Assembly (NCBI GenBank): GCA_023014335.1
Contig: JAECYW010000025.1
Location: 558,001-622,000, forward strand
DNA from: Galerina marginata
Taxonomy: Eukaryota; Basidiomycota; Agaricomycetes; Agaricales; Galerinaceae
DNA length: 64,000 nt
Reading direction: 5' to 3'
In this document: in pieces, positions 1-64,000 of the stretch
Position numbering within the stretch: the stretch's first letter is position 1
Layout of the letters: each line of letters opens with the position of its first letter
Made by a program: the position numbers and the translations under genes
The notes under the pieces: model-generated
What the model saw: the letters and a program-made list of their open reading frames with translations, nothing else
The model's database searches: none
Told to the model about the DNA's origin: nothing

Positions 1-407
1 GAATTCTAGAGAGTCTTTCAATTTGTCAAATGGTCAACTGTCCCAAGTTGAAACAGCCGTGGCCCGTTTTGAATTTTCCAAAACGGGGAGCCGGTCCGGG
101 GGAGGACACCTTCCTTGAAAAAGTTGAAGTTCCTTCCTTCCACCACTTCAGACTTCAAAATCGTTTGGTGAATTGACTCAGAACTTGAAAGGTCCACTTT
201 TCCAGCAACCTTCCCTACCTGTGACACCGCGGCCGGTGAATGAAATCGGACAGTAATGGAATGAAACCTTGCGTTGTGATATCAATGCCTACCCACAGAC
301 ATGAGGCTTGAGGCACGCACCCCAGCGTCTGCGATGCTTCGCTTTCTCTTTCTCTTTTTCTCTCTGAAGGACTCAGTTCAACGAAAGACTTATCCACACT
401 CAGCGCC
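1..407. other. upstream intergenic sequence, no gene seen
   Basis: This stretch precedes the first GTPase gene. Short open frames occur on both strands, but none has recognisable motifs or splice signals. Positions 341-480 contain two similar segments around 'ctcagttcaacgaaagactt' and 'ggttcaacgaatgacttat', a weak local duplication that runs into the start of the gene. I see no clear TATA box. Confidence 0.5.
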
Positions 408-2520
408 ATGTCTACAGATGCGATTACTCACGATTCTCAGGGACCTGGTTCAACGAATGACTTATCTACACTCAGCACCACATCGACGGATGTGATCACC
501 TCCGATTTGCCGTCAAGAGTTGAAGAAACTCTCCGCGAATGCCCACGGTACGCAACAATTGTCTTTCCTTGACGTTTCTCATTGCTTGCAGATTTCGAAT
601 CGTCCTTATCGGAAATGTCAGAAACACCATTTGCGACGCATAATACAATTACTCATGTTTGTCTAGAGTGGTGTCGGCAAGTCTTCGCTTGTTAAGGCTG
701 TATTCAACGTCAGCTTGAACGTAAGTTCTCTTCTTCTTCCCTCTCTGCGATTACTTAGTGAGCACAGGACATTGAAATCTCGCACGATCGTCCTGGAAGT
801 GCTGATATTAATCGTGGATATACATCCAAGGAGAATCAGCGGTTCATTTTACACGATAGCCAAGGCTTCGAGGCCGGTTCCACGGAGAATTGGATTAAGG
901 TCGAGCAATTTCTTCGGGAAAGAAGTGCAATGGCCCTGCGTGATCAAGTTCACGCAATTTGGTAGGACTCCTTTCATTCATGATTTATTACTAACCTTTT
1001 AATCCCATTGTTAATAGGCTATGTAAAGAATCCCCATGCGAAGGGTCGAGAGTCCAACAGGTTGGCGACGAGAAACTCCTTAAGCTCGCTCAGGAATGTG
1101 AGTTTGGTGTAACTTCCCATGTACAACCCGGTCTGACACATAGTCTAGTGGGGATCCCTGTCGTTATCGTGTTCACAAAGTACGACTACCTTATCAAAGA
1201 ACAAAGGAAGGATGCCAAGAGGCTTTCCAAGATCGAGATTGAAAGAAAAGCAGAAGATTGTTTCAATGATCGCATTAAGAGCCTCAAAGAATCGACCAAG
1301 GCCTCGATCGTGAGGGTGTCGACTGACAAAGATTACTCTCGTTTGTACTTTTACTTCTATCCAAGTCGACTAGAAACCTCATAACTCATCTAGAGTGCCT
1401 TGAAACACTACAAAAACTGACTAGCACCACTTCCGATTGTCTGGGTGCCACCGATGTGTCATGGGTTATCGCCCAGCGAGTAAATGTAGATCAAAAGGTC
1501 GAAACCTCCATTAGGTGCGTTCTGCTTTACGACCGCTGAATGATTATCGCTGATCTCTATTAAATTCAGCGAAGGCTTCAAAAGCAAGTATTTTCTGACT
1601 CGGATAGCTAGATTGTACTCACGTTCGTCCGTTTGTCACAGAATACTGGCGTGATTTAGCAAAGAGTATTTTTTTTGAGGGGCATACTATGGAGAAATGT
1701 GTCAGGCGTATTCACGATGACATCCTTACAGTCTGGAACTTCAATGACCCGCTTAAGGTTCGGATGGTCAGTTTCGTAGGCCTTGTCTGATGACACCTCT
1801 TTAGCTACTCGGCGATGATTTCTTCAGGAAAGTGCTGGTGTTTGTTAATCCAGTGTTAGATGGACATGAGAGCGAAGTCACAGAGTGAGTCGAATTTCGA
1901 TCAATTACCCTATGACCTTGATTTATTTTTGTTCAGAGATTCTCGACAGGACGGGATAACGGCGACGATTGGACAAGCGGGTACGATTGCAAATGCCGCG
2001 ACAGCTATTACGGCAGCTTTTATGCTTGCTCCCCATATCGCAGTGGCAGCTACAGCTGCTGGGATTAGCGTTTTGGCACTCAAGTTCCTCTACGGAAAAT
2101 ACCAAAAGATGTGGGACTTCATAAAACTTTCAAGGTGTACTCTTTCCGATTGCTCATCTATGCCTATATAGGCCATTGTACGCGAGATACCTCGGAGCGT
2201 ATATTGTTCATCTTATCTGCATTCTCCACTGCCTGTTTACAGAAACACTGCGTGTGGGATCGCCGAAAGCTCTATCGGAAGAACTCATTTCTAGGGCCCT
2301 CACAAGCTACGAAAAAACTATTTCTTCGCGGCCCGGGGTCCACGAACGCCTCGTCCAGATGAATTTTATGCATGGCTTCGAAAAGGCGGTTAGAGATCTG
2401 GTTGCGGAGTACACAACTATCTCAGGAGATGCTGACAGCGGTTCGCAGCCCACCAACCTCGAGTCTGGGAAACGTCGTACCAGTATCAAACTTGAATTGA
2501 GGGGTTGTATTGTGGCTTAG
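408..2520 (+). CDS. P-loop GTPase (G-domain protein), multi-exon, possible frameshift
   Basis: The product is a GTP-binding protein of a multi-copy basidiomycete family whose biological role is not known to me. Exons read by splice signals are 408-547, 592-616, 667-720, 768-961, 1018-1097, 1149-1340, 1394-1514, 1570-1587, about 1642-1759, about 1804-1890, 1938 to about 2140, and about 2172-2520. The spliced product shows the G1 loop GNSGVGKS (exons 2-3), a G3-like HDSQGFEAG, and the G4 motif FTKYD. The second half is alpha-helical and Ala-rich (TAITAAFMLAPHIAVAATAA), followed by a hydrophobic LGAYIVHLICILH segment. The start was chosen because the ATG at 408 opens the exon that splices to the G1 exon. 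At the exon 8/9 junction, canonical splice sites leave the frame off by one base: the acceptor is followed by AATACTGG where ATACTGG would fit. The gene may therefore carry a 1-nt insertion near 1642. GTPase identity is firm; intactness is not. Confidence 0.82.
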
Positions 2521-3102
2521 CTAGATAACTTTAGTAGTAGTATGAGACGTAGTGCAATTTCGACCCGCTATTTCAAGGCATATCTCGCGAGATACATTAT
2601 ACTGTATTTAATGAATCTTAATCTCCTTTGCCTCGACGTGCATAAATATGAAGAGAAATTGAATGTCAATGAGGCAAGAGACTGCAAGAAACGGGTGGAA
2701 CTATTCGACGGCGGTTAGTCTGCAATCGACACACGGGCACCTGTAAGGTAGGGTACACGTCTGTGGAAGACACCATCCTTCTTTCAGAGACGGATTTCGA
2801 GAGTCTCTCAGTATGCAGCTTCTTAAAGTGCCACTTTGGTGTCGTTGCTTTGTTCATTGGCATCTCAAGCCACGTCTTTGGTAGATTTCCTTTCTCGAAT
2901 CCTTGTCAGTCTCGGCCGGTACGATAAACCGAATTTAATTGATGTAGTACCAATACGACATACGGAAAGTGGAGTACTTTTTGATGACCAGACCAAACTA
3001 CTTTCATTCCGATGCACTTCTGAATTAACCCGTCGCGTAGCCACTCCTACTGCAACTTAACCTATGCTCACGAACATTGGATGTGAAGGCTTTGGCGTTG
3101 AC
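2521..3102. other. intergenic, no gene recognised
   Basis: This is the 3' flank of the first GTPase gene. The open frames at 2666-2863 and 2836-3060 have no recognisable motif, and I see no conserved splice pattern joining them to neighbours. Confidence 0.4.
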
Positions 3103-3560
3103 CTACGCAGCTGCTGAGCCAACCAGTAGGGTAATAAGTAGCTGAATCACTGCAGAGGCCGACGTCAAAACCAATCTGTGACATAAAATTAAATGGAGCG
3201 TACCGTGGAGGGTATTATTTACCAACGTAACTGCCGAGCCAGTCAGTGATAAGTCGCTACCTGAAGAGGCGACGTCAGAACTGATGCGCGACATATGCAG
3301 AGAGCGCACCGTGAAGGGCACGACCAACTGCCAAGACAATGGGGTGATAAGTTGCCAGCTTACTGCAGAGGCCGATGTAAGAATCGATCCGCAACATATA
3401 GGTAAACGGAATGTACCACGAAGAATGATGGACGGACGGTGCAGTGCCAACAAGTTGTTGCATTCACACTAATGGGGCGATAAGAGAGCTGGGGGATGTC
3501 ATACTGAGCGTTAAAATCATGCGGATAGGTACAAACGAATAGAACATACCATGACGAGGA
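3103..3560 (-). repeat. four degenerate exon-intron-like units of about 107 bp
   Basis: Read on the minus strand, four diverged copies each contain a donor-like GGTAYG/GGTGCG (near 3549, 3416, 3309 and 3203, so spaced 133, 107 and 106 bp), a branch-like TTAAC/CTTAC/CTGAC/TTGAC, a CAG acceptor, and a stretch resembling 'ACTTATCACCCCATTG'. The units are much more diverged than the 70-bp array at 6.9-8.4 kb but share the idea of a whole intron plus adjacent exon being duplicated in tandem. They could be the 3' part of the uncertain minus-strand gene just upstream. Confidence 0.5.
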
Positions 3561-5035
3561 GTGCGAAGCTTAGCATTCTGGCCGGCCGAGAATGTACGAA
3601 TGGAAGACTTGGTCTCGACGAATTTTGCTTCCTTCCAAAGCTTAAAAGCATGTTCCATCTATGTCAAAACCAGACCAGTATATAGGGGAGACCAAGGAAA
3701 AACAAAGCCGCGAAATACAGCTCGCAATGCTAACATCTGACAGAGCCCCGCCAGGAAGCTCCAATCTGTCAATATTGCAGCCGGGATCGGGAACTTCGTC
3801 GTACCCGCATAGAGCATTAGTAACAGGAGGACACAGGGATGTAAGTCTCACCACGCAACACCAAACGTCGTCATCCTCAACAGTGTGATCTTCTCCGGAA
3901 AAACGTGGTTCACAAAGTCTCGGACTTGTATGATAAGCCCGTACATCGAGAGTTCCTGCATTGATTTTAGCCAATGAAACAATGGAGTCGGTGAACGTAT
4001 CAGATCTTCCGGCAAGAAGATGACTGATTTTCCATTTCGCAGCGCCTCCGTGTCAAGCCTTCTTGGTAGGCTGTATCGTCAGTTTAGAGTCAGTGATCGT
4101 GATCGCGTTAGGCTAGAGCACAAGTTAGACTTATGAAGACGACCATGAAAAAGCAGATAACGTACCAAAACATTTCTTTTACTTGCTTTTGAATTTGCAA
4201 CCACTTTCCGCTCCAAATCATAAGCCTCGTCCTCACAGAAAAACCCTCCAGGTCGGACTACAGAATCGTCGCCTTTGGCGCCAACAGTATACGAAGCTGA
4301 TCCACGAGAGGAAGGGCGGTCGCATGTTGAATGAAGTAGGAAGGTGTGGTCAATTTGTTTTTACCTTTTTTCAGATTGAGTGCACTGCCGTTCGTTATCG
4401 TCAGAAGAAACTATATGCGTAGGAAATGTAAATTGCGAACCTATTCTCAGCTCTGCGTTGATTTTCTGTGCGGGGAGCCACAGTAATAGGACTGGGATTG
4501 GGCTGAGTCGGCGAGCAGTGTAAAGATAGGAAACGAGTTGCTACCAGTCGAAAGGTACATATAGGAGGACTCGGACGATTCATGAATAAAGAACGGCAAC
4601 TTGTCCTCGATGTTGTCCGTCGCGACCGGCATCAACCAGAATGCGATATCTTCTCCCTTCAGCCTTCCGATTGCCCTGAGGACAAGCCTTGGGGTAATCC
4701 TCGGCTACATGTTAGGAAGCAGTTTCCCATTGGCCACAAATCCAAATCGAGACGAGGCGGATGGCGAGAGGACACCAACGGAGCGGCAACGAGTGTGATC
4801 CAATGGGCTATGGTGAAGGAAACCTGCGGCAGGTGATATGTCATAGTAATCGGACCTGGGCGTTCATCTGAGTACGTTTTAGTGTTCTCGATGATTGATG
4901 ATTGAGAGAACAACCATACCTGGATTAGCATCTTTGCGCTTTCAACCAGTACGATGTAGTGCAGCCTCACCCCACTGCCGCCTCCAGACGCTTCATCACA
5001 GTTTGTCCGATGTGGGATAACACTATACATACTGA
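3561..5035 (-). other. possible minus-strand multi-exon gene or relic, function unknown
   Basis: Several minus-strand open pieces separated by plausible GT...AG introns lie here. Examples are a piece starting near 5030 with VRLHYIVLVESAKMLIQ, a piece at 4447-4720 with KGEDIAFWLMPVATDNIEDK and YMYLSTGSNSFPIF, and a hydrophobic piece near 3690-3800. I could not join them into one uninterrupted frame and do not recognise a family; the hydrophobic pieces suggest a membrane protein. It may be a real but fast-evolving gene or a decayed one. The divergent arrangement with the second GTPase gene would place both promoters around 5040-5260. Confidence 0.25.
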
Positions 5036-5161
5036 AACGAGGTCATAACTGGCTGGCAAGGGCGATAGGGGGGAGACGGATCTGAGGTGGTGAGAGGAGG
5101 ATGTCGAGAGGACCGATCATCTCGAATTCAGCCGATGTGAACTTGGCAAGGAGCGTTCTTC

Positions 5162-5169
5162 TATAAATA
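5162..5169 (+). promoter_or_regulatory. TATA box of the second GTPase gene
   Basis: TATAAATA lies about 100 bp upstream of the ATG at 5263, the usual distance for a fungal TATA element plus a short 5' leader. The assignment rests on sequence and position only. Confidence 0.5.
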
Positions 5170-5262
5170 GCGTTCTCAGCTGTTTGCGGTCAGGTGTTAT
5201 GAGGAGCTGACAGCCCGTTCCGGTCTAAAACAGAGCTCTTGCTATCTCTTACCACCATCGAT

Positions 5263-8200
5263 ATGGCTGACGACCGCCGACAGACCACCAAAGAGCCCAA
5301 AGGTTTCTTCAATCAACTGAAGAAGGCCCTAAGACCTGGATCGCAGAGCACGCCTCAAACCTGGTCAAACTCTCCTTCAAACGTTGTTGCTCAGCCAGTC
5401 GAGACTGCGGCGCCGCTTCCAGCTGCGCCCGCACCTACTGTAATAATCGACCCAAAAGAAGCTGCAAAACTCCGGGCCAAATACACCCACTTTCGCATTC
5501 TTGTCATCGGGAGGGCAAATGCAGGAAAAACAACGTTGTTAAAGCGGGTGTGCAACACGACTGAGGAGCCGTCCATTTACCATGAGGGACAAAACCTGGT
5601 GAGCTATCTGTTCATTGTGGTATTTCACATTCATCATTTCTTCCACAACAGCTGGCACCGACCGCGGAGGTGCGGCTCAGTGATTTCTGCACTTACCTTA
5701 AGCTAGATGACTCATTAACTGTGTAGTGCGGGATCCACGACGTTCGCCGTTCATTCACCTTCAAGAGCAACCCCGGGTTTATCTTCCACGACTCTCGTGG
5801 TTTTGAAGCTGGGGGCGAGGATGAATTCAAGGCTGTGATGACTTTCATTGAAGAGAGGTCAAAGTCCAGGGAAGTTGGTGACCAAATCCATGTCATCTGG
5901 TGCATTTTTATCACATTTCTTGATGTGACTGTGGCCCTTGCTGAGAATGCACTCAGGTACTGCTTTGAGCCAGATGTATCACGCCCTTTACTGCCTTTAG
6001 AAGTGAAATTCTTCAATGAGGATCGTGTCTCAAATGGTGGGCTCATGCTGAATGTTTAATTCATTTTCAGAAACTAAAAAAGTACAGTTCCAGTTGTTGC
6101 AATCTTCATGAAATTTGATGTCCTCATCACAAAGGTTCAAGGCTCAAAACCAGACAACAAGAAGGACATCAAGAATGCTTTGGATATATTGGAGAAAAAA
6201 TTCATGCAGCCACTCAGTAGCTACAAATTTTACCCTCGGGCTTATGTGCAGTTTGAGGGTGGGTTTTTAATTATTCAGAGGCCGGTCTCAAGATTGATGT
6301 TATATCTAGCCATCAATAAGGACAACAGTGGTCATCAGAAACAAGTCAAAAAACTAATCAAACAGACAGCAGCATCAATAGACAATCTTGCACTGAAGAT
6401 GTTATTTGTCACTGTCCAACAGAATAACTTGGAGGTTTCCATTGAATATGCAGTAAATAAGTAGGTTTTATGTTTTGTTCACTCTGGCTGCTATTTATTT
6501 TCCATTTCAGGCATATCTTTTCAGTGGATAATATGGTATATGTTATTGTAAATTCCAGATATATTATGCTGAAGAAAATAAAGCACAATTTAATTAGGAA
6601 TACTTCAACTTGGTTTGGACACTGCTATAAAATGGTATGTAATAATATTATATGCATGCACTAAAAACAAAACTAAAAGTCAAAAAGGAATATGTGAGAA
6701 TCTTATGTGATAAGAATTGAACTGATAATAATAAAATACAGGATGTAAGTAATATAATTATTATATTACAAAAAACAGTGTTAACATATATGTTTAGTAT
6801 GTAGGTGCAATAAAAAAACTTTCAAGAAATTTTTGACAAGTGTTTTCAAAGGGAAAGAAGGTAAGAATTGAAATAATGGAGAAGTAAAGGCTAAATATTG
6901 TACTGATTATTGTTGCTGATATTTTCTATATGAAATTCCATCCAGGCTGTGAGTTGTGTGGACTTTTCTTTGCTTGATTTCAATTACTGATATTATCTGC
7001 ATGAAATTCTATTCAGAATGTGAGTTGTGTGAGCTTTCTTTGCTTGATTTCAATTGCTGACATTACCTGCATGAAATTCCATCCAGCTTGTGAGTTGTGT
7101 GGGCTTTTTGCTTGATTTCAATTGCTGACATTACCTGCTTGAAATTCTATCCAGGACGTGAGTTGTGTGAGCTTTCTTTGCTTGATTTCAATTGCTCATA
7201 TTATCTGCATGAAATTCTATCCAGTATGTGAATTGTGTGGGCTTTTTTTGTTTGATTTCAATTGCTGACATTACCTGCATGAAATTCCATCCAGTATGTG
7301 AGTTGTGTGGGCTTTTTTTGCTTGATTTCAACTGCTGACATTATCTGCATGAAATTCTATCCAGCCTGTGAGTTATGTGAGTTTTTTTTGCTTGATTTCA
7401 ATTGCTGACATTACTTGCATGAAATTCCATCCAGTATGTGAGTTGTGTGAGCTTTTTTTGCTTGATTTCAATTGCTGACATTACCTGCATGAAATTCCAT
7501 CCAGACTGTGAGTTGTGTGAGCTTTTTTTGCTTGATTTCAATTGCTGACATTACCTGCATGAAATTCTATCCAGCTTGTGAGTTGTGTGAGCTTTTTTTG
7601 CTTGATTTCAATTGCTGACATTACCTGCTTGAAATTCTATCCAGGCTGTGAGTTGTGTGAGCTTTCTTTGCTTGATTTCAATTGCTGACATTACCTGCAT
7701 GAAATTCCATCCAGATTGTGAGTTGTGTGACCTTTCTTTGCTTGATTTCAATTGCTGACATTACCTGCATGAAATTCTATCCAGGACGTGAGTTGTGTGG
7801 GCTTTCTTTGCTTGATTTCAATTGCTGACATTATCTGCATGAAATTCCATCCAGACTGTGAGTTGTGTGAGCTTTTTTTGCTTGATTTCAATTGCTGACA
7901 TTACCTGCTTGAAATTCTATCCAGGCTGTGAGTTGTGTGAGCTTTCTTTGCTTGATTTCAATTGCTGACATTACCTGCATGAAATTCCATCCAGACTGTG
8001 AGTTGTGTGACCCTTTTTTGCTTGATTTCAATTGCTGACATTACCTGCATAAAATTTCATCCAGAGCGTGAGTTGTGTGAGCTTTCTTTGCTTAATTTCA
8101 ATTGCTGACATTATCTGCATGAAATTTCATCCAGCCTGTGAGTTGTGTGAGCTTTTTTTGCTTGATTTCAATTGCTGACATTATCTGCTTGAAATTCTAT

Positions 8201-9031
8201 CCAGGCTGTGAGTTGTGTGAGCTTTCTTTGCTTGATTTCAATTGCTGACATTACCTGCATAAAATTTCATCCAGAGCGTGAGTTGTGTGAGCTTTCTTTG
8301 CTTAATTTGAATTGCTGACATCACCTGCATGAAATTCCATCCAGGATGTGAGTTGTGTGAGCTTTTTTTGCTTGATTTCAAATGTTGACATTACCTACAT
8401 GGATATCAATTCAGAAAGTGAGTTGTGTAGACCTTTTCTTCTTAATCTGATCTTTAATATACTACTTTATATGTCTTCTAGTTTGTAGCTACTTTACTAT
8501 TACACTAGTTTTGTCCTACAACATCAACACACTTGAATTTTACAGGCACATAATATTCAAGATATTCTTACTCCTCAATTCAATGTAAGATTTTTTAATT
8601 TCCCACTTTTTATTATATTAATTTTCATTATATAGAAACCATCCTTAAAAGCTTTTATCGGTGTGTTTGCAAACATCCATTTTTCTATTGGCTTTTGTTT
8701 TTATTCTAGACTCTTTAGCCATTCTCATCTGTCTTGAACATTCCTTTTGGCTTGTTCAGCAGGGCTTCAGTGTTATCCCAGCTTTCACTGAAGCCTGGGG
8801 CATTTATCTTCAAGCCAAGCATGCTGGACTTGATCAACAAATATCTAAGCACTTCAAATTGACAGAAAGCAATGACTGGTTTACTGTTAAAATTGAACCA
8901 TCTAAAGTTGAACGTGCCAAAGTTCAGAAAATAGTCATTGACAACCTCCTTTGTAAGTTGGGCCTTTGTTTTTTTTTTTTTGCTGTGTGGATAATATATT
9001 CTCTTTAGCTCATTCTCAACCCATTATTTAA
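5263..9031 (+). CDS. P-loop GTPase with shredded central region
   Basis: This is a paralogue of the GTPase at 408-2520. Exons with clear junctions are 5263-5598, 5652-5669, 5727-5899, 5957-6036, 6088-6258 and 6310-6460. Exons between 6461 and 6945 are unresolved. After the intron array come short exons near 8546-8584 and 8636-8660, then one from about 8711 to 8954, and a last exon 9009-9031 ending in TAA. Motifs are G1 GRANAGKT, G3-like HDSRGFEAG, G4 MKFD, and later LAILICLEHSFWLVQQ, aligning with LICILHCLF of the first gene. The N-terminus is Pro/Ala-rich and probably disordered. The 5' quarter has normal base composition. From about 5820, inside exon 3, the gene becomes AT-rich and nearly CpG-free. 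Family assignment is firm; expression and the exact exon set between 6.46 and 8.55 kb are open. Confidence 0.8.
6861..8481 (+). repeat. tandem array of about 21 intron-like 67-nt units separated by single triplets
   Basis: Each 70-bp period (one unit is 68 bp and one 71 bp) consists of donor GTGAGTTGTGTG, a pyrimidine-rich stretch, TTGATTTCAATTGCTGAC (branch-like CTGAC), and an acceptor ending ATCCAG, followed by exactly three bases before the next GTGAG. The triplets and their starts are: 6946 gct, 7017 aat, 7087 ctt, 7155 gac, 7225 tat, 7295 tat, 7365 cct, 7435 tat, 7505 act, 7575 ctt, 7645 gct, 7715 att, 7785 gac, 7855 act, 7925 gct, 7995 act, 8065 agc, 8135 cct, 8205 gct, 8275 agc, 8345 gat, 8415 aaa. 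The first unit is preceded by an intron-like stretch from 6861 (donor gtaaga) with the same acceptor. The last donor at 8418 leads into a diverged intron ending near 8481 or 8545. The array lies inside the second GTPase gene. Confidence 0.93.
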
Positions 9032-9411
9032 TATTGAAATCTGTATCTTGGCTATATTTCTTGTATAAATCCTAAAGAAGTAATGATATTAGTGTTTTGA
9101 AGTCCTGCCTAGTCTGCTTTTTTGCCACTTTTGGTGAAGACCAAAACCAGAATCAGTCCACATAATTTATGAAAGGTTAAAAAACTGAACTGGACCAACT
9201 GGAACTGGTCTACATTGGTTTCTTTTGCAGTCTTAGACCAGTCTTACTCCTAACTGGTCTTGCACTGGTTAAGATTGATTTTTGTCACATAAAACTTGAT
9301 ATTCTGTGTGTATGTATTAGGAAATTTGTAGATATTGTATTTACCTTTGAAACAAGCCCAAGAATATTGAATTTCATTGGGAATTGACACTTCTCAGCTG
9401 GTGACACTCTT
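9032..9411. other. AT-rich, CpG-poor spacer
   Basis: No gene is seen. The stretch 9125-9290 contains several copies of an 'actgg(a/t)(c/t)' motif, such as 'gaactggaccaactggaactggtc' broken by substitutions, forming a degenerate short tandem repeat. It separates the GTPase gene from the repeat copy that begins at 9412. Confidence 0.4.
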
Positions 9412-10280
9412 CAAGTCAATGCATCAGAGAGCAAAATATGAATCATTCTACATGCTACTTACTATGCAAGATGTCACACCAGTATGACATACAGACAAAT
9501 ACAACCAAAAGAGGCATGAAACATGGTGTGGGTAGAAGGATGGTAGATGGGCTTGTGCAGAGATAACATAAATGTGAGAGAGAAGCAAAGAGTCCACTAA
9601 AAAAAAAGAAAACAAATTGATGAGTGGAGAATAGAGAACAGAGATGAGATGAGATTGCAAAATGCTAAGAAATGATGAGATGAGAGGAAGATATAAAGAA
9701 AATAAAAGAAAAATGTTGACAAGATGAGACCTGCCCAGGTCAACTTATATAACATCCCCAGGTATCTATGTATAGCAACAGCAGAGCCAAAAAAAAAATG
9801 TGTATAAAAAAGAGAGGAAACCAGAAGAAGGGATAGGGATAACAATATGATGGACATGGGCATAGGGTCAGTTGCACTCAATGGGTCAAGTCAATAGCAA
9901 AGAGTGGGTGAGTAAGATAGTGTACTCATGTCTTGAGGTCATAGCAAACAGCCCCAACAGTCTAGTAGAGATTCATAATTGTAAACATAAACTTGTGTTT
10001 GGTTTTGTGCTGTTGATGGCAAAAGCAGAGGGATGATAGCAATGGTTTCAGTGGGCAGAGCTTTGATAGTGTACAGTGACTATATTTATATGATGGGTAG
10101 TAGTGGCATGAAAGCATAGTGATGTGAAGGTCCAGTGGCATCATATGCCTTGATAGTGTGAGCTTGTTGCTGACCAGCACAATAGGTAAGGCTGCTTGTA
10201 AGTGCATTGTTAGGTGGAAGCATGAGAAAGATAGTTGAAAGTGCTTATGCCAGTGCTTTCCTTGTTGACATTGGCGACAT
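9412..10280 (-). repeat. dispersed tail repeat, decayed partial copy 1
   Basis: Read on the minus strand, this matches 51.8-52.65 kb and 60.5-61.22 kb. The shared pieces include the 'atgcatcgacttgaagagtgtca' terminus (here broken by a C-to-T change), a 'gttatataagt' TATA-like element, and the block around 'caccagaccttcac'. Compared with the other copies, most CpG sites have become TpG or CpA. The 5' half of the repeat is missing, and the copy ends at 10280 against the sequence caggaaaaacccc. It contains no coding capacity. Confidence 0.8.
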
Positions 10281-10511
10281 CAGGAAAAACCCCATTTGCT
10301 TATTTGCAGAGATAAGTCATGATTAGCCTCCGTAAGTAGGGGGCAAGCTGATTTCCACTGACCTGCAAAAATCAGCCGGAGTCAGTGAGGTATCAGTAGT
10401 GAGTCAGTAGGTCAAACACTGATTGGCTACTTATTCTGTCTGAGTTTTGACTGATAAATGGAAGATATGACGGCGTGTAGAGATCCACAAAAATAAGTCA
10501 AATTTTACTAG
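10281..10511. other. spacer with short element terminus
   Basis: The stretch begins with caggaaaaacccc (10281-10293), which also borders the partial copy at 22998 in the opposite sense. It then holds several 'gtcagt' and 'tcagtag' repeats and an AT-rich end adjoining the Plavaka gene. No gene is seen. Confidence 0.4.
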
Positions 10512-11572
10512 TTAGTATATGTGCGAATACAGGAATCTATCTGCAAATGAATTCACATAAAAATGAGGTGCGCTATCAAGAACATTGCTTGATGACCATG
10601 CCACAGGTGCCTGAGGACCAAATTTCGGGAACAACTGGATGCTCGAAAGAATGAGTGACACCGGAACAATGCTTGCACGGCGCTCTCCCTGAGCTACAAG
10701 ACGAGAAACTTTGAATAACTTGGAATTTGGATCTTTGCGGGCTCGAGAAAACAGAGTGAACCACTCAACGTAAGCCAAATGCTTGTGTGGGAAGGCGCCG
10801 GCAGGAAACCAGAGGTCAAGAGCGTGAGGGGGTAATGCAAAGATGCATCGAACCTGTCCAATACAGAGGCCTGAACTAAAATTAGTACGGCTCAAATTAG
10901 GGACGAAAATTGAGTGCTGTACCTTTCACACCAAAATCACTGCCAGAGTCCTTGACCTGAATGACGGCGGTGTCAAATCGGCCGGGGACAACTTTTCTAT
11001 ACTTGTCATGATGCACCGGGTCGACGTGTACTGAGTCAACAACAATCTCGTCAAGGGGATTAAGACTGTAGGCATCATAACTGACGAATTTGATGCGATG
11101 AAAGACCGAGAGTTTTGAAAAAGGGATGTGAATGGAGTTGGAAGCAACTGCGACTTGGGCTTTTGAGTAATTGGGATGTTGGTACTGAGCAATGAACCGC
11201 GATAGGACGGGGATGAACTGAGTAGCGCCGTACTTAGTGCAAATTACCTCGATGGGAACACCTCTATGGGTCGGGTGCTTTGCCATTCGTAGTCGGCGCT
11301 CGGGAATCAGAGAAGGGAGAGGTTTTTGAACATGAAGGGGCGTGTTAAAAGATGTTTCTAAACGGCGACGAATGTACTTCTCGTGTTGCATTACACGTTC
11401 CTTGCAATCGAGCCAAAGTGTCATTTGTGGGAATTCATCTTTAAAGTTTGTTGAAGTATAGGCGTCCTTTGCGAGATCAATGTGAAGTCGTTCGGTATAT
11501 TCCGTGTTAAAGTTGTCTGCTGCGCCGTAGAGCTGAATGAATAAGAGGTAATGACCTGCATTGTGAAGTTTC

Positions 11573-12260
11573 AGCCATGTATGCTAGATTTCTATATGAA
11601 ACCTTGCCAGTTGCCTAATAGGCTGACATATCCAGAAGGCCAACTGCCTAGCTTCCGCTTTGAGACATGTATTATAAATCATGCTCTGGGGTGCCGGAAA
11701 TGCCGGGGAAGCACTAGGGACCCCTTTTGGGGGGCGGGTAGGGTGTAATGGATGCCGGAAATGCCGGGGAAAAGGGCGGGAGAGGGGTAGAATTAGTGTA
11801 GGGTGGCGGGAATGTACAAACAAGGAACAAACAAAGCAGCAGAATGGTTCCCGGGCGGTATTTTTGTTCCTGGGCGGGAAATAGGCGCTTTCGAGCCACG
11901 AAAAGTTGTGATATAGGATTGATTATATTCTCGGCGCCTTATTCACCTTTTTGCGCGCCTGAATTGGTGCGGGATTGGATGGATTAGCGCTCGAGCATTT
12001 GGATGACGATCTATTTTTAGTTTGCCATAATTCTCAATGCGGTAGCTATCTCCGGAACAATTGATGGGATCCTTTCCTCATCATTTTGCCCTCCCCTCCT
12101 GCACGGTTTCTGTACCCTTTGCATAGACTATCTAGTTACATTCCCCTTAAAAATACGAAGCTATTAATACCAATTTTGTAGTCTAAAACCTACAGGAAGT
12201 GGGTGAATACACGAGATTGCAATTTCAACCACCTTCCCAATCCGGAAAGCACTTCCCCTT
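11573..12260. repeat. left long terminal inverted repeat
   Basis: This is the reverse complement of about 15935-16614. Matching landmarks are 'gtgccggaaatgccgggg', 'ttgtgatataggattgatta', 'ctcggcgccttattcacctt', 'gatgacgatctatttttagt' and 'ggaagtggg' near the inner end. Differences between arms are few except for small indels. Confidence 0.88.
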
Positions 12261-12564
12261 CCTCAACCGAAGATAATGAAATAAAAGCTGATCATTATAA
12301 GTCTATCTACGATACATGTACTACAGCTATTTACATCCTGGTGCATAAAAACTACGGCAAGACTTGAAAGCCGCGTATTACGCCGCCGCCGCCGCCATAC
12401 TACATAGCTCGCGAACGTGATGTGGCAGGCACAGCGACCACCGCTTCGTCGGTCGTCCTCGGAGCATGCAAGCTGCAGGAAGCGCGGTGAGGCTGTAGCA
12501 GAGGCGGGAGAGGGGTTGAGAGGAGCATCGCCGGTCGCCCGCTTGGACGAACGAGGGTTGCGAT

Positions 12565-15474
12565 GAGAAAACGACGAACCACTGTTCGTCGTTTTCTCTC
12601 TACCGGCGGCTTGGTCGAACGACGGTTGCGACAGGAAACAACGAACCACCATTCGTCGTTTCCTGTCTATGGGCGGGTTGGGAATTCGCAGGGGAGCAGA
12701 AGCTGCCCCTGCTACTTCCGCTCGCTCGTCGCCCATGCACGGTAACGAAACAGCAGAACGATTCTCGATCGCTCTGCTGTTTCGCCTCAGTCACCTCATC
12801 ACCCAGTACCACGAGACTCGTGGTCTCCGACCCAGCCTCTTGCAGAGTGCGGCAGACCGGCTGCTGCTGCTTCTCGACGCGGATGGTGCTGGGCAGGCGG
12901 GAGCGGCGTTGAGAGGAGCAGCGACAGCGGGTAGCCACTGCGAGGACGTCTGGTGGTGGCGGTTGAGAGGAGCGGCGGTTGTGGGTAGACCATGCGAGGG
13001 CGGCGTGTGATGGTGGTGGTGGTGTTTGTCGTTGGCGGCGAGTGTGCAGGCAACTCGCTCGAATGAGAATCGCGACGGGGAAACGACGAACCACCGTTCG
13101 TCGTTTCCTGTCTTCCTGAACGTCAGCAGGGTGGTGGTAGGCAAGCAGGGACCGGCATTGAGCAGAGGGGCGACCACGGGTGGTCCATGTGGGGACATGT
13201 GGTGGTGGTGGTGACGGTGACGGTGACGAGGAGGGCGCTGGGCTGGGTGAGTAGGCGGGGGGAGGAAATCAACGAACGAAAACGGTCCCGACGGACTCGT
13301 TTTCACGGCGTACCTCGTGGGTCACCCTCTACAAGGGCCTCCCCTCGTGTTGTTCCATTCTCCTCAACACCCGTGCCCGGAGGTCGGTCAGGCAGTCGTC
13401 TTGCGCGGAATCGATATTGGGGGTGGCTCTTCCTGGTTCGTTGTCGGTCGGCGTGTCTTCGTGTATACTTTGCCGGCCTACATCCCTGTCGCAGGGGAGA
13501 GGCACACGGCGCGGCTGGGGGGTGGGAGGGGCGAAGGGAAGGAAAGGTGGAGGAGAGGTCGGTGGTGGTTGGGAACAGAGATCAACGACGCTGATCGTTG
13601 TTGATGGGTTGTCAGGAAATTTCCGTGACTGACCCGATTGGCTGGCAAACCCGGACCGGCCAGCCTCCGATCCGTTCGCGAGGTTTCGGAACGTCGCCCA
13701 AGCAGTCCCCTGCATATCCTTGACTCAGATTTGTCCCGGGATATGTTTTAAAAGCTGTATAATAAGTTATGCTCAACTTACAAGTTGGGATGAATTTAAT
13801 TCAATTTAATATATTTATAATACATGTGCATCGCCCTGCGAAAGTGTTCGCTGAACGCTCCCTTGACGAAACAGATGAAATCTGGGCATCCGAGAACTGA
13901 AATAAATTCAAGAGAAAGATATCACTACGGTATAAGTTTATACTATTCAAACTTTTGGGGAACTAATAGGACTATACCTTGACAAACCGACAAGGCAACT
14001 CTTAAGTGAAACGAGAATCAACAAGAATGATGTCTTTTGATTGGTGAGTTTTGAACGTCTTTCGAGCTTCTACCTCTCCACATCTCATCAGAATAAAAAT
14101 TGGATGCATACTTATATGCCAGAGCTTCATGTACATCCTTCCCTGTGCTTAATATGTTTTTTGAATAATGCCTCACCTCACAAAATCTCATTTACCCAAA
14201 TTTTTCCATTTCAAAAGTGTTGTTCAAATATCATCCGAGGTATCTACTATTAAAGACATGTATCCCTAGTACCCTAAAATAAAACTTTCTGGGAAATCTA
14301 TATCGCATTGACTGAGTACTGGCTCGGAGACCAGCAAACTATGATCCCGAGATCACCTCGCGGACTGGAACAACCATATATCACTGTCGTCGGGTCGGGG
14401 TGCTTTAAAAATTTAATGTTTACATCTACAGGGCTTAACTAAGTAAGTTTGTGTCGTTATACTATTTATTCATACCCTCCAATGGTCTCCGCGTCGATGC
14501 AGTCGATGCGCGTGAACGGCAGATCAGCGTCCGCCAGGTTGAAACTCCGCTCAACGAATTCGCAAGGTGCGTGTGCAGCCATCAACCCAGTTTGCTCTTG
14601 ACCACCATCCACCACCGTCACGCCCTACTTATCCGCCCGGCTGCTGAAGACTTCAAGAATTCATTTTTTAAGTATTCGTTATAATGTCCTTAGATTATCG
14701 TACTGACATCATATCTTGTTAGGTACAAATACTGTCTCTGCACGACTTCGTGCTAGGTTGCGATCCGCCCTCACTTCAAGGGCTGTGCCACTGATCTAGC
14801 CTCGTCGGATGGGAAGCAGGGAGATGGGAAGCAGGGAGATGGGAAGCAGGGGAAAAGGACGACAAGGTGGAGACCCTGGAGAGGGAGACCCGCCCGGTGC
14901 GTCGCGAGACGAGTCCATACGACTCGTCTCACATTCTCTTTTTTTAAATTGTGTCACTTACGTGCTTTACGACAGCTCGTTACTGGTTCGAACCGCCGCC
15001 ACTCCCTTCCTGGGCTCGTACGATGGCGGTGACCCACCCGCGTCACCACCTCCCAATGCCGCCTCCGCCTTCCTTTGCCATACGAGGATCCCGGTGCCAT
15101 CACGAACATCAGCAGCAAAACCGTTGCACGATGTCGCCATGCTAGCACCCCGGTCGACGGATCTGGCCGCTTATGCGGTGGTTTGACGCCTCTAGGGATG
15201 CTGCGACTACAGCTGCGAGGATCCGCGGAGCAGCAGCATCGCCTGCTGCTCTGCTGGGATGTGATGACGAGGATTGGGTATCACACCCTCACTCGATCCG
15301 TCCCAGGCGCGGTTCCTCGCCCTGGTGGCTGGCCCCGTCGTGGCTTTTGCCATTCACTCGCCTCTCTGGTCGTCGCAGCTCACACCTGCGTACTGGCCAC
15401 CTTGCCACGTTTGCGACAGCCCAAGGCGGGCCTGCAGTGAGGAAACGAATGCGAACGCGGCGACGTTCGCATTC
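12565..15474. repeat. series of short perfect hairpins in the element interior
   Basis: Inverted repeats with short loops occur at 12565-12598 (15-bp arms, loop 4), 12630-12667 (about 16-bp arms with one mismatch), 12746-12784 (12-bp arms), 12809-12823 (7-bp arms, loop 1), 13079-13108 (13-bp arms, loop 4), 13581-13605 (about 10 bp, imperfect), 14906-14930 (10-bp arms, loop 5) and 15447-15474 (11-bp arms, loop 6). Three share the stem core 'aacgacgaac' and similar flanks ('cgaacgacggttgcgac'); the others have unrelated stems. They sit in otherwise non-repetitive GC-rich DNA. Confidence 0.75.
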
Positions 15475-15934
15475 ATCTGTAACCCAATTGCGTTGGGAAC
15501 CGCCCCACTCTCATCTCTACCTTCTCCCAGCCAGTAGGACGTCAGGCATTCGTTGTCGTTAACACCCGCCCGTCTATCCACCGACACACCCTACCCTTTT
15601 AGACGCCGAACGCACGACCACAGCATTCGACGCCAGGGCTCGGTCTGCTTCAGGGATACGGCATAGGCGAGTTTCGAAAGGCTGAGCATCCGCAGCGCCA
15701 GCGAAAGCTACTACCCAAGCTGTGACCCCCAGGTTGACAACACCACCCGAGTGCCTACCCCACAAGACCATCCCATCGCTGATCGTGGTTATCACGGGGA
15801 AAGGGAGGAGGTGGATAGAATACCCATGTGTAAAGTAAATAGTGGTATAATGTAGCTAGACTTCTTGTATCGTAGCTAGGTGGGGAATGTAATATTATGT
15901 TTTACGACCACTTTTTTTGTCCACCCAAACCAAC

Positions 15935-16614
15935 CGCTTTCCGAATCAGGAAGGTGGTTGAAAATCTCAACCCATTTATTCCCCCTTGTCCAGTGAGTTT
16001 GATGCTACAAAAGCTATATCAATATGTTCGCATTTTCAAGGGGAATACAAGTAGATAGTTTATTTGAACATTTACAAAAGCGAGCACGGAGGGAAGGCGA
16101 AATGATGGTAAAACAACCCAATCAATGTCTCCGGAGATAACTACCGCATTGAGAATTATGGCAAACTAAAAATAGATCGTCATCCAAATGCTCGAGCGCT
16201 AATCCATCCAATCCCGCACCAATTCAGGCGCGCAAAAAGGTGAATAAGGCGCCGAGAATATAATCAATCCTATATCACAACTTTTCGTGGCTCGAAAGCG
16301 CCTATTTCCCGTCCAGGAACAAAAATACCGCCCGGGAACCATTCTGCTGCTTTGTTTGTTCCTTGTTTGTACATTCCCGCCACCCTACACTAATTCTACC
16401 CCTCTCCCGCCCTTTTCCCCGGCATTTCCGGCATCCATTACACCCTACCCGCCCCCAACAAGGGATCTCTACCTCACCCCCGGCATTTCCGGCACCCTAC
16501 AGCATGATTTATAAGATATGTCCCAAAGCGGAAGCTAGGCAGTTGGCCTTCTGGATATGTCAGCCTATTAGGCAACTGGCAAGGGGTCATATATCAAGGT
16601 AGCATCTATAGGTG
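15935..16614. repeat. right long terminal inverted repeat
   Basis: This is the partner of the arm at 11573-12260, in inverted orientation. The inner end lies near 'ccgctttccgaatcaggaag', matching the complement of the end of the left arm. The outer end adjoins the gaagtttc duplicate at 16615. Confidence 0.88.
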
Positions 16615-19105
16615 GAAGTTTCGGGATGTTGAAGTGGGTGTGGATACCGAGAGAGATGAAGATGTCGCAGTTTAGATGGAATGCGTGAAGGGCGTCGTCC
16701 ATTTGAACAACTGTTTCAGATGTGTGAATCGGGTATCTAGCTAGATAGATGAAATCAAGGACCGCACAAACAGCGCGGACTAATCGGGCATTGGAATGAC
16801 CGTCAGGAAGACGGATATCGGCAACTAATGCAAGAAGAAACCTTGAAATTTGATCATGCTCCGTGCCAGTAACGCGAGAAAGGTTAGATATTCCTTTCAT
16901 AAACAGTCGGATATGGTGATTTGGGGGCAAGCGACGGCATCGAGCGTCAATCTCCGCGTCTCCGCATACAGCACGAATCCAAGAGATGAGATGTTTGAGA
17001 AGACCTTGGTATAGCTGGTGAAGGATATCAGGCGTGATGGCGCGATAGATGTCAACGAATGGAAGGTTTTTCCAGAAAACACACTGGACGGGTTTAATTC
17101 CTGCAGCAGCACATGCTTTGGTGAATTCGGCAGCTCCTCTGTCAACAGCATTGAGAGCTTCGATGATTTTCGCCGTGTCGCGAGGCTCGAGGTTGCTTTC
17201 CCAGTCGCCAATTTCGTTACGGGGTGCCGGACAGATGGGACAATCCCCGTTTTTGACCAACGCGACCAAAGTTTGCTCCGGATAATCACCTACATACGCG
17301 GCAAGAATTGGAAAGCATCGTCTTATGGAACCATCTCCACTGACGAGGACAATTCCATCGCGTCCAGCAGTCTCCAAGGGCTTCACAATGTACTGCATGC
17401 AGTGGTGGAAGAGGTTAGACAAGCAGCGGCGACGCGAAGCCTTATTTGTGATGTGTTCCAGTCTTGAGGTTGGGAGGTACGCCAACAGAACTTGACCTTG
17501 TCGAGAGGGTTTACGGCGGATGTGCTTCGGAATGTTACCAATTGTGAGGTAGACTGGGTAGGCTTTCTTCCCGCGAAAGGTTGTAAGCTGTGTTTTGTCA
17601 GATGAAATAATAATCGGCACCACCGTAACATTTTTACTTCGAGTTGCAGTCTGAACCTTTTTCTAGTTTTCATGAGTATGTTGAACAAACAAACACAAGA
17701 TGATCAAAGATATCTACCTGGGTATCCCACCACCACTTGCCCGTGTTCATTTCATGATAAATCCGAATCGTCATGTCTTCATCGGCATAAAGACGCTCAG
17801 GCTCAAGAATGAGGTCGTCGGTGAAATCAGGGTCCCCCCATAGCGCGCGAAGACATTCTATAATATTGCGTGCATAAAATTCGAGAACTTCGCCGCTCTG
17901 CACGACCTCGCGACGTTTGAATTGTGGCCGTCCAGGTAGTTTCATGTCAATGATTCGGTTAAGTTCATCCGAGTTCTTATAAGACAAATTGAGGGCTTCG
18001 CGGACCTGTTAAATGAACATGAACATGACATTACAAGGGAGAAATTGAATGAAACTTACCCCATCTATTGACAGAAACTCAGAAAATGCCGTCGATCCCA
18101 CCCCTCGAAGTTTAGCCCATTTTGCAATCTCCCAATCCTTCTTCGAATTGAACGGAGCCCAAGGGTTATCTCTGCTGCCAAGCGCTGAGGTGTATTCACT
18201 GTCGCGAGACTCCTCACGCGATAAAGGCTGGCCGGCTCGTGAATCTGGATATCTGTCAATGTAGCGAACTCTAACCGCTGGCTTGACACCATAACCGTTT
18301 CCGATAATAAATCGGTCAACCTTCCGTTGTGTATAATCATCGTCATTCTCATCGCCGTTGTCCAAGTCTGACTCAGAGCCGGATCGAGCTTCAACATTCC
18401 CCGGTTCAGAGCCGTCCTCCGCTTCCTGATGAGGTGCGCCATTTTGCGGTGGTTCCCAGCTCTCTTCCAATTCGGCAACCATATGTGCCAAGTCTTCATC
18501 GTCATCTTCATCGTCAGATACCTCACTCAGAGGTGGGAGGTCGTTGGGATCAGCATCTCGCATATCAACATCCGAGTCAGCATTGTCGTCATTTTCGAGT
18601 TGCCCAAACATGTCCATCTCGTAGTCCTCCGCAGACCCAAAAGCATCACCTTGAAACGGCGGCGCAGCGGCAGCATCCAGGTCCACTTCTGCAGAATCAT
18701 CGGAAGCGGTCGCCCCAGCACTCATAAATTGCTCATAGGCATCGTTAGCCTTCTTGAGTTTGTCGAAAACAGCACGACAAAGAGGGTCTTGTGTTTGGGC
18801 CAAGTGAGACTGGTAACCTCGAAGTGAAAACGGGCTGTCACAGCCTGAGCAAGTAATTGATTCTGAAGACATGGTTGACTGGAACTTGAACTTAGTGATT
18901 GTCCAGCTTGGATCGCCGAGATAGTTAGTCACGGGTGAGTTGCGGAAGCAAAAGATGGCATTGCAAAACTGTACAGTACCAACAAACAAACAAGAACAGT
19001 GGCGCAATCAACAAAACACGAGCCTGACGCTCTGTTGATCTCTCACCATCGCAGTACTATTGCTGCTCCTCTTCACGTTAGATCCCTGGTTGTTCAGTTA
19101 GCGAG

Positions 19106-22100
19106 ATGTCCGAGATGGAGGGAGATACCAACATCGAGGATGAAGTCCGTAGGCAAAATCGCAATAACAAGCGACTTCGTAAGGAGGAAGAAGAGCGTCG
19201 CCTAATCGCAGATGGAGAAGGTACAATTAGTTCAAGGATGTCACGATGATGTAGCACTAATTTCTTACCTGCAGGGCCCAGGAAGGCAAAGACAGCGGCC
19301 TTGAACAATGCCTGTGAGTTAATGTTACCGTATTTTTATACCTATAACTTCCTGAAGGACGCGGGTTAGCATGGTACGAAGCCGAAGGCAGGAAAAGACC
19401 TCGCTCACCTAGTGCGGATAATGGTAAGAGCCAGCAAGGAAAGTCAAACCAAGGTACGCCAATTGCCACCAAGATAAATATCACGATGAGCTGACTGGAA
19501 CGAACAACAGAAAAGTCTCGCAAAAAGATACAGAAAGGACCAGGCGACGAAGGCGAGCAAAGAGTTGCTCGAGATGGGAGCAAGGAAGGAAACAAGGTCG
19601 TGAAATCTCGAACGTGTGCGTTATTCCGATGTGACTTCCTGACGTCGGAGTGACACTGACATCTCACCTGACCATTCACTCACAGCCAACGTCAACAAAG
19701 GCATGTTTTCCCACCACGCTCTTTCCCTCCTGCCCTCATAACTATCTCTAGGATCGAATTCTACGAAGGAGAAAGCGGCTGCAGCCAAGACTTGACCTAC
19801 CACAATCGAGGCCGCTGATGACTCATCTAGTCTGTCTTCTCTGTCAGGATCCGACGACAATCGCCGCAAGTTGGATCACAGTGATTCCGAAGACGGCGAT
19901 GCAGGCAATGAGGACCACGATGGTTTGTCGAAGATGACAGAAAAAGAGGCTCGACGAATGTTAGACGATGAAGTATTGTTTTCTTTATCCTACCTGTCCT
20001 ATATCATCCGCTGATCTGAACCTGTTTAGATGCCTATGGATGCAGGCGCTCTTTTCGACGATGACATTGACGTTGAAATGGCCAGTGTCAAGTCTCATCG
20101 TAGTCGCAGCCAGTCCAGCTCGGAGGCTTCACGGCCCCCCACGTCAGAATCGGAGGGTATGTTCGACGATCAAGGCAATTCTTCAGGTGAAGATGAGGTT
20201 GATTCCGACGACAACTCCAACGACGACAATCTCCCCGCCCGAGTTTTGATTCCTTCCCAACCGTCTAAGAAGTCAAAGAAGTCAACCCAGGTATATTTCT
20301 TAGTGCATTGCAGGCGTTACGCTGATCGGTTTCTCTTAGCGCATCAGTAAACGCAATGCCGCCTTGCATGGCGAGGTATGTTGGCTCTTATAATTTGCCT
20401 CAGGTGCTTACCTGTCTGTTGTACCTAGCGGCCTACCACTCTAGCTGCAACGTCGAGTGACAAGAAGATGAAAAAGCGATCAAGCACCGTCAAGGTCGAA
20501 AGTGACGATGACAAGACCACCCCGGAGGAGACCTGGCCCAGACAGCCTATGCTGTTATATGAAGCAATCAGTTAGGCAAGTTGTCCAAAAAGGATGTTGC
20601 ATCAGAAAGGCAATTTAACCAGTTGGTCAGTTTACCAACAAAGTGAATATTTACTATACTGCGACGTTGTCCTACTATAGGAAGGAGCATATATTTATTT
20701 GGTATCTGATGGCATCAATTTAGATCACATGACTTTTAATTTGCCTCTATTTACATGCTTGTCGCACATTTATGTAATTTTATGGCCTCAAATGCAAACA
20801 AATGTAAATATAAGGTCTCAGGGCCACTGCACCCATGATATAAAGGGCAATCAAGATGCAATTGCCTAAAATGGCAGTATTTAGTCAGCCAGCTAATTTT
20901 GGACTTAGCAGCATTTGTGCTAAGTTCTTTAATTTATTAATTAACACTAAAAGGCTTATATCTCAATGAGGAAGGTAGCTAGTCATGTGATTTCAATTTT
21001 AGTAGAGTCTAAAAATAGATTGCGTTCTTTTGAAACCCTCTTTCCTTTTTGGGAAATTTTCCCATCTGCCAAAATTTCTCACCGCCGGCTTTTTTTCAGT
21101 TTTTTGCATTTTTCTCTGTGGGAAAAATAGCTAGGCACAAAATTTTGATGGATTCAGGGTCAAATGGCTTGGCAGCACATTTTTTGTCAGAGGCACAGCC
21201 ACATCCGAGCATATTCAGGGATGGCTTGGTAAACTGTCCAAGCTGTCAAAAAGTAATGCGGTTTTGCCGAGCCTTTCCAGGATGTGCTCGGATGTGGCTG
21301 TGCCTCTGATAAAAAATGACGTAATCATATAGGCGACCCTGAATCTACCAGAATCGTGGCTGTGCTTCCCGTTTTCACTGAGATATAGGCTAAACATATA
21401 TTTGTTTATATAGGTAAATTGACCTGTTGGTCAACTGACCAAGTGGTTAAATTGCCTTTCTGATGCAACATCCTTTTTGGACAAGTTACCTTTTTTCATG
21501 TATAAATGTAACAGCTACAGGTGGCCCAGAGCGATACGGCTGAGTGCCGGTGCCCTTACGCAGCAAACCGACCTCATTCGTGCAGTCTGTCGTGATGGCA
21601 TCCGGATTGTCGAAACCACCTTGGTCACGCAGCACGCGTGGCCAGAGCTTCACCAAGGTGCGCTGTATAAACGCCAGGTTTTATTAGATGCAGTCAAGTC
21701 TTTGCGAGCGAAGAATACCGAAGACGATGGGGGGAAACAGGAGAAAGAGTACAAGGCATTACAATCCCGCATCACGAGGGATGATAAGTTTGTCAAGTAC
21801 ATTGGGAAATGGGTGCGTAGTTCGCTTCGTTTCTCCATTGAAGATGTTGATGACGTGTTTGGTTTGATAGGTTGTTGATCGTCTCTCGCATCACCGTGGA
21901 CATATACGAAGCACCGCCTCTGACCATATTGCCGTATTCCAGCTCGGCGTTGGTCCGATATGTGCTCAGCATGTCCAGGCATTGACCGAAAACAATGTTT
22001 ACGTATACCCGGGACAATGGGCAGTAGACAAGGATGGAAAGGTAACTGTACGTTTATTCTTCTAAGGAGTGATCTCATCCCTTTACTTTAGCCTGTCTGG

Positions 22101-22673
22101 ATGGCGAGGAACTCCGTCACCGATATTCAGATCTACCACAACCCAGGTCTCATCGACCTTATCAAGTTATTGATTTTCAATAGTCCGACGGCTTTCGGAT
22201 ATAAGTTCATGAAGCTCTACATATCATCGCATCCCGAACGCAAGGAACCAGAGTTAACCATCCCCATTGTTGCCCTTGGTGCGACGGCGGTAAGTTATAC
22301 TCTTTATTGTTACTTAGCTTATTGCTTATGCGGTCATGTAAGTTTTTCGCAGCATTGTATGAATGGCGTGAAGGGAGGAAGGCAAAGGCAGGTTCTGATC
22401 GTCAGAGGGCCAAGGCCGAGAAATTTGAAGGTGATAATTTCAAGAAGGTATATGACCGCCACGTCGAAACATTATCGAAATTAAAGAAGAAAGTCAATGC
22501 ATACCATCAAGTCATGTCGTCTCTCTATTCGAAAGTCACGTATGTTTGAACTCTTATTTATGATTTCTCATTTGTTAATCTCTGTCTCCAATGACGGTAA
22601 CAACCAGGCAGATGCAGGAGCTTTTATCAAGGGTAGTGCGCTGGCAGTCTTGGATCTTGATGGATTAGATTAG
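19106..22673 (+). pseudogene. DUF6532-type protein gene, disrupted
   Basis: The gene encodes an acidic, Ser/Lys-rich N-terminal half (KRLRKEEEERR, SSLSSLSGSDDNRRKLD, DNSNDDNLPARVL) spread over many small exons. The C-terminal half resembles the DUF6532 family of Agaricomycetes (LTQQTDLIRAVCRDGIRI, DRLSHHRGHIRS, NNVYVYPGQW, IYHNPGLIDLIKLL, FFAALYEWREGRK) and ends at TAG 22671-22673 after AGAFIKGSALAVLDLDG. The function of the family is unknown to me. Two lesions are visible. An in-frame TGA at 19793-19795 lies in KEKAAAAKT-stop-PTTIEAADD (one transition from CGA). A fold-back element is inserted at about 20577-21488 just after EETWPRQPMLLYEAIS. The ATG at 19106 (MSEMEGDTN) is the first start in the N-terminal exon frame. 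Later introns (for example after YIGKW and after VDKDGK) splice normally. Confidence 0.72.
20577..21488. mobile_element. fold-back/MITE-like element inside the DUF6532-type gene
   Basis: The outer ends are inverted repeats of about 75-80 bp: left 'aagttgtccaaaaaggatg' continuing to 'ggcaatttaaccagttggtc', and right its complement. A second, inner inverted repeat pairs 'gaggcacagccacatccgag' (about 21190) with its complement near 21280-21307, so the right half folds back on the left. The left arm carries an extra AT-rich segment of about 400 bp (20640-21100). There is no coding capacity. The target duplication is unclear. Confidence 0.75.
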
Positions 22674-22984
22674 TCTTTTATACCTTGTAGTCATGTTCCG
22701 CAATGATATGAACCTTTTCGAACCATATTTTGACAAATGCTTGGCTGAATATCAGAGAAACTGGTCGCTATTCCGAGCTGATTATTTGCAGATCATGAGC
22801 AGACCACCAACTGATTGCTCTGGATAAGGAACGATCAGCCATAAATCAGTCATAAATAAGTTTGGATATTTACGATACCAACCTTATTGGGTTTATTGGG
22901 CTTCTGCGACTTAATTGCAACTTATACCAACTGATAACTTACACATTCTTCCGTATAGTAACTTATAAATACAAATCAGCAGGT
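22674..22984. other. AT-rich spacer with short repeats
   Basis: No gene is seen. Repeated words such as 'aacttataccaactgataac', 'cataaatcagtcataaataa' and 'gctgattatttgcag' resemble parts of 10294-10510, suggesting both are remnants of the same small element whose end is caggaaaaacccc. Confidence 0.35.
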
Positions 22985-25900
22985 GGGGTTTTTCCTGATG
23001 GATGTGGAGAGATGGCTCATTGTTGGCAAGACATCCGGGCAACAGCCTTCAGAGCAGCAACATCGCGAAGATGATAGATGGTGTCAGTAATTTAGCTGTT
23101 GACGATGTTGTGAACTGGCAAGGAGCAGTAGCATTCCTGATCACAGTCTGTGAAAGAGACTCAACCCAAACTTGTGATAGGACTCAAAACAAGAACAAGA
23201 AAGAAATGTGATAGATAAGACAAAGAGGAAGGGGCAGATATAAGAAGAAGAAAAGAAAAGAAAAATCAAACAGTGAGTGACGATGAAGCAGTAGTGGTAG
23301 CGTTCAGAAACGAAAATGTTCATAAGAAGGAAAAGTCGCAAGCAAGGTGAAGATGGAAAATCGTTCAACCAATATACCGCCCAAAGACCAACAAAGATAA
23401 AACAAAAAACAAAGAAAAAAAGATACAGTCATCCACCGGCTAATGTTACACTGAAAGTCACAAAAACCGAAATGAAAAATTTTCATCGCCCTTTTTCCCA
23501 ATAAAAACTATATGATAATTCTTTATAATTCTGTTAGTTCCTTCTGTCAAATTTTCAGGTGATTTTATTCACTTCTCGCAAAGTTATTCCCAAAAACACT
23601 GGTGTAACACTGAGTAGTGAGCCAATTTGAGGGACTTTGGGTTCGCCATTCCTCAGTCAATTTTTATCTGTTCCCTCTGAAAATTTACAAGGTAATAAAG
23701 AACATATACAGCTCACAGGAAAATTTTATTTCATCAGAAAATACCAATTTTTGGCTGAGTTATGAAGGTGTAACACTCAGTGGTGGCGTAACATTAGCCG
23801 GTGGATGACTGTAGAACATAAGATGAAGAAAAAAATAATTGTCCAAAACCAAAACGAGACCCAAGTCAATGACGGCCGTGGCAGGTTAACCAGCTAGTTG
23901 GTTGTTCGAGGCTCAAGGCCTAAGGCCAAAGTTGAAAGTGCATCCTATTTGCCACTGACTCCCATCCTACGTAAGAGTCCAAAGTACCTGCGAAAGGAGA
24001 TGGCAGCCTCGTCCGAAGAGCGGTCCAAAAATATCCGGAATCCAACTCCAGAAGAAGTGCCTGATCGTGATACAACACCTCCCCCAGTTCGGCAGGAAGA
24101 CAAGATGAACGTCAATGTCGAAAGATCTGGCAGACTGGCACGGCAGGATGCTCAGAACCCTCTGTCAACGTCATTGCCGGCATTCTCAAGTTCCTATTAA
24201 GCATTTCCTGCACAAAAGAAAGTCATGAGTGGTTCATTCAATCAAGTAGTAGGTTCTCATATGAAGAAACGTACCTCAAGCTTTCTTTCCTCTCTTCTCC
24301 CACCACAAGCCAAGTTCAAAGCACCCAAGATCAACCAACGACCAACCTAGGCCCCTCGCCAAGCTCCCCAAATTCAGCCCGACTCCCTCTCCCCCTTCCC
24401 GTAGCAGCACCTCCAACACGCGTACCTCCACCAATGCTAGCCCCAACAGTCGGCCCTGGCACGTGTGCGAAACGCCATTGTCCTACGAAAGCTTGATAGA
24501 CCGCGTCGTCTGTTTGTTGGGGCGTTGTTGGAGTCGTGGATGAACTTGACGTCGAACCTGTTGGAGTTGAGGCTGAACCCGACGTTAAAGTCAAAGTAGA
24601 TGCAGATGTCGGAATAGGCGTCATCAACACCGACGATGGTGTCGGTGTGGACATGCCCGACGACAATGCACCCGACGCGACAGAAGCAGGCGTAGGAGTA
24701 GCAACGTCCATACTCGACCCCCACGGCGACGAGACAGGCGATAGGCACAGCGGAAACCGAGCGCTTGTCATTCTACTCCCTCCTCCTCCAACGGCAAGAC
24801 CACCAGGAGACCCAAGAGGAGAGGAAGAAGAAGGCCTTGGCGATCCCGGTCGATAACCCCACATCGTCGGGCCAGCACCCATGTTAGCTTGGGGTTTGGC
24901 TGTATTCGCATTCGCGTTGATATTGGAATCAGCCCCGGAACCCGAACTCGACCCGGACGGGGAGGAATGCAAAAGCGAACGGACAGGCGAGTGAAGCGGC
25001 GAACGGGTAGGCGATGAAGAGTGCACAGGCGAGTGCAGCGGAGAACCAACACCAGGACCGCGCTTCTATCCTCCTCCGCCTTGGATGTTGTACATGGCGG
25101 TAGCAGAGGCAGAAGCAGAGTCGCTCCCACTCCCACCCCCACTCAAAGACGACGATCCTCCATTACCGATGCTGAACGAAGCCTTCATCGGCGCAGCAGC
25201 AGCAGCAGCCTCGTCAAAACCAGGAGCGTGAGCACCTTTCCTCCGATGCACATGCGCCGGTACACTCCTTCCGCCTCCTCTGCGGCGGCATCAACGCACC
25301 CTTGCCCACCACAGGACCCGATCCTTCTCCAGGCGAAGACGACACGCTCATACGATACCCTCCACCAGCGCATCCACGTCCACGTCCTCCTTCTGCGCAG
25401 CTTCGGTGGCGTCCTCAGCTTGGTCATTATCCTCGTTAATGTTGATACCAACAGCGCCGAACGACCCCCACGGCTAGTGCAACCCACCCCCTCCTCACCC
25501 AGCTACCGGCGATCCAGCATCATCCCCACCAAGCACAGAAAAAGGAGGTGTCGAACTCGTATTAGAAGGCCTCGGTATCGGGTTCTTCACATTGGCGTTG
25601 GCGTTGGAAAAATCAACAGCCCTCGAAGCTCCAGAAGAGGGCGAGGGCGAGGGCGAGGGCGACGTGTTCGCAGCCGTACCATGAGACCCAAGAGCAGGAG
25701 AAGGAGACAGCTTAACGGCATAGCTATTTCTCCATCCCCATCCCAAGCTCGCCTTCCTTCCCTGTAGGCGTAGGAGTGCCCACACACACTCTCATGCCAA
25801 ACCCAGCAGCGCCGATAGAGCTCAGCACTGCGCCCCATGAAGGTCTCGCCGGAGGAGCTGTCGTAGGATTAGGAGCAAGACGAGCAGCAGCAGAAGCGGG

Positions 25901-27480
25901 AGTAGGACGAAGGGCAAGGGCAGGGGCAAGGCAAGGGCAGGGCCAGGAGGAGCAGCGCTGGGAGTCCGATCACTATCCTGGTCGTCTTCGTGATAGAGTG
26001 CAGGCTCCTGCACAAGTAATTGCATCGGCATCGAATCAGCGATGCTCGTATTCGTGTTGTTGGTCCTGTTCCTGTTGTGGTCGAATCTAGCTAGAGCCGT
26101 CGTCGACCCCGCCCTCCCATTCGCATCGGCATTCCCATTCCGCAGATAACTTGCATTATACGAAGCCGCAGGCGCAGCATGATTCGTCGAATTCAGCTTC
26201 CTCAGCCTCGCAAGCGTGCTTTGCGCGGGGGCAGCCTAGTGCTGTGCTGCTGCAGCTCTCGCTCGTGCTCATGCTCGTATTCTTGCTCAAGCCGGAGAGG
26301 TTGATAAGCAGGGGGTTGCTGGGCGACTGCTGATACACTGGCACGTGGCAGTTATACGGGCTCTGCGCACGAGCAGCCGGAGGATAGAAGGACGAAGAGG
26401 AGGAACGGGAGGGGAGGATATGGAGGACGGGATCTACGGAGGCGCATGGAAAGATTTGGAGCCTTGCGTCGGCGGGGTGTATGCTGCTAGATGACGAGAT
26501 GAAATGAATAGCATCGACGGATCAAAAAAAAAGAGAAAGAGAAGAAAGACTTACACGGCGCACTGAGGATAACACCCCCTTTATACAGCTGATGCCCTTA
26601 CTGTAATACAACGGTAGAGAGGCTGCGGATGTGTACAATAGCAACATGACGACGGAAATGGCAGCGGAACGCCTCAACGAAGATGAAGGACGCAGAGGTT
26701 GGGCCGCGCCGATGAGGAAGGGAGGCAGTGGTGGTGTGGTATGACGAGAAAGCGGAGTCGCACACTCTCACCCCTCGGGCTCGTCAACGGTTAAGCGATG
26801 CTAGGCTTGCATCCCCACCCGCCTGCCGCCTCGGTGGTCGTCTGTTTTGCCACGGAGTCGGCGTGATTGGTTACTAGCCCGGCCCACATCTCTTGAAGGA
26901 GGGGCAGTCAGGGCAGGTGGTGCAGCCGTCGACGTACGGCTCGTCATGGGGTGGGGAACGACACCCCACGATACGAAGGGGAGTGAGTGGCGCGATACAA
27001 TGAGGAGCGAGATGCAGTCCACCTGCTGCTAGCCCTGGTTGTGGTGACGTGAGCGAATGAAGGCCGGATGGTATGGCGGGTACATACCTCCATCGTTTCC
27101 CGTCCTTCCTTCCAAAGTACTCCCGCCGTCCCGAAAGCTGGGTCGGCTGTGAGTCGGTAAGATCTTTGCGGATTTGTGGCTGTCGATGTCATGGCCTTTC
27201 GGGGTCGCATCTACGGGTTCGAGAGGGCGTGCTGGTAATAGGGAGTCAGCAAATGCGAGCAGGAAAGTATAGAGAGCGCTTACCTGCCCATTTTTCCTCT
27301 TGCCTCCTTCCTAGAATCCTACACCCACTCGGTGTGGTTTGGGTCTGGTTGCACATGTCCGGGTCGTCTTGGTGGCTTGTGTCCGTCGTGTACGTTCTCA
27401 GTTTAATGTTGTCGAGGCGACGACTCGGAGGGAGGCAGGTGGGTTGTCGGCGATGGTTGAGTCTGAGGTCGACAATTTGA
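22985..27480 (-). mobile_element. composite repeat, minus-strand copy (carries a Gac1-like exon fragment)
   Basis: Read on the minus strand, four blocks occur in the same order as in 56945-61221. They are a 5' block with a small exon-intron pair (about 27480-27000), a linker (about 27000-26590), a segment matching the last exon of the CBM21 gene (about 26580-24331), and the 3' flank and tail repeat (24330-22998). The copy stops at 22998 against ggggtttttcctg. The tail part shows CpG-to-TpG decay, while the exon part keeps many CpGs. I see no transposase or reverse transcriptase inside; whether it moved as a transposon or spread by segmental duplication is undecided. Confidence 0.7.
24331..26580 (-). 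pseudogene. copy of the last exon of the Gac1-like CBM21 gene
   Basis: The minus strand matches 48285-50568. The last 231 codons (25026 to 24331) are still open and end in EFGELGEGPRLVVG as in the intact gene, and they include QTDDAVYQAFVGQWRFAH, where the intact gene has VRQWCFAQ. The upstream part (25027-26580) is broken by frame changes. The fragment begins a few bases before the donor of the intact gene's second intron and retains that intron ('gtgcgccgtgtaagt' to 'ctagcagcatac'). The CBM21 domain is absent, so no glycogen-targeting function is expected. Confidence 0.85.
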
Positions 27481-28300
27481 GCACCGAATGTAGTCCGGGT
27501 GCTTGGTCAGCAGGGCCCTTCGTTGAATCTCTTTACGAGACCCCTAGGGTATCGTTCTTGTACACCAGAAGCCTGAATCGTTCCCACGATACAAGTTCTT
27601 TTGCGCCCGATTAGGAAGGTCATGTCATCACTTGTTGCGTCCTTTCCACTCTTCTTGAGCTTCGTTTTCTGCTTGCTTCTTACTGCACGGCACGCGAACC
27701 GCCCGAATCCCATCCAGCGCATCCCAGAACACTTCCAGCGGCGTATGCATTGTGCAATGGCATTAATATTTGACGTCACAGTTGTTCTTATCTTAAGTGT
27801 GACGTCATAGCAGGCAATCTCTTTTTTTCTGTCTCTTTTTGCTTACTTGATGCTGCAGAATACCCTCGAAGGCCACATCACGGAGCAAGGTCGCATGTTA
27901 ACCACCTAACGCAACTGGGATCACGAGAATCTGAGTCCACTCAGGCAAGAACTTGCCGCGCTCAAGAAACCGCTTCTGGATGGTCGCATACCCATCAACC
28001 GCCGGCCTCCTACTTTCCTCCCGAAGCCAAGTGCCGCATCATCTTAATCTTCAGCGCTGCTTTAGCCCTCTCCTCGCACCTGAGCTCGCTGCTGCTCACT
28101 GCGAATACACAGAAGGACGCCCTTGTTACTGTGACCGAGGATGGGCAACCGCTTCTGGGGTAGTGTTTCGTGGGCTGAAAGAGACTTTGATTCCGATTAT
28201 ATAAATCCTGCTCTAACGGCGGCACGCCTGCGTTGAGTTCTGGGATTAGAGCTAACAAGAGCGATGTCAGTGGATTCCACGGATTCCCAGGTCTGAACCC
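27481..28300 (+). other. possible gene relic, coiled-coil-like
   Basis: A plus-strand piece near 27850-28030 reads ENLSPLRQELAALKK followed by DGRIPINRRPPTFLPKPSA, and later pieces read GNRFWGSVSWAERDFDSDY. Stops separate them and I do not recognise a family. It may be the end of a decayed gene. Confidence 0.2.
27771..27807. repeat. 37-bp palindromic repeat with TGACGTCA ends, copy A
   Basis: The ends are tgacgtcaca and tgtgacgtca, perfect inverted repeats of 10 bp around a 17-bp centre. A second copy lies about 1 kb downstream in the same orientation. Confidence 0.7.
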
Positions 28301-28812
28301 TCTCGACGCGTACGTACAATTAAGTTACCTTCACTATTTCTAAGTCTCTAACGGGAGAGGGGGGGGTTGGAAGGCACCTTAAGGGCAAATCCAAGGCGTA
28401 GTGGCTGCAGTAGGTAAGTAATTGATTTTTTAAAGCTCAAACATTCACTTACCTCGTAACTAGCACCTTCTCTCTTTGCAAGTCAACTAGGCATTTAAAC
28501 TATTGTCAATGCTTCACAGTTGCAGACCTATAGCCGTCGTTAAAAAGACAATTAGGTAGCCAATCGCGATACAACTCGAAGTAAGCAGCCCAAGTTTAAT
28601 TTGTTGTCAAATCATTACTTACCTTCTTTCCAGCTCACCTAGAGCTCGCTATTGCGACGGCTCAACGTCAACACCCATTTCCCCACCATCATCTACCCGC
28701 CTACTGCCCGACTCCCGTCTTGCGATTGTGGTCATCTAACCCAAAGCTGTGGCATTGTCGCTACGCGAAGGTGAAATTTGATTGAAACAACCAATAACGG
28801 AGGCGAACCCAA

Positions 28813-28849
28813 TGACGTCACACTTATTCTCATCCTAAGTGTGTCGTCA
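28813..28849. repeat. 37-bp palindromic repeat with TGACGTCA ends, copy B
   Basis: This copy is similar to 27771-27807. The left end tgacgtcacactta pairs with taagtgtgtcgtca on the right with one mismatch. It could be a tiny miniature element or a pair of CRE-like sites. Confidence 0.65.
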
Positions 28850-30247
28850 TAGTGAGATATACAATTCTAGAGTAAACCATTGAACACTTGCCCGGAAACT
28901 GCATGCGGACAACAGGAAATTTAAGACACATTCCGTTGTAAAGAGCTAGACACCAAATCCGCTAAGAAATGATTTACTTAGTGTTGACTACTTTGGGTAG
29001 TCGTCGCCTTCGAAGTTCACAGGCTTCGCGCCTGCCCTTCCTTACTGTTCCCTTTGTTTGTTTGTTTGGCGGTTGCAGCTTGAACTGTGAGATCTAATAG
29101 ATTAATATTGTCGGTCTAAAAGTCTCTGATTGGTTCCAGAGTATTCTTAGGAGGAAAGTAAGATGTCTGGACTCTGCAGCACCAAAAGGGGGGTCGAGTA
29201 TATGCCACGCGCAGCGTTGGCCCGCACAGCCAGTAACTTGAACGTGGCCCTCAGCAGCTGGGAGGATAATAACAAGTGAGCTATATTCCAAGTCGAAGAA
29301 GTATGAAGCAAGGCGCACGGACAGTGCTGAGCACTACTGGGAACGTTTCTCAGTCCTTTTTCTGCCAGTGTGCTCCGTTTCGTGTTTGTGGATTTTTGGA
29401 CCTTGGAATTTATACTGAACAGGGAGAGTTGTGTCCGCGTTGAATGAAGTTGTGGTGCGTAACACAGATCCCACCGCTGTACTTCAGACGACGACACCGA
29501 CCACTTCCGAAGATAGAACTAGCAAGTGTCAAGCAGCATCGACGAGACTGTACCGGGGGGCATGTCGCATATCCGTGCATCAAAAGTCGCTTTTATCATT
29601 CAGGATTCAGCACGTTAGCTTCGTATTAAAATTCACTACTGGCTAGTCGTACTTATCAAACCTAATTTCATGTCAGTAACGCAAGTAATTTATGTCAAGG
29701 AAGGACCTCACCTACTCAGATGTCTCCGAACGGAGGGATGAGAGGTGACGTTCGACTTACAAGTCTTCATCGCAGAAGATCAGAATTGTTTCCCATGGCT
29801 GGTCGTAGAGTGCGGTCCTATTTTCATGTCAGTTCGTCATGTATGTCGAGACACGATGCTTCACTTGTCCAAATTCCTAACCTATCCTTCAAGCACCGAC
29901 TTTATCCTACATTGCCGCACACCGTCACGGAAACCAACGCTTTGGACCTGTAAATCAGCATTGAGCAACACAAGGTCTTGAGGAGGACTTCAACGATCCA
30001 GCCAGCATCCTGAATAATAAGAAATGTCGTAGTGGGCGTGAGGAGCTCATAACTTAATCAGGCCAACCGGTCTCAATCCTCAGGGCGAGGTGGGGTATGA
30101 TGCAAAGAATCAGGTCGCATAATCGAAGTTAAGATAACAAACGTTTGCCTATCAATTTTTGACATAGTCGCGCCACATACATAGCCCAACCATCTGCAGT
30201 TCGACATCTCCAACAATCCAGCGACGGGTGGGGCTCGTGCGAATAGA
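28850..30247. other. no gene recognised
   Basis: The longest frame here, 29147-29497 on the minus strand, is open but without known motifs. Splice-like signals are present but I could not build a convincing gene. The 3' end of the ubiquitin-eL40 gene borders this stretch. Confidence 0.35.
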
Positions 30248-35284
<5,037 letters not shown>

Positions 35285-35863
35285 TTACGCATTGATAGTG
35301 ATGGCCTGTGAGAGACCTCCTTGAATCAACACCTCACTTCCATCAGTGCCATTGATGGGGTAGGTGTTCGTAAAGAAAACCTGATATGCAGCTCCTGCGA
35401 AAAAGAAACCGTGGGGGATCTTCATGGAGCCAAGTTGGTCAGTTACAGACCACGGAGTAACGACGGTCTTGCTTACCTTTGCGGTGAACGAGTCCGACAG
35501 AGCACCGGCTGGAAGCGTGCGGCGGGCAAGTACAATTGGGGGCTCGTGTCCGTTGTTGACAGAAGCAGGCACGACGATAGTGTAATCGAGGAATTTGGGG
35601 ACAATGTTGAAATTCTTGATTGCACAATTGAGATCGACTTTGATGGCAATGGACTAGGAGGGAGTGTAAGTAAAAACCCTCTGGTGGAGCACATATAAAT
35701 GGTGGCCTACGTCGCCTGCGTTGAATGACGAAGCCCCAGTTGGGCTGGACACACTGAGGACACCGAACCTTACGGCCTCTGGGCAAGATTGACGAGCCGA
35801 AATATTGGCAGATGCAACAAGGCCTGCGAAGGAGAGGAGAGCGGCGCAGATAGCAAACTTCAT
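35285..35863 (-). CDS. small secreted protein, paralogue A
   Basis: The protein has 154 residues from exons 35863-35711, 35653-35477 and 35419-35285. An N-terminal signal peptide (MKFAICAALLSFAGLVASA) is followed by ISARQ, which looks like a processing region. The mature part holds SCPEAVRFGVLSVSSPTG, FLDYTIVVPASVNNGHEPP, VLARRTLPAGALSDSF and FFTNTYPINGTDGSEV with one N-glycosylation-type site (NGT). I recall similar small secreted proteins of unknown function in mushroom genomes. Intron 2 is 57 nt, in phase and without stops, so retaining it would give a protein 19 residues longer; the paralogue's intron is 58 nt, which supports splicing. The gene is one of a tandem pair. Confidence 0.85.
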
Positions 35864-36949
35864 TTTGGAATCTGAATGCGGGGTAGTAGATAGGATCGCT
35901 GAAGTTCTTAGCTCGACGAAGTTAGGTTATAAGCACTTCTCACTTCAAGGGGGGGTTGTGAAACGCGGCCTGGGACGCCCTACCTGTGACTACGACGCGG
36001 AATGGAAGGCTCTGGGATGTGCTGACTGCGAAGAATTCTTAGTTTCGTCCGACTACTACGTGCATATGAAAGATGGCAATCACGCCTAAAAATATCATCA
36101 ATATGCAGACTTGCACGGAAGAGTAAGATAAAAATAGAACTTGCTTCCGGTGAGTACCCACTACGTCATTGCGCTGCCCTCTCATCGCCAGTTACATTAC
36201 TCTATGTCGAGCTATCGCAATCCATTATTTGCAACTTATAAAACAAGTAGTGTGGAAGTTTTAAAGCAGGAATATTCTGGAGCCGGCAGTTCTTCCCTCT
36301 TCTACTTATCTCCTAGCAACCCGCATCTCATGACAATTTCATGCTGAGGTCGGGTCTCATCAGACTCTCATGTCCTTCAGCTTCCTTCAGTCACTTGAAT
36401 ACATGGCAAGCGTGTAACTGATACCCATCACTTGGAGTTTTGCTTTTTTGGCCGGCAGTTTGTGTACGAAAGTGAGTCCGCGAGCACAGATTCTGACCTG
36501 ATTTCTGAGAACCGGACACTCCAAGGCTTACTTCACTTCTGTCAGACAGCCGAGTCGGAAAACTAATTGGTTTCAGGCGTCGTAATATGGAGCACTAGGC
36601 TCTTAATCCTGGCTTGTAAATCGACATGAAAATGAGTATTAACAAAAACGTGCATCTCTTTTTTAGAAGGTTTCCAGATCTTTCTTTTTTTAGAGTCTGC
36701 AGGTAGGCATTTTCATGGCTGGGACCGGGTCGTTCATACCTCATCCACCAATCCCCCCACCAATTCTGTTTACCAAGCATGCACAAAGCCGCAACCAGCA
36801 CGGGTACTTTATGTGATGAGACTTGTTTCTTCTGGACAGGAATCTTGACTGGGCTCGCAATTATCGAGACTTCCCAGCTGCCTCGGATGCGCACTGGGCG
36901 GGCTCCGCGCAAGGCGTTAGTTTCCTACTAACGCCTTCCGAACCTACAT

Positions 36950-38310
36950 GCCATGTAATATATATAATGGTTGTTCATGCCAGTGAAGGCGTTCGCTGAG
37001 ACGACTATAACTCTATGAAACACAAGCCCAAACTTATTAAGCGCTGCGCCAAAATTATTTTATGGAGATATGAAGCAAGCAACCCCGTACACAGACGGGC
37101 CAACTTGTCGATCGCTTCTCCAGACGGGAGTTTGGTTGAGCTCTGGGTTAAATGAGAAGGTACTTAAGACATCTTGGCTGGCATGGTGAGTATTCCTTCC
37201 TGTCTGTGCCTTCACATCGAAGACAAAGTTAAATGAATACATTACGATGTCCTTACGGACCATAATACGGTGCCCTTGTTAAAAGGGCACGTACTCCTAG
37301 TATTTGAACGATTGCTTGATCGTATTATTTAATTCAGAAATAAGCCAAACTTCAAGACTGAGAGCTTTAACGAACGACCATACACCGCTTCGAAAGCGAA
37401 AAATTGCAAGCAGTATAACAGTTGTCCATTTTATGGTTTAATAGTCCGTTTCGTCATCATGCAAAGTTCCACTGACACCGATCTCCTACGTATTTATTGT
37501 AATGGGCTGTAACATACCTCCCTGAATTAACACCTCGCTTCCATCAGTGCCGTTGATGGGGTAGGTGTTCGTGAAGATGACCTGGTATGCAGCTCCTGCG
37601 AAAAAGAAACCGTGAGGGATCTTCATGCAGATAAAGGCTAATCAGTACGGACCATGGAGTAATGACGGTCTTGCTCACCTTAGTGGTGAACGAGTCTGAC
37701 AGAGCTCCTGCGGGGAGCGTACGGCGGGCAAGCACAATGTCTGGCTCGTGCCCGTTGTTGACAGAAGCGGGCACGTTGATAGAGTAATCGAGAAACCTGG
37801 GGACAATGTTGAAATGGTTGACTGCGCAATTGAGATCGACTTTGATAACGATATCCTAGGACGAGGGAGTGAGTAAGAGCCCTTTGTGGAGCATAGATAG
37901 ATATAACGGTAGCCTACGTCGCCTGCGTTGAATGACGAAGCCCCAGTTGGGCTGGACACACTGAGGACACCGAACCTAACGGCCTCTGCGCAGAATTGAC
38001 GAGCAGCAATATTGGCAGATGAAACAAGTCCTGCGAAGGAGAGGAGAGCGGTGGAGATGGCGAACTTCATTTTGGAGCAGAATGTGGGTTGAAGTTCTTA
38101 ACCTCGACAAGGTTAGTTTATAAGTGCATTTTGCTTTCGGGTCGTAAAACGTGGCCTAGGCCATGGGACCTCCTACCTGTGACTACGATGCGGAATGGAA
38201 GGCGTTTGCTGGCTGCACCAAATACGTTGCATATGCAGAATCATAGATGGCAATCACGCCTGAAATTATCAGCCGCACCAGAGAAAGATAAAAATAGAAC
38301 TTGCTTTTAA
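36950..38310. repeat. tandem segmental duplication, copy 2
   Basis: This copy is homologous to 34800-36130. Many substitutions and small indels indicate that the duplication is not recent, while the coding exons of the enclosed gene remain open and equal in length. Confidence 0.8.
37486..38070 (-). CDS. small secreted protein, paralogue B
   Basis: This gene has the same structure as paralogue A. Exons are 38070-37918, 37855-37679 and 37620-37486, of identical lengths (153, 177, 135 nt), giving 154 residues. The signal peptide reads MKFAISTALLSFAGLVSSA, followed by NIAARQFCAEAVRFG. Conserved blocks are NHFNIVPRFLDYSINVPAS, NNGHEPDIVLARRTLPAG and FTNTYPINGTDGSEVLIQGG, with a changed C-terminus (MLQPITINT instead of LSQAITINA). 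Introns are 62 and 58 nt; intron 2 here would break the frame if kept. Equal exon lengths with diverged introns suggest that both copies are maintained as coding genes. Confidence 0.85.
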
Positions 38311-41300
38311 TTTATTAGCCATCGGGCCGAGTCACGACGTCATCGCGCCCTTGCAGTGCTTGACTTGACCTCTCATTTAGAGGCGCCTCTAAGCCAAGAA
38401 GTAAAATCGAGAACGGTGCACAAGGGTGTGAATAGCACGGGTATATATATGGTGAGGCTCAGGAAAGTTCATCCTTCTGCGCACTGGCATATTTTTTCAG
38501 CTGCAGTGGATTCGCGATCGTTGGGACCTCCGTCTGGCTGGGATGCGCCTGGGCAATCAGTCTAAGCGAAGGGCGTTGTCACTGACCAATACGAGACTTG
38601 GTGCATCTACAGCACTGATCTCAGCAGAAACCTGGAAAGATTGCCACAGAATCCATCATGATGGTGGGATAGAGTCGAACTTGCGACTTCTTCTTCATTT
38701 GTTTTGTTTATTCAAGTTGCAGGCTTAATAAATCCATATAAATATTTTGCAAAGCCGCACTTTGGTAGAATATTTATTCCTGACCGGGAGTCGCGGCCTG
38801 TGGCACTAGCGCTGGCCTATGTGGCTATCGCAAAACAGGCTTATGGTTCCTCTCCGAGTCGGCCATCATGTTAAACCCTCTGAAGACTGAATCGCTAGCG
38901 CTCAAATCATCTTGCATTTGTTCGAACCAATGGAGTCGTGATTTAGCTTATCAGAGAGGCTACTTAACTCCTCAGTAGAAAGCTATAAAACTTGCTTCTC
39001 CGTCTTGGTCTCATCGGACCCATCGGCCGACATTTGTTAAACGTGGACGTCGCACTGAACCCCCAAGTACTACGCCACAACTCAACGAGTTGTTGTAACT
39101 ATTAGATCCCATATGGCGTAATGGCCGACCCTATGGAGCACTACAAAGAGTTATAGACGACGGGCTATCAATAAGAGCGTGGTGCGTCTGAATTTCATCA
39201 TAGCCCGCTCGTTGTCTCGTCCCGAGCAACCGATTACCTCACAATTCAACTTCAAACATACGCTATCAACTCTTTTATTCAATTTCCGTAACTGGGAATT
39301 CGAATGGCGCAGCCTTGTTATCGAGTACGATACAGGCCCGACTCCCACAGTTCGTTGCCAAAGCTTGAACCTGATTCATTGAATATCATCAACATTCAAC
39401 AGTCCGTAGCAATATACCTCAGTAGAATCCGTCCTGAATTGTATAGTTTAAGTTACGGGCTGACCCTAATACGAGAGATAAGGCGCTCGGCAACGCAGTG
39501 TCGAGGTCAGCGTGTGGACAAGAGAGCTTCTGCGACAGCGATAACAAATGTGCAGACGCGGCGAGTGCCGTAAGTGCTCGTTATCTACCTTCATGTCCGA
39601 GGCACGTTCATTTCCTTGCTCGTCCACAACAACATTCCGCTTTCCGAAATCCTGCGAAACGCGAACGCACGTTCTCATCCGCCCAATGACCCTACTTATA
39701 CTGGACATGTCTTCCCGCCTCCGGTATCTTTTTTTAATACCGTGAGTGTGAGTGTTTATTCGGGGAGGCATGAGGATAGCTAGGAAGACATAATGGTTCC
39801 GTCTCTACTTTTCATGGGCTGTGATTTGCTGTGATGGACTGAGGTTACTGAACAGGTTCGGGGGATCGCTCCGAGGTGCTTATCCGAAGCAGTGATTTTC
39901 TCGAGTGTTAAAGAGTTACAACAACTCGCATCCACTGAGCTGAAGCCCGAAAGTACAAAATGAATATGGTAGATACAGCGCTACTGCCATCTCAGTTTCG
40001 ACACTGAACAATGGCGAATTTCAGTGTCGTTGACTGGTAATTGATCTTCCTCGCGCCGGAAGTAAATTGATCTTTCCTATCAAGCGCATCAACGATCAGC
40101 GTGGCTCACAGCCAAACATAGCATGATATTCTTACTCAGTGCTGAAGGCGAAGCGCTGGCGTCATCGCATGTCAGCGCCCTGCGTGTTTTCGACATTTGA
40201 TTCTCAGGCGCTTCTCATCCTGGACGTTAATTTCCGGAATAGGATTTAATTTCCGGTTATGCGTGTGTCCTGATCTAGGCAAGATACGGAGATTGCCCTG
40301 GCGTTGTCAAGAAGTTAGAATCGCTGACAGGGTAGATGCGTAAACGTAAACGAAGGGTCTTTTTGTACCTGGAATAGCCTGATGCTGAATTGTGCGCCAC
40401 ACAGAGTCATACGGTCTCCAGTGGTTATGTTGGGAGGTTCTAGAGAGACTTTCGATGGCTTGATACTCTCTTTCTCCACTCAATTGACTTCCATAAGCTC
40501 TGTACCCTCGAATTCTTGAGAGACTTCATTTCATAAACTTTCCGTGGAGTTGCTAAGTAGTTTACTCATCATGACGACTGGATGGCGTGCTCGATAGTTC
40601 GATAACTAGATCCTAATTGACGGAAGCGTACGCATCGTATGACCGCTATTAATTAAAGGATACTAAGTATAGAGATCAAGACGAATTAATATGCCTTTGG
40701 TCTAAACATAATACGACTTCTTTGAATTTGGAAATGAAACCAAAAGCTCTCCTCCTCGTACAAAGCTGATAGCAATAAAAGCGGAGGGGGGATTTTTCGA
40801 TCAAGCAACGCCTCAGCCTTAAACCGGGAGAACGGCCTGGCTCTGAACAGCGTCTACTAATCTATGGAAGGTTTGAGGTTACAGGAGTACCACATGAATT
40901 TAAAGGATCTGCTATCTAGCTTTAATGACTCTCCCCGGAACCGTAGGATCTTTAATCTCATCACTGACGCTGCTTGGTCGTTGCAAGCTGCATGATCTCC
41001 AAGTTTGGAGTTGTCCATTTAAAATTCGGGCACGGTACCTATCGCGCCCGCCTTACATCGCTTTGTAAGTTATTCACTGCCGACTGACTGAAATCTAGAA
41101 CCCCTGGCGCATGCAGATTTTCCGCACCCCGGCGCCCCTTTTACCGCCCCGCATTCGGTGTGTTCGGTAATGGGACGGCAACCCCGCTTTTTTAAATTAC
41201 CGTATAGGTTTCCCCGCATTCATTCACTTCCTGGCGCCTCGTTGCAGCAGGGTAGTATTAGATTTAGAGCGGTCGCATTATAATCAGCCTCGCAGCTGTG

Positions 41301-44300
41301 GGGAGGGATGGTCACATTGAGCTTTCGGGAGTTGTCTGCTCCGGGGCAGGGCGCGTGCCGACCATCGGTCCCGGCGTTCCAAAGAACGCATTTTCTCAAG
41401 GAAAATGGGAAATCTGACATTCAAGGCAGACGTAAATATATTTTATGCGTTACCTTATCGCGCCTTTGACTCCGACACTGTCATCTTGAATAAGAGGTCT
41501 CCCTCAACGCCAATATCCACGGCGGTGAACGATAGCAAATCATTCTACTAGTAGCGAAAAACCGGAGTATGGACTATTAAGCTCTCTGAGACGGGTCGTG
41601 TGTGCCGCGGAGAGCGATCGATGGTCCCTCCTGATTCCTCCGGCTTGCTGGGAATTTTAAGGTCAACGTGTACGGCGCTTGAGGCCATGGATATGGGTGG
41701 TTCTGAGTCCCGGTTCAGCCTCTCGGGCGCGGTGGCCGGTGGGGTGGGAGTGGGAAATTGAATATTAATGCTGTGGCGTCCCCTTGTGCTCCAGCTTTCC
41801 GTGATATGTTGACTCCGACTCCGACTTTCGCCTGCGATCGGCCGTGGATTGGATGAGAATTCGAGATGTTCCATTGGAGGAATAGTTACTCTTTTTGGGA
41901 TGAGATTTTTTTCTTGAGCGACAACTGCTCACTGCGTTACTGGCAACAGATGTCTTTCGTTTGAGAGGTTCTTGATTTCATTTCACGCCGTTGTCCTGTC
42001 TGTATTTGTCAACTTCTTTCATGCAATTATCCCAGCTATTCAAGTTGTACATGAATCAGAATCGGTCCTGTATTAAACACATGGAGATAATGACGAGGAT
42101 AAGCGAAATGAAATCAGAGAAGCGCTCGCTTATCTTAAAATTTGCATCCGAGAGGATGAAATCAAGGAGAGTCATAATCAGGCAGGACGCGAGTGAAATT
42201 AAAACGCTGGAAAGCCAGATTACTATAACATGAATCTGATCAACCATTCGAACTTGAAGGAGGCAAGCAGTGGACGACTCCTGATTCTGAGTCCTGAAAA
42301 GTCATCCACTGACAGTCGTTTTCTAGCCTGTCGGCTCCACTGGATTCTGTGACTTGGTCATTTTATTTTTTTGTGCTTGGCCATCATGGAGCCGCCGCCG
42401 CCGCCGTGGCGTACCGCAGTACCAGTGCCCACCTGCGGAGTAGAGGGGTGCGCAGTCGGATTAAAATTTCATCGCTTCGTGGGGCTTGCCGCTTCATCAT
42501 GTATCGCTCTAGGTCTGATCGTGCTGTAATTGCGGTTGGTCCTGCTTACTTACATTACGGTGAATCTACTCGCGCGTTCAAGTTCTATGTATAAATCCCA
42601 ATTCCAATTCCTCGTCGGCATCAACGGTCAACGATCGGCTCGAGCCTCGAGCTCCACCCTACTCCACCCCACTGGCGCCCCATTCCATTCCACTCAAAAA
42701 AATAGGAATAGCATCCGCCAGCGATCCTCGCTCCTCGATCAGGCCTAGAAGTCAGGAGTCAAAACACCACAGGACGATCTTTTTTCGTTCTCTTTTTTAA
42801 CCTTTTCTTCGAGGAGGGGGATTCGTCGTTCTGGTCTGAATATTCTCGTGTAAGTAGAGGTAGAGGTAGCGTATATACTAGTGGCTGCGGCTTCCATTGC
42901 CAATCTCCATCTCCAATCTCCAATAGACAAGTGGGGGCTTCAACGTACCTGACCCTCACCGACTTGTCACTACGATTAGCCAGAGCCAGTTTCCTATCTT
43001 GGATTATAAGCACGATTTCGGGGTGCGGTGGGTATATTTAGAAGGAGGGTCCTAAGTGGCCATGGAAGATCAGATTGGGATTAGGATTAGGATTGGGTTA
43101 TTTATTATAGAGATGGGAGTTTTTGCGATTGGCTTTGGCGTTGGATGGGATCGGCGATGTTATAGAGTATCACACCTGGTACTGAAAATAGCTGGAAATT
43201 TAAATGAGGAGATATCGATGCGAGATGTGGATTTGGATTTGGGTCGGGGACGATCTGGGTTGGGGAGAGCAAGCCAGTGCTAGGACTAGTACTCGAGCGA
43301 GTCGGTGTTGGAGTTGGAGTTGGAGTTGGAGTCGGGGGCATTGGAGAGGTCAGTCGATGGGGACGACGTTGATAAGAATTCGAAGCGACAGTTATGTGTT
43401 GGCAAGAAAGATGGTAAATACATGGCTCTTACTGGCTCTGGGCGCGGTCTTGTTGCTCCAGGCGCGCTCTAAGTGTGCTCTATAATATGTATTATGATAT
43501 GATATGATATGATATGATATGATAGCAACAGGTGTGGCCGATAACGACCCACTGTTTTGATGGATGAGGCATTGGAGCGCGGCATTGACAGGGAAACGTT
43601 CGACGTCGAAGAACATGACCGCTCCGAGTCGAGTCAAAGACTTGGGAGCTTGGGAAAGGCTTAGACGACCGACCGCTCCCGTTGGCTACGCTGCGAAAAA
43701 ATGGAACGACGAGAAACGGGGTGCGCTTCTGCTTTTGCTTACTTAGCTTACTGTTGTCCATGTCCAAAAGGGAAGAAAAGGGGCGGTAGTCCTAGATGCA
43801 GATGTAGATCTGGGCTGACAAACAATGCGCACCGCTTTTTGAATTCTGTGGAAGATGCCGTTAACTGGACAGGTCGCGTATGTAGAGGAAATTTGGCGTT
43901 ATCGGGGTGGGAGGGACCGACAGGTATCGGATGAGGAGTCGAGTTCGGGATGTCGGGCCTGAGGAGATAAGGGATAAGAAGAGCTTTTTGGTTGGCGGTG
44001 CTCATGAGTACGAAATTAGGTGAAGGTGGTGCTGGGTGGGATGGGAAGACGGGTGATTGGTGGCGATTACAGGCTTACAATACAATACAATACGATGCAG
44101 CACGGACGCGACTGAGTCTGAGAAGCGGGGGTGAGAGCCCACGGAGTATGCGGAGAAGAGATCTGGTCGACGGGAATTGGAAGCGTCGTATACTGTAATA
44201 TAATATGTCGGATATACGTATCTTGCAGTTGGCAGTCGGGTTCGAAAGATGCTTACTACTTGCTCACTGTAGTGTATGTAAGTATGGGTGGGTATGATCA

Positions 44301-45672
44301 TGAAGAGAAGATAAGTGATTGAATTGAATTGCGTGGTGTCGAGTTGCGTTGGCTTTGGGTGACAGGACAGGACAGGACAGGACGATCAGGATCAGTGATG
44401 AGTTCGGAATACTGGTGCAGATAGCGATAGACAGCCTGGCGTTCAGGTTGCGAGAATCAGAACAGAACAGATGTGGGACGTGGAACTGGGAACTGGGAAC
44501 TGGAGGGTCGAGATTCGAGAAGAGCAGGGCCCGAAGCCGAAGCGCTGCTGAGTTAACGTTGGTCGGGCTGCAGATCTCCGAAGGTTGATTCATGTTGCAT
44601 GATGAGCTAGGAATAGCTTGGGTGTAAGTGTATACTTAGTGGTAAGTAATATAATTGCGCACGCATATGGATGTGGTCAGCGCGTCGTATGTTAGATATC
44701 GATGCTGGTCGGTCGGTGGATATAGCACGAACAAGGAGAGAAGAGAGACTTTTTTTGGAACGCCTTCCTGAATTCCCCTGCAGGTTGGCAATTGATGGCG
44801 ACTTTCGAGATCTGCTCAAGATTTTTTTTTAGATTGCCGGAAAGAGTTCGCACGCGCCCTGTTCAATTCATTCCCTGATCTGTATGTTTTCATGTTATGC
44901 ACGGCTTTCTCCTGCGTTCTAGTTTTTTCTTTTCTTCGCCACTCCACTCCTCCCCCTTCCCTCCTTCCTCCTTCCCTCCCTCCCTTCTTCCTTGTTTCCT
45001 ACCTCTCACCCGCCTCCCTCCCTCCCTTCGCACAAAGCGTAGCCCGCAGGTTCGCCAAATCCGCCGCTGAGAAAGACCAGGCGGTTGTATGATCACGAAT
45101 TGACGTCATCCCCAACGAGCATCTGTTGTTTACATTGTCTCACTTTTCCCAACGCTTCTCAAAGTTGTTGGTGGTGGGCTTTGGGCTCTGAATTTTTGGG
45201 TGCGTACGTACAGTATTAATTCTGCGCGTATCTGATATCAAGCTAATTCGATACGTTATAATTACAGATAGACCTAGTCTTTTTTCTGGACCTCGCCCCG
45301 TTCCATTACCATTGCCAACAAATTCGAATTCGAAAGGAAGACATCTATTCGAAGGCTGTTTATTCGCATTCGCATTCAGTGATATCTATCTGTTATCTGC
45401 CCTTCCTTCCTGTCTTCTGGATTCCACCCACGGATATACGAGCTACCGCTCTATCGTCTCCCCTTGAGCTTCCTGCTCCACCGTTACATATTCGCGTTTA
45501 CGCATATCCTATCCGTTATCCCATCCCATCCCATACCCCTGGAGTGGCAACCTAGCCGAAGCCAAAGCCAAGGACGAACAAAAACGACCGAAAAACCGAC
45601 GACTGGTGGTGTACTCACCTCCATCCCAACCAACATCCTACAGACTATTTCCGTCCACCCACCTACAACTAA
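38311..45672. other. gene-poor stretch with simple repeats and the promoter side of the CBM21 gene
   Basis: I recognise no protein family here. A minus-strand frame at 41548-41874 (108 codons, Ser/Pro-rich, starting MEHLEFSSNPRPIAGE) could be a hypothetical gene or exon. Short tandem repeats occur at about 42390-42402 (gcc), 43307-43331 (gttgga), 43494-43524 (tatga), 44079-44095 (atacaat-like) and 44362-44382 (caggac-like). The last 700 bp hold a pyrimidine tract and the upstream region of the CBM21 gene. Confidence 0.35.
44930..45025 (+). promoter_or_regulatory. pyrimidine-rich tract upstream of the CBM21 gene
   Basis: A run of mostly C and T with repeated 'ccctcc' and 'cttcc' words lies about 650-740 bp upstream of the ATG at 45673. 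CT-rich tracts are frequent in fungal promoters and leaders. No TATA box is evident near the start, and a second, milder CT/CCCAT-rich stretch lies at 45505-45535. Confidence 0.35.
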
Positions 45673-48600
45673 ATGCCATACGCAACGCCAACCTCCTCAC
45701 CGACGCAGGCGTTCCAGCCGCTCGCCCATTCCCATCCCCATTCCAATTTTTATGCGGGCAAGCCACTCTCCCACTCGTCGCCACACTGGCAGCCCGACCA
45801 CCAGTCCCCCTCGCACCACGACCACGACCCCTCCTCTCAACCCCAGCCCTACTCCCAAACGCAGCCTGACCCCGAACACCAGCGCGAACCACAAACCCAA
45901 CCACAGCCCCAAGGCCGCACAGGGCACCGCCGCTCGTACTCCCACACGCACATCGCAGCGCCTCCTAGCACGGCGTTCACTTCTACCTCGGGGCCTCTCG
46001 GGCCACACGGGTCGCTTGGGGTGCTGCCTAGAAGGCGGGCTGGGGGGAGCGCGCCTGTTACGCCTTTGTCTACACCTAGTTCTGCTCCTGGTTCTGGTTC
46101 TGCTCCTGGTTCTGCGCCTGGGGCGAGGGCGGGGCCGGGGCCGGGAGGGAGGGAATATGGACAGCCAGGCACGACGCCGAAGAAACCTACGTTCCAGCTT
46201 GGGCGAGACGACGATGACGATGATGACTCCTCGAGCGGGGAACAGGAGTCGTATCCCGCCTCCAACACGACCACGAAGCCAAGGGTGTCAGTGTCGACCA
46301 AACGCGACGCCGACAACGACGACGACGATGATGATGAAGACGATCAGCTGAGAAGGTTGCCTCCGTTGAGGTTGAAAGTGAAGACTTCTTCGTTCGATAC
46401 CGCGCCCACGCCTTTTTCCCCTCCGCCACCTCTTGCGGCGGCGAATCAGCAGTCACAGCTTGCGGTGCCCTTCCCGCGTTCGTCGCCGGTGGGTTCGCCA
46501 GCGGGGTCGCCTTCTATCCCTGCCACGGGGGTGTCGTTCCCGAAGGCGCCTGCGATGCATGCAAGGAGCGTGTCTGAACAGCCGGCCCATGTGGTTGCGC
46601 CGAGGATGGCGCGTACGGCGTCCTACCAGAACAGCCCGCCATCCACCACCGTCTCAGGAGTCGCAGGTGCAATCCCAGCAGAAGGCCAACCCCGCCCGAT
46701 CCGCCCCTCCGTCTCGCGTACCTCCTCAACGCCGATTCTGCTGAGTAACGGGAAACCGCTGAAGAGCAGCTTGAAGAGCTCGAGTTCGAGCCCGAATATG
46801 GGGGGTGTGCCGTTTCCGAGCCAGTCGGTGCTGCCGAGTGTTTTGTGGCCTGATTTGCATCGGAGGGAGGGTGGGGGGCAGCATGGGCATGGGCACGGGG
46901 GACAGCATGGGGGGCATGGGCATGGGCAGCATCAGCATGGGCATGGGCATGAGCATGAGCACCTGCACCAGAGAGCAGCGAGCGCGCCAGAGCCTCCACC
47001 TTCTTTAGCGTCTTCACAAGCTTCGCTCTCCCCGCCTCCCTCGCTCTCGTCCTCCATAACCTCTCTATCCTCCTCCGCCTCATCCCCCTCCTCGCCTTCC
47101 TCCCCGCAAGACTCGCCACCCCCCTCACCCAGCCTGAGCATGACATACCACCCGCACCCACCCAAAAACGTACACTTCCCATCTCAAGACACGAACCTAG
47201 CCACCGTACGCGTGTTCAACCGGTCTGCGCGGCCTGCTTCTGTGTCGTTAACGGGCACGGGGGTGGGAGGCGCTGGGACGGGGGTTGGGGAGGAGACGGA
47301 GACTGAGACGGAGGGGGAGGGGAGTGGGACGGGAGGAGGGGGAGGGGGGGCGAGGTGGCCTTGGGGGTATGGGGGGTATGGGGGGCATGGGTATGCGGGT
47401 GGGGGTGGAGGTGGAGAAAGGGGGGGGAAGCAGGGGTATCCGTTCCCGAGAGTGGCTGGGAGTCGGCAGAGCCCGCTAGGAGCTAACGATGCCGATGGTG
47501 AGGGGAAAGAGTCGTTCTATGCGCTTGACTCCGCGGGATGCTCTGACGTGCCTATGCGTGGGGCGGAGAGGGGGGAGGGGAATGTGTATTTGGAGAGTGT
47601 TGGGTTCGTGCTTGCTGGTGTGTTTGCGTTTTCTTCTTTTTCTCTTGGGCGTTTGTTGACTCTTTCTCTTCGTAGACCCTTCGTCATCGTCATCGTCATC
47701 GCAAACCCCAAAGACCCCTCTAACACTAACAGGCACCCTCCTCGTGCGCAACGTCACCTACCAAAAAACCGTAGCAGTCCGGTTCACGCTCGACGAATGG
47801 CATACCACGAGTGAAGTCCTCGCTAAACACGAGCGGAGTCTCTCGTCCCTGCCCTCCAGTTTCACCGCTCGCGAAGACCGCCGCGTGTGCTCGCCGTACG
47901 CCTTAGACAACACGACGGCGGTACGAGCGGGTGAGGGAGAAGTGCCGGCATGGGATCGGTTCAGATTCGAGGTTAGCTTGGAGGACTATGCGAGTTCGGG
48001 CACGTTGGCGGGGAGGGTGATGTGGCTTGTTGGGAGGTATACGGCTGGGGTTGCTGTTGATCCGTCTGCTGCTTCCTTGGGCGGCGGGGGTGTGAGGGGG
48101 GGAGACGAGGTGGAGGAGGCTGTCAAGGCTGCTGCTGCTGCGGTGGGCGGAGGCGGAGGCGGGAAGGTGCAGGAGTGGTGGGATAATAATGGTGGACGGA
48201 ATTATCGCGTTGGGTTTAGGAAGGTGGAGGGGAAGGAGGGTCAGCTGGGTGCGAGTTCGAGGGTGCATCAGCAGTATAAGAGAGGGGTTATCCTCAGCGC
48301 GCCTTGTACGTCTTTTCTCTCGTCTTCGTCTTTAATCCGTCGATGCTAACCCTCGCTCGCTATACAGCCGCATACACCCCGCCCGCACAAGGATCCAAAT
48401 CATTCCCCGCCCCTCCCCAAATCTCATCCTCCGCGTCCTTCCCCTCCGGCTCCTCCTCCTCCTCCTCCCCCTCTTACGCTCCAGCCGCACGTGCGCAGAG
48501 CCCGTATAACTACCACCCGTCAGTGTATCAGCAGTCTCCATACGCACAACAGCCTTCCGCGTATCAACAGCGCGAACTGCAGCGTGAGGAGGAGGAGTTG

Positions 48601-50568
48601 AACTTGCAGCAGCATAGTCAGCATCAAGCGGCGATGGCGCAGAGCACGCTTGCGAGGTTGAGGAAGTTGAATTTGAGGAATTATGCGGCGCCTGCTGTGT
48701 CGTATCGGGCTAGTTATTTGCAAAATGGTTCGACGACCTCAAGTTCGACCCTGGATTCGAGCACCAACTCCAATGCCGACGCCAACAACAACGAATCGAC
48801 GCCGGTGCAGACGCCGGTGCAGGAGCCTGTTGTCCGTCATGAAGACGATGACCAGGATAGTGATCGGACTCCTGGTGCTTCTCCCCCTGCCCCTCCTGGT
48901 GCTGCCCCTGCTTCCGCTCCTCCGACGAGACCTTCATGGGGCGCCGCGCTGAGCACTATCGGCGGTGCTGGGCTCGGAATGAGAGGGGTTGGTGGTGGTG
49001 TGGACACGCCAACGCCTACGGGTGTGATGGGGATGGAGAATGGGTATCCTGCTACGCTCTCTCCTCGTCCTCCTCCTGCTCCTGGCCATGGCTCTCCTCG
49101 TGCGGCTGGGCCTGCGAGCACATCGCCCTCGTCCTCTTCTGGAGCTTCGAGGGCTGTGGATTTCTCCAACGCCAACGCCAGCTTCCACAATGCCAGTGGT
49201 AGGAACGACCCGATACCGAGCCCTTCTAATACGGGTACGACACCTCCTTTCTCTATTCTTGGTGGGGATGATGCCGGGTCGCCGGTGACTCCAACTGCGA
49301 GAGGAGGAGGGTTGTATTGGCCGTGGGGGTCGTTCGGGGCTGTTGGTGCTGGGTCTCCACCTTCGTCTTCACCTACAACCAGTAAGGACGACAACCATGA
49401 AGGGGAAGGAGAAGGAGAAGAAGTGGAGGCTCTGTTGGAGGGTATCAAGGAACGAAGCATGACATCCTCGTCGTCGCCTGGAGGAGGAGGAGGATCAGGT
49501 CCTGTGGTGGGCAAGGGCGCGTTGATGCCTCCGCAGAGGAGGAGGAAGGAGAGCGTACATCGGAGAGAGGGTGCTCATGGGTATGGGCAGGGGTATGACG
49601 ATGCTGCTGCTGCTGCTGCGCCGCCATCGCCGGGCAAGGCTGCGTTCAGCGTTGGCCTGGGTAATAGAGGGTCGTCGTCTTCGAGTGGGAGTGGGAGTGG
49701 GAGCGACTCTGCTTCTGGGTGGAAGCGCGGTCCTGGTGGTGTTGGGTCGCCTTTGCACTCTTCGTCGCCTCTGCACTCGCCTCTGCACTCTTCGTCACCT
49801 CTTCACTCGCCTGTCCGCTCGCCTGTCCGCTCGCCGCTTCACTCTCCGTCCGGCTCGGGGTCGGGGTCTGATTCCAATCCCAACGCGGGTAAACCCCAAC
49901 AAGCACAAGCTCCAACTCCAGTAACGATGAACATGAACATGGGTGCTGGCCCGGCGCTGTGGGGATATCGACCGGGATCACCTCGGCCTTCTCCTTCTCC
50001 TTCCTCATCCCCTTCATCGTCTTCCTTTTCAGGTGGCCTTGGTGTTGGTCTAGGAGGAGGAGGCAGAGGCATGGGCATGCCAGGCGCTCGGTCCCCGCTC
50101 CGCTTGTCACCTGTCTCATCTCCGTGGGGGTCGAGTATGGATGTGGCTACGCCTACGCCTGCTTCTGTCGCGTCGGGTGGGTCGGGGATGATGATGCCGG
50201 GGATGATGACGCCTACACCGTCGTCTGTCTTGTCATCCTCAGCATCCGCATCAACTCCTACGGCGGCTCCGTCATCAGCTTCAACTCCAACGGGTTCGAC
50301 ATCGACATCGAGTCCAGCTTCCACACCGACCCCAACCACGACGTCAGCTCCATCGACACCCCAACAAACAGACGACGCTGTCTATCAAGCTTTCGTCCGA
50401 CAGTGGTGTTTCGCACAGGCGCCGGGGCCGACTGTGGGCGCGAGTGTCGGTGCGGGCGGGGGTGCGCCTGGGCCTATTGGAGGTGTCGGTGCGGGAAGAG
50501 GGAGGGGGAGAGGGAGTCCGGCTGAGTTCGGGGAGCTTGGCGAAGGGCCGCGGTTGGTCGTTGGTTGA
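45673..50568 (+). CDS. CBM21-domain protein phosphatase 1 regulatory subunit, Gac1-like
   Basis: The protein would bring type-1 protein phosphatase to glycogen and so activate glycogen synthase. Exons are 45673-47617, 47676-48305 and 48368-50568, encoding 1,591 residues. The N-terminal 500 residues are disordered (His, Pro, Ser, Gln and Gly runs; an acidic stretch near residue 215). Around residue 497, PKNVHFPS holds a K-x-V-x-F type phosphatase-docking motif, followed at once by the CBM21 fold: TVRVFNRSARPASVSL, VYLESVGFVL, TGTLLVRNVTYQKTVAVRF, EWHTTSEVLA, WDRFRFEVSL and finally WWDNNGGRNYRVGF. A Gly-rich insert of about 70 residues splits the first strands from VYLESV, and Gly/Ala inserts interrupt the later part. 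The third exon is very Ser/Pro/Gly-rich and ends with DDAVYQAFVRQWCFAQ and a Gly/Arg tail. It is nearly three times longer than yeast GAC1 (793 residues as I recall). The ATG at 45673 opens the frame leading into the domain. Confidence 0.88.
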
Positions 50569-51050
50569 TCTTGGGTGCTTTCGGGTTTGAGCTTGGGGCG
50601 GTTGTGGTGGTTGTGGGAGAGGAGAAGAGAGGAAGGGAAGCCCGAGGTACGTCTTCATATGAGAACCCTACTCGGTTGAAGGGTTTTAATGCTTACTTTC
50701 ATTCTCGCAGGAACTGGGACGCTTGATAGGAACTTGAGAACGCCGGTGATGACGTTGACATTGATAGAGGGTTCCATGCATCCTGCCAATGCCAGATCTT
50801 TCGACTTTGGACGTCCATCTTATCTTCCTGCCGAACTGGGAGAGGTGCTGTATCAGGCACGACGATTTGGGCTGGAGGTATTTTTGGACTCTTCGGACGT
50901 CCCTATCCTGTCGTGGGTCGTCATCTCCTTTCGCGGGTAGGACTTCTGTGCCGTACCATCGGAGGCTTCAAGCCCTGAGCCTCGAACAGCCGACCAAGCG
51001 GCTGACCGACCTGCCGCGGTTGTGGTTGTGGTTGTCGTCGACTTGGGTCT
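50569..51050 (+). other. 3' flank of the CBM21 gene, shared with the composite repeats
   Basis: This flank is homologous to the corresponding parts of the minus copy (24330-23400) and the plus copy (59386-59900), for example 'gggacgcttgataggaactt' against 'gggatgcttaataggaactt'. It contains an intron-like segment (50647-50710, 'gaggtacgt' to 'ttctcgcag'), so the transcript may extend past the stop. Confidence 0.5.
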
Positions 51051-52655
51051 CGTTTGGCTTTGGACAGTTATTTCATCTTCTTCATCTTACCCTTCGTTGT
51101 TCTATCTTTCTTTTATCTTTATTTGAGCTTTGGGCGGTATATTATCTTCTCTTTTGTCCTGTGACTTCCTACATTCTCTATTTCATCAATCCTTCCTGCC
51201 TCGTTTGGAGGGGTATGGACATTTTTCTTTCGTGAATACTACCACCACCACTTCGTCGTCACTAGCCGTTTGGTTCTCATTTTGTTTTTTCTTCTTCTAT
51301 CCGCCCTCCTCTTTTGTCTTATTTATCACATTCCTTTCTTGTTTCAACGTCCACCTCGAGCTCGGTTCGAGCCTCTTTTCACAGATCGGGATCAGGGATA
51401 CTACTCCTCGCCGGTCCACGTCGTCGTCGTCGACAGCTAAATTACCGACACCACCTATCGTCTTTGCGGCCTTGCCACTACGAAGGCTGTTTGCCCGGGC
51501 ATCTAGCCTATCTCTCGATGTCGCCACTGTCGACAGGCAACTATCACTTAACGACGCATCTACGAGCGGCCTTAACCCATGCTGGTCAGCGACAAAATCG
51601 CACTATCAAGGCATATGACGCCACCAGACCTTCACCTCGAGCTCGGTTCGAGCCTCTTTTCACAGATCGGGATCAGGGATACTACTCATCGCCGGTCCAC
51701 GTCGTCGTCGTCGACAACTAAATCACCGACACCACCTATTGTCTTCGCCGCCTTGCCGCTCTGAAGGCCGTCTTGTCCAACGACGACATATTTCTCGACG
51801 ACATATCTCTCGACGTCGCCACTGTCGACAGGGAACTACCACTTAACGACGCACTTACGAGCGGCCTTAACCCATGCTGGTCAGCGACAAAATCGCACTA
51901 TCAAGGCATATGACGCCACCAGACCTTCACGTGACTATGCTTTCATGCCACACTACCCATCGTATGGACATCGTCGCTGTACACTATTAAAACCCCACCC
52001 ACCACCAACATTATCAACCCCTCCGCCGTCGCCAGCAATGGCATAAAACCAAAACCGAGTTTACGTTTACGTTTACGCAACTCTACTAGACCGTCGGGGC
52101 TGTTTGCTCCGACCTCGACACGCGAGCACGCTTTATTGCTCGCCGGCTTCTCTCCTCCGTCGACTTGACCCATTGACTCGTCGAGTACGACCGACCCTAT
52201 GCCCATGTCCATCCTATCGTTATCCCAATCCCTTTTTCTGGTTTTCCCTCTCTTGTCTGTACACACTTTTTTTTGGCTCTGCTGTCGCATACATATATAC
52301 CCAGGGACGTTATATAAGTCGACCCGGGCACGTCTCGTCTCATCTCTACATTTTTCTTTTCTTTTTTCGTATCTTCCTCTCATCTCATCTCATCATGTCT
52401 CGGCATCTCGCAATCTCATCTCATCCCATCTGTTCCCTACTCGTCAGTTCCTTTTCTTTTTTTCCAGTAGACTCTTCGCTTCTCTCTCACGTTTATGCTA
52501 CCTCTGCACAAGCCCATCTACCATCTTCCTACCCACACCATGTCTGCTTTTTTTGGTTGTGTTTGTCCGTATGTCATACTAGTACAACATCTTGTATAGT
52601 AGCTTTTAGAACGATTCATATTTCGCTCTCTAATGCATCGACTTGAGGAGTTTCA
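51051..52655 (+). repeat. dispersed tail repeat, full copy downstream of the CBM21 gene
   Basis: This is the best-preserved copy of the repeat also seen at 9412-10280 (minus), 22998-23400 (minus) and 59900-61221 (plus). It runs from 'gagctttgggcggtatatta' to 'gaggagtttca', with a 'gttatataagtcgac' TATA-like element at about 52309-52323 and many 'tcgtcg' CpG-rich words. An internal 281-bp direct duplication is specific to this copy. No coding frame is recognisable. An LTR-like or other transposon end is possible but the terminal structure is not proven. Confidence 0.75.
51352..51929 (+). repeat. 281-bp tandem duplication inside the tail repeat
   Basis: The sequence from 'cacctcgagctcggttcgag' (51352) to 'gacgccaccagaccttcac' recurs from 51633. 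The two copies differ by a few substitutions and a short insertion around 51790. The other repeat copies have one unit only. Confidence 0.85.
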
Positions 52656-52689
52656 GTGTTCAACACCATGTGATCTACTTGTATGTACT

Positions 52690-55600
52690 TTATTCATCCA
52701 TTTCCTCGGCATATAATTCCCACAAGTCAGGTTTGTGCTCCGTTAAACCCCCCAACCATGAATGCAATTCGCCAGTTGGGTCAACCCCGTGTTTCTGTGT
52801 GTTCAGAAATATGTGAGATGGGGCAAGTGGTATGCTTTCGAAACATACCTCGAGAAAACCGATGGCCCCAGAGCAAAATCCTGTTGGTGGCTCCCATTGT
52901 ATTTCCACCCCACGGAAAAGGTAGCATAAAGTCCAAAGCCCGACCAAGATCTTTGTACTCGGATTTGCATACGAAAACCACTTGGAAAAATGTGTTGGGC
53001 TCCAAACCGAATGAAGGACAGTTGAAAAATATCGGGTTTGATCAGCACTGCAGGGGTGGAGGAATATTGCATAAAAAAGTAAGTAATACTCTAGAAAACG
53101 TGTGTAGCATTTTACACGATTGATTGGCAGGTGGTGGGCCCATTTCTCCATGATGGCAGTGATTCTGGAGCTTGCTTTAAGATGGTTGCTCCATTGACTG
53201 ATATAATGTATTTGATTCTTCCAGTGATTATTGATATTATATGGTGCGATGGTATGTTCTGAGGGCAGGTGTTGTTTCTGGAGGCCGTGGTCAAGAGGAG
53301 GAAATGTTATTGACAGTAACCAGGTTTCTTCGGCTTGTAAGTCATCAAAAAAATATGAAACCATAAAATATGGGAGCATGTGTTGTTCAAATATCTGATT
53401 TGACATCTGTACCATTCGTTTTCGAAAACAGTCGAGCAATGGCGGAACAGGATCCTGGTCCTGAAACAAGATCAGTGGTGTATAGGAGAAGAGTAAATAT
53501 CTGCTAACCAATTGTCTATGCAACCATTCAAGAATAACAAACTCCACACTAAAGTATGAGCTTTCGAGCTGTTTTAAATTTCTCCAATTATTGCCAGCAC
53601 ATAAGTTTTCCATAAAAGCTTGCATGTTTTGACTATCTTCTAGATCTTCCCCGAATTTTATGTCTGAAATGTCACAGCAACGAAGAAATTTCTTGATAAA
53701 CTCTGAAAGGCGCTGCGGGTCCTGCTCTGGTGGTCTTTTACAAGATAAAACACAGTTAAATCAGGCTATGAGGAGGGTATAAATACAAGGCCTACATATT
53801 GACACCCAAACGTAATTGATCCTGTGGGTTATTGAGAAATGCCAGCACTTGCTGACTGGCCCGAATGAATTTTCGGCGAAACCGAATATGAAATTCCCCG
53901 CCATGCAATGCACTCTCCAGAAAATTTTGGAGACCAGGTGTAGGATAGTAGTGAGGGACCAAGCTATTCTTTCGGGCAGCTTGAGTGCTATCAGATACTG
54001 AAAATAGGACCCCAATCAAGTGTGCGTTGTTGATGAGAAACATTTTACAAAGTTCTTCACTAATGGCGAGGGTCTTGGCCAGTGGTACAAATGCATCACC
54101 AACAACAAAATATGGCACATTCTCAAACTCCAGAAAGTCAGTGACGGACAATAATTGTCGAAAACAGACACTTTGGACAGATATGATATCCTGCTGGATG
54201 TTGCAGATTTTTGTAGGATTTCCCAGCTAAAAAGCTGTCAATGGTCTGCAACTGGGTAGAATGAATGTCTCACTTTGAGGTCAATAATCCCAAGTAGTAG
54301 CCCTTTAATATAACAGATGTGGCAAAGTAGGGACTTCCAGTTTGGGTGTGTTGTTATCCTGTTTCCATTATCTGCAAGTGTTTGGATTGCCACTTGCAAA
54401 TCATTGAGACACTTGTCAATGGTTGTAGGACTTGCAATGGATAACAAACCACTCTCTAGTATATCTGTCCACTTATCATTGGACAGCATTGGAGGGTACC
54501 TGGAGCAAAGAAATGGTCAATAAAATCAAAATACACAGGGAATCAAGTTTACCAATGGTCTTGGGCTCCAATGAGGCCATCAATAATGAAACCAACAAAA
54601 TGGTTGAAAATTTTGTCAGCCACCACCTGGTGGTTGATCACAAATTCACCGGATCGATTTGAATCCATGAGGTATTCCTTCAATGATCGATGAGAGAAAA
54701 ATAGGCGTGGTGTCTCACGTCGACAAAGTGACTCCAGTTCTTTGTCGTGATCAATTGGCAGCTCGTCTTCCCTTGATAGCAGTGAATTAATTGCTCGCAA
54801 AACCAAATTCAATTCTCTTTGCTCCACAAGACATTCTCCAATTATGTCCTGGTGTGCATCAACAAGGAAGCCTCCCAAAACACAGATTAAGCTTTTTTGT
54901 CTGGGATAAACAGACAAGATCTTCGTATAGAGCCGGTCAAGATCTGAGAATGCAGAGGCCTGTAAAGGACTAGGAGTCAAAATGATATCGAGTTGTTCCT
55001 GTGGATCATAAAATTCAGCGCCAACAAACTTTAGAACGGTCTTCGCATAGATAAACTGTCCGGACGCATTCAAAACGAGGCGGTCAATCACATTCTTCGG
55101 TGGCCATGGGCTTTGGATTCCTGTCATGACGTCTAGATTGTTATCAAAAATTTCAGCAAAGCCGTCTTCCAAGAATTTCCGGATATCGCGAGAAGCCTGC
55201 AAGGAAGCGCCGAGATCCAGTCGCTGCGTTATGTCAAAGAGTGGTTTCCGATCAAATTCTTGGCGAATCCAAAATTCGGGTCGGCTGGCAACTACGAAAC
55301 GAAGTGGGACACCAGCAGCAGTCGTCGCATTCGCGATAAGCTTCAAGATGCCTTGCTGGGTTTCGGATCCTTGGCATTCGTCTAAGCCGTCGATTAAGAT
55401 TGTTGGGGTGTGCGCTGGAAGGAGTTGGCAATACTTGAAAGGTTCGACGATGAGGGACCGGAATTGAGCCTCCATCGACTTCGTATGGAGGGTGACGTCG
55501 GCGATCATCGCGTTATTCACAGCCTCTCGCATGCCTGGCACGTTTATCGCGATCTGGTAGGCCAGCGTGCAGAATAACGCATCACCTTGATCGCACTTGG

Positions 55601-56063
55601 GCTTTCCGCCGGTGAAGAAGAAGCTACCTGCGTAATGTTCTTTCAACCATTCGTGGAGGGACTCCGCAATCGTCTGCATGATGGCTGACTTCCCTGCTCC
55701 TGCCTGTCCGTAGAGCCAAAGCACGTTTGAGGGAGGGTTCGGATCTTTGACCCACTCCTGAATCGTCTTGACAATTTCCTCGCGAGTGCCAGGGTGACAC
55801 CTGCCTGCTGGGTACCTCTCTAAGGAATCGTGGATCGCTCCATGAGATATGACATGGCTCAGCGCGATGAGGCCTTCGAGAATATGTTCAAAGTACGACT
55901 ATATGTTAGGGCTTGCTCACTCACCAGCGTCTTGAGATTGCCCGGAGAAGTTGTTATGGTGAACATCCCCATGAACTTGAGTGAACGTCGAGTCGTAGAC
56001 TCTGGTACCGCTAGCACCGGCAAAGAACGGGTTTCCTCCAGTGCGTCTCGTCAGATCAGACAT
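52690..56063 (-). CDS. NACHT-domain NTPase (NLR-like)
   Basis: The product is a STAND-type NTPase of the fungal NLR class, a family linked with self/non-self recognition and defence. The main exons are 55898-54553, 54499-54274, 54226-53796 and 53734-52690; they join in frame and end at TGA 52690-52692. Visible parts are SHGAIHDSLERYPAGRCHPG (the conserved lead-in), Walker A WLYGQAGAGKSA, Walker B TILIDGLDECQG, and FVVASRPEFW (sensor). After these come winged-helix-like blocks and a C-terminal region of about 570 residues without WD40, ankyrin or TPR repeats that I can recognise. The first exon beginning at the ATG 56063 (MSDLTRRTGGNPFFAGASGT) fits the family, but only 26 nt separate it from the next exon and the frame does not carry over. 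The N-terminal junction is thus unresolved or broken. The rest is intact. Confidence 0.85.
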
Positions 56064-56164
56064 GGTAGGAGTGGGTTGAAAGGTGGGAGCGCTTGACGAC
56101 TGGCTGTTTGCTTGTTGCTCCCTTTCCCACAAATGCAGTGCTTTACCCTAAGTTTAGCTCTCTC

Positions 56165-56570
56165 CGTGCCATTTGCCCGTACATGTGACAAGTATGTTGT
56201 ATTCAAAATCCGCGTACATCGAGTTCCCAACTTGCTATCACGCCCTTGAGGACCTTGACAGATCCTGAGACTCGGTAAGAAAAAGGTATAGGAAGCACTG
56301 ATAAGTTTAAGTTAGACAGTTCGTACGCTAGTTGGCCAAGATTTGTGCTTACCGGACAGCAATGGACAACCATTTTCCCATACATGTGACAAGTATGTTT
56401 ATTTAAATCTCGAAAACCGCGTACATCGGTGCATATTCGGCTCTCTGTCAAGACCTTAAGGACCCAAATGGATCCTGTGGCTCAGCAAGGAAGATGTTGG
56501 AAGCACTGGGACGTTTATGTCAGAGAGCTCGTACGCGAGTAGGAACGAATTTGTACTTACCGGAAAACAA
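56165..56570 (-). repeat. tandem duplication of about 200 bp upstream of the NACHT gene
   Basis: Two direct copies, about 56165-56365 and 56370-56570, share 'catgtgacaagtatgttt', 'ccgcgtacatcg', 'gaccttgacagatcc' against 'gacccaaatggatcc', 'ggaagcactg' and 'gtgcttaccgga' against 'gtacttaccgga'. On the minus strand each contains a donor-like G|GTAAG. At 56651-56561 a minus-strand piece MISETLGSMKATPSPGVPDS leading to a donor resembles first exons of some NACHT genes, so an upstream exon of the NACHT gene may lie here. Confidence 0.6.
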
Positions 56571-56651
56571 AATCTCGGCAGAGGCGACAGGGGAATCGGG
56601 AACGCCAGGGCTTGGAGTCGCCTTCATCGAGCCCAGCGTTTCCGAGATCAT

Positions 56652-56944
56652 TCAAGTTGAGCATCCAAGATATTCGGAAGAGTAGATCTATAAATGTCGC
56701 GGTTTAAACTGACCCGAAAATATTAATGCTGCTCAAATGACCTGAAAGCCGCCTTCAAGAAGGATCCAAGTGAGCAACAGAGTCTACGCGAGAAGCAGCC
56801 GCGTCCAGTGAAGGAAACGACGATCAAGTGCCAAACTTGAAAGCTTGAACTTTGAAGGAAAGAGATAATGAGCAGCACGCTGACTCAGCAAGCGGACTGA
56901 TTTTTATTTGGTTCTCAAACTTTAACTCAACTATAATCACCAAC
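56652..56944. other. spacer, no gene seen
   Basis: This lies between the NACHT-associated upstream exon and the composite repeat. I see no frame or repeat of note. Confidence 0.35.
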
Positions 56945-56961
56945 AACTGCCTTCGCGCCAG

Positions 56962-57220
56962 TTGTCGCTCACGACGGCGCCGACTGAGGACCACACACGA
57001 CGACGTAGCCGCCGAATGACCACGCGATCAACACAAAGCCGCCAAGACGACGTGGACACGGGCAACCTCGCCGAGTCGGTGCAGGTAAGCACTCTCTGTG
57101 CTTTCCTGCTCGCGTTTGCTTACCCCCTAATAGCGCCTTCTTGAACCCATAATCGCGACTGCGAAAGGCTACGACAGCGACAAACCCGCGAAGATCGTAC
57201 GGACTCACGACGGGCCATGA
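56962..57220 (+). pseudogene. 5' exon pair of an unidentified gene within the composite repeat
   Basis: An open piece with TRSTQSRQDDVDTGNLAESV ends at a donor (gtaagc, 57086). After a short intron ending 'aatag' (about 57134), the frame reads RLLEPIIATAKGYDSDKPAK and then stops. The minus-strand copy reads PLEPVDATPKGHDIDSHKSA at the same place after a matching intron. Substitutions that keep the reading frame suggest that this was part of a real protein N-terminus; I do not recognise it. Confidence 0.45.
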
Positions 57221-57644
57221 TGAGGACGGCGGGAGTACCGCCTACATTCGCTCATGTCACCGTGACCCGCCCCAATTGAAGGGTTGTCAATTCTGCCCAC
57301 TTCCACTGCACCACCGGTGTCATGCCAGCTGCATTTTGTTCCTCGGAGTGCCCCTCCTTCAAGAGATGTGGGCTGGGGCTATATCTCGAACACTCCAATG
57401 GCGGCAGGCAGGTGGGGGGTGCAAGCCTAACGTCGTTCGACCGTCGACGAGCTCCTGGGTTGAGCTGGGGGCCTGTTACCCCTCATCGTTTGACTGCCAC
57501 ATCGCCGCTTCTCATCAGCGCGGCTTCACCTCTGCATCCTTCATCTGCGTCCAGGCGGACCGCTGCCATTAGCATCGTCAAAATTCGATTGTACACATCC
57601 GCAGCCTATTTAGGATTCTACTACAGTAAGGGCATCAGCAGGAT

Positions 57645-59385
57645 AGGAGGGGTGTTATCTTCGGCGCGCCTTGTAAGTCCTTCTCTTTCTCTTTCTTTTG
57701 ATTCGTCGATGTTAACTCATCATTTTGTCATACAGCAGCACACACACCGCTCAAACAAGGCTCAGTCCTTCTCCACCCTCCTCAAATGAAATGTCGTCCT
57801 CCGCATCCTTCCCATCCAGCTCTAGCTCGTCCTCGTCCTCGTCCTGCTCCTGCTCTTGCTGCATGTGCGCAGAAACCCGTATAATTATCATCATCTTCCA
57901 TCGGCGTATAATCAGTTGCCGTATGCCGACATCACTCTGCGTACCGCAGCTTCACCTTCAACGTGAACACAAACGCGAACCAGAGCCCAAGAAAGAGCTG
58001 CACCTGCCGCTGCGCAGGCTGCCCTCGCTCAGAGCATGCTTGCGAGGCTTAGGAAGCTCGATTTGTGGAATTATTCGGTGCCTCCTATACTGCGTACAAT
58101 GTCAGTTATTCGCGGAATGGGAATGGACCAGTTCGGCGCTGGATTCGAGCAGCAACAGCACCAGCACGAATGCGAGTAGGGTTGATTCGACGCTGGTGCA
58201 GGAGCCTGCTGAAGGCTCTCTCGACGGTCTTCTCGAATACGAGCTTTTCGACGAAGATGGGGATGGGGTCGGACACCTGGCGCTGCTCCTGCTGTTGCCC
58301 CTCGTCCTCCGCTCCTGCCCTTGCTCACGGTCCTGGTTCTACTCTTACGAGACCTTCATGTGGCGCGGTGCTTCGTCTGCGGCGGAGGAGGGCGAGCTTA
58401 GCATAGAGCTTGGCACTGCCCCTGGCCTTGTTTTGGGGTTAGGGTTTGGGAGATGAAGGGGATGCAGGATGGATATCATTCCACACCGTCTCTTCCTGCC
58501 TTTGGCTCTCCTGGTGCGCCTGCGACTGCCAATCCTGCGAATACGTCGTCTTTGATGTCAATGTTGAGGGCGGTTGATTTCTCCTACGCGACCGCCAACG
58601 CCAGTGCCAATGCCAATGCCAACGCCAACATGAACGTGACCGTGAAGAACCCGATACCGAGCTTCTCTGATACGGGTACGACACCGCCTGTGACTGGGAG
58701 GAACCCGCGGGTTGGGTTGGGTTTCTGTTGATGTTGGTCTGGGCCTACATCTTCGTGTTCGTCTGCAGCCAATGCGGGCAACGAAGGCAAAGGAGAAGGC
58801 AAAGGAAAACGAGGCGATGTAGAAGGGCTGCTGGAGCCTGGAGGGTTTCAACGAGCGGACAATGTCTCCGTCTCTTGGAGGAGGAGACGGTGGAGAACGA
58901 TTCGGTCCTGCGTTGGGTTAAACCTGGGCGCGGGTCCGCCGCTGTGGGGTTATCGACCAGGTGTCAAGGCCTTCTTCCTCCTCGTCTTCTATTGGGTTTC
59001 TTGGTGGTGATGTTAGAGGAGGAGGGAGTAGAATGACAAGCGCGAGGTCGTCGCTCCGCTTGTGGCCTGTGTCGTCGCCGTGGGTTCGAGTTTGGATGTG
59101 GGCACCCCTACAAGGACGCCGCCGCCTGGTTCTGTGGGTGTGGGTGCATCGTCGTTGTTGTCGGGTGTGACGACGCCTACGCATCCTTCTGTCCCATCTG
59201 CTCCGTCGTCAACTTCTGCTTTGCCGTCGCATTCAACTCCGACATTGGCTTCAACTTCAACCCAGACTAAGACCTCAACTTCAGCTCTGTCGACCCCCAA
59301 AAAACAGACGACGCTGTATACCAGACATTCGTCAGGCAGTGGGGTTTTTGCACAGGCGCTGGAGCCGAGCTTGTTCGTTGGTTGA
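57645..59385 (+). pseudogene. copy of the last exon of the Gac1-like gene
   Basis: The sequence is homologous to 48285-50568. It retains the second intron (57673-57737) and ends near 'cagacgacgctgtataccag' plus 'tcaggcagtggggtttttgc', the equivalents of DDAVYQAFVRQW. Many indels break the frame, so it is more decayed in coding terms than the minus-strand copy. No CBM21 domain is included. Confidence 0.82.
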
Positions 59386-59899
59386 TCTGCTTTTGGGATT
59401 TTGGTTGTGGTTGATGAGAGGGAAGGAGGGAAGGAAGAGGGAAAGCGCGATGTATGTGCACGTCTTTTCATATTTCGTTATACTTATTCATACCTTTTCG
59501 CAGGAAATGGGATGAAATGGGATGCTTAATAGGAACTTCAGAAACGCCGGTGGTGACGTTGGCAGAGGCTCCAAGCACCTTGCCAAATTGTCGACGTTGG
59601 ACTTAGACGTTCGCGTCTCGTGCCATCCTGTGGTGGTGGTGGTGGTGGTGGTGATGGATAGTCCGATCTTATCTTATTGGCCTGCCGAAGTAGGAGCTGG
59701 CTGCTCTGTCAGTACTTATCAGGCACCAATGAATCCTAGGCTCGACATATTTTTGGACCGCACTTCGGATGTCTCTGTCGTAATCTTCGGAGACAAACTT
59801 GGGACTCGACCTTCAAGCATCAAGCTTCAAACAGCCAACCAGCTGACCGACTCGCCGCCGCCACCATCGACTTCGGTCTCTTGGACAGTTATTTATCAT

Positions 59900-61221
59900 T
59901 CTCTTTGCTTTTTTACTTTTTATTTTTTTTACTTTTTTTATTATCTTTATTTGATCTTTGGGCGATATATTGGTTTGAACCATTTCTTTTTCGGCTTCCT
60001 TCATCCCTCATTTTTTTTGCCTCGTTGGAACCGTATGAACATTTTTCGTTTGTGAACGCGACCATATTACCACCACTTCGTACACACGTGCCGTTTGGTT
60101 CATATTTTTTTCCGACTTCTACCACGAGCTTGGGTGGAGCCTCTTTCACAGACCAGGATCAGGGATATTACTCCTCACCAGTCCACGTCGTCGTCGTCGA
60201 TAGCTAAACCAGCACCGACACCATCTATCTTTCTCGTGGCCACCAAACAAATACCACCTGTACTTCCTGCCTTGCCGCTCCAGAGGCTCGCCAACGACGA
60301 GGAATCTGGCCTATCATTTGTTCCTCGCCGGTGTTGGCGAGCTAAATCGTCGACGCTACCTACCTTCCTAGCGGCCAACAAATTCGAACAATGCCTTGCC
60401 GCTACGAAGGCTGCGGCTTAAGCCGTCCAGCTAACGACGAGCTAGGTCGCCGTTGTCAACAAGAAAAAACTGGCACTAGCACTGTCATCCATCTCTCTTG
60501 CTGCTACCAGTTGACGACGTTTTTACGAGCCTCATGCTGGTCAACGACAAACTCGCATTATCGAAACATGATGCTATCCTACCTTCACATCACTACACAT
60601 TGTATAAACGTCGTCGTTGTATACTATCAAGCTCCACCCACCATCACTCCTCCGGCGTCGCCAGTAACGACTCAAAACCAAAACCGAGTTTACGTCGACG
60701 AAACTCAAGTAGACCGTCAGGGCCCGGGGTAAACAGCTCCGACTTCGAGACGCGAGCAATAAAGGGTTGCTCGCCGACTTCCCTCCTTCGTCGACTCGAA
60801 TCCCCTCGATCTTATGCCCACGTCGCATATCATTATTCCTATACCTTCTTCTCTTCTCTGTACACCCTTTTTTTTGGCTCCGCGATTGCATGCATATATA
60901 CCCAGGGACGTTATATAATTCGACCTGGGCACGTCTCATCTACATTTTTCTCTTCTTTTTTCATATCTTTCCCTCATCTCATCGGCATCTCGCAATATCA
61001 TCTCTGTTCTTTGCTCCCCACTCCTCAGTTTCTTTCCCTTTTTTTTCCGTTGACGACTCTTCGTCTCTCTCTCGCGTTTATGTTACCTCTACAAGCGCAT
61101 GCACCATCGACCATCGACCATCTTTCTACTCACACCATGTCTCATTGTGTTTGCCTGTATGCAACGCTTTTTCGACATCTTGTATACTTCGCTCTCTGAT
61201 GCATCGACTTGAAGAGTGTCA
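59900..61221 (+). repeat. dispersed tail repeat, second full copy
   Basis: This aligns with 51051-52655. Landmarks are 'tgatctttgggcgatatatt', 'aggatcagggatattactcc', 'ccacgtcgtcgtcgtcgata', 'gttatataattcgacc' and the end 'gatgcatcgacttgaagag'. It lacks the 281-bp duplication. Confidence 0.78.
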
Positions 61222-61356
61222 GAGTTTGTGATCTATCTGATAAGGTCTGTCGTGAGAGACTAACGTGGGTCGTCTCTTAAACTCGGACTCCCATTACTGT
61301 ACCTATCCAATCGTAACCCTTTATTGTACTTCTTCACGTTCACCAAGTCAGTAAAC

Positions 61357-62138
61357 ATGAACGCTTCTCAAATTGAAAGTGGTGTCGGATATTTTACCTC
61401 TGAATCCGATATCGGCACTATACCGACGTTTCGCTCAGATCAGATCAGTTCAGCGGCAAGGCAGGGCGGCTCAATGAACATCAGTAGGCTTTCCTGTCCC
61501 CAATTTCCAAGACACTGAAGCACAGATAGGATGCCTTAGACTCCGAAGATTACCTGGAGGCACTTCGTTACAAGGCACATCACAAACTCGCCCACGCCCA
61601 TACTCAAAGTGTAGTTGCGGCTGCAAACCAATACACAACCACCCGGCAAGAACAAGAGGAACACTACCTCAGGACCCAAGTAGATTCATCACAACACAAC
61701 CTTTCGGCCCAAGTTGCTTTCGACATCGCGCGACTAGCGAGAAATACGCTCACAGCCAAGGCTGACCTAGCGCTGACCAAAATCAAGGAGTGCGAGATCT
61801 TGTTAATTAACCTCCGAGACGCTTTTGAGGATGCATCTTTTTGTGCTGCAGAGGCAGACCGTCAGGTTCATCACCTCAAAAGTCACCTTGATCCCAACAA
61901 GCTTTCTTCCTCCTCCATTGAATTTGAATATCCCCAGCACTCCCTTCTTTCTCCGGCCACCCTTGCTTTTTACAAGGAACGCATACAAACATTCCTCCCT
62001 GTCAATTGGCATGCGGGATATACTTGGGGATATAATGATCTGACCGCCTTGAACAGCTTGTCTCGTAATAATTCAGTTGTGGTACCAGAGGGTTCAGAGG
62101 CATTAGAAAAGGACTCAGTCTCTAGTGCAAAGACGTAG
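61357..62138 (+). CDS. coiled-coil protein of unknown function
   Basis: A first exon from the ATG at 61357 (MNASQIESGVGYFTSESDIG) is followed by a donor at 61480. A long second exon begins at about 61530 and reads DALDSEDYLEALRYKAHHKL, then an Ala/Gln/Glu-rich helical stretch (TTRQEQEEHYLRTQVDSS, LTAKADLALTKIKECEILLI, DASFCAAEADRQVHHLKSHL), and ends at TAG 62138. I could not find a splice junction that keeps both exons in frame, so either another start is used or there is a small indel. It looks like a structural or gag-like protein; this is a guess from composition. It lies near a tyrosine-recombinase gene, which might mark a mobile element. Confidence 0.5.
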
Positions 62139-62554
62139 CCGTTGGTTTCGGTAATACCTGTTTAAATTTTCTTTTCAATACTCTCTCTGCAGTTTCGCTG
62201 GAGTTTCTTGTCTTCCTTGGAGTCTGTTTCGTTTCTCTTTTCGTAATAACGTGTATTTTTACTAGTTTGTTACAGTATTTTAATCGATTCGGCATCAGGT
62301 CTTTGCTTTTTTAGTCAATGGAAACTCTGACTTTTACCAGTGAAACAGTGAAACAGATCGTTACTCGAGCGCGTGCCTAGAATTTGGGGGAGTGTCAATT
62401 TCTTCTGCGTGCCTCTCGGATGAAACAAGTCATAGCCTCATCAGCATAAATTAACGAAAACCCACTGTAACATAACCATAGGACTGGAGCCTGAAGTTGA
62501 ATCAACATTGAACTTTGCAAGGAAGACACAGGGTGTCCTGTATCATGTGACCTG
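62139..62554. other. spacer, no gene seen
   Basis: AT-rich intergenic sequence with 'tttttactagtttgttacag' and 'ccagtgaaacagtgaaacag'. No coding signal is seen. Confidence 0.35.
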
Positions 62555-62887
62555 ATAAGTTAACTAGCGTGTCTGTTCCACCAATAAAGGTGGATGGGTT
62601 TCTATGAAGGTGTGAGGCTTGGAAGAAAATCCTAAGACTGTAAAAATGTGACAAGATAACCTGGCACAGGTTTTCTTGGTGTTGCGGAGGGCTTTCGCGG
62701 GCGGTGCGAATTGGCAAAATCAGCGCCTTGCGACCGGGCCGGTTGGCTGACCAACTGGACACGTGATCCAAAGGCGTTCAGCTTTTCGAATCTGAAATCT
62801 GAAGCTGAGGAGCCCGAGAAAGTCCTGAGCGTCTGGACAACCTGGTTTCTTGGCAGATGGATGCCGAATCCAAACCGGCTGTACCAA
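62555..62887. repeat. 333-bp perfect direct repeat, copy 1
   Basis: Every base from 62555 to 62887 equals 63110-63442 by eye. The copies are offset by 555 bp, leaving a 222-bp spacer. The ends are 'ataagttaactagcg' and 'aaaccggctgtaccaa'. Neither end has inverted repeats, so this is not an obvious LTR pair. Confidence 0.9.
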
Positions 62888-63118
62888 ACACTGAAGGGAG
62901 AAGGTGGGTGGGTTGAAAAAAATGCTTTAACGACGATGAAGGAGGAGACTTCGTGGCTGAACCACGTCTGGAGAGATGAGGAACGCGACACGCGCGTTCC
63001 TCATCGATGGGAAATGCTTGTTTACTTGCTTACGTATGTATTTGCTGATGATTGGTTCTGTCACTGTCGTTATCTTATCCTTAGATGCGCCTTTCAGACT
63101 CATCGCGGAATAAGTTAA
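62711..63118 (+). CDS. hypothetical protein, unknown function
   Basis: This single frame of 135 codons begins in the first 333-bp repeat and continues through the unique spacer. It is Trp-rich and charged (VWTTWFLGRWMPNPNRLYQ, GEGGWVEKNALTTMKEETSW, NHVWRDEERDTRVPHRWEML, FADDWFCHCRYLILRCAFQ) and looks like protein rather than chance. In the second repeat copy the same frame ends soon after NPNRLYQ. It may be the last exon of a larger gene. I do not recognise the family. Confidence 0.4.
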   Translation: MAKSAPCDRAGWLTNWTRDPKAFSFSNLKSEAEEPEKVLSVWTTWFLGRWMPNPNRLYQTLKGEGGWVEKNALTTMKEETSWLNHVWRDEERDTRVPHRWEMLVYLLTYVFADDWFCHCRYLILRCAFQTHRGIS

Positions 63119-63442
63119 CTAGCGTGTCTGTTCCACCAATAAAGGTGGATGGGTTTCTATGAAGGTGTGAGGCTTGGAAGAAAATCCTAAGACTGTAAAA
63201 ATGTGACAAGATAACCTGGCACAGGTTTTCTTGGTGTTGCGGAGGGCTTTCGCGGGCGGTGCGAATTGGCAAAATCAGCGCCTTGCGACCGGGCCGGTTG
63301 GCTGACCAACTGGACACGTGATCCAAAGGCGTTCAGCTTTTCGAATCTGAAATCTGAAGCTGAGGAGCCCGAGAAAGTCCTGAGCGTCTGGACAACCTGG
63401 TTTCTTGGCAGATGGATGCCGAATCCAAACCGGCTGTACCAA
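63110..63442. repeat. 333-bp perfect direct repeat, copy 2
   Basis: This is identical to 62555-62887. The duplicated block includes the first part of the hypothetical frame at 62711, which is truncated here. Confidence 0.9.
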
Positions 63443-63666
63443 CCAGAGTGAAACTCGCAACTGGCAGGTTGGAGGAGGCAGAAAGAAGCCAAGCTGTCGC
63501 CCAAATTGAGTTTTACTCTGGGCAAGGTTTTATGCTCATGTCCGCACACTGGTTTAAATAATGCAAAGTGTCATTTGAATGTTTATTTGTAGCGGTCTCG
63601 TAAGTTTAATGGTCAGGGAAAAGCAGGAGTGTTAAGGAAGGTTATGCTACATGGGAAGAAATAAGA
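63443..63666. other. 3' flank of the recombinase gene
   Basis: This short stretch lies between the second 333-bp repeat and the stop of the recombinase gene. No separate gene is seen. Confidence 0.3.
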
Positions 63667-64000
63667 TCAACTATCTGCATCAGAGAGAATGCTCAAAGTG
63701 ATGTTGTGATTTAGACGGAAACGTTCGAAAATTGAGGCCAGTTCCGTGACGTGGCTCTTCCTGTATGCTTTGGAGGTGCTCATAGGTAGGATCTCCTCCA
63801 TTCGGCGCCAATACAGAAGGAAGGCGAGTGATGTCCAGCCCCCGATGGCAGCTACAATCTCTGGAGGAACTCCAGCCAGTAACAATTCGACGGCACCTCC
63901 AATCCTGAAGCTGTGGCCTAATATGTGAGCGAGTTGTGCTGAATTCCATATTGAGGTCACGAAATCAAGGAAATCGTGCTTGACCATGTTCTTGACGGCG
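63667..64000 (-). CDS. tyrosine recombinase/integrase-like protein, C-terminal part
   Basis: The minus-strand frame enters from beyond the window and ends at 63667. It carries the C-terminal catalytic pattern of tyrosine recombinases: LGHSFRIGGAVELLLAGVPP (the H-x-x-R box), IAAIGGWTS-like IVAAIGGWTSLAF (the H/W position), and LLYWRRMEEILP with the candidate nucleophilic tyrosine. Such proteins cut and rejoin DNA strands and in fungi occur in Crypton, DIRS-like and related mobile elements. The upstream Arg box and Lys lie outside the window. Which element it belongs to cannot be decided here. Confidence 0.72.
   Translation of the reverse strand, partial: AVKNMVKHDFLDFVTSIWNSAQLAHILGHSFRIGGAVELLLAGVPPEIVAAIGGWTSLAFLLYWRRMEEILPMSTSKAYRKSHVTELASIFERFRLNHNITLSILSDADS

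What the first reader, a model, noticed from the sequence alone, without database searches (positions are those of the whole stretch)
6861..8481. An array of about 21 near-identical introns separated by exactly one codon each
Every 70-bp period has a GTGAGT donor, a CTGAC branch-like motif and a CCAG acceptor, and exactly 3 nt lie between each acceptor and the next donor, 22 times in a row. The array sits inside a GTPase gene in the sense orientation. If spliced unit by unit, it would produce 22 single-codon micro-exons, each flanked by copies of the same intron. I know of no described gene with this arrangement. Alternatives are one long intron containing a minisatellite that happens to hold splice signals, or repeated insertion of an introner-like element. 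The regular 3-nt exons are a direct sequence observation; splicing is inference.
Basis: partly seen in the sequence, partly recalled or inferred. Interest (0 to 1): 0.95.

Follow-up and report, generated by a model that had tools for sequence, protein, structure and literature searches.

The report
Gene cut into one-codon exons
A mushroom GTPase gene contains a run of 22 exons of one codon each, separated by near-identical introns, and relatives' sequences indicate that such codons are spliced together into a fast-changing stretch of protein, an arrangement that appears undescribed.

Summary
At 6946-8417, 22 triplets are separated by 21 near-identical introns of 65-68 nt. They lie in a GTPase gene that can be spliced in silico into 38 exons, 25 of them 3 nt long, all 37 introns GT-AG, giving a 469-residue frame. 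The same architecture occurs in 14 GTPase-family loci and one ankyrin-repeat gene of this genome, on five intron sequences without clear mutual similarity. A three-donor pattern matches 238 times genome-wide for 3-nt exons and never for 4-nt exons. The triplets behave as codons: 0 stops in 387, 14.7 expected. Codon positions 1 and 2 are near saturation while the introns are homogenised. Intron-free database proteins of relatives, mostly on contigs too short for the unspliced gene, read through the array position as a variable stretch of about 3-39 residues between conserved ends. One starts inside an array intron and continues into joined codons. I conclude that the codons are spliced singly into a hypervariable peptide. 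Unequal recombination in the introns plus selection on codons is the likeliest, unproven, engine. Ten literature searches showed no precedent.

The parts
5263..6634 (+). Exons 1-8 of the GTPase gene (5263-5598, 5652-5669, 5727-5899, 5957-6036, 6088-6258, 6310-6460, 6511-6535, 6584-6634): P-loop GRANAGKT ... WFGHCYKM, ending in phase 0
   Evidence: in-silico splice without stops, all GT-AG; segments of 38-72 codons compared among 9 paralogs give dN/dS 0.03-0.21, leaving out pairs with L016 (dS not estimable) and L012-L013 (dS 0.025, dN 0); Galerina marginata model P0130 listed at 88% identity over 38% of the query
6742..6744 (+). one-codon exon GAT (D)
   Evidence: AG-GAT-GT also in L009-L015 and L017, GAC in L016; D of the DYG motif in relatives' proteins
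6798..6800 (+). one-codon exon TAT (Y)
   Evidence: also in L009-L017; Y of DYG
6852..6860 (+). three-codon exon GGAAAGAAG (GKK)
   Evidence: similar 9-nt exons in paralogs; GEK, GKK, GKE, GKT at this place in P0060, P0123, P0121, P0131
6861..6945 (+). intron before the array; its 3' half resembles the array unit. Several paralogs have one more one-codon exon here (GAG in L012, L013, L014, L016); I see none in the window
6946..8417 (+). array of 22 one-codon exons ANLDYYPYTLAIDTATSPASDK with 21 introns of 65-68 nt
8418..8481 (+). closing intron, diverged from the unit
8482..8484 (+). one-codon exon TTT (F)
   Evidence: TTT is the last triplet of the chain in 8 of the 10 loci (L010-L017); here it follows the AAA triplet; CTT at this place in L009; F ends the variable stretch in 8 of the 9 relatives' proteins that fitted, H in P0131
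8546..9031 (+). C-terminal exons (8546-8584, 8636-8660, 8719-8952, 9009-9031), AHNIQDILTPQFN KPSLKAFIAILICLEHSFW ... NLLSHSQPII, stop
   Evidence: matches the C-terminal part of P0121-P0126

Best explanation
This is a functional fungal GTPase gene in which a stretch of protein is encoded by consecutive single-codon exons, each flanked by a copy of the same short spliceosomal intron. The pre-mRNA is spliced unit by unit (intron definition; every donor survives removal of the upstream intron, and every array exon is 3 nt, so any order or any skipping stays in frame). The joined codons form a hypervariable segment on the C-terminal side of the G domain. [Codon behaviour shown here from sequence; splicing shown for relatives by intron-free database proteins, whose cDNA origin is inferred; not shown by RNA from this strain.] The arrays grow, shrink and reshuffle by unequal recombination inside the near-identical introns, which adds or removes whole codons without frameshift, while selection on the protein keeps the codons diverse. 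[Inferred.] A role in nonself recognition or conflict is a guess from the hypervariability.
For: (1) Regularity: 3-nt exons only, while intron length varies; 238 vs 0 pattern matches. (2) Codon behaviour: 0 stops in 387 triplets of 15 arrays, 14.7 expected from within-array column shuffles, minimum 5 in 20000 shuffles; for 144 distinct kinds in 14 arrays, 4.9 expected, 51 of 20000 shuffles reached 0. Mean diversity at codon positions 1, 2, 3 is 0.67, 0.68, 0.41 against 0.13 for intron interior; positions 1-2 exceed every intron column in 22 of 28 cases. (3) The upstream exon ends in phase 0 and the full frame of 469 codons has a natural stop. (4) Paralogs with dissimilar introns (L016, L017, the C40 group, L064) have the same 3-nt spacing. 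(5) Intron-free relatives on 0.9-1.3 kb contigs: 9 of 10 tested fit a loose motif with variable stretches of about 3-39 residues between the DYG-like start and F (H in one) plus a 13-residue block. (6) P0129 starts with 11 residues matching 10/11 the in-frame 3' end of 12 of 342 array introns and then continues into joined codons. (7) L012 and L013 flanks are identical at 1531/1548 and 582/601 sites, but their chains have 23 and 37 triplets.
Against: No RNA from this strain could be examined. The relatives' proteins come without nucleotide sequence or sample type. P0060 did not fit the motif to its end, and P0131 fits with a different register and closes in H. L017 introns lack a CTRAY branch motif (0 of 20). 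Some units have broken signals: a lost acceptor in L066 near 5307, a GG donor in L015 at 5398. Position 3 is not less variable than positions 1-2 everywhere: in L011, L016 and L017 it is about as variable, so the selection argument rests on the other arrays. Identical introns often keep a neighbouring codon (left 0.44, right 0.58, chance 0.12), so codon change is not fully decoupled from duplication, and codon hypervariability could partly reflect intron-only homogenisation.
Confidence: 0.87

Rival explanations
1. One long intron (6861-8481) holding a minisatellite that happens to contain splice signals; the triplets are never exonic.
For: The unit is a regular tandem repeat; skipping all 22 codons keeps the frame.
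Against: Stop avoidance and near saturation of codon positions 1-2; exact 3-nt spacing in arrays with dissimilar units; relatives' intron-free proteins have a variable insert there; P0129 joins an intron end to codons.
Confidence: 0.06
2. Introner-like element inserted repeatedly between the codons of an ordinary exon.
For: Homogeneous introns between different codons; introners are known in fungi (PMC4457414 and PMC9860276, search listing and abstract starts; five terms looked for in PMC9860276, none found).
Against: The two unit searches returned matches only inside arrays (lower bounds). Duplicated multi-unit blocks such as FGEETY-FGEETY in L013 show tandem duplication of intron plus codon. 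Third bases of array codons (T 197, A 135, C 13, G 9 of 354) differ from 257 codons of ordinary exons of the window gene (C 75, G 64, T 60, A 58).
Confidence: 0.04
3. Splicing is real, but codons are variable because only the introns are homogenised (short gene conversion or intron-RNA templated repair), without positive selection.
For: In 31% of 36 identical-intron pairs neither neighbouring codon is the same. Intron pairs with at most 2 differences (present in 11 of 14 arrays) differ at codon positions 1 and 2 in 22-76% of comparisons. In L011, L016 and L017 position 3 is as variable as the others.
Against: On average position 3 is less variable than 1 and 2 and is invariant T in the aligned units of L064r and L067, which unselected leftover sequence should not show; codon identity rises as introns become identical, as expected of joint duplication.
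Confidence: 0.28
4. Array introns encode small RNAs (like tandem snoRNA host genes) and the triplets are spacers.
For: Tandem intronic RNA arrays are known in mammals (search listing; otherwise recalled).
Against: No Rfam match at gathering score in window, L013, L016, L017 (the other loci were not given); dissimilar introns in paralogs; does not explain codon behaviour.
Confidence: 0.02

Closest known systems
Microexon genes (MEGs) of schistosomes
   Same: Runs of very short symmetric exons thought to generate protein variation (PMC5825161, passages)
   Different: MEG exons are 6-36 bp according to that paper; repeated near-identical introns are not mentioned in the passages read. Here every array exon is one codon and the introns are copies of one another.
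Repetitive homogenised introns of Argiope MaSp2 silk genes
   Same: Introns homogenised within a gene, arisen independently within the genus, proposed to channel unequal crossing over (PMC9779670, passages)
   Different: There the exons hold large repeat units whose coding sequence is highly homogenised too; here the exon is one codon and is hypervariable.
Isolated 3-nt microexons (Drosophila homothorax; lipS of the fungus Dactylellina)
   Same: Exons of 3 nt occur (PMC7392893, abstract start in search listing; PMC5639578, one passage naming two 3-nt exons)
   Different: One or two exons, not arrays of 13-41.
Introners and stwintrons of fungi
   Same: Near-identical spliceosomal introns in many copies (PMC4457414, PMC12403724, search listing)
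   Different: Integrated at new positions (listing); here tandem in paralogous genes with one codon between copies.

Membership tests
Microexon genes (MEG kind) | most of the coding region in short symmetric exons of 6-36 bp | tested here: not met
   array exons are 3 nt; most of the 469-codon frame is in ordinary exons
Microexon genes (MEG kind) | alternative inclusion of microexons | not testable with these tools
   no RNA reads from this strain
Introner / introner-like element | near-identical introns dispersed in many unrelated genes | tested here: not met
   searches with two units of the window/C23 group returned only array positions in paralogous genes (lower bounds); units of L016, L017, C40 and L064 were not searched as DNA
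Introner / introner-like element | target-site duplication or transposon ends | not tested
   not looked for
Spliceosomal U2-type intron | GT..AG ends with donor and branch consensus | tested here: met
   37 of 37 introns of the window gene GT-AG; CTRAY in 19 of 21 window array introns, but 0 of 20 in L017
Fungal P-loop GTPase (G-domain protein) | Walker A motif and relatives annotated as GTP-binding | tested here: met
   GRANAGKT; relatives P0132-P0134 carry PF01926 in the database; the window protein itself shows only a sub-threshold Septin match and the L017 model none in Pfam

The most novel reading that the evidence does not exclude
A previously unknown genetic device for making hypervariable protein segments: each codon is an independent exon bracketed by identical introns, so recombination in the introns inserts, deletes and reorders single amino acids with no frameshift, and partial exon skipping could add combinatorial isoforms. 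Array codons end mostly in T or A, and an NNT codon can mutate freely at its first two bases without making a stop. The device recurs in 14 GTPase-family loci and one ankyrin gene, possibly for nonself recognition.
Probability: 0.38. Interest if true: 0.97.

Novelty: categorically new. Interest (0 to 1): 0.95.

Why it matters
It shows genes where the exon is reduced to its logical minimum, one codon, up to 41 times in a row, with introns serving as the repeat unit. It challenges ideas of how small an exon the spliceosome can define, offers a natural system for studying sequential splicing of near-identical introns, and suggests a new way to evolve hypervariable proteins. Such genes are probably mis-modelled in other Agaricales: the annotated relatives I read from Galerina, Amanita, Crassisporium and Phlegmacium end at, shortly after or before WFGHCY without the C-terminal block, and a Hebeloma model (P0178) holds the C-terminal block alone.

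Tried and rejected
Rfam search of window, L013, L016, L017: no match. Viral contigs: the pattern gave 46 stretches, one or two matches each, read as chance background and not followed up; no relative of the GTPase there. Structure: the model of relative P0121 has residues 151-179, most of the array part, below pLDDT 50 between better-predicted helices; Foldseek E at best 0.83; the model of P0130 is poor (53.8). A search for spliced relatives of the ankyrin gene found 8 proteins: an annotated Mycena relative and distant ankyrins, none showing an array. An in-frame TAG in the second exon region was first feared to be a pseudogene sign; it is an intron acceptor. A TGA triplet in L066 was a mis-registered unit with a lost acceptor and was dropped, as was a false first triplet of L064 (before); (its intron part) used the arrays before this correction. 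L068 shows only the first exon of a paralog and no array. The 2-nt exon genome-wide control did not complete; locally 2-nt exons give 0.

Full report
What is there. The window lies in a 69.3 Mb, 43-contig genome. At 6946-8417 there are 22 triplets, each between a YAG acceptor and a GTGAGT-like donor, separated by 21 introns of 65-68 nt. The host gene is a P-loop GTPase in the same orientation. Splicing it in silico at paralog-supported sites gives 38 exons, 25 of 3 nt, 37 of 37 introns GT-AG, and one open frame of 469 codons ending in a natural stop. The upstream exon ends in phase 0, so the triplets are codons. Read straight through, the array is closed by stops. The closest annotated protein seen is Galerina marginata GALMADRAFT_150392 (P0130, listed at 88% identity over 38% of the query). 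Its model ends in residues that in the window are intron sequence (P0130), so the host is probably an agaric near Galerina (inference).

It is not one gene. Paralogs found by protein and DNA search and a pattern search give 15 arrays of 13 to 41 triplets (387 in all; in L010-L017 the closing TTT is counted in). Fourteen are in GTPase-family loci: two on C18, one on C20, six on C23, four on C40, one on C42. One (L064, C19) is in a gene with ankyrin repeats (Ank_2 E 1.2e-16) that, as I read it, ends in frame shortly after its array. The intron units fall into five groups (window and C23, L016, L017, C40, L064). Between representatives of the groups, global alignment z-scores run from -0.8 to 3.0; the highest, window against L016, leaves a remote relation possible. 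The exon is 3 nt in all of them. Of 238 three-donor matches genome-wide, 237 are in the window and 13 fetched loci. The 15th array (L069) has donors too variable for the strict pattern and came from a protein search, so 15 is a lower bound. A paralog on C23 (L068) shows only exon 1 and no array.

The triplets behave as codons. No stop occurs in 387; shuffling each codon position within each array gives 14.7 on average and never fewer than 5 in 20000 shuffles. Counting each kind once per array (144 kinds, 14 arrays), the expectation is 4.9 and 51 of 20000 shuffles reach 0. Two triplets were dropped before these counts: a false first one in L064 and a mis-registered TGA in L066 whose unit has lost its acceptor. 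Column diversity averages 0.67, 0.68 and 0.41 for positions 1-3 and 0.13 for intron interiors; positions 1-2 exceed every intron column in 22 of 28 cases; 314 of 339 units were used, those of unusual intron length being left out. Position 3 is not lower everywhere: in L011, L016 and L017 it is about as variable as positions 1 and 2. Array codons end in T (229), A (135), C (13) or G (10); in L064, L067 and L069 nearly all end in T. Segments of flanking exons (38-72 codons, 9 paralogs) show dN/dS 0.03-0.21, not counting pairs with L016 (dS not estimable) and L012-L013 (dN 0).

Evidence that the codons are spliced. A protein search with spliced models found intron-free relatives on contigs of about 0.9-1.3 kb. 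In our gene the corresponding parts span about 2.5-2.9 kb, so proteins with long arrays cannot come from unspliced DNA of this architecture; P0128, with a stretch of about 3 residues, is a weaker case. They run WFGHCY-like, a few residues, DYG-like, 2-3 residues, a variable stretch, F, a 13-residue block and PSLxAFIAILICLEHSFW-like. These are the predicted exon products in order: GAT=D, TAT=Y, a 9-nt exon, GAG (in L012, L013, L014, L016), the array, TTT=F, a 39-nt exon. I tested ten proteins that cover the place (P0129, P0135 and P0138 start later and were not given). Nine fit a loose motif, with stretches of about 3-39 residues, all different; eight close in F and P0131 in H, with a shifted register; P0060 is truncated after F and did not fit. 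P0131 resembles the L016 subfamily, including GKT plus E. P0129 opens with LLTLPALNPIQ, 10 of 11 residues equal to the in-frame 3' end of 12 of 342 array introns (200 shuffled targets against the introns of 10 arrays: at most 7), and continues into joined codons up to F. I read this as a transcript with one array intron retained and the later ones removed. That these contigs are cDNA is inferred, not stated by the database.

How it evolves. L012 and L013 have flanks identical at 1531/1548 and 582/601 sites, but 23 and 37 triplets with little correspondence except at the ends. Among 36 identical-intron pairs within arrays, the left codon is the same in 44%, the right in 58%, both in 33%, neither in 31%; chance is 12%. 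This fits duplication plus recombination inside introns that re-pairs codons. Keeping the codons diverse while introns are homogenised needs either selection on the protein or a homogenisation that spares codons; the lower average variability of position 3 favours selection, but three arrays do not show it, and for that reason I set the rival at 0.28 and the boldest reading at 0.38.

Rivals and limits. A single long intron, an introner invasion and an intronic small-RNA array each fail one or more tests (see rivals). Weak points: no RNA of this strain; some broken units (a lost acceptor in L066, a GG donor in L015); L017 introns without CTRAY (0 of 20); the 4-nt pattern read backwards gave 8 matches; the 2-nt genome-wide control did not complete. 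The structure model says only that most of the array part lies between helices and is not confidently folded.

Novelty. Ten full-text searches of the held library with terms for one-codon exons, microexon arrays and tandem or repetitive introns listed no gene with arrays of one-codon exons; I judged from titles, abstract starts and, for five papers, passages. The nearest are schistosome microexon genes (passages), repetitive introns of spider silk (passages) and isolated 3-nt exons. Subscription papers and preprints outside the library were not searched.

Noticed in passing
window 54549-55724 (-): NACHT/NPHP3_N NTPase domain, a fungal NLR-like protein fragment
   Followed up: partly
window 16568-17623 (-): Plavaka-type transposase (PF18759, E 5e-85), with a long ORF beside it at 18009-19007
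   Followed up: partly
window 45673-50568 (+) and 24331-25026 (-): Region with a CBM_21 match (ORF 47744-48349); the C-terminal sequence TPQQTDDAVYQAF...GELGEGPRLVVG of the ORF ending at 50568 appears in similar form on the minus strand at 24331-25026, perhaps a displaced partial copy
   Followed up: no
L011 4488-5219: One array intron is 732 nt long; it reads like an insertion of other sequence inside the repeat unit
   Followed up: no
L069 2813-4879: Array in which GTGAGT and GTGAGA donors and shorter and longer introns largely alternate, reminiscent of the alternating introns of Argiope silk genes
   Followed up: partly
L064 (C19:220500-230400, minus strand): Ankyrin-repeat gene with 28 single-codon exons just before its likely stop; nearest annotated relative is from Mycena metata (P0199, 57% over 62% of the query) and ends GDQNASA soon after the ankyrin part
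   Followed up: partly
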